From: an uncultured Bacteroidales bacterium
GTDB taxonomy: Bacteria; Bacteroidota; Bacteroidia; Bacteroidales; FEN-979
NCBI GenBank assembly: GCA_903875045.1
Contig: CAIQUS010000234.1
Span: 1 to 52,050, forward strand
DNA length: 52,050 nt
Direction: 5' to 3'
Both the position numbers and the translations under genes were made by a program. The notes beneath the pieces are model-generated. The model saw only the letters and a list, made by a program, of their open reading frames with translations. It searched no databases and was not told where the DNA came from. This document shows positions 1 through 52,050 of the stretch, in pieces (positions within the stretch are counted from its first letter, which is position 1; every line of letters begins with the position of its first letter).

Positions 1-68
1 ACGAAGTAACATTCGACCTGACCGAAGGTAAAAAAGGATTAAATGCTGTAAATGTTAAACTGGTATAA
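1..68 (+). CDS. Cold-shock protein, C-terminal end (partial)
   Basis: Only the last 21 codons are in the window, in the frame starting at base 3 and ending with TAA at 66-68. The peptide ends TEGKKGLNAVNVKLV, which resembles the final beta-strand of CspA-family nucleic-acid chaperones in Bacteroidota (typical ending EGKKGxxAxNV). The gene start lies upstream of the window. A clear terminator follows at 96-125. The family call rests on this short tail only. Confidence 0.6.
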   Translation, partial: EVTFDLTEGKKGLNAVNVKLV

Positions 69-95
69 GCTTAACCGAAAACGATTTTAATCTTA

Positions 96-125
96 GAGGC
101 TGTCCCAAAAGGACGGCCTCTTTTG
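96..125 (+). terminator. Rho-independent terminator after the cold-shock gene
   Basis: A 10-bp stem (one G-T wobble) pairs 96-105 with 111-120 around the loop CAAAA and is followed directly by TTTTGTTTT. It lies 28 bases past the stop codon of the partial gene. Confidence 0.8.
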
Positions 126-320
126 TTTTACACACTCCCGGACACAGGGTATTACCCAGCGGATATCAGACACCGCATACAAGACACCGGGCACTCGGAC
201 ACCAGCCAGCAGACACCAGTCGCCGGGCACCGGACATTAGCCTCAGACCCTCAGAAACAGGACACTAAACACCAGCCATGGGCCCCACCTTGAAAGGTGG
301 GGTTGGGAAAAGTTGGGGCC
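126..320. repeat. GACACC-rich degenerate repeat and hairpin, no gene
   Basis: Bases 130-275 contain many short variants of GACACC/GGACAC (for example around 170, 182, 199, 212, 232 and 260), with no clean period. A perfect 8-bp hairpin, CCCCACCT TGAA AGGTGGGG, sits at 283-302. I see no open frame with coding character here. Confidence 0.45.
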
Positions 321-325
321 GGGAC

Positions 326-356
326 TTGACATTCTTCCGTTTTCATCTTATATTTA
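326..356 (+). promoter_or_regulatory. Bacteroidota-type promoter of the first papain-fold gene
   Basis: TTGAC at 326 and TATATTTA at 349-356 are separated by 20 bases, close to the Bacteroidota housekeeping pattern TTTG N19-21 TAnnTTTG. This gives an expected start near 363 and a leader of about 85 bases. The leader resembles the one before the second paralogue (3716-3820): both carry a GATGATTTTT block and ATCCAGAGCTGAAC. Confidence 0.5.
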
Positions 357-447
357 CGCCGAATTCCCTTGATGATTTTTATCATTCCCTGCCCCTTCGT
401 AATCCAGAGCTGAACAAACTATTGTTTCATTAAGTAACAATTATATT

Positions 448-3400
448 ATGAAGAATACAACGCTTTGTATTTCATTGGTATTTGTTGCACTGACAACATG
501 GAGCCAAAAAACGCCACAGCCAGCTTCAGCAAATCCGGACGTTTTTAAAATCAACCCCCGCCTCCCGGATGACAACAACCAAAACATTTCAAGCCCACTG
601 GTCTTACCCTCTGCTTTTGATTTGCGGCCATACGGACGTCTGACGTCAGTGAAAGACCAGGGCAATTGCACCTCCGGCTGGGCTTTTGCCACCATCTCCG
701 CCCTTGAGTACGAATGGAAAAAACAGTGGTTAGGTGACACGGCCCTCTCAGAGAACAACCTTAAAAATTGTCATGGTTTCAACCGGGCCCCGTGTTCAGG
801 TGGCAACATAAAAATGGCCACCGCCTGTCTTACACGCAGTTCGGGAGTGGTTTCAGAGGCTTCCGACCCATACAGTCCGACGGTTCAACCTTGTTTGACC
901 GGAATTGCCCCGCTGGCCTTTGTTTCCGACATACGGTTTGTTCCAAATATAGTACAAACAGTCAAACAGGAACTCTACAATCAACAGGCTATTTACAGCA
1001 CACTTTATTGGACAAATTCATCATATAATTCCTCCAATTTCACCTATTATTACAATGGAACCGCTGTGCCAAACCATGCAGTGACCCTTGTAGGCTGGGA
1101 TGACCTCAAGGTGACATCAGGAGGAACCGGTGCCTGGATTGCCAAGAATTCTTATGGATCGTCGTGGGGAACAAACGGCTATTTTTACATTTCATATAAT
1201 GATACCAGGATTCTTTCAGAAAATGCTTTTTTCCCCTATTACAGCAGAATTCCTTACCACACAAACTCCACACTTTATTGTTATGATGACCTGGGATGGA
1301 TCCAGAGCTGGGGGTACGAAAGTGAGGTGGCTTACGGTTTGATGAAATTTACCGCCACCAACGATAACGGCCTCTCCCACATAGGGACCTGGGTGGTTTC
1401 CGGGAGTTCGACGATCAGTGCTGAAATTTATGACAATTTTGACGGAGCAACCCTTTCGTCCCTCCTATTGACCATTCCCAATCAAACATGCAATTATCCA
1501 GGTTATTACAGCTTCAGAATTGCTGATTACGGCGTTTTAAACCTGATCCCCGGAAATGATTATTATATCAAGGTGAAATATTCAACCCCCGGGTGCAACA
1601 ACCCCATCCCCTCAGAAATGGTCACACCGAATTCTACCGGTGCCACCATACAAACCGGAAAAGGCTGGATGAGCGGGGATGGAATCACCTGGGATGCGGT
1701 AGGTGGCGGGACCCCATATATGCTTGATCTTTGCATTAAAGCAGTTTCCTATAAATCCATGGAACGGCCCCTTTATCTTTCTCCGCTTGGCACTTATCCA
1801 CCCATGCGGCATTTTCAATTTTACTGGGCTCTTCCCGTCGACCGTACAGGCCTTTCAGGGTTCAATGTATACAGGGACCACATTCTGCTAAACCAAACGC
1901 CATTGCCCGTAAATCAAACCATGTACAATGATTACAATATCCCCTATTGTGAACATTCCTATACAGTAAAATCGGTTTACGGTACGGTTGAATCTATTGA
2001 TTCTGATTCACTGACTGTTATGATTGGAAACCAAACCTTCTTCAGGGAGAGTTTTGAAAGGATGTACAACAATCCGAACGGATGGGACATCGAAAATATT
2101 TACAATCCTTCAGGGAATCCCCTGATCACTTATATCACGCAAAATTCAACATGTCCCTCTGTTCCAGGTGCCTTCGACAGTAGTTATATGGTGAAATTTG
2201 CTTCCTGCGGTGCATACCAGAATGAGATTGTACGTTTAAAAAGAAATATTCCCATTTCCACCCTTGGGTTGAACAATGTAAAAATTCAATTTGCCTGGTA
2301 TGAGAGTTCCGTTGCATCTTATGGCAGCGACGGAGTTGATCTGCAATGGTCAACCGATGGAATTACATGGAATACTGCCGCTTCCTTTTTAAGGTACAAT
2401 AGCGTATCAGGCTGGAAGCAAAAGGCCGTATACCTTCCTGCAGAGGCACTGGGACAATCTTCACTCTATATTGCTTTCAAGTTCAACGCCGGCTACCATA
2501 CGGCCGATTGCCTGCTGGATTTGATCCAGCTCTCCAACTGTGGCCCACCCCTGCCAGGTTACCTGCTTCTGGGCTTCAACGGAGGATACTCTTCAACCTA
2601 TCCTTACAGCACTGGGAATATGGATTCAAGAACACAAATGATATATCAGCAAAGCAATATATTAGCGGCTGGCGGATATCCCGGCCTGATCACCCAAATC
2701 GGCTTTTATATATTAACCACACCTTCACTCCAGGTCATGCATAATTTTCAGATAAAGATGAAAAACACCTCCCTGGGTTCTCCGACAAACTGGGTTACAG
2801 GCGGATTAACAACGGTTTATTCAGGCGACTACCAGTTAAGTTACAGTCCAGGGTCAGGGTGGCAGATGATTACCTTGCAAACACCATTCTTATACGATAC
2901 CACCAATCTACTCGTGGAAATTTGCTTTGACAACGACAGCTACTCATATCACACATTCGTTGCCAGTTATTGTTGTTCAAACGTTTTCCATCATCAGTTC
3001 AACGGTGCCGTGACTTCGGGATGTAACACCACGGACGGGAGTATCTCACCATATCAGCCATGGTTTCGCATCTATCTGACACCCGTTGTACAACCTGGCA
3101 CCAGTGTGCAGAATATAACCGTTCAATCTGCACAAACAAAATGTTTCGATGCCATACAAACCGTTGCTGTGGCCGGAAACGGCACTAGTTTCAACGTTAA
3201 TAACGGAGGGCATGCCGACTTGATTGCCGGGCGGAATATCAGGGTTTACCCTGGCGCTTCCGTTCAGGATGGCGGTTATCTGCACGGGTATATTGCCACC
3301 AACGGCCAATACTGCGGCAGCCTGAAAAACGGACTGGTTGCAAATCCGGAAGAAACTTACCCGGATACGCCCCAGGAACCGGTTGGAGCGGATACTCAAT

Positions 3401-3639
3401 TTTTCCGGATATTTCCCAATCCCACAACCGGAAGTTTTACCCTTGCACTCAACAGGCAGGCTGACGGGAAACCGATATTTGTGGAAGTTTACAGCATCAT
3501 GGGAGAAAAAATCCTCACAACCACCCTCCTTGAAACCAGCAGGCACGTTTTCAATTTGTCGGGAAAACCATCCGGGATTTATTTGGTAAAAATTGTATCC
3601 GATGGAATTTCAGAAATTCAAAAAGTAGTGAAGCAATAG
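448..3639 (+). CDS. Secreted papain-fold (C1) pseudopeptidase with T9SS sorting domain, copy 1
   Basis: A 1063-residue exported protein. Residues 1-19 are a signal peptide. Residues about 52-270 are a C1A papain fold. The oxyanion Gln (Q71), His210 (NHAVTLVGW) and Asn234 (AKNSYGSSWG) are present, but the nucleophile Cys of the usual CGSCWAF is Gly77 (NCTSGWAF; codon GGC at 676). Next comes a lectin-like domain of the kind found beside bacterial C1 peptidases (about 275-435, from YDDLGWIQSWGY). An FN3-like segment, a jelly-roll-like region (about 530-700) and a second beta-rich region follow. A module ending NGQYC (about 890-955) precedes the type A sorting domain (about 990-1063, from FRIFPNPTTG). 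It is probably surface-attached through T9SS. With Cys lost, it is more likely a binding protein than a protease. It is a tandem paralogue of the next gene. The ATG is preceded by an AT-rich leader without a strong Shine-Dalgarno. Confidence 0.9.
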   Translation: MKNTTLCISLVFVALTTWSQKTPQPASANPDVFKINPRLPDDNNQNISSPLVLPSAFDLRPYGRLTSVKDQGNCTSGWAFATISALEYEWKKQWLGDTALSENNLKNCHGFNRAPCSGGNIKMATACLTRSSGVVSEASDPYSPTVQPCLTGIAPLAFVSDIRFVPNIVQTVKQELYNQQAIYSTLYWTNSSYNSSNFTYYYNGTAVPNHAVTLVGWDDLKVTSGGTGAWIAKNSYGSSWGTNGYFYISYNDTRILSENAFFPYYSRIPYHTNSTLYCYDDLGWIQSWGYESEVAYGLMKFTATNDNGLSHIGTWVVSGSSTISAEIYDNFDGATLSSLLLTIPNQTCNYPGYYSFRIADYGVLNLIPGNDYYIKVKYSTPGCNNPIPSEMVTPNSTGATIQTGKGWMSGDGITWDAVGGGTPYMLDLCIKAVSYKSMERPLYLSPLGTYPPMRHFQFYWALPVDRTGLSGFNVYRDHILLNQTPLPVNQTMYNDYNIPYCEHSYTVKSVYGTVESIDSDSLTVMIGNQTFFRESFERMYNNPNGWDIENIYNPSGNPLITYITQNSTCPSVPGAFDSSYMVKFASCGAYQNEIVRLKRNIPISTLGLNNVKIQFAWYESSVASYGSDGVDLQWSTDGITWNTAASFLRYNSVSGWKQKAVYLPAEALGQSSLYIAFKFNAGYHTADCLLDLIQLSNCGPPLPGYLLLGFNGGYSSTYPYSTGNMDSRTQMIYQQSNILAAGGYPGLITQIGFYILTTPSLQVMHNFQIKMKNTSLGSPTNWVTGGLTTVYSGDYQLSYSPGSGWQMITLQTPFLYDTTNLLVEICFDNDSYSYHTFVASYCCSNVFHHQFNGAVTSGCNTTDGSISPYQPWFRIYLTPVVQPGTSVQNITVQSAQTKCFDAIQTVAVAGNGTSFNVNNGGHADLIAGRNIRVYPGASVQDGGYLHGYIATNGQYCGSLKNGLVANPEETYPDTPQEPVGADTQFFRIFPNPTTGSFTLALNRQADGKPIFVEVYSIMGEKILTTTLLETSRHVFNLSGKPSGIYLVKIVSDGISEIQKVVKQ

Positions 3640-3649
3640 TCTGGCGTTT

Positions 3650-3686
3650 AAAACACTTCCGGGATTTTAATACCCGGAAGTGTTTT
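3650..3686 (+). terminator. Strong terminator-like palindrome between the two paralogues
   Basis: A perfect 14-bp stem, AAAACACTTCCGGG (3650-3663) with its complement (3673-3686), lies 10 bases after the stop. The T-run on the right arm fits rho-independent termination, so the two paralogues are probably separate transcripts. Confidence 0.7.
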
Positions 3687-3715
3687 GGAAGCATTCGCTT
3701 TTTTATTTTTTTTTA

Positions 3716-3725
3716 CGTATATTTA
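3716..3725 (+). promoter_or_regulatory. Probable -7 box of the second papain-fold gene
   Basis: TATATTTA at 3718-3725 sits at the same place as the -7 box of copy 1 and is followed by a homologous leader. The -33 position has no clear TTG, so the call rests mainly on the parallel with copy 1. Confidence 0.35.
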
Positions 3726-3820
3726 CAATCAAATCCCTGGATGATTTTTACACCCCGCTATGCTGCCACTTATTGATCCAGAGCTGAACCTGCTTTTTTT
3801 CATTCTGTAAAAATACTATT

Positions 3821-6800
3821 ATGAAAAGGTTAGCGATTTGTTGGTCATTTTTCTTAGTGGCATTGACAGCCTGGAATCAAAAAACACCACAACAAGCCTC
3901 TGGTAATCCGGAAATCCCGCAAGCCACCCCTTATTTCCCGGCAAAAAACACCGATAATAGTTCCAATCCACTCGTGCTGCCTGCCGTTTATGATTTACGT
4001 TCTTACAGCTGGGCAAAGACATCTGTGAAAGACCAGGGGAACTGTACCGCAGGCTGGGCTTTCGCCGCCATGGCGGCGCTTGAACATGAATGGAAAAAAC
4101 AAGGGTATAGCGATACCAGCCTCTCCGAAAACAACCTGAAAAACTGTCATGGTTTCAGCAAGGGACCTTGTTCAGGCGGCACGATGAAAATGGCCACTGC
4201 TTACCTCACACGCATGTCGGGACCGGTATCTGAAACTACCGACCCATACAATCCATCGGTTCAATCGTGTCTAACCGGATTAACCCCGCTGGCTTATGTT
4301 TCTGATATCCGGTTTCTTCCAAATGACCTGCAAACGATCAAACAGGAAATTTACAATCAGCATTCACTTTACAGTGCCATGTACTGGACAAGTTCATCCT
4401 ATAATTCCTCCAATTTTACCTACTATTACAGTGGTACCCTGGCTGCCAACCATGCGGTGACACTCGTTGGCTGGAATGACAGTAAAGTGACCGCCGGGGG
4501 TGCCGGGGCCTGGATCGCCAAGAATTCCTTTGGCTCCTCCTGGGGCGAAAGCGGTTACTTTTACATTTCATACAATGACACCAGGATTTTATCAGAAAAT
4601 GCCTTTTTTCCTGACATCAACAGATTACCATATCTTTCCAATTCAACCGTGTACTCGTATGATGACCTGGGATGGGTCCAAAGCTGGGGGTACGGAACCA
4701 CAGAGGCTTATGGTTTAATGAAGTTTGTGGCCACCAACGACAATGGCCTTTCGAGAATCGGCACCTGGGTGGTGGCAGGAAATTCAACGGTTGATATTGA
4801 AATCTATGATAACTTTACCGGCACTGCCCTCTCAAATCTCCTTCTCTCGATTCCCAATCAGTCATGTCCCTATCCCGGTTATTACAGCTTCAGCATACCG
4901 AATTACGAATATTTTAACCTGGTATCCGGGAATGACTATTATATAAAGGTGAAATATACAACACCCGATTGCAACAATCCCATCCCTACAGAGATGGTCT
5001 CTCCGGGTTATTCTACCAATGCCACCATTCAAACCGGAAAATGCTGGATGAGCGGGGATGGAATTACCTGGGATGCCGTGGGCGGGGGAACGCCTTATAT
5101 GCTTGATTTGTGTATTAAAGCCTACACCTATAAGTCAATGGAACCAGTGGGTTGGGTTATGGCCAATGTTCAGGCTCCACCTTTGCAGCACGTACAATTG
5201 TATTTCTATTCCCCGGGCGACCAAACCGGCCTTAGCGGATTTAACGTTTACCGTGACAATGTGAAAATTAACACCTCCTTGTTACCAACCTGGTACAGCC
5301 AATATTACGATGATTATAATGTGCCTTTTTGTGAGCACACCTATACCATAAAAGCGGTGTACGGCTCAGCTGAATCGGTTCCATCACAACCATCAACAGT
5401 TATGATTGGCAAACGAACTGTTTTCACCGACAGTTTTGAACGCTATTACTTTTATCCAACCACATGGACTATTGAAAACCTTGTCAACCCTACCGGAATG
5501 CCCCTGATTACGTTAGCATACCAGAATCCGGTATGCCCGCTGGTTACCCAACCTTATGACAGTACCTATTTTATAAAATTCGCATCCTGTGCTGCCGGGC
5601 AGAATGAGCGGGCAAGGTTAAAAAGAATCATTCCCATTTCTACGATCGGCATGGCCAATGTATCGGTTGATTTTGCCTGGTACCAGAGTTCTCTTGCTTC
5701 CTGGGCATCCGACGGCGTTGAACTTCAGTGGTCAACAGATGGGAACACCTGGATTACCGCAGGTTCATTTCCAAGATATGTTGCTAACAGTGTAACTGGC
5801 TGGTATTTAAAAACCGTAAATCTTCCACAGGAAGCTGTCGGACAACCTGCCATATATATCGCTTTCCTGTTTAAAGCTGCCAATGACAATACCGCTGATT
5901 GTTTGTTGGATTTTGTTCATGTCACTTCCTGTGGCCCTCCATTGCCAGGCTATCTGACGGTGGGCTATTCTGCTTCAGGATCTGTAAACTATCCTTACAC
6001 CACAGGCAGCATGGATGCAAGAACACAGATGATTTACCGACAAAACGATATGTTATATGCAGGGGCATATCCCGGCATGATTACTCAAATTGGCTTTTAT
6101 GTTCCCATTGCGATATCCATGGCACCTGTTATGCATAATTTTCAGATTAAGTTAAAAAACACAGCCCAACAATCCCTGCCCAACTGGGTATCGAATGGCA
6201 TGACAACGGTTTATTCCGGCGATTATCATGTAACCCGTGAAATGAACTGGAATATGATTACCCTGCAAACGCCATTTTATTATGACACCACCAACCTTTT
6301 GGTGGAAATTTGCTTTGACAATGACAGTTATTCTGGAGATGTTCCGGTATCGGCATGGTGTTGCTCCGGCAGCATTTTTCACGATCATTTTAATGGCGCC
6401 AGCACGTCCGGATGCAGCACCACTGCCGGAAGCGCTTATACATATCAACCGAGGTTCCGGATGTATATGACCCCTTTGGTACAAGGGAATACCAATTTAC
6501 AAAATATAACAGTGGAGGCAACGGAGGCAACCTGTTACGATGCCGTCCAAACCATCACCGTGGCCGGAAACGGAACGATTTTCAAAGTTAAAAACGGGGG
6601 ACATATCAACCTGATTGCCGGTCAGAATATTCGTTTCTATCCGGGCACCTCAGTGGAGCAGGGAGGATATCTGCTTGGGCAAATTTCAACCAACGGCCAA
6701 TACTGCGGTTACATGAAAAGCGATTTGGGGCCAAATCCTGAAGAGACAAACCAGGAAACCCCGAAAGAACCTGAAATGGCAACCACTAAATATTTTCGAA

Positions 6801-7030
6801 TCTTCCCCAATCCCACCACCGACACCTTTACCCTTTCACTCACCAGCCCGGCCGACGGGAAACCGGTTTATGTGGAAGTTTACAGCATCCTGGGAGAAAA
6901 AATCCTCACACAGGCCCTCCCCGAAACCGGCAGGCATGTTTTCACTTTATCGGGCGAACCATCCGGGATTTATCTTGTCAAAGTGGTCTCCGCCGGGATT
7001 TCCGAGGTTCAGAAGGTGGTGAAGCAATAG
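3821..7030 (+). CDS. Secreted papain-fold (C1) pseudopeptidase with T9SS sorting domain, copy 2
   Basis: A 1069-residue paralogue of the preceding gene, colinear along its whole length and very similar by eye. It has a signal peptide (1-19), papain fold (about 52-270), lectin-like domain (YDDLGWVQSWGY onward), FN3-like and beta-rich regions, the ECYDAVQT..NGQYC-type module near 900-960 and a type A sorting domain from FRIFPNPTTD. The nucleophile position is again Gly (NCTAGWAF; G78, codon at 4052), while the catalytic His (NHAVTLVGW) and Asn (AKNSFGSSWG) remain. Because both copies keep the fold and the rest of the site, the Cys loss predates the duplication and was retained. It has its own probable promoter and a terminator palindrome downstream. 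A role in binding peptides or other ligands at the surface is an inference; no activity is shown. Confidence 0.9.
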   Translation: MKRLAICWSFFLVALTAWNQKTPQQASGNPEIPQATPYFPAKNTDNSSNPLVLPAVYDLRSYSWAKTSVKDQGNCTAGWAFAAMAALEHEWKKQGYSDTSLSENNLKNCHGFSKGPCSGGTMKMATAYLTRMSGPVSETTDPYNPSVQSCLTGLTPLAYVSDIRFLPNDLQTIKQEIYNQHSLYSAMYWTSSSYNSSNFTYYYSGTLAANHAVTLVGWNDSKVTAGGAGAWIAKNSFGSSWGESGYFYISYNDTRILSENAFFPDINRLPYLSNSTVYSYDDLGWVQSWGYGTTEAYGLMKFVATNDNGLSRIGTWVVAGNSTVDIEIYDNFTGTALSNLLLSIPNQSCPYPGYYSFSIPNYEYFNLVSGNDYYIKVKYTTPDCNNPIPTEMVSPGYSTNATIQTGKCWMSGDGITWDAVGGGTPYMLDLCIKAYTYKSMEPVGWVMANVQAPPLQHVQLYFYSPGDQTGLSGFNVYRDNVKINTSLLPTWYSQYYDDYNVPFCEHTYTIKAVYGSAESVPSQPSTVMIGKRTVFTDSFERYYFYPTTWTIENLVNPTGMPLITLAYQNPVCPLVTQPYDSTYFIKFASCAAGQNERARLKRIIPISTIGMANVSVDFAWYQSSLASWASDGVELQWSTDGNTWITAGSFPRYVANSVTGWYLKTVNLPQEAVGQPAIYIAFLFKAANDNTADCLLDFVHVTSCGPPLPGYLTVGYSASGSVNYPYTTGSMDARTQMIYRQNDMLYAGAYPGMITQIGFYVPIAISMAPVMHNFQIKLKNTAQQSLPNWVSNGMTTVYSGDYHVTREMNWNMITLQTPFYYDTTNLLVEICFDNDSYSGDVPVSAWCCSGSIFHDHFNGASTSGCSTTAGSAYTYQPRFRMYMTPLVQGNTNLQNITVEATEATCYDAVQTITVAGNGTIFKVKNGGHINLIAGQNIRFYPGTSVEQGGYLLGQISTNGQYCGYMKSDLGPNPEETNQETPKEPEMATTKYFRIFPNPTTDTFTLSLTSPADGKPVYVEVYSILGEKILTQALPETGRHVFTLSGEPSGIYLVKVVSAGISEVQKVVKQ

Positions 7031-7042
7031 GCGGCTGATTTC

Positions 7043-7075
7043 AAACCTTCCAGGTTTTGAAAACCTGGAAGGTTT
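7043..7075. repeat. Dispersed palindrome, copy 1 (bidirectional terminator)
   Basis: A 33-base perfect palindrome, AAACCTTCCAGGTTTT G and its complement, sits between two convergent genes and could terminate both. The same palindrome occurs at 8629-8661 and 17335-17367. Its right end overlaps the stop codon of the minus-strand ATPase gene. Confidence 0.8.
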
Positions 7076-8285
7076 AATAGTCGGATTTGATGAGAAATTC
7101 TATCAGGTTCATCCATTTTATGCCATTCCGGTTGGCATCATGAAATTTATCCATGGATAAAACCAATTTCGTGAAATTATCATTGATCATCTCCAAAGCA
7201 CCAAATTCTCTGTCGATTGTTTTCTGATCATGCAATAAATAAGCCACCTGGATATACAGATGTTCATTCCCGGTGGAGGCGATGAAGTCAATTTCGCGCT
7301 CATTGTACTTTCCAATTTCAACTTTATACCCTCTGGCAAGCAATTCAAGGTAAACAATGTTCTCCAGATGACCGGAAATATCTCCGATTTTATATCCAAG
7401 AAGATTGTGTTTTAAACCTATATCTCCTGCGTAATATTTTTCATGGATTTCAAGTAACCGTTTTCCTTTGATATCAAACCGGCTGACCCTGAAGAAAATA
7501 AAGGCACTGGTGAACATGCTGAGATAACTTTGCACTGTATCTACCGAACCTTTGATCCTTTGCGACTTGATATAATCAGCAATCTTTTTTGCAGAAGTAA
7601 TGTTTCCGCAATTATCGGCCGTGAATTTTGCAATCCGTTCAAGCAGCGCAATATCCCGAACTCCGTTTCTTGCAACTACATCTTTAAGCAAGATGGTGTT
7701 ATACAATGCGGAGACATACTGTCCAATCACCTCGTCATCATATTCCATGTGATGAATGCCGGGAAATCCGCCATATTTCATAAATAAACCGAATTCATCT
7801 TCAACATTGTCAGCAGCCTTATTCCCCCTGAACTGCATAAACTCGGAGAATGTGAGCGGGTACATTTTAAACTCAATGTACCGGCCTGAGATGTAGGTGG
7901 CCAATTCCGAGGATAATAATCTTGAATTGGAACCGGTGATGAACAAATCAGCAGTATTGTCTGCCAGGAATCCTGACACGGCTTTTTCCCATCCTTCAAT
8001 TTCCTGGACTTCATCAATAAATAAATATATTACACCTGAGATGGTTTGACACCGTTTCTTCACATAGTCGTTCAACTCCTGGTAATTCCTGATAAAATCA
8101 AAATCCAGGGAATCCTTATTGATCAGGATGACATTCTCTGGCGGCACTTTCTTATCAAGCAATGAATTACAAATCATTTTCAGAAAAGTACTTTTCCCGC
8201 ATCGCCTAATTCCTGTGATAACCTTAATAACAGGCTTACCAATAAATGGGGCGATTTGCTTTAAATAACGGTCACGTAGAATCAT
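7074..8285 (-). CDS. DUF4143-family AAA ATPase (AAA_14)
   Basis: A 403-residue protein from the ATG at 8285. An upstream in-frame TTG at 8315 is rejected because it lies inside the probable -7 box. The Walker A motif GIRRCGKST is at residues 25-33 and the Walker B-like segment YLFIDEVQEIEGW at about 95-110. The C-terminal DUF4143 part carries a nuclease-like pattern with NEREIDFI and IQVAYLL. Proteins of this family are common, often multi-copy, in Bacteroidota and archaea; their cellular role is not settled. The last residues SDY and the stop are written by sequence that also flands the second palindrome copy (TTAAyAGTCGGATT). The gene is monocistronic and convergent with the upstream pseudopeptidase gene. 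Confidence 0.88.
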   Translation of the reverse strand: MILRDRYLKQIAPFIGKPVIKVITGIRRCGKSTFLKMICNSLLDKKVPPENVILINKDSLDFDFIRNYQELNDYVKKRCQTISGVIYLFIDEVQEIEGWEKAVSGFLADNTADLFITGSNSRLLSSELATYISGRYIEFKMYPLTFSEFMQFRGNKAADNVEDEFGLFMKYGGFPGIHHMEYDDEVIGQYVSALYNTILLKDVVARNGVRDIALLERIAKFTADNCGNITSAKKIADYIKSQRIKGSVDTVQSYLSMFTSAFIFFRVSRFDIKGKRLLEIHEKYYAGDIGLKHNLLGYKIGDISGHLENIVYLELLARGYKVEIGKYNEREIDFIASTGNEHLYIQVAYLLHDQKTIDREFGALEMINDNFTKLVLSMDKFHDANRNGIKWMNLIEFLIKSDY

Positions 8286-8312
8286 AAACTTCAGATTATA
8301 CCAGAAACTTTT

Positions 8313-8320
8313 CAAATATA
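8313..8320 (-). promoter_or_regulatory. -7 promoter box of the ATPase gene
   Basis: Read on the minus strand the box is TATATTTG, a perfect TAnnTTTG. It implies a transcript start near 8306 and a leader of about 20 bases before the ATG at 8285. The -33 region (about 8342-8346) has only TTC. Confidence 0.5.
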
Positions 8321-8407
8321 CGCATTATATTCAGATTATGATCGAATGTTTTTGAATGTAAAAAGCCAGCCGACAGAAGAAACTATAATGCTTATCCATA
8401 TACAAAA

Positions 8408-8463
8408 TCGGATAATTTTCATTTGCGAAATGATTATTATCGGATAATATTCATTTCGCAAAT
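8408..8463. promoter_or_regulatory. Overlapping direct and inverted repeats upstream of the ATPase gene
   Basis: TCGGATAATTTTCATTTGCGAAAT (split here as two halves, 8408-8419 and 8420-8431) recurs at 8440-8463 with the last part inverted. As a result ATTTGCGAAATGA (8421-8433) and TCATTTCGCAAAT (8451-8463) form a perfect inverted repeat. It lies about 90-145 bases upstream of the ATPase -7 box and could be an operator. A short frame covering it shows no coding character. Confidence 0.45.
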
Positions 8464-8628
8464 GGTAATTATCTTTATCATAAATAAGACCAGCTTTGAC
8501 GAAACCGGCTACAATCCTTCGAAATACAAAAGATTCCGGGAAAATTATCCGGGTTATCCGCTGAGCCTCCGGGCATTCCGGGCTACCTCAAACATGACTT
8601 CACTGATGGCGTTGTGACCGTGGGGGGT

Positions 8629-8661
8629 AAACCTTCCAGGTTTTAAAAACCTGGAAGGTTT
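8629..8661. repeat. Dispersed palindrome, copy 2
   Basis: Same 33-base palindrome as at 7043, with A as the central base. The similarity continues into the right flank as AACAGTCGGATT, as in copy 1 (AATAGTCGGATT). No gene end is adjacent, so here it is a repeat and not an obvious terminator. Confidence 0.8.
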
Positions 8662-8778
8662 AACAGTCGGATTCCGGGAAATAATTTCGCACCTACTTTT
8701 TAATTTATGGTGCGAATCATCGAAAAAAACTTCATGTTTTCTCCAAAATTGATGGGACAGCCATAGTTTCCGAAACCT

Positions 8779-8878
8779 TTTCAGACACTGTCAGGTCTAA
8801 AAGACCCTGACAGGTCTGAGTTTCCGAAACCTGACAGTGTCTGTAAGACCTGTCAGTGTTTAAAAAGCCAAATACCGA
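8779..8878 (+). repeat. Left 100-bp arm of a large inverted repeat
   Basis: This arm is the reverse complement of 9253-9352 with a single visible mismatch (8868 versus 9263). Within the arm, smaller palindromes built on CAGACACTGTCAGGT and ACCTGACAGTGTCTG make nested hairpins. A minus-strand frame crossing it is a by-product of the repeat. Confidence 0.85.
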
Positions 8879-8887
8879 GAGTCCGTA

Positions 8888-9014
8888 TTCTCCCTGCTTT
8901 CTCCCTGCTTTCTCCCTGCTTTTCGCAGCTTTCTCCCATCCTTCTCCCATCCTTCTCCCATCGTTCTCCCTGCTTTCTCCCATCTTTCTCCCGAAATTCT
9001 CCCAGCGTTCTCCC
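8888..9014. repeat. Polypyrimidine tandem repeat (TTCTCCCTGC / TTCTCCCATC)
   Basis: About a dozen imperfect copies of a 10-11 base unit beginning TTCTCCC, in the spacer between the inverted-repeat arms. It runs into a second short repeat of TTAGgATTCA type (about 9017-9060). One strand is almost purely pyrimidine. No coding function is seen. Confidence 0.8.
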
Positions 9015-9252
9015 TTTTAGTATTCATTTAGCATTCTCTTAGGATTCACTTAGGATTCAGCTTTGTCCCGAAATCGTCCCGAAACCTCCCTGTCTGCAGC
9101 CCTGAAATGGCGTAATTGATTACGCCCTTACCGGCCTGTCATCAAGGTTGCTATGCTCTTCGCGACGGGCTACACCCATCGCTATACTCAAAACGGGATA
9201 AAATAGTACATTATTTAAAAAATCCAAGTTCCAAATCTTCAAGAATATGGAA
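9015..9252. other. Rest of the spacer between the inverted-repeat arms, no gene
   Basis: Holds a perfect palindrome GGCGTAAT TG ATTACGCC at 9109-9126. After it comes a stretch with GCTATGCTC and GGGCTACACCCATCGCTATAC (split at C), of the kind I recall as intergenic repeat filler in Bacteroidota genomes. There is no open frame, transposase or integrase remnant. Confidence 0.4.
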
Positions 9253-9352
9253 TCGGTATTTGTCTTTTTAAACACTGACAGGTCTTACAGACACTGTCAG
9301 GTTTCGGAAACTCAGACCTGTCAGGGTCTTTTAGACCTGACAGTGTCTGAAA
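9253..9352 (-). repeat. Right 100-bp arm of the large inverted repeat
   Basis: Reverse complement of 8779-8878. Together the arms and the 374-base spacer make a 574-bp unit (8779-9352). I saw no clear target-site duplication at the outer ends, so a mobile origin is only a possibility. Confidence 0.85.
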
Positions 9353-9864
9353 CCTTCAATTTAATTCGGAGTTGTATTTTTGGTTAATTATTTGGGAAAA
9401 ACTGGTGATTGCCAAATGGAATTTATATAACGGCAAGGGGGTAAAACGGTAAGGTGGTAAGGGAAGTTCTACTAAACAGATTCCTTTACCAATTTACTGT
9501 TTTACCAGTTGAATAACAGGTGTTTCATAATATTTGGCATATAGAATGGTTTTCTTTGAAAAGGTTTATGAAATGTAGGTTTTTATCCCTTTTCTAGTAT
9601 AACAGATTACGGCCCCATTCGGGGCTGTGTTTTAACCGAATACTTCAATCCGAAACTTGAGTTGCTAAAATTCCAACTTGACTGAAAGAGATAAGCAGTA
9701 ATAATAAATACCTTTCTCTACCTGTATTCAGCTTCCCCCAGGTCGAAATTCAGAATGAAAATGAACAATTTTTCATTTCACTGAATTCATGATAGTTAGA
9801 TTTTAATTCTGCATAATATGCACAAAGATTGTTAGGTGATATTTATTATTCCGATTGATACATA
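9353..9864. other. Gene-free stretch with an imperfect hairpin
   Basis: An imperfect long inverted repeat pairs about 9437-9463 (several GGTAA/GTAAAAC words) with about 9482-9511 (TTTACC, GTTTTACC). The rest is AT-rich with no supported gene. Confidence 0.4.
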
Positions 9865-9897
9865 TTTGGATTTCGGTGGTTTTCTTTATTATCTTTC
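9865..9897 (+). promoter_or_regulatory. Promoter of the beta-helix / AEYF-repeat gene pair
   Basis: TTTG (9865-9868), 21 bases, then TATCTTTC (9890-9897) match TTTG N19-21 TAnnTTTG with one mismatch. The predicted start is near 9904, leaving a leader of about 90 bases. Confidence 0.5.
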
Positions 9898-9996
9898 GGA
9901 CGATTTTCAAAAGACCTCTCTCCCAACCATTAGGTCTGCCTCCATTTCTTACACCTGATAACTGTTTCATTTTACAAACCTCAAATCTACTAAGCC

Positions 9997-11130
9997 ATGA
10001 AAAGACAAATTACCCTCTTACTGTTACTTTTTGTTTCGATGACCCTCAACCTGCAGGCTGCCACGTGGACGGTAAGCAACAACCCCAGCAGCCCGGGGCA
10101 GTATACCAATTTGCAAACAGCCATCGATGCCGCAGCAATTAATGATACCATCATGGTTGCCGGTTCAGCAACCTCTTATGGAAACATTTCGTTTGGAAAA
10201 AGGTTAGTCCTTGTGGGTGCCGGTTACCACAATCCGTATGGGAATAATTCGACTTTGGGGAATGTAACATTATACAGGACAAACCTGTATATAGGTGCCA
10301 GTGGATCTAAGATCATGGGTTTTATTATAACTGGAAATACCTATTTAACCGGATCGTTTTCAGGAAGTAATTCAACAACAGCATTATGCAGTAATATTGT
10401 TTTTGAAAGGTGTCAAATTCTTAGTAGTTTTTATTTTTTCTATAGTACTGGCAGTCCCTACCTTGAACAATTGTTTAAAAATGACACTATTCGAAATTGC
10501 ATCATTTCGGGAACTGTTTATTTTGCCAGTTATAATACTAGTGGGCATGGGCATTTCAAAGATATTTATATTCACAACAATATTTTTAACGGAATAACCT
10601 CTACGAATTCCTCACCATTTATTAATTTCGAAGGTTACAATCCTACTGATTTTACAAATATTAACATTAGAAACAACGTTTTTATTAATAAACTTTATTC
10701 CTGTTTTGGCTCTTTATCAAACATGATCATTGAAAACAACATTTTTTATGCTGCCGAACCCCAGGGAGGCACGGGATGTGTTTTGACAAAAAATCTTACA
10801 TTCATGTGCCTGAATAATAATATTCCCGGCACTGGTAATCTTGGAAGCGGAAATATCATCAATGCAAATCCTTTATTTGTTAATTATCCGCTGGCCGGGG
10901 GAGTCGGGTTCAGTTATACCTACGATTTTCATTTGCAACATCCGGCTTCACCGGGATATAATGCAGGTACCGACGGATCCGACATCGGAATTTATGGAGG
11001 TTGGGCACCCTTTGAGGTTGGGGCCAATCCCTATTTCCCTCAGATGATGGAACTGACCCTTCCAAATGGCAGTTCCGTTCCGGCTGGCGGAACCCTGAAT
11101 GTTCATTTCAAGGCCCGGAAACAGAATTAA
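9997..11130 (+). CDS. Secreted right-handed beta-helix protein
   Basis: A 377-residue protein with signal peptide 1-21 (ending LNLQA). After a segment typical of pectate-lyase-like beta-helix starts (TNLQTAIDAAAINDTIMVAG) it runs as short repeated strands rich in N, I and F (SNIVFERC, NDTIRNCIIS, IYIHNNIF, INIRNNVF, MIIENNIF). That is the ladder pattern of a parallel beta-helix. It ends FKARKQN with no T9SS sorting domain. Ten bases separate it from the next gene, which starts with its own signal peptide, so the two are likely one transcript. No catalytic motif is recognisable, so it may bind or cleave polysaccharide; the substrate is unknown. Confidence 0.75.
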   Translation: MKRQITLLLLLFVSMTLNLQAATWTVSNNPSSPGQYTNLQTAIDAAAINDTIMVAGSATSYGNISFGKRLVLVGAGYHNPYGNNSTLGNVTLYRTNLYIGASGSKIMGFIITGNTYLTGSFSGSNSTTALCSNIVFERCQILSSFYFFYSTGSPYLEQLFKNDTIRNCIISGTVYFASYNTSGHGHFKDIYIHNNIFNGITSTNSSPFINFEGYNPTDFTNINIRNNVFINKLYSCFGSLSNMIIENNIFYAAEPQGGTGCVLTKNLTFMCLNNNIPGTGNLGSGNIINANPLFVNYPLAGGVGFSYTYDFHLQHPASPGYNAGTDGSDIGIYGGWAPFEVGANPYFPQMMELTLPNGSSVPAGGTLNVHFKARKQN

Positions 11131-11140
11131 GATTTTTCAA

Positions 11141-14100
11141 ATGAAAAATCGAATCCTTTGGGTTCTGCTGCTGCTTCTGATGGCAGCGGCTACATCGCAT
11201 GCACAGGTACCCACGCGAGCGGAGTATTTTGTGGATGCCGACCCGGGTGTGGGCCTTGCCACGCCTGTGGTGCTTACACCCGGAGATACCGCAGTGAAAG
11301 ATTTCAGCTTTTCAACCGGCAGTTTGCCACCCGGATACCATATCCTCAATGTCCGGGTCCGTGATGCCATCGGGCGTTGGGGTATCGCGATGTCAACATG
11401 GTTTTACATCTACGACACACAAAACCGGTCGCTGATGTTGCCAGGACACTTCGCGGTTGCCAAAGCTGAATATTTCTTCGACACCGATCCCGGCCAGGGC
11501 ATGGGAACTCCCCTGCCGCTCATCCGGGGCGACACGGTCGATGTTTCCCGTTATCTCAGTGTCATGGGTCTTGATACAGGGTATCATTACCTCTATATCC
11601 GGGCCCTGAGCGAAAACCAACAGTGGGGGCTGGCGCAACGAACCAGGTTCCATGTAGATACATCCTCCTGCAACCTGCCGGTGGCTAATTATTTGTTTGA
11701 TACCGTTACTTTCGGTACGCCATGTCATTTCACGAACCTTTCCACCAACGTTACCGGAGCTACACAATATAAATGGGACATCAACAACGATGGTACGATC
11801 GAATATACTACCAAGGATATCACACATACCTTCACCTCCGCGGGATATTACAAGATCAAATTGATCGTAGAAAATACACCTGTCTGCAAAACCATGAAGA
11901 TCCGGGATGTTGTTACCGGTCCCATGCCCAGTCCGGAAGTGCTCATTGCAGGATCAACCAGTCTTTGCATGGGTGATTCGGTAATCCTAACCTCCAACAA
12001 TTATGAGGAAGGCACCACCTTTGAATGGTCAACCGGGGCGATAACCCGGGCACTTAAGGTGAAGACTGGCGGCAATTACTTTTGCTGGGTTAAAAACAGC
12101 TACGGAATCTCCATCCAATCTGTAACGGTGCATGTTGATGTGTATGAAGTTCCACAAGTGATGCTAACTTACCACAATGCCACAGGTGGTTCTGCCAACG
12201 GATCTGCCTGGGTGGAGATAAACGGCGGTCCGGGCCAGTTTCCATTTCTCTGGTCAAACGGTGCAACCTCCCCGATCCTGAATGGATTGTCGGGTGGCAA
12301 TTATTCCATTACAGTTTCTGATGGTCATTGCCCGGTTATCAGGGAGTTCACGGTCACAAATGAAGCTGTTGCTGTAGGAAATCTCTTAAAGACGGAGTAC
12401 TATTTTGATACTGATCCGGGCCCCGGAAATGGGATACCCATAAATACCTGGGCAGCTGATACGATCGATTTCCTGACAAATATTCCATTGGGCGGTCTTG
12501 GGGAAGGATTTCACTCTCTGTACGTCAGAACGCGAGACACTTATGGAAAATGGGGCCTTGACCGGAGTACAACCTTTTACATCATTTCTTCATCTGCCGG
12601 TCCGGCGCAGGTTGTTCAGCCACCGGTAGCCAGGGCCGAGTATTTCTTTAATACCGACCCAGGAATCGGGAAAGGCCTGAATATACCAATAACAGGGGGA
12701 GATGAAATCACAGCGGATTTCCCCATGCCTGTCAACGGTCTGACTACCGGTTTCTACAATATGTTTGTGAGGGCCTGTGATGCAAAGGGGAAGTGGAGTA
12801 TTTATTCCGGATCGTCCTTTTATGTGTACGATAACCGAAAAATTGACTTGTCTAAAAGGAACAAGTCCATCGCCGGGGCGGAGTATTTCTTTGATACCGA
12901 TCCTGGCATCAGGAATGGCACAAAGATCAAATCGAACATCTACGACACCATTGATCTTTCGCAGGATCTTCGGGTTTCGGGACTGACACCCGGGACACAC
13001 TATATTTATCTCAGGGCTTATGATGAGAAAGGATATACCGGTTTGTGGCAACGTGCCAGTTTCCTGGTCAGAAATGTCACCTGCACCTGCCCTGTGGTCA
13101 ATTTCACAGCAGACACGGTAAATTTGCTCGGAAATCCTACCCACTTTGTCAACCTGAGCACCTCCGTTTCGCCAACTGCAACCTATCAGTGGGATGTGAA
13201 TGGTGATGGGGTGATCGACTACACGACACCTGATGTGAATCATGTCTATTCAGCTTATGGCCTGTACAACGCCAGGCTCACGGTGAAAAACACTGATTCC
13301 TGCTATGCTTCCATGACCCGCCAGGTCGTGGTAAGCCCGGTAATCGACACCAGCCTCACAATTGTTGGTGCATTGACCTTATGTGATGGCAATTCGGTTC
13401 AGATCACTGCCGGGCCTGGATACAGTTATAAGTGGAGTTCAGATGAAACTACGCAATCCATCACAGTAACCCGATCAGGCGATTATTCCGTACGACTTAC
13501 AAATGCTTATGGTGTACAGGGATTTTCGCGAGTGATCCATGTAACGGTTTACCCACTTCCAATTGTTCAGGTCGTTACCATCAATGCTTCCGATGGTAAG
13601 GCGAACGGAACAGCGATATGCAATGTATCGGGCGGGACAGGCATCTATACCTACCTGTGGTCGGACGGGAATACACTTTCTATCACCAACAACCTTTCGG
13701 CAGGAATTTATACTTTGACCGTCAGCGATGGACGGTGCCCCATAATCCGCACATTCACCATCGTAAATGATCCGATTTCCCCTGGCGACATTATCGGAGC
13801 GGAGTACTTTTTCGATACCGAACCCGGTCTGGGAAATGGAACTCCGATAAACATTTCGGGAGGCGATTCAGTTTATTTTGCAACCTATTTGCCGATGGGG
13901 ACACTCTTGCCCGGATTTCATGATCTCTATATCAGGGTTCATGACACTTACGGGCAATGGAGTTTTATACGGAATGAACGGTTTTACGTGTATTCAGTTA
14001 GTTCCGGCGAAACAAAATCTCAACCACCTATTGTCAAAGCAGAATACTTTTTCGACCAGGATCCTGGTTTAGGACTAGGAACTCCGGTGCCCCTGACCAA

Positions 14101-17100
14101 AGGAGATGAAGTGGTCAAAGACTTCATTGCGGTTACTACAGGGCTGATCCCGGGATACCATGATCTGTCGGTCAGGGCTATGGACAGCCTTGGCAGATGG
14201 AGCATGACCGATGCGGAACGGATGTATGTATATGGAGTCTCAAACATTCCTCCACCTGTGGTTCAGCCAAAGATCATTGCGGCAGAGTATTTTTTCGATA
14301 CCGACCCTGGTACCGGCAATGGCATTGCTATTCCATTCAGCCCAAGCGGTGATTTGATCAACCTGGATCGTTTCTTCCCGGTCACAGGTTTAGCTGACGG
14401 GAGTCACTTTGTTTATGTGCGCACAAGGGATGAAGGTGGCAAATGGGGCATTGACAAACGTTTGGCATTCAATGTAATTCACACTGTTTGTACAACACCA
14501 ACACCCGGGTTTAATTCCGGTACTGCCAATGCCGGCACACCGGTGGCATTAACAAACACATCCTGGAATCTTCTTCCGGGAACAGCCTTCCAGTGGGACA
14601 TCAACAACGATGGCACAATTGAATATACCACGAAGGATATCACCCATACCTTTGCTGTTTCGGGCAATTATGATGTCAAACTCACGGTCATCAATTCAGA
14701 TACCTGTAAGGCTTCCATCCTGAGGCAGGTATTTGTCGGGCCGTCACCGCCTGCTACCCTCACCATCCTGGGAAATACAACATTTTGCACAGGAGATTCA
14801 ACCAAGCTGACTGCTTCGGACGGATACATGTATGAATGGTGGCCAACAGGTGAAACAACCCGCTCAATTTATGTCAAATCATCAGGTAATTACTATTGCT
14901 GGCTCAAAACGCCGGCAGGAATTGAAGTTAAATCGGAAGTCGCGGTAATAAAGTGCTATCCGGTTCCGACGGTAACCTTACATGTGATTGAAGCCAGTGC
15001 CGGAAATAGCAATGGAAGTGCATGGGTTGAAGTAACGGAAGGCAGCGGGAGCTACGTTTATCAGTGGTCGTCAGGATCTACCGCAATGTTTGCCACCAAC
15101 CTCTCACAGGGAAGCTATACAGTGCAGGTAAGCGACGGGCATTGTCCGGTGGTGAAAAGTTTTAATGTAGGAACACATCCGGTTGTAGCGGGAAATATCG
15201 TGACAGCCGAATATTTCTTCGATCTTGATCCGGGAATCGGAATGGGTGCCCCACTGAACGTTTCTGCGGCAGATACCATTGAATACTATACAGGTTGTGA
15301 TTTAACAGGATTGGCTGTGGGCTATCATACTTTGTTTATCCGTGTAATGGATACTTTCCATAAATGGAGCTTTCATACACAACAATCATTCTATGTTTTT
15401 GATATCCAAGCCAGATCGATCGTTGTAAATCAGCCACCCATAACCTCCTCGGAATATTTTGTTGACCTTAATATCAGTACCAAACCCGATCCCGGGGTTG
15501 GAAAGGGCACGACAGTTGCCGTAACACCCGGGGAAATGGTCGATGTAAACTTTGGTTATACCGTGGATACCATGTTGGTAGGATTTCATTACATAGCGGC
15601 TCGTGCTGCAGATCAATCTCGAAAATGGAGCCATATTTACCCTGCAACTTTTTACATTTACGACACAACCCGGAAGGATATAACAACGATCCAGCCTCCC
15701 ATTATTGCTGCAGAGTATTTTCTGGATACCGATCCGGGTGTTGGAAATGGCATCTCCCTCGGCATCACTCCAGGCGATATGGTAATATGGGATGGTGGAA
15801 TCCCGATGGGAGCCACATCCATTGGTACACACAATTTGTATGTGCGGGTGAAAGATTCAGAAAAAAAATGGAGTTTGTACAAGAAGGCAACCTTTGGTGT
15901 ATACCAATGCACCCAACCCGATGCCAACTTCAGTTTCGTACAAACCTGTATCAACACACCGGTGCAGTTTACCGACCTCTCCACCAACGTTGACCCTGCC
16001 GCCACTTATGCCTGGGACTTCAACAACGACGGCATTGTTGACAATACAACGCATGGAAGTGTTTCGCACCAGTATACCGTTCCCGGAATCTACCAGTGCA
16101 AGCTGAAGATCACCCACAACGTGGCCTGTTTCGACAGTGTCATCAAAACGGTAGTGTTCCCTTATGTACACCTGCAGAACGATACCACTATTTACACCGA
16201 CCAGTCGATCGTGTTGGACGGCGGACCGGGATATTCCTATCTGTGGAGCACCGGGGACATAACCCAGACCATCACGGTTAACGGCGCCACTGCCGGTATC
16301 GGGTTGCACAACTATTCGGTGACTGTCACCAATGCGTTGTCATGTATTGCCACCGACAACATCAACATCACGGTGACGTTGCCTCCGCGCGACCTGGTGA
16401 TCATGTCAGCTTCGATGTTCCATGATACCATTCCTGTTTCCGGTGATTCGGCTGATTTGCACTGTATGATCAAAAACACCGGGACTATCTCTGCCGTGGC
16501 CAGCGTGGTGCAATACTTTCTTTCGCCCGACAGTATCAAATCACCGTCTGATCAGTACCTTGGATTCGGGATTGTGAGTGCCCTCGGGCCGGGAGCGTCT
16601 GTAGCAGTTACCAGCAGACTATTCATTCCGGCAGGACCTGACGGACAAGTCTGGTACATCATTTTCGTGGCCGATGGCGCAGGTATCGTAGTTGAAAGCA
16701 ATGAGGGAAACAACATCAAACCTGTTTCATTCCTTTATGGCTCTGCCGGCGTTCCTGTTATACTTTCGGTTCACGACCAGATAGTTGGTTCAGGTCAGGT
16801 GCGGTGTTACAATGCACTTGAAACCATTACAGTCGGAGGCCTTTCATTTTTCCAGGTCCAGACAGGGGGCAGCGCGACCTTTATTGCCGGGCTGAAAATC
16901 AAATATCTGCCCGGCACCAAAGTGTTTCAGGGGGGATACATGCATGGATATATCACATCCAACGGGCAATATTGCGTTCCGCAAACCATGTCCAACCCGC
17001 TGGTTGCGTCCGACTCTTCCATCACAAAAGGTGGTTTCACCGGGCTTGAGTCCGACCGGGAACCACCCGGCAACAAGTTCTGTTACATCTATCCAAACCC

Positions 17101-17317
17101 GACAAATGGAGCATTTCATCTGATCCTTTCCTCCAAAAACAGGGAATGGCCGGTCAATGTACGGATATACAATGCTTATGGCGCTATGATCCGGGAGACC
17201 ATCCTCACGGAGGGCCGATCGCATCAATTATCACTGAAAGATCAGTCCCCGGGAATTTATTTCCTGCATATCGGGCATGGGAGTAGTACGGAAGTTGAAA
17301 AAGTGATCAGGTATTAA
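11141..17317 (+). CDS. Giant T9SS cargo with eleven AEYFFDTDPG repeats, PKD, SprB and CARDB modules
   Basis: A 2058-residue protein from the ATG at 11141; the longer in-frame start at 11099 lies inside the previous gene. The signal peptide is 1-22 (ending SHAQ). Eleven repeats of about 80 residues begin AEYFFDTDPGxGxG and end LYVRxRDxxGKWxxxxxxxFYVY. Their starts are near 11219, 11468, 12396, 12640, 12880, 13801, 14041, 14286, 15209, 15452 and 15714. They come in groups of 2, 3, 3 and 3. Each group is followed by a PKD-like domain with a WDINNDGTIEYTT-type loop (near 11770, 13190, 14590 and 16010). An Ig-like segment (LCxGDS) follows, and in three cases a SprB-like repeat (SDGHCPV). A CARDB domain (about 16385-16735), a module shared with the papain-fold proteins (16775-16975) and a type A sorting domain (from YIYPNPTNGAF) complete it. 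Probably a surface adhesin or filament; function not known. Confidence 0.88.
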   Translation: MKNRILWVLLLLLMAAATSHAQVPTRAEYFVDADPGVGLATPVVLTPGDTAVKDFSFSTGSLPPGYHILNVRVRDAIGRWGIAMSTWFYIYDTQNRSLMLPGHFAVAKAEYFFDTDPGQGMGTPLPLIRGDTVDVSRYLSVMGLDTGYHYLYIRALSENQQWGLAQRTRFHVDTSSCNLPVANYLFDTVTFGTPCHFTNLSTNVTGATQYKWDINNDGTIEYTTKDITHTFTSAGYYKIKLIVENTPVCKTMKIRDVVTGPMPSPEVLIAGSTSLCMGDSVILTSNNYEEGTTFEWSTGAITRALKVKTGGNYFCWVKNSYGISIQSVTVHVDVYEVPQVMLTYHNATGGSANGSAWVEINGGPGQFPFLWSNGATSPILNGLSGGNYSITVSDGHCPVIREFTVTNEAVAVGNLLKTEYYFDTDPGPGNGIPINTWAADTIDFLTNIPLGGLGEGFHSLYVRTRDTYGKWGLDRSTTFYIISSSAGPAQVVQPPVARAEYFFNTDPGIGKGLNIPITGGDEITADFPMPVNGLTTGFYNMFVRACDAKGKWSIYSGSSFYVYDNRKIDLSKRNKSIAGAEYFFDTDPGIRNGTKIKSNIYDTIDLSQDLRVSGLTPGTHYIYLRAYDEKGYTGLWQRASFLVRNVTCTCPVVNFTADTVNLLGNPTHFVNLSTSVSPTATYQWDVNGDGVIDYTTPDVNHVYSAYGLYNARLTVKNTDSCYASMTRQVVVSPVIDTSLTIVGALTLCDGNSVQITAGPGYSYKWSSDETTQSITVTRSGDYSVRLTNAYGVQGFSRVIHVTVYPLPIVQVVTINASDGKANGTAICNVSGGTGIYTYLWSDGNTLSITNNLSAGIYTLTVSDGRCPIIRTFTIVNDPISPGDIIGAEYFFDTEPGLGNGTPINISGGDSVYFATYLPMGTLLPGFHDLYIRVHDTYGQWSFIRNERFYVYSVSSGETKSQPPIVKAEYFFDQDPGLGLGTPVPLTKGDEVVKDFIAVTTGLIPGYHDLSVRAMDSLGRWSMTDAERMYVYGVSNIPPPVVQPKIIAAEYFFDTDPGTGNGIAIPFSPSGDLINLDRFFPVTGLADGSHFVYVRTRDEGGKWGIDKRLAFNVIHTVCTTPTPGFNSGTANAGTPVALTNTSWNLLPGTAFQWDINNDGTIEYTTKDITHTFAVSGNYDVKLTVINSDTCKASILRQVFVGPSPPATLTILGNTTFCTGDSTKLTASDGYMYEWWPTGETTRSIYVKSSGNYYCWLKTPAGIEVKSEVAVIKCYPVPTVTLHVIEASAGNSNGSAWVEVTEGSGSYVYQWSSGSTAMFATNLSQGSYTVQVSDGHCPVVKSFNVGTHPVVAGNIVTAEYFFDLDPGIGMGAPLNVSAADTIEYYTGCDLTGLAVGYHTLFIRVMDTFHKWSFHTQQSFYVFDIQARSIVVNQPPITSSEYFVDLNISTKPDPGVGKGTTVAVTPGEMVDVNFGYTVDTMLVGFHYIAARAADQSRKWSHIYPATFYIYDTTRKDITTIQPPIIAAEYFLDTDPGVGNGISLGITPGDMVIWDGGIPMGATSIGTHNLYVRVKDSEKKWSLYKKATFGVYQCTQPDANFSFVQTCINTPVQFTDLSTNVDPAATYAWDFNNDGIVDNTTHGSVSHQYTVPGIYQCKLKITHNVACFDSVIKTVVFPYVHLQNDTTIYTDQSIVLDGGPGYSYLWSTGDITQTITVNGATAGIGLHNYSVTVTNALSCIATDNINITVTLPPRDLVIMSASMFHDTIPVSGDSADLHCMIKNTGTISAVASVVQYFLSPDSIKSPSDQYLGFGIVSALGPGASVAVTSRLFIPAGPDGQVWYIIFVADGAGIVVESNEGNNIKPVSFLYGSAGVPVILSVHDQIVGSGQVRCYNALETITVGGLSFFQVQTGGSATFIAGLKIKYLPGTKVFQGGYMHGYITSNGQYCVPQTMSNPLVASDSSITKGGFTGLESDREPPGNKFCYIYPNPTNGAFHLILSSKNREWPVNVRIYNAYGAMIRETILTEGRSHQLSLKDQSPGIYFLHIGHGSSTEVEKVIRY

Positions 17318-17334
17318 GGATGCTTTGCGATTTC

Positions 17335-17367
17335 AAACCTTCCAGGTTTTAAAAACCTGGAAGGATT
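17335..17367. repeat. Dispersed palindrome, copy 3 (likely terminator)
   Basis: Same palindrome as at 7043 and 8629, with an A replacing T near its right end. It lies 17 bases after the stop of the AEYF-repeat gene, where it would act as a terminator. Confidence 0.75.
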
Positions 17368-17382
17368 TTCATTCCTTTTATG

Positions 17383-17390
17383 TATTTTTG
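17383..17390 (+). promoter_or_regulatory. -7 promoter box of the toxin-antitoxin pair
   Basis: TATTTTTG is a perfect TAnnTTTG 39 bases before the antitoxin ATG. There is no convincing -33 box; the position falls at the edge of the palindrome. Confidence 0.4.
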
Positions 17391-17429
17391 TTCAACCAAT
17401 GATTTTTTTCTAATTGAAACTTCAACGTC

Positions 17430-17657
17430 ATGAATAGAAAGGCATTAATTGATAATACGGTCAATAAAATAATGCAATTACCTGATAAAAATATTCAGGA
17501 AGTCAATGATTTTGCGGATTTTTTATTAAGTAAAATCGATGATCATCTCCTTCTGGCAGGGATACAAAAACTTGTAGCAGAGTCAAAAACATTTGATTAT
17601 CTGTCCGATGAAGAAGATTTATACACTGTAAACGATCTAAAGGAAATATACAAGTGA
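17430..17657 (+). CDS. Putative antitoxin of a MazF/PemK-type module
   Basis: A 75-residue acidic protein. The first half (NKIMQLPDKNIQEVNDFADFLL) resembles DUF2281-like antitoxin starts, and the acidic tail (YLSDEEDLYTVNDLKEIY) would fit the toxin-binding segment. It overlaps the toxin start by four bases (GTGA), the normal antitoxin-first order. The assignment depends largely on this position. Confidence 0.7.
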   Translation: MNRKALIDNTVNKIMQLPDKNIQEVNDFADFLLSKIDDHLLLAGIQKLVAESKTFDYLSDEEDLYTVNDLKEIYK

Positions 17658-17977
17658 AAAAAGGTGATATTGTCCTTATTCAATTCCCATTCACGGATTT
17701 GATTGGAAGTAAAAACAGACCTGCACTTATTTTAATCGATTCGGATGAAGATGTGACCGTTTGCTTTATTACCACTAATTTCACACGTAATAATGAATTT
17801 GATATTCCGGTTAGCCCGACCAATTTAAATGGCCTTAAAAAGGACTCACTAATCAGAATCAACAAATTAGCAACTATTGATAAAGCCTTGATCCTCGGAA
17901 GGCTTGGTACGTTAGAATTATCCGTAATCAGGCAGATCAATGTCAAACTAATGAATATCTTACAACTCAACATCTGA
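17654..17977 (+). CDS. MazF/PemK-type endoribonuclease toxin
   Basis: A 107-residue protein starting at GTG 17654. The N-terminal KGDIVLIQFPFTDLIGSKNRPALIL matches the MazF/PemK beta-barrel start (GDI...PFTD...KxRPALV). The middle ICFITTNF-like strand (CFITTNFTR) and INKLATIDKALILGRLG match the later conserved blocks. The family cleaves mRNA at short motifs; the recognition sequence cannot be read from this. Expression is coupled to the antitoxin. A small hairpin over the stop codon (17963-17981) follows. Confidence 0.85.
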   Translation: MKKGDIVLIQFPFTDLIGSKNRPALILIDSDEDVTVCFITTNFTRNNEFDIPVSPTNLNGLKKDSLIRINKLATIDKALILGRLGTLELSVIRQINVKLMNILQLNI

Positions 17978-17995
17978 GTTGCAATATAAAAGACC

Positions 17996-18023
17996 GTAGG
18001 GACACGCCATGGCGTGTCCCTAC
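17996..18023. terminator. Perfect 28-base palindrome between convergent genes
   Basis: GTAGGGACACGCCA and its exact complement. It lies between the toxin gene and the end of the minus-strand permease gene, so it could stop transcription from both sides. I recall similar GTAGGGACACG palindromes as widely dispersed bacterial repeats. Confidence 0.6.
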
Positions 18024-18047
18024 AACCTTCCCCCAAACCAGGATCCA

Positions 18048-19193
18048 TCAATGCCACCTGAATATCCTCATCCCGGCGGTGAAAAACACGATTCCTATGG
18101 CGGAAAGGATGATGATCGGCATGGCCATCTCGGCAAATCCGGCCCCTTCAATAAATACACTCCTGATGCCATCGGCCATCATGGTGAGCGGGAATTTCTG
18201 AATCACGGGAATGCTCCATTCCGGGAAATTATGATAGCTGAAGAATATCCCCGACAGCACCATCATCGGCATGCTCAGGGCATTGATCAACCCGTTGCCG
18301 ATTTCGGTTTTGGCGGTATGCGAAGAGATAAAAATGGCGATGCCGGCAAAGGCAAAATTCCCGGCAATAAACAAAGCCAGCAAGGCGGCCACACTCCCCT
18401 GGATGGTGATGTGGAAAGCAAGCCAGGCAAACAGGACGAGCAATCCAGCCTCCACAAAATTCATCAAAACCCGCACGGTGATGAGGGCAATCAGAAAATT
18501 TGACCGCTTCATCGGGGTTGCCACCATGCGGCGCAACAGTTTTTTTGACCGTCGTTCGATGATGGCGTAACTCACTCCCCACATGCACGACATCATCACC
18601 CCCATGGCGATCAGCCCGGGAACCAGGAAGTCGATGTACCGGGTACCGCCAACGGTAAGTGGTTTTATTTCGGGATTGTTCACTGCTATTGCGGATCCCG
18701 TTGAATTGAGCAACTTTGACAGTTTAAGATAGTTGAGCTGTGCATCCGGGTTCATCGGGTCGAAATGATATTGAACCACCCCGTTCTTTTCATCGAGTAC
18801 GACATTGAGATTTCCACGTTTCAGCAAAACCATCGCCTCTTTCCAGGTCAACGCCGTGAAGATGAATGTGGTATTTCCCAATTTATCATCCGGAACGGTG
18901 AGTTTTCGTGTGATGTGGCCATTTTGATCCTTCCCGGGAATGGCCTTTCCGGCTGACAGGAATCTTCCCAGGAGGGAAGCAGAATCGGCAGCCTTGCTCA
19001 TCAGTTGGGTTTCCCCGACCACTGCGATAATGGCTGTGACATCCTTTTTTTGGGTAAACGCAACCCCTAACCCAAGCGACATGAGGATCGGAAAGACGAT
19101 GCCCCAGAAAAGCACACCGGGTTCGCGGACCAGCTCCCTCACGTTGGCCATGATCAATTGCACCAGCTGGCTATTTGATATCCGATCAATCAT
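18048..19193 (-). CDS. ABC-2 type transporter permease
   Basis: A 381-residue inner-membrane permease. One membrane helix lies at about 26-48 (LFWGIVFPILMSLGLGVAF). A large extracytoplasmic stretch (about 50-190) follows, then five helices in the C-terminal half (around 200-225, 240-270, 278-303, 312-330 and 355-378). This is the layout of ABC-2 exporters of the YhgE/DrrB/NatB kind. The ATG at 19193 overlaps the end of the ATPase gene by 8 bases, so the two subunits are co-translated. The substrate cannot be told; drug, lipid or cell-envelope export are the usual roles. Confidence 0.85.
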   Translation of the reverse strand: MIDRISNSQLVQLIMANVRELVREPGVLFWGIVFPILMSLGLGVAFTQKKDVTAIIAVVGETQLMSKAADSASLLGRFLSAGKAIPGKDQNGHITRKLTVPDDKLGNTTFIFTALTWKEAMVLLKRGNLNVVLDEKNGVVQYHFDPMNPDAQLNYLKLSKLLNSTGSAIAVNNPEIKPLTVGGTRYIDFLVPGLIAMGVMMSCMWGVSYAIIERRSKKLLRRMVATPMKRSNFLIALITVRVLMNFVEAGLLVLFAWLAFHITIQGSVAALLALFIAGNFAFAGIAIFISSHTAKTEIGNGLINALSMPMMVLSGIFFSYHNFPEWSIPVIQKFPLTMMADGIRSVFIEGAGFAEMAMPIIILSAIGIVFFTAGMRIFRWH

Positions 19194-19950
19194 GGAGGTG
19201 GCGTCCGGTTAGTGAAGTAAAAAGATCGTCGAGGGTGATTTTCCGTGTTTCAACGGGTTTAACAGGTAAATCCTGTATGTCGCCCAGCAGACCGGTGATG
19301 GTTCCCTGTTTTAATATTTTCCCATGATCGATGATCACGATGTAATCGCACAGTTGTTCAGCCTCTTCCATGTAATGGGTGGTGAGGATCAGTGAGGTAT
19401 TCCATTGATCTTTCAACTTCAGCAGGATGGCCCAGATTTCGCGGCGTGCATTTGGGTCAAGTCCAGTTGTTGGCTCATCCAGCAGGAGAATTTTTGGCTT
19501 GTTGAGGAGTGCGATTCCCAGTGCCAGGCGCTGGCGCTGCCCTCCCGACAAATTGACCACCCACGCTTTTCGCTTCTCTTCCAGGGCGATGAGTTGTAAA
19601 ACCTCCTCGCACCGCGCTTTGCCGATCCCGAAAAAGCTGGCAAACAGCCGCAGGGTTTCCCAAACGTTGAGTTTGTCGATAAAATGGGTTTCCTGCAACG
19701 AAAGGCCAATGAGATTGCGCAGGTAATTTTCATTTCCTTTCCAGGTTTTTCCCATGATAAAAATATCTCCCCGATCGGGTTGCTGGATTCCCTCAATCAT
19801 TTCGACCAGGGTGGTTTTTCCCGCTCCGTTCGGACCAAGAATCGCCACAAACTGACCTGGACTGATGCACAAATCAATGCCTCTGACCGCCTGAACGGTT
19901 TTGAATGACTTATGTACATTCCTGACTTCTATGATGAAGGGCTGGCTCAT
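19186..19950 (-). CDS. ABC transporter ATP-binding subunit
   Basis: A 254-residue ATPase from the ATG at 19950, which overlaps the synthetase stop as ATGA; a GTG 15 bases earlier is possible but would extend into that gene. All nucleotide-binding motifs are present: Walker A GPNGAGKTT (about 37-45), the Q-loop in GLSLQETHF, signature LSGGQRQRLALG, Walker B ILLLDEPTTGLDP and the H-loop TTHYMEEAE. It drives the ABC-2 permease encoded next. Coupling to the (p)ppGpp synthetase gene suggests a shared transcript. Confidence 0.9.
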   Translation of the reverse strand: MSQPFIIEVRNVHKSFKTVQAVRGIDLCISPGQFVAILGPNGAGKTTLVEMIEGIQQPDRGDIFIMGKTWKGNENYLRNLIGLSLQETHFIDKLNVWETLRLFASFFGIGKARCEEVLQLIALEEKRKAWVVNLSGGQRQRLALGIALLNKPKILLLDEPTTGLDPNARREIWAILLKLKDQWNTSLILTTHYMEEAEQLCDYIVIIDHGKILKQGTITGLLGDIQDLPVKPVETRKITLDDLFTSLTGRHLHD

Positions 19951-21872
19951 TTTATCTCTTTCCACCTGGCTTCAAGGACACGATACGGGTAACGGGTGAT
20001 AAGCTGATGGGCATTGGTGCAGGTTGTTTTATGAATTTTAATTCCCTGGGATACACTCACAAACGCAAAAATCAGGTTACCCGGCACCGGGCCGCAACAC
20101 CTGGCATACTGGTAGTGCAGCGATTTGATATTGGGATCAATGACTACAAAATCTTCCTTTCCGGCCATCATTTCTGAAACCCGCTCAGGAAAAGTCTCTT
20201 CCTTTAAAGGTACAGGCGGAATTCCGGGATCGGGTTCCAGCAGCGCTTTTTTAATTTTACTCTGATCCGCCTTCCCTTCACCGAAGCGCTGATAAAGTTC
20301 CAGGATGTTGTCGCACCCAAAATAAGCCGCAAGCTTGTTCACCAGCAGATCGGTAAACTCAAAACCCAGCTGGATTACCTTGTTTTTAATAATTTCTTTC
20401 CCAAAATCGGCCTCCTTGTATGATTCCATTTTCAGGTAATGCTTCACCCGGGCAAGGTTTCGCGGGCTTTTCACAATCTCGAGCCACCCGGGATTTGGTT
20501 TCTGCGCTTTTGCGGTCAGGATTTTCACCATGTCCCCGTTTTGAAGGATGTGCTTCAGCGGTACCATTTTCCCGTTCACAATAGCCCCGGTACAGGTTGA
20601 ACCTATTTCAGAATGGATTTCAAAAGCGAAATCAAGCACGGAGTAACCTGACTTGAGCCTTTTCAAATCGCCCTTTGGGGTGAAAATGAAAATCTCATCG
20701 GAATACAATGCTTTCTTTTCTCGATTGATCGATTTTTCAAGTGATGAATGCTGGGGCTTTTCAAGCAGTTCACGAATACCGGCATAAAGGGCATCCCGCG
20801 ATTGAGTTTTATTTCCCGACTTATATTTCCAATGGGCGGCAAAACCCTTTTCAGCAATCTCATCCATACGCTGCGTCCGGATCTGAACTTCCACCCATCG
20901 TCCTTCAGGCCCGATCACAGTGGTGTGAAGCGATTCGTAGCCCGTCGATTTCGGGAAAGAGATCCAGTCGCGCAAACGGCGGGGGTTTGGCGTGTAGATA
21001 TCGGTGATCAGCGAATAAATCTTCCAGCAATCCGCTGCATCATTTTCAACAGTTTTTTTCAGAATGACCCTGATAGCAAAGAGATCGTACACTTTTTCAA
21101 ATTCGACCTTCTGTGTCACCATTTTCCTGCGGATGGAAGGGATCGATTTCACCCGGCTCTTTAACTCACAATCAAATCCGTGTTCAATGAGTTGCTGTTC
21201 AATTGGTTTGATGAAATCAGCGGTGTATTCATCCCGATCGGTTTTGGTCTCCCTGAGTTTCGTCTCAATGAGGGCATACGTGTCGGGATCGATAAACCGC
21301 ATCACCCGGTCTTCCAGTTCGTTTTTGATCTGGTACAGCCCCAAACGATGGGCGATGGGGATGAAAAGTGCCTGAGTTTCGCCGGCAATCATTTTCTGTT
21401 TTTCCGCTGAATAATCTGCAAGGTGCCGCATGTCGTACAACCGCATGCCAAGCCTGATCAGCAATACCCTGATATCATCGGAAAGTGTTAACAGCAGCCC
21501 GATGAAATTTTCGGTATTTGTGCTGTATTTCTTTGTATCGAGCCGTTCAAGCTTATGAATTCCTTCAATCAGACCCCTCACCGGGGCGCCATATTCACTT
21601 TCAATGCGCTCGGGCGACAACACTTGTTTGTCAGCAAGATTTTTAAGGATTAAACATTTAACAGATGCAGGCCCAAGATTCATATCATCCAGGATGATGG
21701 CTGCGGTTTCAAGGACCATTTGTGCATAGCCCGAATCCTCATCCCTTTCCGACTGGTTCAGCATGGCGGAAAAAGCCCTTCTCAGTGTTGTTCGCTCTCC
21801 GTTTAACTGCTCATAGTCAAGCAGTTTATCAAAGGTCATTCCGGCAATATCATTGTCTGTAGAGATGTTCAC
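19947..21872 (-). CDS. relA: RelA/SpoT-type (p)ppGpp synthetase with degenerate hydrolase domain
   Basis: A 641-residue RelA/SpoT homologue. The hydrolase region (about 45-200) has lost the metal-binding pattern. Where HPLxVA and HD..ED are expected it has AQMVLETAAIILDD and LILKNL, and the usual ADRLHNMR is GMRLYDMR. The synthetase domain (about 235-350) is intact: KSIPSIRRKM, DLFAIRVI, GYESLHTTV, EVQIRTQRMDEIAEKG. A TGS domain (about 395-455) follows. The C-terminus keeps the CCGPVPGN..SVSQGIKIHKTTC zinc-finger-like segment but stops there, without an ACT domain, and is about 90 residues short of the usual length. It probably makes (p)ppGpp and does not hydrolyse it. Its stop overlaps the start of the ABC ATPase. 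It is divergent from the leucine operon. Confidence 0.88.
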   Translation of the reverse strand: MNISTDNDIAGMTFDKLLDYEQLNGERTTLRRAFSAMLNQSERDEDSGYAQMVLETAAIILDDMNLGPASVKCLILKNLADKQVLSPERIESEYGAPVRGLIEGIHKLERLDTKKYSTNTENFIGLLLTLSDDIRVLLIRLGMRLYDMRHLADYSAEKQKMIAGETQALFIPIAHRLGLYQIKNELEDRVMRFIDPDTYALIETKLRETKTDRDEYTADFIKPIEQQLIEHGFDCELKSRVKSIPSIRRKMVTQKVEFEKVYDLFAIRVILKKTVENDAADCWKIYSLITDIYTPNPRRLRDWISFPKSTGYESLHTTVIGPEGRWVEVQIRTQRMDEIAEKGFAAHWKYKSGNKTQSRDALYAGIRELLEKPQHSSLEKSINREKKALYSDEIFIFTPKGDLKRLKSGYSVLDFAFEIHSEIGSTCTGAIVNGKMVPLKHILQNGDMVKILTAKAQKPNPGWLEIVKSPRNLARVKHYLKMESYKEADFGKEIIKNKVIQLGFEFTDLLVNKLAAYFGCDNILELYQRFGEGKADQSKIKKALLEPDPGIPPVPLKEETFPERVSEMMAGKEDFVVIDPNIKSLHYQYARCCGPVPGNLIFAFVSVSQGIKIHKTTCTNAHQLITRYPYRVLEARWKEIK

Positions 21873-21905
21873 TATATCGTATTCTTAATGCAAGATTAAC
21901 GAACG

Positions 21906-21913
21906 CAAATTTA
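21906..21913 (-). promoter_or_regulatory. -7 promoter box of the (p)ppGpp synthetase gene
   Basis: On the minus strand this reads TAAATTTG, a perfect TAnnTTTG. It is 33 bases before the ATG, giving a leader of about 27 bases. No clear -33 box is seen. Confidence 0.45.
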
Positions 21914-21934
21914 CGGCGGATATTTCAGAAAAAG

Positions 21935-21965
21935 TTTGTTTAATTTAGAATTATTCTTAATTTAG
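21935..21965 (+). promoter_or_regulatory. Promoter of the leucine-degradation operon
   Basis: TTTG (21935-21938), 19 bases, then TAATTTAG (21958-21965) fit the Bacteroidota pattern with one mismatch. The expected start is near 21972. A small inverted repeat, CAGAC TATCCATG GTCTG, follows at 21983-22000 in the leader. Confidence 0.5.
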
Positions 21966-22034
21966 TCCGCGATAAATAGTTACAGACTATCCATGGTCTG
22001 CGACCGTCAATTAATTGTTTTTCAGACACAAATC

Positions 22035-23642
22035 ATGTTTCGGATAAAAAGTAAAATTGATCCGGCAAGCCCGGAGTTCAAGCTCAACCGCGATGAATAT
22101 CTAAAATTGCTCGACCGTTTTAAAGCAACGCTCTCAGATATCAGGAAAGGCGGGCCGGAGCAGGTCGTAGCAAGACACAAGGAACGCGGCAAACTTCTGG
22201 CAAGGGAACGGATCGACCTGCTGGTTGACCGGAATACTCCATTCATTGAACTGTCGGCTCTTGCAGCATTCGGACTTTACGATGGCGGCTTTCCTTCGGC
22301 GGGGATCATTACCGGCATCGGAGTGATCCATGGCAAAGAGGTGATGATCGTAGCCAACGATGCAACGGTAAAAGGTGGCACGTATGTCAAGGAAACGATT
22401 AAAAAACATGTCAGGGCACAGGAGATTGCGATGGAAAACAGGCTCCCCTGTGTTTACCTGGTCGACTCGGGCGGTGTGTTTCTTCCTGAACAGGCCAATG
22501 TATTTCCCGACAAATATGATTTCGGCCGGTTTTTCTTTAACCAGGCACGGCTTTCATCCAAAGGAATTCCGCAGATTTCGGTGGTGATGGGTTCCTGTAC
22601 CGCCGGCGGGGCTTATGTTCCGGCCATGAGCGATGAAACCATCATCGTTCGTAACCAGGGCACCATCTTCATCGGGGGTCCTCCATTGGTCAAAGCAGCC
22701 ACAGGGGAAGAAGTTTCAGCCGAAGAACTCGGCGGCGCGGAGGTACACACCATGATCTCCGGGGTTGCGGATCATCTGGCGGAAAACGATGTGCATGCCA
22801 TCCAGATTTGCAGAAATATTTTTGAGTCCATTTCCCGGAATGAATATCAACCGCTCGACTCCCATCCTATTGAGGAACCTGCCTACCATCCTGAAGAGTT
22901 ATACGGTATTCTTCCGATTGACCTGAAAAAACCGGTCGATTCGAAGGAGATCATAGCCCGCATCGTTGATGGCAGCCTGTTCCACGAATTCAAGGAACGT
23001 TACGCCCCGACCATCACCACCGGGTTTGCACGGATCATGGGTTACCCGGTCGGTATCCTTGCCAACAACGGCGTTCTTTTCGGTGAAACAGCCCTGAAAG
23101 GTGCCCACTTTGTCGAACTCTGCACCTCCAGGAATATACCGATCCTTTTTTTGCAGAACGTCACAGGGTTTATTGTCGGAAAACAATATGAACGTGGCGG
23201 CATTGCCCGCGACGGGGCGAAGTTTGTGCACGCTGTAGCCAATGCCAATGTGCCAAAGTTTACCATCGTTTTTGGTGGTTCCTTTGGTGCCGGAAATTAC
23301 GCAATGGCAGGCCGTGCTTATGAACCACGGTTTTTGTTCATGTACCCCAACTCGAAAATTTCGGTGATGGGCGGCGAACAGGCTGCCGGTGTGCTGGTCA
23401 CGGTAAAGGAGGAACAGCTCAAAGCATCGGGAAAAACCCTATCCCCGGAAGATCGTGAAAAAATGCGGAACACCATTCTGAAAAAGTACGAAGAAGAAGG
23501 ATCGGCCTATTTCAGTACCGCACGCCTTTGGGATGATGGGATCATCGACCCGGCGGATACACGAAAAATCCTTGGACTGGCAATCGCCATTTCACAAAAC
23601 CGGAAATATGAAAAAACACAGTATGGAATATTCAGGATGTGA
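22035..23642 (+). CDS. mccB: Methylcrotonyl-CoA carboxylase carboxyltransferase (beta) subunit
   Basis: A 535-residue carboxyltransferase, the usual family length from the ATG at 22035; an in-frame ATG at 21993 would add an unlikely 14 residues. It transfers CO2 from biotin to 3-methylcrotonyl-CoA. The crotonase-like motifs match the methylcrotonyl class: VYLVDSGGVFLPEQ, MGSCTAGGAYVPAMSDE, GTIFIGGPPLVKAATGE, and in the second half GGSFGAGNYAMAGRAYEPRF and MGGEQAAGVL. The ligase partner (biotin carboxylase) is two genes downstream. The next gene starts inside its last codons, showing tight coupling. Confidence 0.93.
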   Translation: MFRIKSKIDPASPEFKLNRDEYLKLLDRFKATLSDIRKGGPEQVVARHKERGKLLARERIDLLVDRNTPFIELSALAAFGLYDGGFPSAGIITGIGVIHGKEVMIVANDATVKGGTYVKETIKKHVRAQEIAMENRLPCVYLVDSGGVFLPEQANVFPDKYDFGRFFFNQARLSSKGIPQISVVMGSCTAGGAYVPAMSDETIIVRNQGTIFIGGPPLVKAATGEEVSAEELGGAEVHTMISGVADHLAENDVHAIQICRNIFESISRNEYQPLDSHPIEEPAYHPEELYGILPIDLKKPVDSKEIIARIVDGSLFHEFKERYAPTITTGFARIMGYPVGILANNGVLFGETALKGAHFVELCTSRNIPILFLQNVTGFIVGKQYERGGIARDGAKFVHAVANANVPKFTIVFGGSFGAGNYAMAGRAYEPRFLFMYPNSKISVMGGEQAAGVLVTVKEEQLKASGKTLSPEDREKMRNTILKKYEEEGSAYFSTARLWDDGIIDPADTRKILGLAIAISQNRKYEKTQYGIFRM

Positions 23643-24423
23643 TTCCCCATACCAAACCCTCGAAACCCTCTCCCACCAAGGCGTTCTCACCGTCTGGCTC
23701 AACCGTCCGGATGTACACAATGCCTTTGACGAAACAATGCTGCGTGAGCTGACTGATTGTTTTGAAACACTTGATTCCCAAATACTTTGCGTGGTTCTCA
23801 GGGGCAAAGGAAAGTCATTTTGTGCCGGGGTCGACCTGAACTGGATGAAGTCCGCCTCATTAAACAGTTATGAACAAAATTACACGGAAAGTTTGCTGCT
23901 GTCAAAGTGCTTTCTGTCTATTTACAACTGTCCGAAACCGACACTTGCGGTAGTGCATGGTGTGGCATTGGGTGGCGCCAACGGCTTGCTTTCGGCGTGC
24001 GACCTGGCTTACTGCACCGATGATGCAACCTTCTCCCTCAGCGAGGTGAAGATTGGCATCGTGCCGGCATGTATTTCACCTTATGTGATCAAAAGGGTTG
24101 GTGAATATGGCGCCAAAGAACTGATGCTCACCGGAAAACGGATCAGGGGAAAGGAAGCGGAACATTTCCGGCTGGTCAACAAATCTGTTCCTGCTGAAAT
24201 CCTTGAAGATACACTTGGTGAAGTGATTGCCCTGCTGCGCACAAGCGGACCGAAGGCCATGAGTCAGTGTAAAACGCTGATTCATGAGGTAGCCAACCAC
24301 CTTTCACTGATGGAAGCTTATGATTATACTGCCCGCATGATCGCCGACCTCAGGGCATCTGAGGAAGGTCAGGAGGGAATGAATGCATTTCTTGAAAAAC
24401 GCAAACCGAACTGGGTTAAATAA
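23608..24423 (+). CDS. liuC: Methylglutaconyl-CoA hydratase (enoyl-CoA hydratase family)
   Basis: A 271-residue crotonase-fold protein that overlaps the previous gene by 35 bases (ATG 23608; ATG 23623 is an alternative). It hydrates 3-methylglutaconyl-CoA to HMG-CoA. The oxyanion-hole segments GKSFCAGVDLNWMK and HGVALGGANGLLSACDL are present. As I recall for bacterial LiuC, the first catalytic Glu of classic hydratases is absent (GGANG instead of GGGCE), while the second is kept in FSLSEVKIGIVPACISPYV. Both its sequence pattern and its place between the two carboxylase subunits support the role. Confidence 0.88.
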   Translation: MKKHSMEYSGCDSPYQTLETLSHQGVLTVWLNRPDVHNAFDETMLRELTDCFETLDSQILCVVLRGKGKSFCAGVDLNWMKSASLNSYEQNYTESLLLSKCFLSIYNCPKPTLAVVHGVALGGANGLLSACDLAYCTDDATFSLSEVKIGIVPACISPYVIKRVGEYGAKELMLTGKRIRGKEAEHFRLVNKSVPAEILEDTLGEVIALLRTSGPKAMSQCKTLIHEVANHLSLMEAYDYTARMIADLRASEEGQEGMNAFLEKRKPNWVK

Positions 24424-24424
24424 T

Positions 24425-26443
24425 ATGAACGTCATTCACAAAATTCTTATCGCGAACCGGGGCGAAATAGCCGTACGGGTTATGCGCACCGCCAGAAAAC
24501 TTGGCATAAAGACCGTTGCTGTTTATTCACAGGTTGATTCCGACTCACTTCACGTAACCCTCGCAGATGAAGCCTGGTGCATCGGAGAGGTTGAACTCAG
24601 CGAAACCTATCTGAACATTCCGAAAATCATTGAGGTGGCTAAACAAACCGAATGTGATGCCATTCATCCCGGGTATGGTTTTCTGGCCGAGAATCCGCTG
24701 TTTGTTTCAGCCTGTGTCGAAGCCGGCATCATCTTTATCGGCCCGCGTCCTGAAGCCATGCGGATCATGGGAAACAAGATCGAAGCCCGTGCTTTCGTAA
24801 AGAAAATCAACATCCCGATGACCGAAGGAGTGACCGGCACGAAGGAAGATCTTGAAAAAACGGCACATACGATTGGTTTCCCGGTGTTGCTTAAGGCTGC
24901 AGCAGGCGGCGGTGGCAAGGGAATGCGTATCGTTTACGATGAAAGCGGGCTAGCAGAAGCCATTGAGGCCACCAGCCGTCAGGCAGCCGCCTATTTTGGG
25001 GATGCAACTGTTTATATCGAAAAATTCATTGAGGAGCCGCGCCATATCGAAGTTCAGATCCTGGGCGACAACTTTGGTAATGTAATCCATCTTTTTGAGC
25101 GCGAATGCTCCATCCAGCGCCGTTACCAAAAAATTATTGAAGAGTCGCCTTCCCCTACCCTCACTCCGTCGGTTCGTGAAAAAATGGGTGCAGCCGCTGT
25201 GGCAATCGGAAAAGCCATCGGGTACAACAATGCCGGCACCATTGAGTTCCTGGTCGACAAAGATTTGAATTTTTACTTCCTGGAGATGAATACCCGCATC
25301 CAGGTGGAACATCCGGTAACGGAAATGGTTACGGGCATTGACCTCGTGGAGGAGCAGATCTATGTTGCAGCAGGGTACGCCCTCAGGCTGAAGCCTGAGG
25401 ATGTGCACCAAAACGGCCATGCCATCGAATGCCGCATCTACGCCGAAGATCCAGCCAACAATTTCCAGCCATCACCGGGCAAAATGACACTTTACAAGGA
25501 ACCTGATATTCCCGGTATACGCATCGACACCGGCATTACCGCCAATACTGAAATTAAGAGCTATTTTGACCCCATGATCTGCAAGGTAGTGGCATGGGGT
25601 AAAACCCGGCATGAGGCCAGTCTCTCCATGTTGATGGCCCTTGACGATTACATCATCCAGGGCATCAGGACGAACATCACCTATCTCGTCAAACTGTTGC
25701 AAAGTGAAGCATTCTTATCAAACAGTATTTCAACAAAATTCTGTGATGACCATACTGCGGCACTGACAAGCGATATCATCGGTGATAAGAACAACATTCC
25801 TGTTCATGTACCTTTGATAGGATACCTGATGTTCACCCTGAAACGGAATCCAAAAGCGAACCCCGGATGCTGTGAAAAACCCAGCCTCTGGGAAACCATC
25901 GGGTATTGGAGAAACCAGATGACCATCCGGATGCAGTTTGAGGAGACGGAAATCAGCGTTAAATTGCCGGGCTATTCTGATAACCATTATATTTTCGAAA
26001 TCGGGGGTGTTCGGTACGATGCATCTCAAATCGCCGTTTCGCCCAACCGAATCGATTTCACCATCGATCATCACAATTATCTGGCATGGATTTCCGAGGA
26101 TGATGAAAACCAGGCTTATGTGAGTACCGGCGGGCATATTTTCCGATTGAAACGCCATGATATCCTGGCCGATTCGGTTTCCGCATCCGGTTTTGACACC
26201 CACGGCCACGACAGCAACCACGTGACATCGCCCATGCCCGGCAAGGTGATCAGAATCCATGTAAAGGAAAACGACCAGGTAAAAAAAGGCGGCGCACTAT
26301 TAATCATTGAAGCCATGAAGATGGAGAACCTGATTATTTCGCCACGCGATGCAGTAGTGAAAGCGATCAATGTGGCGGTAAATGACAGGGTGGAGAGCAG
26401 TACGGTGCTGGTGGAATTCGAAAACCAACCCCAACCCAATTAA
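24425..26443 (+). CDS. mccA: Methylcrotonyl-CoA carboxylase biotin-containing (alpha) subunit
   Basis: A 672-residue protein starting one base after the previous stop. The biotin carboxylase domain (about 1-450) has the start HKILIANRGEIAVRV, the ATP-grasp glycine loop AAAGGGGKGMRIV and the active-site block EMNTRIQVEHPVTEMVTG. A linker (about 450-590) carries the BT-like region. A C-terminal biotinyl domain has the acceptor lysine at about residue 632 in EAMKMEN. It carboxylates biotin with ATP and bicarbonate and passes the CO2 to the beta subunit. The 57-base gap after it has an AT-rich repeated CAAATTA/CACATTA stretch, common between genes in this group. Confidence 0.93.
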   Translation: MNVIHKILIANRGEIAVRVMRTARKLGIKTVAVYSQVDSDSLHVTLADEAWCIGEVELSETYLNIPKIIEVAKQTECDAIHPGYGFLAENPLFVSACVEAGIIFIGPRPEAMRIMGNKIEARAFVKKINIPMTEGVTGTKEDLEKTAHTIGFPVLLKAAAGGGGKGMRIVYDESGLAEAIEATSRQAAAYFGDATVYIEKFIEEPRHIEVQILGDNFGNVIHLFERECSIQRRYQKIIEESPSPTLTPSVREKMGAAAVAIGKAIGYNNAGTIEFLVDKDLNFYFLEMNTRIQVEHPVTEMVTGIDLVEEQIYVAAGYALRLKPEDVHQNGHAIECRIYAEDPANNFQPSPGKMTLYKEPDIPGIRIDTGITANTEIKSYFDPMICKVVAWGKTRHEASLSMLMALDDYIIQGIRTNITYLVKLLQSEAFLSNSISTKFCDDHTAALTSDIIGDKNNIPVHVPLIGYLMFTLKRNPKANPGCCEKPSLWETIGYWRNQMTIRMQFEETEISVKLPGYSDNHYIFEIGGVRYDASQIAVSPNRIDFTIDHHNYLAWISEDDENQAYVSTGGHIFRLKRHDILADSVSASGFDTHGHDSNHVTSPMPGKVIRIHVKENDQVKKGGALLIIEAMKMENLIISPRDAVVKAINVAVNDRVESSTVLVEFENQPQPN

Positions 26444-26500
26444 TTTTAAATAATATCACATCAACAAATTAGCAAATTATCACATTAGCACATTAAACCA

Positions 26501-27511
26501 ATGAATTATCCAAAGAAAGTAACGATAGGCGATATCACCGTCAGGGACGGGTTTCAGCATGAAGAGATATTTATTCCAACCGATGCCAAGGTATGGCTGG
26601 CAGAACAACTGATGCTCGCCGGGTTCAGGCACATCGAAGTGACGAATCTCGGTAATCCATCGGGGATGCCTCAATTCAAAGATTCCGATGAAGTGCTGAA
26701 GCGCATCCGGGCCGGCAAAACGATGGCATCTCTTTCCGGCAAAGTATCCCTTACAGCCATTACCATCCGTGAAAAAGCGATTGAAAGGGCCATTCAGGCC
26801 AGAAAAGAGGGTTGGGGGCCTGACCGGATCCTGCTGATGGTGTCAACAAGCGAATCGCACCACCGTAAGAATTCGGGGCTCAGCCTTGATGATTACTGGA
26901 AAATGGCCGAAAAATATATTCCCATGGCACGGGAAGCAGGGCTGAAAGTGAACGGTACCGTAAGCACCATCTGGGGTTGCCCGATCGAAGGACCCACCAA
27001 GATGGAAAAGGCCATCGAATTCACCAAACGTTGGCTCGACATCGGCGTGAACGATGTGGAACATGCCGATCACGATGGTTCGGCTTCACCCGACCGGGTT
27101 TACCGGTACTACTCCATGCTACTCGATGCCGGCGTGAGGGTTGAAAAACAGATCGTCCACTTCCACACTACCCGCGGATGGGGAATGGCCAACGTGCTGG
27201 CTGCCCTTCAGGCCGGAATGGTCAATTATGAATCGACTATGGGCGGAATCGGCGGACAACCGGCCAACTTCGTAAGCGGTGTGCCTGTAGCCGGTACCGG
27301 CAGTTATTACTACAAGGATCCGAACCTTGTCGGACTGGTTTCAACGGAAGATATGGTGGTGATGATGGATGAAATGGGCATCGACACCCAATTGGATGTT
27401 GACAAAGTATTGGAAATCGGGTCGATGGTCGAACGGATTGTGGGGCGCCGCCTTCGTTCCGAATCAATAAAAAATGGCCGTATTCCGAAATCACTCACCG
27501 GCAAAGGATGA
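26501..27511 (+). CDS. HMGL-like (DRE-TIM) protein lacking the HMG-CoA lyase cysteine
   Basis: A 336-residue TIM-barrel protein of the HMG-CoA lyase / isopropylmalate synthase superfamily. The metal-site start VRDGFQHEE (about 14-22) and the HFHTTRGWG segment (metal-binding H-x-H) are kept. In the loop where HMG-CoA lyases have GLGGCP it has GIGGQP, so the catalytic Cys is Gln. It therefore may not be a lyase of HMG-CoA, although it sits directly before the true lyase gene and overlaps its start. A related acyl-CoA lyase or synthase role in branched-chain metabolism is possible; I cannot name the substrate. Confidence 0.8.
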   Translation: MNYPKKVTIGDITVRDGFQHEEIFIPTDAKVWLAEQLMLAGFRHIEVTNLGNPSGMPQFKDSDEVLKRIRAGKTMASLSGKVSLTAITIREKAIERAIQARKEGWGPDRILLMVSTSESHHRKNSGLSLDDYWKMAEKYIPMAREAGLKVNGTVSTIWGCPIEGPTKMEKAIEFTKRWLDIGVNDVEHADHDGSASPDRVYRYYSMLLDAGVRVEKQIVHFHTTRGWGMANVLAALQAGMVNYESTMGGIGGQPANFVSGVPVAGTGSYYYKDPNLVGLVSTEDMVVMMDEMGIDTQLDVDKVLEIGSMVERIVGRRLRSESIKNGRIPKSLTGKG

Positions 27512-28359
27512 TGAAAATCATTGAATCGCCGCGCGAAGGCATGCAGGGGTTTCCACGAATAATCCCTTTGATGGAGAAGGTTCGCTATATTCAACATCTC
27601 TTCAGGGTAGGATTTGACACCATTGAGATCGGAAGTGTGGTCTCGCCGAAGGTGATCCCGCAAATGGCCGATTCGCTCGAAATCCTTAAAAAACTTGACC
27701 TTTCCCACACTTCAACCAACCGGATGTGTCTGGCAGTGAATGTCCGCGGGGCAGAAATTCTTGCCATGAAGGATACCCTTACGCACATTTCTTACCCTTT
27801 CTCATTTTCACCCACCTTCCTGAAACTGAATGTCAATTCAACAGTGGAACAGTCCTTTGATGTAACGGAAACCCTGATTGACCTGTGCCTTAAAAGCAGG
27901 AAACAGCCGGTAATCTACATATCCATGGCTTTTGGAAATCCTTATGGAGATCCCTGGAGCATGGGACTTCTCGCTGAATGGGTCGGCAAATTATACCACG
28001 CCGGAGCCCGGATCATCGCGTTCTCAAATGTGTCTGTTGAAATCGATGCTGCCTTGATCACACAGGTTTATTCTACATTGATACCAATGTTCCCGGATGT
28101 TGAATTCGGCTTACATTTGCATACCACAAATGTTGGATGGTACGATAAAGTAAATGCTGCCTACCTCTCAGGATGCCGTCGATTTGACGGCGTGATCAAT
28201 GGCTGGGGCGGATGTCCGATGGCAGGAAAAGAGATGCTTGGTAACCTGAAAACCGAGAATCTTATTACATTCGCAGAAGAGAAGAAGCGCCTTGGGAATA
28301 TTGATCAAACGGCCTTTGCGGAGGTGTGTAAAATGGCGGAAGAGGTATTTGAAGAATAA
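27508..28359 (+). CDS. liuE: Hydroxymethylglutaryl-CoA lyase
   Basis: A 283-residue HMG-CoA lyase that splits HMG-CoA into acetoacetate and acetyl-CoA, the last step of leucine breakdown. The HMGL signature INGWGGCPMAGKEMLGN (about 229-245) has the catalytic Cys, and HLHTTN carries the metal-binding His pair. The N-terminal metal loop reads SPREGMQG where the classic form is GPRDGLQN, that is Glu for Asp. It starts in the overlap ATGATGA with the previous gene, so ATG 27508 or 27511 could be used. The sequence matches the short Bacteroidota form of the family. Confidence 0.87.
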   Translation: MMKIIESPREGMQGFPRIIPLMEKVRYIQHLFRVGFDTIEIGSVVSPKVIPQMADSLEILKKLDLSHTSTNRMCLAVNVRGAEILAMKDTLTHISYPFSFSPTFLKLNVNSTVEQSFDVTETLIDLCLKSRKQPVIYISMAFGNPYGDPWSMGLLAEWVGKLYHAGARIIAFSNVSVEIDAALITQVYSTLIPMFPDVEFGLHLHTTNVGWYDKVNAAYLSGCRRFDGVINGWGGCPMAGKEMLGNLKTENLITFAEEKKRLGNIDQTAFAEVCKMAEEVFEE

Positions 28360-28459
28360 CAGAATATTGAATATTGATTAACGAAGTTTGAATAACGAAT
28401 GATAAAGAATGGTTATTTAGCCATGAGATTTTGAACCTGAAACACTTAATCTGAAACAA

Positions 28460-29605
28460 ATGTATTTATCAGAAGAACATGACATGATACGCCAAACGGT
28501 GCGTGATTTCGCCGAGCGCGAAATAAAACCCGTTGCTCAGGAACTGGATGAAAAAGCTGAATTTTCGATCCCGCTCACAAAAAGAATGGGCGAACTTGGC
28601 TTTTTCGGACTTCGCACACCGCAGGAATACGGCGGAATAGATATGGATACGCTTGCTTATGTAATTGCTGTGGAGGAACTTGCGCGGGTTGACAGTTCGC
28701 ATGCCGCCACCCTGGCCGCCCATATTTCCCTGGGAATCAGTCCTATCATGAATTATGGAACAGAGGAACAGAAGAAGAAGTATCTGCCCATGCTTTCCAC
28801 CGGCGATGCGCTTTGGGCTTTCGGGCTGACTGAACCGGATGCCGGAAGCGACTCACGAGGAACCAAGACAACCGCAAGACTCGAGGATGATCACTGGATC
28901 ATCAACGGGGCAAAGATCTTTATCACCAACGGAGCTTCGGCCATCAACAAAGGAGCGACTGTTCAGGTGGTTTCTGGTGAAGTGAACGGTCGCAAGGAGT
29001 TCTCCACCATTCTCGTGGATTCCGACACCCCCGGTTTCAAGCGGGTACCGATGCACGGTAAAATGATGTGGCGTGCTTCTGACACTGCACAGCTGTTTTT
29101 CGATGATTGCAAGGTCCCTGCATCCAATCTGTTAGGCAAGCGCGGTGAAGGATCGCACATCATGCTCAACACCCTGGACAGTGGCCGTCTGGCCATCGGC
29201 GCCATGGGTCTGGGACTGGCACAGGGAGCCTTTGAAATGGGGCTGGCTTATGCCAAAACCCGCAGGCAATTTGGTAAACCCATTGCGCAATTCCAGGTTA
29301 ACGCCTTTAAACTGGCCGACATGGCACTCAAGATTGAACTTGCCCGGAATCTGTTATACAAAGGCGCCTGGCTTAAATCGAACAATCAGCCTTATGCCAA
29401 AGAGGCCGCCATGGCCAAACTATACTGTTCTGAAATTGCCCGGGAGGTAGCCGATGAGGCCGTTCAGCTCCACGGCGGTTATGGCCTTATGAAAGATTAC
29501 CCCATCGAACGTTTCTACCGCGACCAGCGCCTCCTCCAGATCGGTGAAGGAACTTCTGAAATCCAAAGGATGGTGATTTCGAGGTATATCGGGTGCTTTG
29601 ATTGA
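28460..29605 (+). CDS. Acyl-CoA dehydrogenase, short/branched-chain
   Basis: A 381-residue flavoprotein dehydrogenase. The family blocks are FGLTEPDAGSDSRGTKTTA (flavin and substrate binding), FITNGA, RRQFGKPIAQFQ and QLHGGYGLMKDYP. The catalytic base is the Glu in GEGTSEIQRMVISR, as in short-chain and 2-methyl-branched enzymes. The alternative site used by isovaleryl-CoA dehydrogenases (a Glu in the LDLERL segment) is here LDSGRL. By context it would oxidise isovaleryl-CoA or a related branched acyl-CoA to feed the upstream carboxylase; by sequence the substrate is uncertain. It is separated by 100 bases from the lyase gene and may have its own promoter. Confidence 0.85.
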   Translation: MYLSEEHDMIRQTVRDFAEREIKPVAQELDEKAEFSIPLTKRMGELGFFGLRTPQEYGGIDMDTLAYVIAVEELARVDSSHAATLAAHISLGISPIMNYGTEEQKKKYLPMLSTGDALWAFGLTEPDAGSDSRGTKTTARLEDDHWIINGAKIFITNGASAINKGATVQVVSGEVNGRKEFSTILVDSDTPGFKRVPMHGKMMWRASDTAQLFFDDCKVPASNLLGKRGEGSHIMLNTLDSGRLAIGAMGLGLAQGAFEMGLAYAKTRRQFGKPIAQFQVNAFKLADMALKIELARNLLYKGAWLKSNNQPYAKEAAMAKLYCSEIAREVADEAVQLHGGYGLMKDYPIERFYRDQRLLQIGEGTSEIQRMVISRYIGCFD

Positions 29606-29636
29606 GAAGCTAAATTAATATGGTGCATCCATTGCC

Positions 29637-29810
29637 GTCAGCTTTAGCTGACTGTTAAGGATACTCAAACCAGAGTACATATATTTCCGTCAGCTTTAGC
29701 TGACTGTTAAAGGATACTCAAATCAGAGTACATCTATTGCAGTCAGCTTTAGCTGACTGTTAAAGGATACTCAAATCAGAGTACATTTATTGCAGTCAGC
29801 TTTAGCTGAC
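29637..29810. repeat. Four tandem 52-53 bp units with GTCAGCTTTAGCTGAC hairpins
   Basis: The hairpin GTCAGC TTTA GCTGAC starts at 29637, 29689, 29742 and 29795 (spacing 52, 53, 53). The text between the hairpins is also conserved (GTTAAAGGATACTCAAATCA and GAGTACATTTATTG), with a second small hairpin TACTC/GAGTA. Because the spacers are the same, this is a tandem repeat and not CRISPR. The first copy may also terminate the dehydrogenase transcript. Confidence 0.85.
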
Positions 29811-29837
29811 TGTTACAAGGGATAGGTAATTTAGATC

Positions 29838-30126
29838 GGGGCTTTAGCCCCATTAAATATCAAAACACATTTATCATCACTCAAGTTTCTGGGTCGAAAA
29901 TTTGGCACATTGTACCGCTGTTATTTGATATTCCACCACTTCGGGGGTTCCGGATAGACCCTGCAAAATCCCGAAAGGATGGTATGATTGTAGATGAACC
30001 ATGTCAGGAAGTCTTGATTAATGTGGCTAAAGCCGGTAGTCATGAATTATAACATAAACAGTTGGCTTTAGCCAACTGCAATGGATAATCCAATCACCGA
30101 ATCTGTTACAGTCAACTTTAGCTGAC
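29838..30126. repeat. Related hairpins with a GCTTTAGC core and different stems
   Basis: GGGGCTTTAGCCCC is at 29838-29851, AGTTGGCTTTAGCCAACT at 30060-30077 and GTCAACTTTAGCTGAC (one stem mismatch) at 30111-30126. They share the CTTTAG core with the preceding tandem units but have compensating stem changes. No gene is seen between them. Confidence 0.7.
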
Positions 30127-30435
30127 TTACTTTCCTGTTCATCTGAGGAAGAACCGTGTGGTATAATTTTCTTTCCATTTTGCACTGCCTGAGGATACAA
30201 AAACAGATATTTTTATCATGGAAGGTGCAATAATATCGGATATTTTTACTTGTGTGGGTATAATAATATCAGGTTTGGGTGTGGATTTGTTAAATCACCA
30301 CCCACCGGTGTCTTTGGAGGCGAGATTGATCAGCCCGGCGGCCCTGGTGATTTTAACCGGCTATAATATCAATGATTTTGAATCAGGAAAATAATGGATG
30401 GAACCTATGCCTCTTCATACACATGGATTTGGTTT
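30127..30435. other. Gene-free stretch, possible gene remnant
   Basis: A 58-codon frame at 30218-30394 (+) encodes a hydrophobic stretch (IISDIFTCVGIIISGLG) that could be a relic of a membrane protein, but no family match can be supported. Otherwise nothing is seen. Confidence 0.25.
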
Positions 30436-30624
30436 TCACTGGAAGGTAAATCCTATTTTTCTGTTAAGCCCTTTCTCAAATATTCTGTTCAGTGTCGATA
30501 ACTGGGTGTTCCCTATTGCATTTTCAATCCTCGAAATATAACTTTTTTTCGTTCCGGCCTTCTGCGCCAGTTGTTCCTGTATTTGATTGAAATTTGATGC
30601 CAGTGGCAAACAAGCCTGCGAAAA
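30436..30624 (-). pseudogene. HigA/XRE-type antitoxin, 5-prime truncated remnant
   Basis: The minus-strand frame ending TGA at 30436-30438 reads QIQEQLAQKAGTKKSYISRI then ENAIGNTQLSTLNRIFEKGL. This is the helix-turn-helix core and tail of HigA-like XRE antitoxins (usual form ..LAKKAGTNKSYISRIENG..QLSTLYRI). An in-frame TAA (30625-30627) lies just before it and no ATG precedes the HTH, so the N-terminus is lost. No partner toxin is left nearby. Confidence 0.7.
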
Positions 30625-30857
30625 TTACTAAGGCAATATTTAGATTTGTCTGTCTGTATTTATCCGCATGAAGTACTTTTGATTCAGCTTATTCTCTTAA
30701 CATTTTTAAAACCTCAATTCTATCTTCGATTTTTGCGCTCTGGAATAAAATTACTTTCCTAGGATTTTTATTTTCTTGCATAAAAATAATCTTTATATCA
30801 TTATTGCCATAAACACTTACTGACTATTTATTAGAATAGTTCCGGTTTAAAAAAAAA

Positions 30858-32279
30858 TCATAACTCTCTAAGACAGCGTGCCGTAAAACCCATAGCCTTG
30901 GAGGCGTAGAAACCCGTACCACTGCCTAAGCTGAAGAAGTTCAGTCCCTGTCCATACGACGAACTGAGTTGTGTACCACTCCAATAGTAGCCTTCCGATC
31001 CCCGATACTCCAGAGAACCATTGACAGATATGTCTCCGGCAGCATGGAGTTTCAGACCAGAGTTCCAAGGTCCATTCCAGTTGGACCATCCCCCAACGTT
31101 GTCAACGTTAAACCATTCAGTATAGGTCGGGAGGCGCCATTGAGTTCCGAGTTCAAGTTTGCAGGGGTCGTTGACTGTTTGCCAGTCGAAGTATTCACTG
31201 ATGCTTGTAATGGTCCATGAAGGGGTCAGTATTGAACCATCGTGTTTGTACCCCTTCTTGCGGTTAAATTGCCAGTACCATCCGGCAGATCCTTCGGTAG
31301 CATCGTTTACCGCAGTTGCCTGTTGGTTCGCCCCCAGGTTTTTTGTGATCCAACATTTGCCTGTCTCCCCGGGAATATTGGCAATCATTGAATAGCTAAC
31401 AAGTTTATTGACCGGTGCCACACCATTAGCTTGAATGTGATTAATAGATAGTGTTTCGTTACAAAAATAACAAGCAATTGTCGACGCATTTAACGCCAAA
31501 GCCTCTGAATATCCGCAGGCATCATAAGCCCAGACATAACGGGTATAGTTATTTGCACATGTCAATCCTGTTTCTGTCATTGAAAGGTTTGTACTTAGAT
31601 CGGTAGAAAGAGTAATATTGTTTGTGGTTCCCCATTTGTAACCCAGGGCGCCAGCTACCTGATTCCAGTTCCATATAATCTGATTGTTAGAAGGTATATG
31701 AGTTCCTTGGGTCGGGGTGCCGGAAAATGGAGACATGGAGGTTGCCTGGGTTATCCATAAATATTCAGCATTCCCACAATCATTATAGGCCCAAACATAC
31801 CGGTGATAAGTTGTCCAGCAGGTTAATCCTGTTTCTGTGTATGAATTGGTCAAACCCACATCTAAAGCCCCGGTATAATTACCCGTAGTGTTCCATTTGT
31901 AGCCTTTGGCAATCGGTACAGAATTCCAATTCCAGGTAATTTGGTTAACTGCTGGGTCATGAACGCCTGTTGTAGGAGGCAAAGGTTCATTGCAAACAAT
32001 GAGTGTGGTTCCCCATATACCATTTTGATATATTGATAAGGCACTTGATCCATTTTGAGTGCAGTTTGTACAATAAACCAATAATCCTTCAACAGGATTT
32101 ACAATGGCATTCCGCTGTTCAAAGGTCATCCGGGGCGGCAAAAACCCCCGGACGGTGGATTTTACATCGAGCATCGCCGAAGGATCGGGCCCGCCGTTAT
32201 CAGTACTGATACTTACTTGTCCAATGGTGGTGAAGGTGATGCCGCATAGCAGGATCACCAATGCATAAAATTTCTTCAT
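30858..32279 (-). CDS. Secreted FISUMP-domain surface protein
   Basis: A 473-residue exported protein with signal peptide 1-20 (ending TTIGQ). An N-terminal segment has the Bacteroidota surface-protein form DPSAMLDVKSTVRGFLPPRM. Two similar FN3-like modules (about 105-185 and 186-270) each carry NQITWNWN/NQIIWNWN and a RYVWAY(N/D)xCG end. The C-terminal FISUMP (Fibrobacter succinogenes major paralogue) domain (about 300-473) is marked by TGKCWITKNLGA, WRLPTYTEW and YYWSGTQ..GFTARCLREL. There is no T9SS sorting domain. Likely a surface lipid-free exoprotein; the ligand is unknown. Confidence 0.82.
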   Translation of the reverse strand: MKKFYALVILLCGITFTTIGQVSISTDNGGPDPSAMLDVKSTVRGFLPPRMTFEQRNAIVNPVEGLLVYCTNCTQNGSSALSIYQNGIWGTTLIVCNEPLPPTTGVHDPAVNQITWNWNSVPIAKGYKWNTTGNYTGALDVGLTNSYTETGLTCWTTYHRYVWAYNDCGNAEYLWITQATSMSPFSGTPTQGTHIPSNNQIIWNWNQVAGALGYKWGTTNNITLSTDLSTNLSMTETGLTCANNYTRYVWAYDACGYSEALALNASTIACYFCNETLSINHIQANGVAPVNKLVSYSMIANIPGETGKCWITKNLGANQQATAVNDATEGSAGWYWQFNRKKGYKHDGSILTPSWTITSISEYFDWQTVNDPCKLELGTQWRLPTYTEWFNVDNVGGWSNWNGPWNSGLKLHAAGDISVNGSLEYRGSEGYYWSGTQLSSSYGQGLNFFSLGSGTGFYASKAMGFTARCLREL

Positions 32280-32370
32280 GGTTGTGGGGTTTTAACCTGA
32301 TAAAAATAATATGAAATTTCAATTAAAGAGACAGAAAATTATCAGTAACCTATCAGATAAATCTGAAACC

Positions 32371-32389
32371 CTTATATACGGTATATAAG
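32371..32389. promoter_or_regulatory. Palindrome upstream of the FISUMP gene
   Basis: CTTATATAC G GTATATAAG is a perfect palindrome 92 bases upstream of the FISUMP start. Two TATCAG words and a TCAGATTTATCTGA palindrome (minus strand) lie between it and the gene. It could be an operator; no clear TAnnTTTG box is seen. Confidence 0.35.
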
Positions 32390-32501
32390 AAAACATCGGA
32401 AATTTTCCCTGTAAGGGTCCGGCTGAGGATTTATCCTGGATATTTTTCAATTCTCCCCTCGGGAATGTGCATGGCCGGGTTGAAGCTAACGGACTGCCCG
32501 A

Positions 32502-32672
32502 TCAGGCAACGTCTGGTTTTTCTGAAGGATGACTGATTTGCTCAATGGTTTTCTTTACTTTCATTCGAATAAAATCCAGCCTCTTTTCTTTTGGGATATT
32601 TTTTAATTCCTCAAATAATGAATCCTTCCATTCCCAAACTTCTTCCTGTGCTTTTGATACTTTAGATTCCAT
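32502..32672 (-). CDS. Small partner protein of the PIN-domain toxin
   Basis: A 56-residue protein from the ATG at 32672, which lies inside the last codons of the PIN gene (11-base overlap). The sequence is charged and helical: MESKVSKAQEEVWEWKDSLF, then RLDFIRMKVKK. I recall short genes with a VWExKxxxxEE pattern next to PIN genes in this phylum, acting as presumed antitoxins. The order is toxin first. The assignment rests on this arrangement. Confidence 0.6.
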   Translation of the reverse strand: MESKVSKAQEEVWEWKDSLFEELKNIPKEKRLDFIRMKVKKTIEQISHPSEKPDVA

Positions 32673-33162
32673 AATCCATAAGTTCTAAAGGTGTGATTAT
32701 TCTTAATTCATGTCGATAACCCAACTCCCAATTGAGCAGTTTTATTCGATTTTCCTTATTGACATTTGCTAAATGCTTATAATTCCAGCTAACCAGATAG
32801 TCGATTCCTTTAATAACGCAAATTGCAATATGTAAAGCATCAGCGAGTTTCTTTTCAGGTATTATTTTTTTTTCAATGTATTTTTCTGCCAACTCTTGTA
32901 TTTCGATTTCTTCTGCCTCTGAGTAGTCTAACATTTCTATTGGATACTCTTTGATAATATTAAACAATTGAATCCTTTTATTGTCATCCTTAGTTTCCTC
33001 AATTTCTGCAATAACCACAGGAGAGATGAAAGACCGATATATTGATGGTTTAATAAAATTGATGAATAAATCCAGCGTAACTTCCATTTTTTCTGGTGAA
33101 TCATCAGCAAAAAGAAAATTCGGAACAGAAGTGTCGAGATAAATCCTTAATCTTTGGTTCAT
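32662..33162 (-). CDS. PIN-domain protein, probable VapC-like toxin
   Basis: A 166-residue protein from the ATG at 33162; an in-frame TTG at 33180 is not favoured because it falls in the -7 box. The start RIYLDTSVPNFLF carries the first PIN aspartate. VIAEIEE has the conserved acidic residue, and LADALHIAICVIKGIDYLVSWNYKHL gives the later Asp and the WN.KH pattern of the nuclease core. PIN proteins cleave RNA with a divalent metal. Its partner is likely the small gene overlapping its 3-prime end. Confidence 0.78.
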   Translation of the reverse strand: MNQRLRIYLDTSVPNFLFADDSPEKMEVTLDLFINFIKPSIYRSFISPVVIAEIEETKDDNKRIQLFNIIKEYPIEMLDYSEAEEIEIQELAEKYIEKKIIPEKKLADALHIAICVIKGIDYLVSWNYKHLANVNKENRIKLLNWELGYRHELRIITPLELMDYGI

Positions 33163-33177
33163 GGAATTTCTTTTAAA

Positions 33178-33185
33178 CAAAGATA
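33178..33185 (-). promoter_or_regulatory. -7 promoter box of the PIN module
   Basis: On the minus strand TATCTTTG is a perfect TAnnTTTG. The predicted start near 33171 leaves a leader of only about 9 bases before the ATG, so the transcript would be almost leaderless. Confidence 0.4.
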
Positions 33186-33229
33186 CAGAAGTTTTTTAGA
33201 AGTATTGTTTTGTACCCCCCCGTTACCAT

Positions 33230-33260
33230 TGAAAAAGCCGCCCTTGATTCCCGGGCGGCT
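33230..33260 (-). terminator. Terminator after the minus-strand lipoprotein gene
   Basis: Read on the minus strand, GCCGCCC and GGGCGGC pair around a 9-base loop and are followed by TTTTTC. It would end the transcript coming from 34336-33404 before it enters the PIN module. Confidence 0.7.
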
Positions 33261-33313
33261 TCTTATTTCAACAATATTGTAATCCTGCAAAAACCCACCC
33301 TGCTACACCCCTT

Positions 33314-33390
33314 TTGGAATTTGGGTCTTGAAATTTGGAACTTGGAATTTGGGTCCTGGAATTTGGAATTTGGAATTTGGAACCTGGGTC
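33314..33390. repeat. GGAATTT/GGAACTT short tandem repeat
   Basis: A run of 7-base GGAATTT units mixed with GGGTC words. It is placed between the lipoprotein stop and its terminator. A related but different 7-base unit (GGAAATT on the coding strand) occurs inside fecR at 38676-38709. Confidence 0.7.
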
Positions 33391-33403
33391 TTTAACCCTC
33401 GTT

Positions 33404-34336
33404 TTACAACCAAAGATACACCGTTCCCGAATTGTTGTTCTTCTGCCAGTCAACCTTGTACTTGGAAGGGCAATCAGCTCCGGTGATGGGCTGGTTGTTG
33501 CTGTCGTAACCGAAAGTGAGGGTGGCGCTTTTGTTATCGGCGGGAATCGCATGTTTCTTGATCCCTGTACACGGATCCCAATCACAAACCTGGCGATGCA
33601 CCACTGGCTGAATGATCTGGGTGTAGAAATTTTCACCCTGACGGTTAATCCCCCATACAACGAGATTGTCTAACCCCCCGGCCGTGCCAAAACCATCGAT
33701 GGTAAGCACCAGATTGTTCGGAGGAGTACCGGTATAGGTCTTCTGACGGGCTACATTCCAGCTCTTGGTGGTTCCATCATCAAAGGTAACATTGACATGC
33801 CCCCATGTGCGGTGAACAATCGCATCAGTGCCGTTGCCAAGTTGCCAGATCACCCCGCCACTCACATTTTTATGCGTCTTCACGCCGTTGATGGTAATTG
33901 ATTTCTGACTCGAAATCTTTGTGATGGTGAAGTTGATGTGCTTGATGATCACCGTGGCCCCTTGCTGAAACCAATGCATTCCTACATGCTTTTTTATCTC
34001 AACCTTGCCTGTGCGATATCGTGTATTATTGCAATTCTTCCCATTATAGGTGATGTAAATGGTGATGGTGTCATTAAGAACTTCCGTTGAATCAATCGTT
34101 GCGTTGCAGGGCAGTTGATCGGTTGATTTCAGGTTTCCACCGGAAAGAAGGGTGTTAATGTCATTCATTGACTCCTCTGTTGCAGATTCAACTTGCTGTT
34201 CATCATTGGCGAGTTGCTGCAGCGAAGAAGCATCAGTCGAAGGATTGGAATTTTTGTCTTTTTTACATCCGGTGAGGGACAGACCCATGATGGCCAGTAC
34301 CAGGAAAGCGAGGCGAAACAGGTTGGTTGTTTTCAT
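33404..34336 (-). CDS. Lipoprotein of unknown function
   Basis: A 310-residue protein with a lipoprotein signal (lipobox LTGC near residue 24) followed by a charged, Ser-rich stretch (KKDKNSNP). The mature part has alternating strands (TITIYITYNGKNC, ITINGVKTHKNVSGGVIWQL, VNVTFDDGTTKSWNVARQ) and four conserved-looking cysteines; I recognise no family. It is preceded by an ECF-type promoter-like site (34377-34410) identical in layout to the one before fecR, so it may be a separate target of the same sigma factor. It would be a periplasmic or outer-membrane lipoprotein. Confidence 0.75.
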   Translation of the reverse strand: MKTTNLFRLAFLVLAIMGLSLTGCKKDKNSNPSTDASSLQQLANDEQQVESATEESMNDINTLLSGGNLKSTDQLPCNATIDSTEVLNDTITIYITYNGKNCNNTRYRTGKVEIKKHVGMHWFQQGATVIIKHINFTITKISSQKSITINGVKTHKNVSGGVIWQLGNGTDAIVHRTWGHVNVTFDDGTTKSWNVARQKTYTGTPPNNLVLTIDGFGTAGGLDNLVVWGINRQGENFYTQIIQPVVHRQVCDWDPCTGIKKHAIPADNKSATLTFGYDSNNQPITGADCPSKYKVDWQKNNNSGTVYLWL

Positions 34337-34376
34337 ACTTTTGATTATTTAAGTGAATATTAATTTGATTTCTTAC

Positions 34377-34410
34377 TGATAATACACTTGAATGCCCGAT
34401 GACCCTGATG
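34377..34410 (-). promoter_or_regulatory. ECF-type promoter-like site before the lipoprotein gene
   Basis: On the minus strand CATCAGGGT (34410-34402), 14 bases, GTGTATTATCA (34387-34377). Both blocks and the spacing are identical to the site at 38953-38986 before fecR. The start lies 41 bases upstream of the lipoprotein ATG. Confidence 0.55.
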
Positions 34411-34427
34411 CAAAACGAAAAAATATT

Positions 34428-35249
34428 TTACGGGGTTACAATCAGCGAAAGTTCGGTCACCGCACAAGCCCCGAAAAACCCGAAAGCCCCCTCGCTCATA
34501 TTTGTTCCCACATTGGCAGGCGCCACCGTGAATAATCCCCCCGCCCAGTTTGTTTCCAGCAGCATCTCCCGTATAAATTCGGCATGCTGCGGTGTGAGTG
34601 AATACCGGCGTTCGGTGATGATCGTGCCCGCCGGAAAAAAGACCGACTGCATCCCCGGGGCAAAAACTTCGCTGACATCGAGTGTAGGCAAGGTGTAAAA
34701 CAGCATCCGTGCATGGTTGTCAAGGGAATCAAGGTTTTCATATCCAGGCACCATCGACCAGTCGATCAGCAACTCCCACATAGCCGCCTTTTCGGTACTG
34801 AATGCATTGGCTACCCAGTCAACATAGAACAATTTGTTTTCCTCATTCCTCAGATATTGCAACTCCCTGAATACCGATCCGCCGGTCATGGTCGTTTTGG
34901 CCGTGAAAACTTTGCCTTCAAATGAGATCAGCAGGGTATAGTTTTTCTGAAGCCGGGTAAAAAATGTTGCCGGCGTACAATATACACCGGAATTGGGCGG
35001 ACTTTCAGTTAACTGCCAGGTAGAATCTTCATTGCTGATCAGCACACCGGCCCCGGCCACTGGTTGCGGTACCTGGTTCAGTGCCTGAACGGGCCAGGTA
35101 AGTTTAATCCTGTGTATCTTTACTTCATCGGTAATGATGGCATCCACGATGATATTCCCCGGCAACTCATGCTTCGGATCCCATGAAATTTCCTTCACAC
35201 ACCCTTGCAGGAAAAAAATCAGACCGGTGAAAAACAGTATCCTGCGCAT
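34428..35249 (-). CDS. DUF4249-family lipoprotein
   Basis: A 273-residue lipoprotein with lipobox LQGC (Cys at 17). The beginning NIIVDAIITDEVKIHRIKLT, then AGAGVLISNED and YTLLISFEGKVFTA are the usual DUF4249 blocks. This family accompanies TonB-dependent receptors with STN or carboxypeptidase-like N-terminal domains. It overlaps the receptor gene by one base (both at 35249) and is thus the last gene of that unit. It probably sits at the outer membrane beside the receptor, helping substrate capture; the substrate is unknown. Confidence 0.83.
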   Translation of the reverse strand: MRRILFFTGLIFFLQGCVKEISWDPKHELPGNIIVDAIITDEVKIHRIKLTWPVQALNQVPQPVAGAGVLISNEDSTWQLTESPPNSGVYCTPATFFTRLQKNYTLLISFEGKVFTAKTTMTGGSVFRELQYLRNEENKLFYVDWVANAFSTEKAAMWELLIDWSMVPGYENLDSLDNHARMLFYTLPTLDVSEVFAPGMQSVFFPAGTIITERRYSLTPQHAEFIREMLLETNWAGGLFTVAPANVGTNMSEGAFGFFGACAVTELSLIVTP

Positions 35250-37921
35250 CAGAACTTGAATTGATAGTTAATTGACGGGATGATCCCCGCCACGGAAATT
35301 GAGGTCGGAACAAGTTCGTAAGAACCGTTCAGGTTTGATGGAACGACAAAATCGCCATGGTCATTCATCATCTTGTTGAAATTTACCGAAAAAGGATTCA
35401 TTCTTCCATAAGCATTGTACAATGTCACAGCCAGACTGTGCTGAAAGCGGTTTCCGGGTTTGTTGAACATATACGTGGCACTCACATCAAGCCGGTGATA
35501 ATCGGGCAGGCGGTCATTGTTTTTATCCCCGTAAACCGGGATGGAATATCCATTGTTGTAATAAAACCCGACAGGTGATGTGATGGCGCCACCGGTGAGG
35601 AAAATCCAGTTGGCCGTAAACATCCAGTGTTTTTTGTCATCCCAGGAGATGTTGAGGCAGATATTGCTTGGGCGGTCATAATTGGCCGGGTAACTGTTCC
35701 CGTTGTTGATTCCGGGCGTCTGGACCATCGCCCTCGACCAGGTATATCCGATCCAGCCGGTAAGGTTTCCCATGGTTTTGCGCAACATGATTTCAACGCC
35801 GTACGACCATGCCCTTCCGAACCGCAACTCACCTTCGATCAGCGTATTAAAAAGCAGGTTGGCATGATCGCGGTAATCAGGGTGATTGTGAAACCATTTA
35901 TAATAGCTCTCTACTGAAATCGTAAACCTTGATTTCGAAAGTTCCCTGAAATAGCCAACCGCCACCTGATCGGCTGTTTGTGGCGGCAGATTCGGACCGG
36001 AGGGCACCCACACCTCCAGGGAGGTAAACGGACTTGTTGAATTGGACAGCAATTGCAGAAACTGCGTGGTACGGCTGTAACTTGCCTTTACCGAAGATTT
36101 CGGGTTGATCTGGAACTGGATGTTTAGTCGTGGTTCCGGGCTGAAGGCCGTAGAGTAAGCCACCCCGCTGTCATAACCGATGGTGTCGATCACCTGGTGG
36201 TTGGCATCGAAATAGTAAACATTGGTGGGGCCGACATCCTGCCACACCGGAAGCCTTATTCCATACCGAAACGAAAACCGTTTTCCGATCCGCTGTTCGT
36301 TGGATGCATAAAACACATATTCCATGGAATGATATTCAGCCACTTTGGGCACATTCTGCGGCGTATTTCCATTTTCAAGGGTCACATTCCCCGGATTGGA
36401 ATAATGGTATGTTACTTCAACTCCCGAACGTATGGTATTCTGAGGGTTCAGGTACCAGGCAAAATCTGTTTTAATAGTCATATTGGAAATAGACGAATTC
36501 CAATATCCATTTTGCTCCTGGGGCAGGTTCAGGGAATAGTTATACCGGCTGTAATTCAGGGTGGTATTGCTGAACAGCCGGTTGCTGAAAACATGGTTCC
36601 AGCGGAATGTCCCGGCAAGGTTGTTCCAGTTGATACCAAGCGAATTCACCTCTTCCGAGAGATACCGGCTGAAAACGTCCCTGCCGGTATAAAAGGTGAA
36701 AAAAAAGCGGTTATTGTCGTTCAGCCTGTAATTCAGTTTGGCATTGACATCAAAGAACTGAAAATCGAAACTCTTGTTAAACGTGCTGATGTTGTTTAGC
36801 CAGTTGAGGGTCGACACCCTGCCTGAGATGAAAAAGGAGGCCTTGTCTTTCACGATAGGCCCTTCGAGGGTGATGTTTGACGCATACGGACCAACATTTC
36901 CCGAAAAGCCAAAACGCTTCAGGTTGCCTTCCCTGGCTTTGATGTCGATAACCGATGACAACCGTCCGCCGAACCTGGCAGGGAAATCGCCCTTGTAAAT
37001 CTGCACATTGTTAATGGCATCGGGGGCAAAAGCAGAAAAAAAACCAAACAGGTGGGAAGGATTGTAAACCGGCACTTCATCGATCAGCAACAGGTTCTGA
37101 TCGCTGTTCCCGCCCCGTACATAATAGAGCGCCGACCCATCACCGTAGGACTGAATCCCGGGAACGGCCTGCAACGCCCTGATGATGTCGAGATCGCCTC
37201 CGAAACCCGGCAATTGCGACAGGTTTTTTTGTGAAAAGCGGAATTCGCTCATCTGTGCATTGCGGATATCGGATTCATGGTCGGCAGCTACAATTTCCAC
37301 CTCCCTGATCTCCAGTTTATCCTCCTCCATCTCAACCGACATCCGGGTATTTTCGTTCATATTTACATCCGTAACCACCTCCCTGTAGCCCATGTATGAG
37401 CATACAATCGTATAAATTCCGCTGCCAAGCGTCAGCGAAAAAAACCCATAGCCATTGGACATAACGCCCACTGTGGAACCTTTTACATACACATTGGCGC
37501 CGATCAGCACCTCCCCGGTATTTTTATCTCTGAGATAGCCGCTGATGGTATACCGCGCAGAGGGGCTGACTGCAACATTTTTATCCGCTGATTCCGGCTG
37601 AACCATCTGTTTCAGCACAAGGTGGTTCTCCACCTTCAGATAATCAATTCCCTGATGTTTAAGTACTATTTCAAGAATCTCAGCCACTGATTTGTTTTTC
37701 GCATTCACTGTTATCCGTCGTTCAACCGGCACCATTTGTGGATTATAGGAAAAGTCGATGCCCGAAAGTTCTGTAACCTTACTGAGTACCTCAGATATGG
37801 ATTTATCGGTCATCTTCAGGGTAATTTTTTTCTGAAGATCCTGAGATAAAGCTGTGAATGAAAACAATACGAATAATGTGATAAGGAGCGGATAATATTG
37901 GAAGTCTGAATTCTTCAACAT
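35249..37921 (-). CDS. TonB-dependent receptor with STN signalling domain
   Basis: An 890-residue outer-membrane receptor. The ATG at 37921, seven bases after the fecR stop, gives a normal signal peptide (ends FTALSQ); longer in-frame starts lie inside fecR. An STN domain (about 30-95, ITLKMTDKSISEVLSKV) is the part that signals to FecR. A carboxypeptidase-like regulatory domain (about 120-205, YTISGYLRDKNTGEVLIGAN) follows, then the plug (about 225-340, with YVRGGNSDQNLLLIDEVPV and GDFPARFGGRLSSVIDIKA), and a beta-barrel ending in YQFKF. No SusD gene is present; DUF4249 takes that place. It imports an unidentified substrate using TonB. Confidence 0.92.
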   Translation of the reverse strand: MLKNSDFQYYPLLITLFVLFSFTALSQDLQKKITLKMTDKSISEVLSKVTELSGIDFSYNPQMVPVERRITVNAKNKSVAEILEIVLKHQGIDYLKVENHLVLKQMVQPESADKNVAVSPSARYTISGYLRDKNTGEVLIGANVYVKGSTVGVMSNGYGFFSLTLGSGIYTIVCSYMGYREVVTDVNMNENTRMSVEMEEDKLEIREVEIVAADHESDIRNAQMSEFRFSQKNLSQLPGFGGDLDIIRALQAVPGIQSYGDGSALYYVRGGNSDQNLLLIDEVPVYNPSHLFGFFSAFAPDAINNVQIYKGDFPARFGGRLSSVIDIKAREGNLKRFGFSGNVGPYASNITLEGPIVKDKASFFISGRVSTLNWLNNISTFNKSFDFQFFDVNAKLNYRLNDNNRFFFTFYTGRDVFSRYLSEEVNSLGINWNNLAGTFRWNHVFSNRLFSNTTLNYSRYNYSLNLPQEQNGYWNSSISNMTIKTDFAWYLNPQNTIRSGVEVTYHYSNPGNVTLENGNTPQNVPKVAEYHSMEYVFYASNEQRIGKRFSFRYGIRLPVWQDVGPTNVYYFDANHQVIDTIGYDSGVAYSTAFSPEPRLNIQFQINPKSSVKASYSRTTQFLQLLSNSTSPFTSLEVWVPSGPNLPPQTADQVAVGYFRELSKSRFTISVESYYKWFHNHPDYRDHANLLFNTLIEGELRFGRAWSYGVEIMLRKTMGNLTGWIGYTWSRAMVQTPGINNGNSYPANYDRPSNICLNISWDDKKHWMFTANWIFLTGGAITSPVGFYYNNGYSIPVYGDKNNDRLPDYHRLDVSATYMFNKPGNRFQHSLAVTLYNAYGRMNPFSVNFNKMMNDHGDFVVPSNLNGSYELVPTSISVAGIIPSINYQFKF

Positions 37922-37928
37922 GACTGGA

Positions 37929-38939
37929 TTACATACTCTTATTACAGCCCTGACCGGAAAGTTCGATCCCTGCGCCGGTATTTCTGACCTGTAAATCAAG
38001 AGTAGCTTTGAGTACATTGATGACCGATTCGATAGATTGCCTGTCAAAGGTAGCTGTTATCCTGCAATTACTCAACCGGTCGCCCGATAAACGGATATTT
38101 GTGTGATACACTTTGGCTAAAACCGCAACCACTTCATTCAGAGGAGTATTGTTAAACACCATGTATTTCGTTTTCCATGCGAGGAAGTTAACATCCTTAT
38201 TGATTGTTTTCAGGATGATATCATCATCTGTGCCCATCTCCGCTTTCTCTCCCGGCAGAAGCAGTGACATTGTTTCTGGTTTGTTCTCATAATAGACCCT
38301 TACTACCCCGTTCGAGAGGATAATCTCATTGGTTTGATTAAACGTATTGGTGTTGACGGAAAAAGCAGTTCCCACCACTCGGATCCTTACATTTCCGGCA
38401 GAAACGATAAAAGGCTTTGCTTTATCATGGGCTACTTCAAACCATGCTTCGCCCTGTAAGGCAACTTTGCGGAATGCCCCCTCGAACCGTGAAGGGTATG
38501 ACAGTGTTGCACCGGCATTCAGGGTTACGATTGTGCCATCGGGCAAAGTCTGTTCAACCATTTCTGTTGATGCGGTCAATTGATTTTCAGCAGGATGACT
38601 GATGTACCGGTACAATAAAAAAGCCGGAACAGCCAGCAGTAAGAAGGTGGCGGCGATGCGGAGAACCCATGGAAAAATTTCCAATTTCCAATTTCCAATT
38701 TCCAATTTCGGTTTTCTAACTTTGATCTTTAAATCCCTCCATTCATGGTCAAGGTCGATGGATGACGCTACTCTTGCATTCTCCATCATATTCCAGGTTT
38801 TCTGATATGCTGAAAATTTTTCAGCATTTGCAGTATCGGCTTTGACCCAGTCTTCCAGTTCACGGATTTCTTCAGGAGTTGCCTCAGAGAAAAAATACCT
38901 GGCAATCAGATCAATATAATATGTATCGTTTGCTTTCAT
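37929..38939 (-). CDS. fecR: FecR-family anti-sigma factor
   Basis: A 336-residue inner-membrane regulator. The cytoplasmic N-terminus (about 1-75, YFFSEATPEEIRELEDWVKAD) binds the sigma factor, one membrane helix (about 92-112) follows, and the periplasmic FecR domain carries TLPDGTIVTLNAGATLSYP, ALQGEAWFEVAH and VVGTAFSVN. A C-terminal STN-like DUF4974 part (VFNNTPLNEVVAVLAKVY) ends it. The segment before the membrane helix (KLEIGNWKLEI) is encoded by a 7-base tandem repeat, so a copy change would shift the frame. Its promoter-like site at 38953-38986 overlaps the sigma stop codon. Confidence 0.92.
   Translation of the reverse strand: MKANDTYYIDLIARYFFSEATPEEIRELEDWVKADTANAEKFSAYQKTWNMMENARVASSIDLDHEWRDLKIKVRKPKLEIGNWKLEIFPWVLRIAATFLLLAVPAFLLYRYISHPAENQLTASTEMVEQTLPDGTIVTLNAGATLSYPSRFEGAFRKVALQGEAWFEVAHDKAKPFIVSAGNVRIRVVGTAFSVNTNTFNQTNEIILSNGVVRVYYENKPETMSLLLPGEKAEMGTDDDIILKTINKDVNFLAWKTKYMVFNNTPLNEVVAVLAKVYHTNIRLSGDRLSNCRITATFDRQSIESVINVLKATLDLQVRNTGAGIELSGQGCNKSM
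38676..38709 (-). repeat. Heptanucleotide tandem repeat inside fecR
   Basis: Four full copies and most of a fifth of AATTTCC (plus strand; GGAAATT in the coding direction). Three units make 21 bases, which is why the peptide repeats as KLEIGNW KLEI. Loss or gain of one unit would put the rest of fecR out of frame. Confidence 0.85.
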
Positions 38940-38952
38940 GTTGTTTTACCAG

Positions 38953-38986
38953 TGATAATACACCGGAGTTGGTTGTTACCCTGATG
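38953..38986 (-). promoter_or_regulatory. ECF-type promoter-like site before fecR
   Basis: On the minus strand CATCAGGGT (38986-38978), 14 bases, GTGTATTATCA (38963-38953). Same blocks and spacing as at 34377-34410. The first block covers the last codons of the sigma gene; the start would be about 7 bases before the fecR ATG. Confidence 0.55.
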
Positions 38987-39569
38987 AGGCGATAAAAAAA
39001 CTAGCGAAATGGTGAAAGGGTGAAATAGCGAAATAAAAAAAAATGATGGGCAGGTATTCGGCAAGGCGGATGCGCATGTGCTGCAGGGCCTTTGACATTT
39101 GGGTTTCGACTGTTTTGACCGAAATCTTCAGATGATCGGCAATTTGCTGGTATTTCATGTTCTGAACCCGGCTGAGCGTGAAAATTTCACGGCATTTTTC
39201 AGGTAATTCATCCATGGCACTGGTAATCTGAAGCCGGATGTCAGATTCTATAAGTCTGTCGGGCTGATCGTAAATTGCTTCCTGCGACAGGTTTTCCAAT
39301 GCTAGCAGGTCCTTGCTGAATTTTTTATGGTCGCGCAGATAGTTGAGGCATTTGTTGCGAACCGTGGTTGAAAGATAACTTTTAACCGGCTTCGAAAGGT
39401 CGATGGTATCCCGTTTTTCCCAAAGATTCACGAAAGCATCCTGTACAATTTCCTTTGCTACCTGTTCATCCTTCACATAACCCGCTGCAAACTGGCAAAG
39501 TCCGGTAAAATGTTCCCTGAAAAGCGATTCCAGGGTTTGTTCATTAAACGGTGGGGTTACCTTAAGCAT
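38976..39569 (-). CDS. ECF RNA polymerase sigma factor (FecI-like)
   Basis: A 197-residue sigma factor. Region 2 has LCQFAAGYVKDEQVAKEIVQ and DAFVNLWEKRD; region 4 has ELPEKCREIFTLSRVQNMKY, then QQIADHLKISVKTVETQMSKAL. A hydrophobic tail (LAEYLPIIFFYFAISPFHHF) follows region 4. It is the first gene of a sigma, anti-sigma, receptor, lipoprotein set, in the usual Bacteroidota order. FecR, driven by the STN receptor, would control it. Its stop overlaps the promoter-like site of fecR. Confidence 0.92.
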   Translation of the reverse strand: MLKVTPPFNEQTLESLFREHFTGLCQFAAGYVKDEQVAKEIVQDAFVNLWEKRDTIDLSKPVKSYLSTTVRNKCLNYLRDHKKFSKDLLALENLSQEAIYDQPDRLIESDIRLQITSAMDELPEKCREIFTLSRVQNMKYQQIADHLKISVKTVETQMSKALQHMRIRLAEYLPIIFFYFAISPFHHFASFFIASSG

Positions 39570-39820
39570 GTTGGAATTTGGAGTTCAACTAAATACCGAT
39601 TTATCGAAAATTCCGGTACAATAAATTACTTTCCAAACCGGACATTGATTCCCTGATGTGTATAAGTCGTAATGCTTTTGGTTTTATGATGTTTAACACC
39701 CGTGTTAAGCAAACCAACGTAAAAACATTCTAATATTAACGCTGGGTTTAGAGAAATATTTTTTTTCCACATCAATATTTCAAAAACTAACGGCCGTCTT
39801 CTCCAGAGATTATTTTGTGG
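39570..39820. promoter_or_regulatory. Divergent intergenic region with a 16-base palindrome
   Basis: A perfect palindrome TTAACAC CC GTGTTAA (39693-39708) lies between the sigma gene and hicB, 124 bases from one start and 158 from the other. It could be a repressor site. I see no TAnnTTTG box for the sigma gene. Confidence 0.35.
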
Positions 39821-39854
39821 TTTGTGGTTGAATCACAATTATCATGTAACTTTG
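39821..39854 (+). promoter_or_regulatory. Promoter of the HicBA module
   Basis: TTTG (39821-39824), 22 bases, then TAACTTTG (39847-39854), a perfect -7 box with slightly long spacing. The predicted start near 39861 is only about 6 bases from the ATG. Confidence 0.4.
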
Positions 39855-39866
39855 TAAAAAAAAGTT

Positions 39867-40091
39867 ATGAAAGTCAGAAATACCTATACTGCGATCATTA
39901 AAAAAGGAGAGCAGGGCTATTATTTTGGCTGGATAGAGCAAGTACCGGAGGCCATGAGCCAGGGTACCACCATGAACAAACTTTTAGAAAATCTTAAGGA
40001 CGCATTATCTTTAGTTTTAGAGGATAAGAAAACAGAGGCTATGAAAATTACCATTGGCCAAAAAGTAACCCGTCGCAGGATAGTTTGTTGA
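39867..40091 (+). CDS. hicB: HicB-family antitoxin
   Basis: A 74-residue protein with the HicB core TYTAIIKKGEQGYYFGWIEQ, then VPEAMSQGTT and LLENLKDALSLVLED. The partial RNase-H-like fold neutralises HicA. It precedes the toxin and overlaps it by 7 bases. The C-terminal DNA-binding part seen in longer HicB proteins is absent. Confidence 0.85.
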   Translation: MKVRNTYTAIIKKGEQGYYFGWIEQVPEAMSQGTTMNKLLENLKDALSLVLEDKKTEAMKITIGQKVTRRRIVC

Positions 40092-40279
40092 GGAAAAGAG
40101 GAGATTTTATCAGATACCTGAAATTGCATGGTTGCGATTTGCACCGGGAAGGAAGTGTCCACACGATTTTCATAAACAAGTTGACCGGCAAAAAATCGAC
40201 CGTTCCACGGCATAATGAAATTGATAATGGGTTTTGCAGACACATTTGCAAACAAATTGGAATCCCCCCGATAAATTAA
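40085..40279 (+). CDS. hicA: HicA-family mRNA interferase toxin
   Basis: A 64-residue double-stranded-RNA-binding-like toxin. GDFIRYLKLHGCDLHREGS with the catalytic-type His in SVHTIF, then STVPRHNEIDNGFCRHICKQ match HicA. The start is TTG at 40085 (or 40088), inside the antitoxin gene, so translation is coupled. HicA cleaves mRNA independently of ribosomes. Confidence 0.85.
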   Translation: MLRKRGDFIRYLKLHGCDLHREGSVHTIFINKLTGKKSTVPRHNEIDNGFCRHICKQIGIPPIN

Positions 40280-40394
40280 ACTTCATATTTTTTGTTTGCA
40301 TTTTTAAGAAGAAAAATTTCCAGCTATATCAATGCTTTAGAAACGGCTTTGTTATCAGGTTTTTCTATCTTTATTCATAAAAAGTTTGTCTTGC

Positions 40395-40424
40395 TTGGCA
40401 ACTTTAAAAATTTAGTTTAATTTG
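40395..40424 (+). promoter_or_regulatory. Promoter of the sensor kinase gene
   Basis: TTG (40395-40397), 19 bases, then TTAATTTG (40417-40424), one mismatch from TAnnTTTG. The start is expected near 40431, giving a leader of about 94 bases. Confidence 0.4.
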
Positions 40425-40524
40425 CGCCGGTATTCCCGGGAACCTGTTTCGATATTCGGTTGTGTTTGCTTCAGAGAAAATGATCTCCCGGGATATTTCA
40501 TCCTGTTCTGTAAAAAAGAAAAAT

Positions 40525-42954
40525 ATGAAATCCCCGTCGCTGATGCTATTCGTCGCCCTGTATTTTCTTTGTCTCCGTATACAGGCGCAAACCCCGGAAA
40601 TTGAAACACTGGTGAAAACCATCAGCGAAACAACCGGAAAAGAACGGATGGAAGCCTGTACCGACTTGAGTTTCCGGTATTACCCCATCGATCCGGCCAA
40701 AGGGATCCATTACGGAGAACTGGCGCTCCGCCTTGCCGACTCACTGAAACTTCCCGGGGCCAAAGGAAAAATCTTCAACAATCTCGGGGCAAATCATTTG
40801 GCCTTATCCAACCATTCCGCTGCACGAAGTTCATTCCATCAGGCTTTGCAATATGCCCGCGAAGCCGGCGATTCGCTGGAGATGGCCTCGGCCTGTAACC
40901 GGCTTGGGCTGGTATATGAAAAAACCGGCGTTTTTGATTCTGCGTTGCAGGTTTTTCAAACGGCATTGGCTTACTACAAACGAAATAAAAACCTTGAACG
41001 CACCGGAGTCCTGAACGAAAATATCGGGATGATCCATCTTCATCGCGGGGAGTTGAAAACCGCTTTGTCCTTTTTCCTGGAGGCAAAAACATCCTTTGAA
41101 AGCGCCGGGATCCGAAACAAACTGGCTTCGGTTTACCTCAAAATAGGAAGAGTCTATTCCGAAACGGGTGATTTTGTTGAAGCAGAAAAGTGGTATCAGA
41201 AAGGAAAGCTGCTCTCGCTGGAGGCAGGCGATTTCCAGACAGCAGCCATTGCCATCAACGCCATGGGGATCATGTTCAAGAACCAGCAGAAGTATGAAGA
41301 GGCACTGCAGCATTACCTGGAGGTTATCAATATAGCCGACAGGATTAAAAACAAAAACCTCCTGCTTGCGGTGTACGGCAACATCGGCAATGTTTACCAA
41401 CAGCTTGGCAATTACCGGAAAGCCCTTGAGTTCCATCAACAGGCACTTCCCCTTGCGATACAGTTGAATAATCCGCTACAAATCGCCCATGAAGAGTTCG
41501 GACTCGGGGATGCCTGCAAGGGTTTATCCGATTATACCGGGGCAGTAAAACACTTCGAAAAGGCATTGCCTGTTTTTCAGGCATCACAGGCCTGGTCCGA
41601 CCTGCTGGTCACCTATCAGGGGTTGATTGAAGCAAACAACGGACTGAAAAAGTATGACCGTTCCGTTATCTTTTATGAAAAGTATATCGCCATCAGGGAT
41701 TCATTGAACAAAAATGAACTCAATTCTGCCCTGGATTCCCTCAAGGTGAAGTTCAAGACTGAGCAGACCATGCAGGAAAACACCCTGCTGTCGCAAACCA
41801 ACGAGATACATATAAAAACCATTGCCCTGCAGCGAACCATCATGGTTTCAGCCATTCTCTTTGCATTCATTCTGCTGGTTTTTATTTTCGTTGTCGTCAG
41901 GAACAGGAAAAAACTGAAAAAAGCCCATGAGTTACTTGCGCTGAAGAATGCCGAGATTTCAATGAAAGCGGAGGAGCTGGCCCTGAAAAACAGCCAGCTG
42001 ATGGCCTATTCACAATACAAAGACTCGATGAATTCATTCCTGGTGCACGACCTGAAAAACCCGCTGAACACGATCATCAACCTCGATGCCGGCCATATTA
42101 CACCACAGCAGGCGGAGGGAGCCCGACAGTCGGGATGGCAGATGCTTCAGATTGTGTCGAATCTGCTCGACCTTGGCAAATATGAGCACACCAGCATGAC
42201 ACTAACCACAGGAGATGCATGGCTCGCAAAGGTCATTCATCAGGCATTCAGCGATACAACCTACCTGGCAGAACAAAAGAGTATCCGTCTGATCCTTCAT
42301 TTTAAAACTGATTATCTTATAGTTGCAGATCAGGAGATCATCAAAAGGGTGTTTGTCAATCTTTTCACCAACGCCATCAAGTTTTCTCCGGCCGGAGGGC
42401 ATATCCGTATCTTCACCGAATTAACCACCACATCCATGGTTAAAATTGTCGTACAGGATGAGGGCGAAGGGATCTCCCCCGATTACCTGCCGTTCGTTTT
42501 TGAGAAATTCACCCAGGGAATTCCCCGCAGTTCAGGGTTTTCCGTATCCACCGGGATCGGACTGGCCTTCTGCAAAATGGCGGTAGAGGCACATGGCGGG
42601 ACCATTGGTGTTGTATCTGACCAGGGCCATGGATCATCCTTCTGGCTGACCTTGCCTCTGTCGGAATCAAAAGCGCTGATGCCCGACATTCCCTTTGATA
42701 CCGATGGAATGCCGGAGGCCATTCCCGCACTGCAATTAACTGCGGAGGAAAAGAAATACCTGGCCCCCTTTTGCAAAGCGCTGCAACACACCAGCATCCA
42801 CCAACTCACGGAAGTCAAAGACATCGTTAAAACCATTGAAGATAGATCTGCGCATCTTTCCACCTGGAAACAACTTATTTTACAGGCGTTATCGGTATGC
42901 AACGAACCGAAATACCATGAATTAATCAGACTTTGCCATGATGAACCGGTATAA
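40525..42954 (+). CDS. TPR-containing sensor histidine kinase
   Basis: An 809-residue kinase from the ATG at 40525, which starts a signal peptide (ends RIQAQ); the upstream in-frame ATG at 40462 adds a polar stretch. About seven TPR units (about 55-410; for example LNENIGMIHLHRGELKTALS and VYGNIGNVYQQLGNYRKALE) fill the periplasmic part. A membrane helix (about 440-460, SAILFAFILLVFIFVVV) and a coiled coil (about 465-505) follow. The HisKA box is FLVHDLKNPLN (phospho-His). The ATPase domain has NLFTNAIKFSP, DEGEGISPD, FEKFTQG and STGIGLAFCK. The stop overlaps the response-regulator start. The stimulus is unknown. Confidence 0.9.
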   Translation: MKSPSLMLFVALYFLCLRIQAQTPEIETLVKTISETTGKERMEACTDLSFRYYPIDPAKGIHYGELALRLADSLKLPGAKGKIFNNLGANHLALSNHSAARSSFHQALQYAREAGDSLEMASACNRLGLVYEKTGVFDSALQVFQTALAYYKRNKNLERTGVLNENIGMIHLHRGELKTALSFFLEAKTSFESAGIRNKLASVYLKIGRVYSETGDFVEAEKWYQKGKLLSLEAGDFQTAAIAINAMGIMFKNQQKYEEALQHYLEVINIADRIKNKNLLLAVYGNIGNVYQQLGNYRKALEFHQQALPLAIQLNNPLQIAHEEFGLGDACKGLSDYTGAVKHFEKALPVFQASQAWSDLLVTYQGLIEANNGLKKYDRSVIFYEKYIAIRDSLNKNELNSALDSLKVKFKTEQTMQENTLLSQTNEIHIKTIALQRTIMVSAILFAFILLVFIFVVVRNRKKLKKAHELLALKNAEISMKAEELALKNSQLMAYSQYKDSMNSFLVHDLKNPLNTIINLDAGHITPQQAEGARQSGWQMLQIVSNLLDLGKYEHTSMTLTTGDAWLAKVIHQAFSDTTYLAEQKSIRLILHFKTDYLIVADQEIIKRVFVNLFTNAIKFSPAGGHIRIFTELTTTSMVKIVVQDEGEGISPDYLPFVFEKFTQGIPRSSGFSVSTGIGLAFCKMAVEAHGGTIGVVSDQGHGSSFWLTLPLSESKALMPDIPFDTDGMPEAIPALQLTAEEKKYLAPFCKALQHTSIHQLTEVKDIVKTIEDRSAHLSTWKQLILQALSVCNEPKYHELIRLCHDEPV

Positions 42955-43774
42955 AATACTGATCGTTGATGATCATCCGGAAAACATTCAAACCCTGACC
43001 AGGTGTTATGAAACACTGCATCCTGAGTACATCCTCTACCAGGCTATATCAGGGAAAGTTGCTCTGGAGCTCGCCGGAACCCTGAAGATCGACCTGATTG
43101 TTTCCGACTGGGACATGCCTGGCATGTCGGGGATCGACCTGGTCAGGGCACTTAAAGCCAATAGCCGCACGGCACACATTCCCATTATCATCGTCACCGG
43201 GGTGATGTTATCCCCGGACAATCTTGACATTGCTCTTTCGTGCGGTGCGTACGATTACCTGCGGAAACCTGTTGAACACACTGAACTGGCCGCACGCACC
43301 CATGCTGCCATTCATTATGTGGAGATGCACCGGAAGGGACTGGCTGACAAAAATCTCGAACTGACCCAAAAATCCATGTTGCTGACCCGCAACAACCAGT
43401 TCAACCTTGAGATCGTCAGAAACCTGGAACGGCTTGAAATCCTGGTCGAAGGTCAACCTGAAGCTCAATCGATTATCGGGGAAATCCTTGCTGATCTTGA
43501 CCGGCAAAGCAGGGAGAGCAACTGGGGCCATTTTGAAATGGCCTTCCACAATGTGCATCCCGAGTTCTGCAAAAACATCATTACCACGTTTCCGGGCCTC
43601 ACCCCCGGCGAACTCCGTCAATGCATCCTGATCAGGCTTGGGATGAACAACAAGGATATGGCTTCTGTGTTGTATCAGAGTCCCGACAGCATCCGGGTAA
43701 CCCGCTTCCGGATACGCAGGAAACTCATGGTCGGCAACGACACCAACCTGCAATCCTTTCTCTGCAGTATCTAA
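42938..43774 (+). CDS. Response regulator with LuxR-like HTH output
   Basis: A 278-residue regulator. The receiver domain (about 5-125) has the acidic pair D11/D12, the phospho-acceptor D57 (IVSDWDMPG), Thr in IIIVTG and Lys in LRKPVEH. The C-terminal part (about 195-278) reads HPEFCKNIITTFPGLTPGEL, then RQCILIRLGMNNKDMASVLY and SPDSIRVTRFRIRRKL. This is the LuxR-like helix-turn-helix found at the ends of Bacteroidota TPR regulators. Overlap of 17 bases with the kinase gene shows it is the cognate partner. Its nearest downstream gene is the giant NHL protein; control of it is an inference only. Confidence 0.9.
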   Translation: MMNRYKILIVDDHPENIQTLTRCYETLHPEYILYQAISGKVALELAGTLKIDLIVSDWDMPGMSGIDLVRALKANSRTAHIPIIIVTGVMLSPDNLDIALSCGAYDYLRKPVEHTELAARTHAAIHYVEMHRKGLADKNLELTQKSMLLTRNNQFNLEIVRNLERLEILVEGQPEAQSIIGEILADLDRQSRESNWGHFEMAFHNVHPEFCKNIITTFPGLTPGELRQCILIRLGMNNKDMASVLYQSPDSIRVTRFRIRRKLMVGNDTNLQSFLCSI

Positions 43775-43853
43775 ACAAGTTCCTGCATTTTATTTTTCTT
43801 TTCTGCTAACATTTTGCAACGCTTTTCCCGGACCAAACAGGACCGACCGGTAT

Positions 43854-43861
43854 TATATTTG
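43854..43861 (+). promoter_or_regulatory. -7 promoter box of the giant NHL gene
   Basis: TATATTTG is a perfect TAnnTTTG, 67 bases before the ATG at 43928 (leader about 58 bases). The -33 position has only TTTTC. Confidence 0.45.
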
Positions 43862-43927
43862 CCCGCACTTGCCAACCAACCATAATTAACAGCAAGTCTT
43901 TCACTTCCGTGGCCAAATATGATGACT

Positions 43928-46900
43928 ATGAAAAACAACATTTTACAAAAACTGAGCATCTTTGTTATGCTCCTGGCATCAACTTTTTCCCTCCATGCCC
44001 AGTTCTTTATGACCGGGCAGAATGCCACCTATGTCGTAGGGCAGGCAAACTTTACAACTAGAGACTATGGGACTACCAACAAAAGATTTTGGTATGCGTA
44101 TGATGTCGCCGTGGATATAACGAACGGCAAAATGTATGTTGCTGACTGGTGGAATAACAGGGTTTTACGTTTTGCATACCCTGTCACCCAAAATGATCCG
44201 GTTGCTGATCTTGTTTTCGGACAATCCACCTTTACCAGCAGTACGTCGGGGACCACGGGAAATACATTTAAGGCTCTTACCGGTGTTGCGGTGGATGCAA
44301 GCGGGAATTTGTGGGTGGCAGATGCCGGTAACCACAGGGTGTTGAAATTTAATGCAGCATACAACATATCCACCAATCAACCCAGTGCCAGCGTGGTCCT
44401 CGGCCAGTCAATCTTTACGTCAGGCACCAGCGGCACGGCACTGAATAAAATGAACAACCCGATTGATATGTGTTTTGATGACGCCGGTATATTGTGGGTT
44501 GCCGATGCCTCCAACCACCGCGTTTTGCGTTTTGATGCGGCAAACCAGGGAACCAACGCCACTGCCAATGGTTACCTCGGCGTTGGGTCTCCCAATGTGT
44601 CATCTATGCACATGAACAATCCCGAAAGAGTGGTCTGTATAGGGACTTCTCTGTTTGTTGCAGACAGGAACAATCACCGTGTTTTGCGCTTTGATAATGC
44701 TGCAACCAGCACCGGAGTAGCCAATGGTGTATTGGGGCAGGCCAATTTCACGACCGGCACACAGCCGGGCGTCCCGGCAACGCAAAGTGCACTCAGAAGC
44801 CCGTCAGGGTTGGCGAAAGATGCTTCCGGTAATCTGTATGTTTCTAATAACGATTTTAACAGAGTGATGATTTTTTACAATGCCGTTGCAAAAGCAAACG
44901 GCGCCAATGCCGATGTTGTGCTCGGACAAAGTTCGTTTACATCCTATAGCTATGGAACCACTCAAAATGGATTGTATAACCCCGCAGGATTGTGCTTTGA
45001 TGAATCAAATGATGTTTTATTGGTTTCTGAGGTTGAGAATCACTGTGTTGTAACTTTTATCCCCCCGCCTCCGCCGGTTGCTCCTGTGGCAAACCCAGCC
45101 CCGGCATTTTCCACGACCTATTTTGTTGCCGAGTGGAATGCCTCGACAGGCGCTACCAAATACTATCTGGATGTTGCTACCGACGCCGGTTTTACTGCTT
45201 TCGTGAGCGGTTACGAGGACCTGGATGTTGGGAATGTACTCTATTTTAATATAACAGGCTTAACAGCAAGCACAAACTATTTTTACCGTGTGCGGGCCTA
45301 CAATCCATCAGGCGTAAGCACAAGCAGCAACACCATTGCAGTGACCACAAGCCCGGCCCCTGCCCCCTTCTTTACCAATGGTGAAAGCCCCACTTTTGTC
45401 GTCGGACAGCCCGACCTGACTACCATTACTCCAGGGGCATCAATCCTGAAAATGTCTAATACGTCAGATGTGGTCATCGATACCGTTCATGGGAAAATGT
45501 ATGTCGCTGACATGGGCAACCACAGGGTTTTACGTTATCATTACCCGATTTCGGATGATAACCCGCAATTTGAGCTGGTTTTTGGACAGCCGGATTCGGT
45601 GACTATAACTTCTGGGGGGCCTGCCGCAAACAAATTTAAAACACCGGCCGCCCTTACACTGGATGCCAGCCTTAATTTATGGGTGGCAGATGCCGGGAAT
45701 CACCGGGTGTTGAAATTCAATGCGCCATACAGCATTTCGTCCAATCAGCCCAATGCGGATGTGGTCATTGGTCAGCCAAATTTTACATATACCATTACCT
45801 CCGGCACAGCCCTCGATAAAATGAATTACCCACGGGGTTTGTGTTTTGATAATGCAGGGAATTTATGGGTGGCCGACTCGAAAAACAACCGGGTTTTGCG
45901 CTTTAATGCCGCGAATCAGGGAACTGGCGCAACAGCCGATGGTTATCTGGGCGACCTGCTTGGTAGTGCTGCTTCAAGCACCAATTTTTACCGTCCGCTG
46001 GATGTAATTTCCATGGGAAATTTCATTTTTGTAGCCGATTCCAGCTTGCATCGTGTACTGCGTTTTGATGACGCGGCAAATAAACCGAACGCACCATCTG
46101 CTTCAGTTGTATTGGGGCAAATTAATTTCACAACAAACACTCCCGGCACAACACAAAGTAAGTTTTATGGCCCTAGCGGGTTAGCAAAAGATGCTGCCGG
46201 AAATTTGTATGTCAGTGATAATGTCAACAACAGAACCATGATTTTTCACCACGTCATCGCAAAGGGTAATGGCAGCAATGCCGATGTGGAGCTGGGACAA
46301 ATTAATTTTACAGGAGGGGGAGCTCCCCCCTTACAGGCCGCGATGGGTTATCCGAGCGGGTTGTTTTTCGATGAAAAGAGCAAAGTGTTACTTGTCAGTG
46401 AAAGATACAACTGCCGTGTTACACTTTTTCCCATTAATGCACCGGAAGCCACAACAGCCCTTGCGGCAACGGCAGTTTCCAGAAACTATTTTGTCGCTAA
46501 GTGGGCTTTATCCGCAAATGCAAATAAATACTATCTCGATGTTGCCACCAACAGTACTTTTACCTCTTTTGTGAGTGGTTTTCAAAACCTTGTTGTCAGC
46601 AACGCAAACTATTTAACGATAACTGGTTTAGCGGCAGGCACTGACTATTTCTACCGGGTTAGGGCTGCCAATCCGTCGGGAACAAGCCAGAACAGCAACA
46701 CCATACAGGTTACCACGGGCACTTTTGTTCCTTGTTTAACAAACGGCCCCATGGCTTTCAGGGTGGTAGGGCAACCCGACTTTGCTACTACTATGCATGG
46801 AACGACAAACCAGAAGCTATGGACACCAAATGTTGTCGTTATTGATACGGTACATGGTAAGATGTATGTTGCTGAACGGTGGCTAAATGGCGACGGAAAT

Positions 46901-49900
46901 AATAGAGTTTTACGTTTTGCCTATCCTGTTACGCAGGATTATCCGGTGGCAGAATTGGTCTTTGGACAACCTGATTTTACTACTGCCAACCCTGGAAGCT
47001 GTACGAGAAATACATTTAATGCTCCGAGATCTATTGCAGTAGATGCAAGCGGTAATTTATGGGTGGTAGATATGTATAACAACAGGGTGTTGAAATTCAA
47101 TGCAGCCTACAGCCAGACCACCAATCAACCCAACGCCGATGTGGTAATCGGACACAGTGATTTCACAACACAATCGCAGATGAGTACTGCCACCGACCTT
47201 GACCATCTGCGCTATCCGGAAGGAATAGCTTTTGATCCGGCTGGCAATTTATGGATCGCGTCTACTGAATACCACCGTGTTTTACGTTTTAATGCCGATA
47301 ATCTCCATACCGGTGCAACAGCCGATGGTTTTTTGGGTACAGGTGCGGCGGGTACCATGGAAAACCAGTTCCATTATCCCCTGGCGCTTGCCTTTATTGG
47401 GAACAGCTTGTTTGTTTTAGATGCGAACAACATACGTGTATTGCGTTTTGACAATGCCGCAGGAAAACCAAATGCGGCAAATGCCGATGGCGTTCTGGGT
47501 CAAACCACCTTCTATAGTAACACCACAGGTTATACGCAGAATAAATTTAATTATTCACAAGCTATTGGCACTGATGCTCATGGCAGATTGTTTGTAACGG
47601 ATGGAGGTAGTGATTATGGAAGAGTTCTTGGATTTAACGATGCCCTTACCAAAGCCAATGGAGCCAATGCCGATGTGGTAATTGGTTCAACATCTTTTAC
47701 TTCCAGAGACATTTACCCTCCAAGCCCTGGTTATTTAAACTTTTCCATGGGTGTGTGTTATGATAATCAGAACAATCTGTTGCTGGTCAGTGATAATAGT
47801 TTACATCGTATCACATTTTTCGAGTCATGTGTAACGAATGCAGTCACATACGATGCCAATGGCGGAGCCGGCAATGTGCCGGTTGATGGCGCCAATCCTC
47901 ATATGTCAGGGTCAACAGTAACGGTGCTGGGAAATATTGGAACCCCAGATCCTTTAACAAAGGCTGGTTACATCTTTGGCGGATGGAACACCCAGGCCAA
48001 TGGATCGGGCGACACCTATCAGGCAGGGGGCACCTTTACCATGCCAACAAGTGCCGTAACCCTTTATGCCATCTGGCTGCCGAGCTCTACAATCACCTTC
48101 GATGTTGCCGGCGGTACGCCCGCAATAAGCCCGATCACCCAGGCCGAAGGCACAGCGGTTACCGCACCGGCCAGCCCGACCAAAGCAGGCTTTACCTTCG
48201 TCGGCTGGTCACCGGCACTGCCGGCAACGATGCCCGTAAACGACTTAAGCGTGGTAGCGCAGTGGACACCGATAAATCCGCAAAGCACCATCACCTTCAA
48301 TGTTATGGGTGGAACTCCAACAATTGCCCCTATCACCCAGGATGAAGGCACACCAGTCACTGCACCGGCCAGCCCAACCAAAGCAGGTTTTACCTTCGCC
48401 GGCTGGATTCCGGCTGTACCTGCCACCATGCCCGTTGACGACATGACCTGCGTGGCGCAGTGGACACCAATCGTGAACCCGCAAAGCACCATCAACTTCG
48501 ATGTTGCCGGCGGCACCCCGGCGATCAGCCCGATCACCCAGGACGAAGGCACCCCGGTCACAGCACCGGCCTTCCCGACCAAAGCAGGCTTTACCTTCGC
48601 CGGCTGGATACCGGACGTACCGGCCACCATGCCCGTTGACAACATGACCTGCGTGGCGCAGTGGCAGTCAAATACAACGCCTGGCCCGGTCATTGTTAAC
48701 GCGACCAGTGGTACTGCAACAACCATCTATCCCACCCTCAAAGAGGCTTTCGATAAGATTAACGACGGCACCCACCAGGGCGCCATCTCCATTTCCATTA
48801 CGGCAAGTACCACCGAAACTGCCACAGCTTCGCTGAACGGAAGCGGTACCGGCAGCGCGAGTTACCTCTCGGTTATCATCTATCCGACCGCAACCGGCGT
48901 TATGGTTGGCGGAGACCTGGATGCTAACCTGATTACTTTGGACGGGGCCGACAATGTAACCTTCGACGGGAGGGTAAACATGACTGGCAATACAGCCTAC
49001 CTCACCATCCAGAACAACAATACGGGCACCAATGCACAGTGTTTGCATATGATGAATTCTGCCGAAAACAACATGCTGGACTTTTGTATTGTAAAAGGTT
49101 CAAATTACCTGGTTTGGATTGGTAATTCAGCTTCGGGCAACGGAAACGACAACAACAAAATCAGGTTCAACAAATTTACCAATGCAAATGGAAACCGGCC
49201 AGGTTATTGCATCATTTTATTAACAGCAGCAGCTCCCTCCAGTGACCATACAGAAATTCTGGAGAATCATTTTTTTGATCATCATCGTGCAACCAGCTTT
49301 TCCGGTGCTATAACAGGAGGTACAAATTTTAACGACGTCCTGATCCAGTGCAACAGTTTTTTCGAAACCACACCCTTGGTTTGTTCAGGGACCAGTGCGA
49401 GTATGACAACCTTAAGTTTAAACAAAGCTACAGGAGGAATCGTCAGGGGTAATTACTTTGGCGGAACGGCACCGGAATGTGGTGGTGGCTATTTTACCCT
49501 TACGCATGGCGCCGGCATAACTGCAGTCAGATACGAGGCTTGCCAAATATCTGAAGCTGGTTCTTCCGCACGCAGTGCATTCAGGAATAACCTGATTACA
49601 AAAATCGATATCCAGAAAACTTCTGCTTCTTCCAGCTCTCTTGTCAACCCTTTTTATAACAGGTTTGGAGGTTTCGTAGATGTTATCGATAATGTAATCG
49701 GCTCAGCTACCGCTACCGATGCCATAAAAATAAATATTATAGGCGGATGGAATTTGGGGCATTCTGTTACAGCAATTCAGTTTAGTAAGCCAGAGGCAAG
49801 TGATACAACTTTTATCTCCGGAAATATCATCGGCGGTTTTACATGTACCTGTGAGACGGCAACAAGTGGTGTGAGTTTTTATGGTATCTCTTCATCAGGC

Positions 49901-52050
49901 GATGGCTTAGCCAGCCCTTACTACATCAGGGTTGTTCGCAACAACATTATCGGGAGCCTGACCACGCCAAACAGCATCACAACCCGTGGCAACGTAATGA
50001 TTGGGATATCAGGCCTTGCGGCGGTATATCATCAGCAAATCATCACCAATAATGTGATAGCCAACCTTACCAATACACAAACCACACTCCTTACTGCTAC
50101 AGATCATAATTCGGGTATAGAAACATCGGAAAGAGGAGATTTTACCATCAGTAATAATAAAATTTATAATTTAAAGAGCGCTTGTGAAAATACAGCTAAT
50201 GGTTATTATTACATTGCTCTTGCCGGTATAGCACATAATGCCGGTGGCTTTACCAGGAATCACGAAATTTGTAACAATCAAATTTATAATCTGGAAAGCA
50301 CCAATACCGGAAATGTAGCTGTGAATGTTACCGGAATTCACTTCTCGCAAGCCAATAACCAAGGTTTTGACGCTACGACATCCAAAGTATATGGCAACAT
50401 CATTCATTCCCTTCATTTAAACAGCAATTCGCCCAATGCCTCCCTTAATGGAATTTCAATTGAAAACTATGGCGGTGAAGGTTTGCAATATGTCCGAAAT
50501 TTTTACAATAACATTATCACCCTTGGCAATGGAGTAAATGAAAATTGTAAAATCTATGGAATCATGGAAGAGGGAGTAAAAACTAAAACGAATAATTTCT
50601 GGTTCAACACGGTTTATATTGGCGGGACACCCATTGGGGATGCCAATACCATGGGTCTCTATTTTGCAGGGTACGGAAATGCTAGTATGCAACTGGCGCG
50701 AAATATTCAAAACAACCTTGTTGTGAATGCCCGCAGCCGCACCGGAGGAACAGGAAAACATTATGCGATTTATTTCACTGATGATTGGAGCAATACAGGA
50801 ACGGGGGCAGCCCTTACGTCCAATACATTAAACTATAACAACTATCGGGTCACTGGCACCGGGGGTAATGTAGGCTGCTATCCCAATCCGATACCCGGTC
50901 AGCCAATTGTTGATTGTCCTACATTGTCCGATTGGCAGACAATCTGCGGTCAGGATGCCAACAGCATCAGCATCGACCCGCTGTTTGCCAATGCCGGAGG
51001 CACTGCTTCGGCCGATTATATCCCCTCGGCCACGCTAACGGGAATGAATGGCACCGGCATCACTACCTGTTACTACGGCACCCCGCGAACCTCGCCTCAG
51101 GTAATGGGCGCTTTGTTACACGCCTATACCTCCTACCAGATCACCTTCAATGCCAATGGTGGCACGGGAGGCACTGTTCAAACGGTAACTTCCGGCGTGA
51201 CACCAACACCTCCAACGGTCTCCAAAAGTTATCATACTTTTCAGGGGTGGAGCCCGACAATAGGGCCTGCCACGGCAAATACAACCTACCTTGCCCAATG
51301 GCAAAAAAACGCGGGCTGCCCTTATAATTCACCCACTTTTGAAGTGACCTATAATGCCAACACGGGCACCGGCAATGTACCGGTGGATGGCGGCAGCCCT
51401 TATGCAGCGGGGGCTACCGTCACCGTTTTGGGTAATGTCGGAACACCCACCGTACTTTCCAAAACCGGTTCCATCTTCAGCGGCTGGAACACCCAGGCCG
51501 GTGGCGGGGGAACGACTTACGCGGCAGGCGCAACTTTCAGCATGCCGGCCAGTGCAGTAACGTTGTATGCCAGGTGGCTGCCGACATCAACGATTACTTT
51601 CAATACGGCCGGCGGCAGCGTGATAGCGCCCATCACACAAGCAGAAGGCACACCGGTAACAGCACCAACAGACCCGACCAAAGCAGGCTTTACCTTCGCA
51701 GGCTGGGTACCGGCAGTTCCGGCGACCATGCCGGTTGACGACATGACCTGCGTGGCGCAATGGACACCCATCCCGAACCCGCAGAGCACCATCACCTTCA
51801 ATGTGATGGGTGGAACGCCGGCGATCAGCCCGATCACCCAGGATGAAGGGACCCCGGTTACAGCACCGGCCAACCCGACCAAAACAGGATTTACCTTCGC
51901 AGGCTGGGTACCTGCAGTGCCGGCGACCATGCCGGTTGACGACATGACCTGCGTGGCGCAATGGACACCCATCCCGAACCCGCAGAGCACCATCACCTTC
52001 AATGTGATGGGTGGAACGCCGGCGATCAGCCCGATCACCCAGGATGAAGG
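43928..52050 (+). CDS. Giant secreted NHL/FN3/beta-helix/InlB-repeat protein, 3-prime end beyond the window
   Basis: An open frame of 2707 codons with no stop up to the window end, checked at points along its length. In-frame ATGs at 43919, 43922 and 43928 are possible; the last gives MKNN and a signal peptide ending LHAQ. Three NHL beta-propeller blocks (44015-45060, 45365-46435 and 46740-47830) carry repeats such as VAVDASGNLWVADAGNHRVL and VFGQ. Two FN3 domains separate them (about 45065-45355 and 46440-46730, both with YFYRVRA). InlB/Listeria-Bacteroides repeats follow (47845-48670), then a right-handed beta-helix (48690-51120), then more InlB repeats to the end. It is a large surface or secreted adhesin. 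A T9SS sorting domain may lie beyond the edge. Confidence 0.85.
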   Translation, partial: MKNNILQKLSIFVMLLASTFSLHAQFFMTGQNATYVVGQANFTTRDYGTTNKRFWYAYDVAVDITNGKMYVADWWNNRVLRFAYPVTQNDPVADLVFGQSTFTSSTSGTTGNTFKALTGVAVDASGNLWVADAGNHRVLKFNAAYNISTNQPSASVVLGQSIFTSGTSGTALNKMNNPIDMCFDDAGILWVADASNHRVLRFDAANQGTNATANGYLGVGSPNVSSMHMNNPERVVCIGTSLFVADRNNHRVLRFDNAATSTGVANGVLGQANFTTGTQPGVPATQSALRSPSGLAKDASGNLYVSNNDFNRVMIFYNAVAKANGANADVVLGQSSFTSYSYGTTQNGLYNPAGLCFDESNDVLLVSEVENHCVVTFIPPPPPVAPVANPAPAFSTTYFVAEWNASTGATKYYLDVATDAGFTAFVSGYEDLDVGNVLYFNITGLTASTNYFYRVRAYNPSGVSTSSNTIAVTTSPAPAPFFTNGESPTFVVGQPDLTTITPGASILKMSNTSDVVIDTVHGKMYVADMGNHRVLRYHYPISDDNPQFELVFGQPDSVTITSGGPAANKFKTPAALTLDASLNLWVADAGNHRVLKFNAPYSISSNQPNADVVIGQPNFTYTITSGTALDKMNYPRGLCFDNAGNLWVADSKNNRVLRFNAANQGTGATADGYLGDLLGSAASSTNFYRPLDVISMGNFIFVADSSLHRVLRFDDAANKPNAPSASVVLGQINFTTNTPGTTQSKFYGPSGLAKDAAGNLYVSDNVNNRTMIFHHVIAKGNGSNADVELGQINFTGGGAPPLQAAMGYPSGLFFDEKSKVLLVSERYNCRVTLFPINAPEATTALAATAVSRNYFVAKWALSANANKYYLDVATNSTFTSFVSGFQNLVVSNANYLTITGLAAGTDYFYRVRAANPSGTSQNSNTIQVTTGTFVPCLTNGPMAFRVVGQPDFATTMHGTTNQKLWTPNVVVIDTVHGKMYVAERWLNGDGNNRVLRFAYPVTQDYPVAELVFGQPDFTTANPGSCTRNTFNAPRSIAVDASGNLWVVDMYNNRVLKFNAAYSQTTNQPNADVVIGHSDFTTQSQMSTATDLDHLRYPEGIAFDPAGNLWIASTEYHRVLRFNADNLHTGATADGFLGTGAAGTMENQFHYPLALAFIGNSLFVLDANNIRVLRFDNAAGKPNAANADGVLGQTTFYSNTTGYTQNKFNYSQAIGTDAHGRLFVTDGGSDYGRVLGFNDALTKANGANADVVIGSTSFTSRDIYPPSPGYLNFSMGVCYDNQNNLLLVSDNSLHRITFFESCVTNAVTYDANGGAGNVPVDGANPHMSGSTVTVLGNIGTPDPLTKAGYIFGGWNTQANGSGDTYQAGGTFTMPTSAVTLYAIWLPSSTITFDVAGGTPAISPITQAEGTAVTAPASPTKAGFTFVGWSPALPATMPVNDLSVVAQWTPINPQSTITFNVMGGTPTIAPITQDEGTPVTAPASPTKAGFTFAGWIPAVPATMPVDDMTCVAQWTPIVNPQSTINFDVAGGTPAISPITQDEGTPVTAPAFPTKAGFTFAGWIPDVPATMPVDNMTCVAQWQSNTTPGPVIVNATSGTATTIYPTLKEAFDKINDGTHQGAISISITASTTETATASLNGSGTGSASYLSVIIYPTATGVMVGGDLDANLITLDGADNVTFDGRVNMTGNTAYLTIQNNNTGTNAQCLHMMNSAENNMLDFCIVKGSNYLVWIGNSASGNGNDNNKIRFNKFTNANGNRPGYCIILLTAAAPSSDHTEILENHFFDHHRATSFSGAITGGTNFNDVLIQCNSFFETTPLVCSGTSASMTTLSLNKATGGIVRGNYFGGTAPECGGGYFTLTHGAGITAVRYEACQISEAGSSARSAFRNNLITKIDIQKTSASSSSLVNPFYNRFGGFVDVIDNVIGSATATDAIKINIIGGWNLGHSVTAIQFSKPEASDTTFISGNIIGGFTCTCETATSGVSFYGISSSGDGLASPYYIRVVRNNIIGSLTTPNSITTRGNVMIGISGLAAVYHQQIITNNVIANLTNTQTTLLTATDHNSGIETSERGDFTISNNKIYNLKSACENTANGYYYIALAGIAHNAGGFTRNHEICNNQIYNLESTNTGNVAVNVTGIHFSQANNQGFDATTSKVYGNIIHSLHLNSNSPNASLNGISIENYGGEGLQYVRNFYNNIITLGNGVNENCKIYGIMEEGVKTKTNNFWFNTVYIGGTPIGDANTMGLYFAGYGNASMQLARNIQNNLVVNARSRTGGTGKHYAIYFTDDWSNTGTGAALTSNTLNYNNYRVTGTGGNVGCYPNPIPGQPIVDCPTLSDWQTICGQDANSISIDPLFANAGGTASADYIPSATLTGMNGTGITTCYYGTPRTSPQVMGALLHAYTSYQITFNANGGTGGTVQTVTSGVTPTPPTVSKSYHTFQGWSPTIGPATANTTYLAQWQKNAGCPYNSPTFEVTYNANTGTGNVPVDGGSPYAAGATVTVLGNVGTPTVLSKTGSIFSGWNTQAGGGGTTYAAGATFSMPASAVTLYARWLPTSTITFNTAGGSVIAPITQAEGTPVTAPTDPTKAGFTFAGWVPAVPATMPVDDMTCVAQWTPIPNPQSTITFNVMGGTPAISPITQDEGTPVTAPANPTKTGFTFAGWVPAVPATMPVDDMTCVAQWTPIPNPQSTITFNVMGGTPAISPITQDE
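48086..48670 (+). repeat. InlB-type 198-201 bp repeats, first block
   Basis: Units starting STITF at 48086, 48284 and 48485, about 66 residues each, with PTKAGFTFAGWIPAVPATMP and VDDMTCVAQW. A longer variant (VTYDANGGAGNVPVDG) precedes them at about 47845. The units resemble each other strongly at the DNA level. Confidence 0.85.
51587..52050 (+). repeat. InlB-type 201 bp repeats, second block, cut by window end
   Basis: Units start at 51587, 51785 and 51986. Bases 51922-52050 are identical to 51721-51849, one 201-base period earlier. The block continues past the window. Two other variants precede it (about 51130-51300 and 51340-51580), the second resembling the first-block unit at 47845. Confidence 0.85.

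Follow-up and report, generated by a model that had tools for sequence, protein, structure and literature searches.

The question raised by this locus is whether two adjacent genes that encode papain-type proteins with glycine in place of the catalytic cysteine still specify peptidases and, if they do not, what their products are kept for. The genes, W1 and W2, lie near the start of the window (the whole stretch of DNA analysed, 52,050 nucleotides from an uncultured Bacteroidales bacterium), and their features, with papain numbering for catalytic residues, are these:

448..3639, + strand: W1, putative pseudopeptidase gene copy 1, 1063 aa (ORF; Pfam Peptidase_C1 1.2e-33, Lectin_like 8.3e-20, Por_Secre_tail 3.1e-11)
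505..603, + strand: shortened pro-segment remnant of W1, aa 20-52, GYIPxP unrecognisable (alignment; AF2)
604..1203, + strand: Peptidase_C1 domain of W1, aa 53-252 (Pfam; Foldseek)
658-660, + strand: Gln19 (oxyanion) equivalent of W1 (sequence)
676..678, + strand: GGC (Gly) at the nucleophile position, papain Cys25, W1 aa 77 (sequence, alignment)
1075..1077, + strand: His159 equivalent, W1 aa 210; in W2, 4451-4453 (sequence, alignment)
1147..1149, + strand: Asn175 equivalent, W1 aa 234; in W2, 4523-4525 (sequence, alignment)
1273..1746, + strand: Lectin_like domain of W1, aa 276-433 (Pfam)
3409..3630, + strand: T9SS type A C-terminal sorting domain of W1 (Pfam, TIGR04183)
3644..3692, + strand: strong hairpin between W1 and W2, terminator-like by eye (fold of 3640-3700)
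3712..3820, + strand: leader of W2 (DNA alignment of 300-470 against 3660-3843)
3821..7030, + strand: W2, putative pseudopeptidase gene copy 2, 1069 aa (ORF; Pfam Peptidase_C1 1.1e-34, Lectin_like 3.2e-25, Por_Secre_tail 5.5e-10)
3878..3976, + strand: shortened pro-segment remnant of W2, aa 20-52 (alignment)
3977..4579, + strand: Peptidase_C1 domain of W2, aa 53-253 (Pfam)
4052..4054, + strand: GGC (Gly) at the nucleophile position, W2 aa 78 (sequence, alignment)
4649..5128, + strand: Lectin_like domain of W2, aa 277-436 (Pfam)
6800..7021, + strand: T9SS type A C-terminal sorting domain of W2 (Pfam, TIGR04183)

Architecture and active site of the two copies

W1 and W2 are 66% identical, both are full length with tails, and neither reading frame contains internal stops. 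A sequence-only reading had taken them for T9SS-exported papain-fold paralogues, and this is supported by the Peptidase_C1 matches, by an AF2 model of W1 with a papain fold (mean pLDDT 89.9) whose Foldseek matches are Cwp84 and cathepsins (the best, for aa 1-450, being Cwp84 4ci7/4d59), and by the type A sorting tail in each copy (TIGR04183, 3.3e-12 and 2.8e-11). Lectin_like (PF18560) lies directly 3' of Peptidase_C1 in both, a Cwp84-type architecture by Pfam. The N-termini are hydrophobic by eye, with an AF2 helix at aa 2-16 of W1, and the host genome encodes at least 150 T9SS sorting tails (all 150 scored among 357 candidates matched). The hairpin 3' of W1 has a folding energy of -28 kcal/mol (z -6.56, matched by 0 of 200 shuffles), and the leader of W2 resembles that of W1 at about 350-447, which suggests that it was duplicated together with the gene.

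The active-site motifs read QGNC-TS-G-WAF in W1 and QGNC-TA-G-WAF in W2, the isolated Gly standing where 155 of 157 relatives have Cys. As the sequence-only reading had it, the rest of the site is largely in place: Gln19, His159 and Asn175 are retained in both copies. Gly65 and Gly66, which in papain hold the substrate backbone, are retained too. That reading was right about the loss of the cysteine and stopped short of the accompanying changes, namely Gly23 to Thr in both copies, Trp177 to Tyr in W1 and Phe in W2, and a missing pro-segment motif. Across 59 columns conserved at 85% or more in 55 relatives, six are changed in both copies (Pro27, Gly23, Cys25, aa 88, aa 180 and Trp177), three of them at the catalytic site. 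In a control count over 58 conserved columns W1 deviates at 8 and W2 at 6, where the median of 57 rows is 3; the Cys-keeping relatives L115 (10) and L100 (9) deviate at more, and the Trp177 position is non-Trp in 29 of the 157 relatives. From these residues we take W1 and W2 to be C1A non-peptidase homologues that are probably catalytically dead, in which the retained His, Asn and Gln could serve folding only.

Each copy also keeps four cysteines of disulfide type (W1 residues 74, 108, 116 and 149; W2 each +1). Among the 157 relatives, 67 have both Cys22 and Cys63, 3 have Cys63 alone, 87 have neither and none has Cys22 alone; for Cys56 and Cys95 the counts are 80 with both, 9 with Cys56 alone, none with Cys95 alone and 68 with neither. 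The control pairs Cys22/Cys95 and Cys56/Cys63 are associated too, more weakly, as expected from shared ancestry. The four cysteines are therefore accounted for as disulfides, and Cys22, which covaries with Cys63, was rejected as an alternative nucleophile. Column alignment and cysteine covariation revealed no other Cys aligned with the nucleophile, making a substitute by any other cysteine unlikely on sequence grounds.

The GYIPxP motif of the pro-segment, on which Cwp84 NGVIPFP falls in a profile alignment (family motif GYIPSP), could not be recognised in either copy by alignment. The distance from the initial Met to the domain is 53 in W1 and W2 and at least 62 in the segment-bearing relatives except L119 (34, with an uncertain start codon), these distances covering the measurable rows, a part of the relatives. 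AF2 gives pLDDT <50 for aa 29-46 of W1, whereas the pro-segment of Cys-bearing L067 is ordered (87-98 in 10-residue blocks 41-90); the low values in W1 may partly stem from few aligned rows there. PRLPDD/PYFPAK could be an eroded motif instead of a clean deletion. W2 fills the Pro column of the motif, which we think is a chance alignment. Loss of the pro-segment as a trait special to dead proteins is weakened by a Cys-bearing side group (L034, L147-L149, L220 and L225) that also lacks one.

Glycine at the nucleophile among relatives

In a first set of relatives, all 90 C1+Lectin_like members carry Cys; the sole Gly among its 16 other rows, L050, has no lectin-like part, was left out of the counts and proved to be misaligned, its PSCVGWA by eye having a Cys at the usual distance from Gln. 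The enlarged count drew on an alignment-query search of genome contigs (at least 592 stretches and at least 527 relatives, the best 80 of 527 being used) and on a sample of genomes from the order with at most four candidates scored per genome. The count took in 188 rows that covered all three catalytic columns and 60 or more lectin-like columns, or 159 after removal of duplicates, window pair included; matches cut by contig ends were excluded, as was locus G954:C7, which covers the lectin-like part only. Among the 157 non-redundant relatives outside the window pair, 155 have Cys, two have Gly and none has Ser. Gly at the nucleophile is thus neither chance nor a feature of the whole family.

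The two further Gly cases, L164 (genome G820) and L231 (G1046), belong to the same order, keep His and Asn in open frames, and are placed apart from the window pair and from each other in the tree; the change from Cys to Gly therefore arose about three times. L164 has Arg for Trp177 and has lost the GYIPxP motif, Cys22 and Cys95, whereas L231 keeps Trp177 and belongs to a group without a pro-segment. In two of the three cases Gly goes with the absence of both Trp177 and the pro-segment motif that fills the cleft. The pattern QGxCxxGWAF, a form of the homologue search that had been proposed, matched only the host among 395 sampled genomes of the phylum; it is narrow, and uniqueness judged from it alone would be wrong, since L164 and L231 escape it.

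Two members of the same family share the C1+Lectin_like architecture and differ from the pair in having a Cys nucleophile (CGSCWTF), a GYVP/GYIP pro-segment and Trp177: L006 (G035; 53% identical over the two domains), which is the sister of the window pair (86/86 in one tree, 0.711 in another), and L007 (G023; 50% identical). No second Gly version was found among 42 other genomes of the family. A Cys-bearing C1A+Lectin_like paralogue was sought in the host genome and not found: its PF00112 matches (6 of 6 candidates scored) are W1, W2 and one protein with a GTCWSY motif, presumably bleomycin-hydrolase-like.

A non-cutting cleft and its alternatives

Of six regions compared between W1 and W2, the peptidase domain has the lowest dN/dS, 0.155 (0.09-0.235 over 300 bootstraps); the ratio is 0.181 in Lectin_like, 0.186 in region 530-886 and 0.212 overall. 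These are pairwise domain averages at dS about 1.06 from two sequences that both bear Gly, only the peptidase value was bootstrapped, and its difference from 530-886 is insignificant. A value of 0.155 makes decay unlikely and agrees with the claim that the pair was kept after duplication. Together, a lost catalytic residue and a constrained peptidase domain mark these genes as putative pseudopeptidases kept by selection. Parsimony places loss of the nucleophile before the duplication; gene conversion between the copies may be an alternative.

We lean towards reading W1 and W2, from their sequences, as T9SS-exported Cwp84-type pseudopeptidases with an open, non-cutting cleft that most likely holds peptides. 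We infer that four features disappeared in an ancestor: the nucleophile (Cys to Gly), the adjoining Gly23, Trp177, which lies over the His-Asn pair, and that part of the pro-segment which fills the cleft. The gene would then have been duplicated along with its leader. With nucleophile and inhibitory segment both missing, these proteins should have a groove, between their peptidase and lectin-like domains, that stands open at all times; Gly65-Gly66, the oxyanion Gln and the His/Asn pair are still present in it. The most likely job of this groove would be to keep hold of a peptide or protein segment in extended form without cutting it, presumably on the cell surface or in the surrounding medium, for capture, adhesion or docking. 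Peptide complexes of the cathepsin V variants C25A and C25S are on record in PDB titles, so a papain fold can hold peptides even when Cys25 is gone. More tentatively, Cwp84-type peptidases of the order might repeatedly have become surface peptide receptors, with about three Cys-to-Gly events and an open, T9SS-presented groove, the pair being a duplicated and possibly ligand-diversified example.

The competitor that survives best, itself rather unlikely, is that the papain and lectin-like domains form a mere structural spacer in T9SS adhesins that act through their C-terminal modules (aa 434-886). A scaffold can dispense with catalytic residues, and many other proteins from the same genus contain relatives of region 530-886, which is itself constrained; yet the supposed spacer contains the parts best conserved between the copies by identity (peptidase 73% and Lectin_like 77%, against 62% for 530-886 and 51% for 434-530), with dN/dS no higher than that of 530-886, and none of the cleft glycines, Gln, His or Asn has been lost.

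We regard as improbable a role as decoy or regulator, in which active cysteine peptidases would be protected or tuned because W1 and W2, themselves dead, bind the inhibitors or substrates of those enzymes. Inactive proteases elsewhere are regulatory, inhibitory or immunomodulating (PMC5956821, in the portion available), and the partner peptidase could be foreign; against this stand the missing Cys-bearing copy in the host genome and the single match at E<=1e-20 in each of G820 and G1046 (4 of 5 and 4 of 6 candidates scored). Catalysis by another route, through Cys22 or through His/Asn with water, is very improbable: Cys22 does lie three residues upstream of the nucleophile and His159 and Asn175 are kept, but Cys22 behaves as a disulfide cysteine, Trp177 and Gly23 are lost too, and even Cys to Ser is described as abolishing activity (PMC4671257, in the part available). 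Pseudogene decay or an assembly or sequencing error, conceivable in a single draft assembly of 253 contigs, is hardly credible given the low peptidase dN/dS, the uninterrupted frames and an identical change in two full-length, tailed copies that differ at 34% of residues.

Relation to known systems

Among the matches listed in the open-licence literature, none dealt with a bacterial C1A peptidase that has a lectin-like domain and no catalytic Cys, and the papain-family proteins without catalytic Cys were eukaryotic; the present pair is bacterial, conserved and duplicated. 'Loss of active site' is entered as a force acting on C1A peptidases in Table 4 of PMC10380794, whose columns are Archaea, Bacteria, Eukaryota and Viruses and which may already note the loss in bacterial ones. 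An inactive, peptidoglycan-binding DUF1175 occurs among NlpC/P60-type papain-like proteins (PMC10318531, available section), and the matches listed include, at least in excerpt, bacterial pseudoproteases of other folds, MamO and pseudo-orthocaspases. The Cys-bearing sister L006, the Gly pair and the two separate Gly cases constitute a natural series on a non-cutting papain groove, and the nucleophile, Trp177 and the cleft-filling pro-segment motif, when lost together, provide a searchable, testable sequence signature.

The sequence-only reading had placed Cys-less C1 proteins in animals. This holds for the scabies mite SMIPP-C, which resemble our pair as C1A paralogues with a replaced nucleophile and no predicted pro-peptide and differ in being mite proteins with Cys changed to Ser (PMC5956821, whose available portion mentions neither a lectin-like domain nor a T9SS tail); it is too narrow in view of L164, L231 and Plasmodium SERA5, papain-like without catalytic Cys and with a non-enzymatic role (the accessible part of PMC4671257). 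SERA5 and the silicateins differ from the pair in being eukaryotic with Ser at the nucleophile. Silicateins and soybean P34, both eukaryotic, are likewise papain-like without the catalytic Cys. P34, a further case beyond animals, has Gly at the nucleophile.

The closest known system is Cwp84 of Clostridioides difficile (PDB 4ci7, 4d59 and 4d5a), the top match by sequence profile and by structure (4d59, TM 0.74 by query length and 0.82 by target length), in which a papain-type domain is likewise followed by a lectin-like domain. As described in the available part of PMC4089489, Cwp84 has Cys116 as its nucleophile (C116A in the solved form), a propeptide that fills the cleft, entering the groove with Val66 at S2, calcium bound in the lectin-like domain, and cell-wall-binding domains; W1 and W2 differ from it in their Gly, in an unrecognisable GYIPxP segment and in their T9SS tail.

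The gene pair and its active site

The contig studied is an entire contig of a genome of 5.96 Mb in 253 contigs. The two copies are 66% identical and have the following layout:

448-3639, + strand: copy 1 open reading frame, 1063 aa
3821-7030, + strand: copy 2 open reading frame, 1069 aa, in tandem with copy 1
676-678 (copy 1) and 4052-4054 (copy 2), + strand: Gly codon GGC at the nucleophile position, read directly from the sequence
aa 53-252 (copy 1) and 53-253 (copy 2): Peptidase_C1, Pfam profile match
aa 276-433 (copy 1) and 277-436 (copy 2): Lectin_like (PF18560), Pfam profile match
C-terminus of both copies: T9SS sorting tail, profile match

A strong terminator-like hairpin directly follows copy 1 in the folded intergenic region, and the leader of copy 2 resembles that of copy 1 in DNA alignment, which suggests that the copies are transcribed separately and that gene and leader were duplicated together. 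Residues 530-886 of copy 1 (2035-3105) recur at ~34-48% identity in many same-genus proteins and elsewhere in the genome; their only Pfam result is a weak Reelin_subrepeat-B match. An AAA_14/DUF4143 ATPase gene (7074-8315, - strand) comes directly downstream of the pair, and nearby lies a gene (11099-17317, + strand) whose 2072-aa product carries PKD, SprB and CARDB repeats and ends in a T9SS tail.

The nucleophile motifs read QGNCTSGWAF (copy 1) and QGNCTAGWAF (copy 2), with Gly in place of Cys25 (papain-type numbering), as the sequence-only reading had claimed. Its further claim, that Gln, His, Asn and the disulfide-type cysteines are retained, holds in the alignment with relatives: Gln19, His159, Asn175, Gly65-Gly66 and four such cysteines are kept in both copies. 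On sequence, the pair is assigned to the C1A fold and to the architecture of Cwp84, the papain-type and lectin-like protein of Clostridioides difficile, and is excluded from the C1A peptidases because the nucleophile that defines them was tested and is absent.

Another cysteine acting as nucleophile would have contradicted that reading, and cysteine covariation indicated no substitute. Among 157 relatives, Cys22 and Cys63 are both present in 67 and both absent from 87 (Cys63 only, 3; Cys22 only, 0), and Cys56 and Cys95 are both present in 80 and both absent from 68 (Cys56 only, 9; Cys95 only, 0). Mismatched control pairs are associated too, more weakly, as expected from shared ancestry (both, first only, second only, neither: Cys22/Cys95, 56/11/24/66; Cys56/Cys63, 59/30/11/57). 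The peptidase domain of copy 2 has no cysteine beyond the four, and that of copy 1 has an extra Cys127, absent from copy 2. Given the pairwise co-occurrence and the lack of a further Cys in copy 2, the remaining thiols seem best explained as disulfides.

Recurrence of the Cys-to-Gly change

Proteins combining Peptidase_C1 and Lectin_like domains occur in 63 of 393 sampled same-order genomes, the pair's own genome included. In a first set of other such proteins, Cys25 was present in 90/90, His159 in 89/90 and Asn175 in 90/90. A recount over the relatives collected earlier together with the loci of every listed match except one, which spans the lectin-like part alone, gave 157 non-redundant relatives, with Cys at the nucleophile in 155, Gly in two and Ser in none. 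Both Gly relatives have open frames. L164, from another family of the same order, has a frame of 983 aa (locus G820:C222) with the motif DQVLATGPGWAF; L231 (G1046:C21) reads SQGGGTGWAF and belongs to a side group without a pro-segment, whose members L220 and L225 read GGTCW. A tree of 159 rows places the two apart from each other. The two window copies form a monophyletic group (support 100/100), whose sister is a Cys-bearing protein of the same family, L006 (86/86 in one tree, 0.711 in the 159-row tree). Because the Gly relatives and the pair lie apart, Cys to Gly arose about three times among these proteins.

Other catalytic residues vary with Cys25 kept: His159 is Asn in L087, Gln19 is Arg in L162 (where Gly65 is changed too) and Gln19 is His in L212; these three are possible further non-catalytic members. 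Six relatives (L169, L172, L173, L175, L178 and L180) combine Asp at 175 with Tyr at 177; they may represent a Cys-His-Asp variant, or the alignment may be locally wrong. We read these changes, Asn175 to Asp included, as signs of catalytic drift.

Pro-segment loss and selection

Among 55 relatives, 59 columns reach 85% conservation or more; one or both copies depart from ten of these, and both depart from six: pro-segment Pro27, Gly23, Cys25, aa 88, aa 180 and Trp177. As a control, copy 1 deviates at 8 and copy 2 at 6 of 58 conserved columns (median 3 over 57 rows), and the Cys-bearing L115 (10) and L100 (9) deviate at more. Most relatives carry a GYIPxP-type pro-segment motif (its Pro in 51/55), onto which NGVIPFP of Cwp84 falls in a profile alignment; by sequence, this motif is lost or eroded in both window copies. 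From Met to the start of the domain they have 53 residues, against at least 62 in the part of the pro-segment-bearing relatives that could be measured, except L119 (34, start uncertain). In AF2 models the pro-segment of the Cys-bearing L067 is ordered and aa 29-46 of copy 1 fall below pLDDT 50, to which sparse alignment may contribute. L164 follows the same trend, with the motif eroded to GLIYVSSN and Arg at Trp177. A side group of Cys-bearing relatives lacks the pro-segment entirely, so its loss alone is no mark of a dead enzyme.

Between the copies (Nei-Gojobori, own script), dN/dS is 0.212 over the whole protein. By region it is 0.155 in the peptidase domain (0.09-0.235 in 300 bootstraps; dS 1.06), 0.27 in the N-terminal remnant, 0.181 in Lectin_like, 0.329 in aa 434-530, 0.186 in aa 530-886 and 0.231 in aa 887-1063. 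The papain domain is thus the lowest of the compared regions, its gap to aa 530-886 lying inside the bootstrap range; identity is slightly higher in Lectin_like (77%) than in the peptidase domain (73%). Loss of the nucleophile before duplication is the parsimonious order, in which case all divergence between the copies would have accumulated without it.

A putative peptide-binding groove and known systems

With neither nucleophile nor inhibitory segment, the groove that lies between the papain domain and the lectin-like domain would most likely hold peptides uncut. A papain fold without Cys25 can hold peptides, as cathepsin V mutants C25A and C25S appear in complex with peptides among the PDB titles of the Foldseek list. 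Export of both copies by T9SS is predicted from their C-terminal sorting tails, of which at least 150 were matched in the genome. That the pair instead regulates an active paralogue in its own genome is spoken against by a profile search, which found no Cys-bearing Lectin_like C1A protein there; the third PF00112 protein, with a GTCWSY motif, we take to be bleomycin-hydrolase-like.

Among the papers listed by searches of the open-licence literature, we found none on a bacterial Cys-less C1A protein with a lectin-like domain. A table in PMC10380794 names active-site loss as a force on C1A peptidases, an entry that may include bacteria. Cys-less C1A proteins are described in Plasmodium, where SERA5 is non-enzymatic (PMC4671257), and in mites, where the SMIPP-C proteins have no predicted pro-peptide (PMC5956821); the nucleophile Cys is replaced in both SMIPP-C and the window pair, by Ser in the former and Gly in the latter. 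In the account of Cwp84 in PMC4089489, the propeptide runs into the groove, with Val66 at S2, whereas in the window pair the matching motif is gone or eroded.
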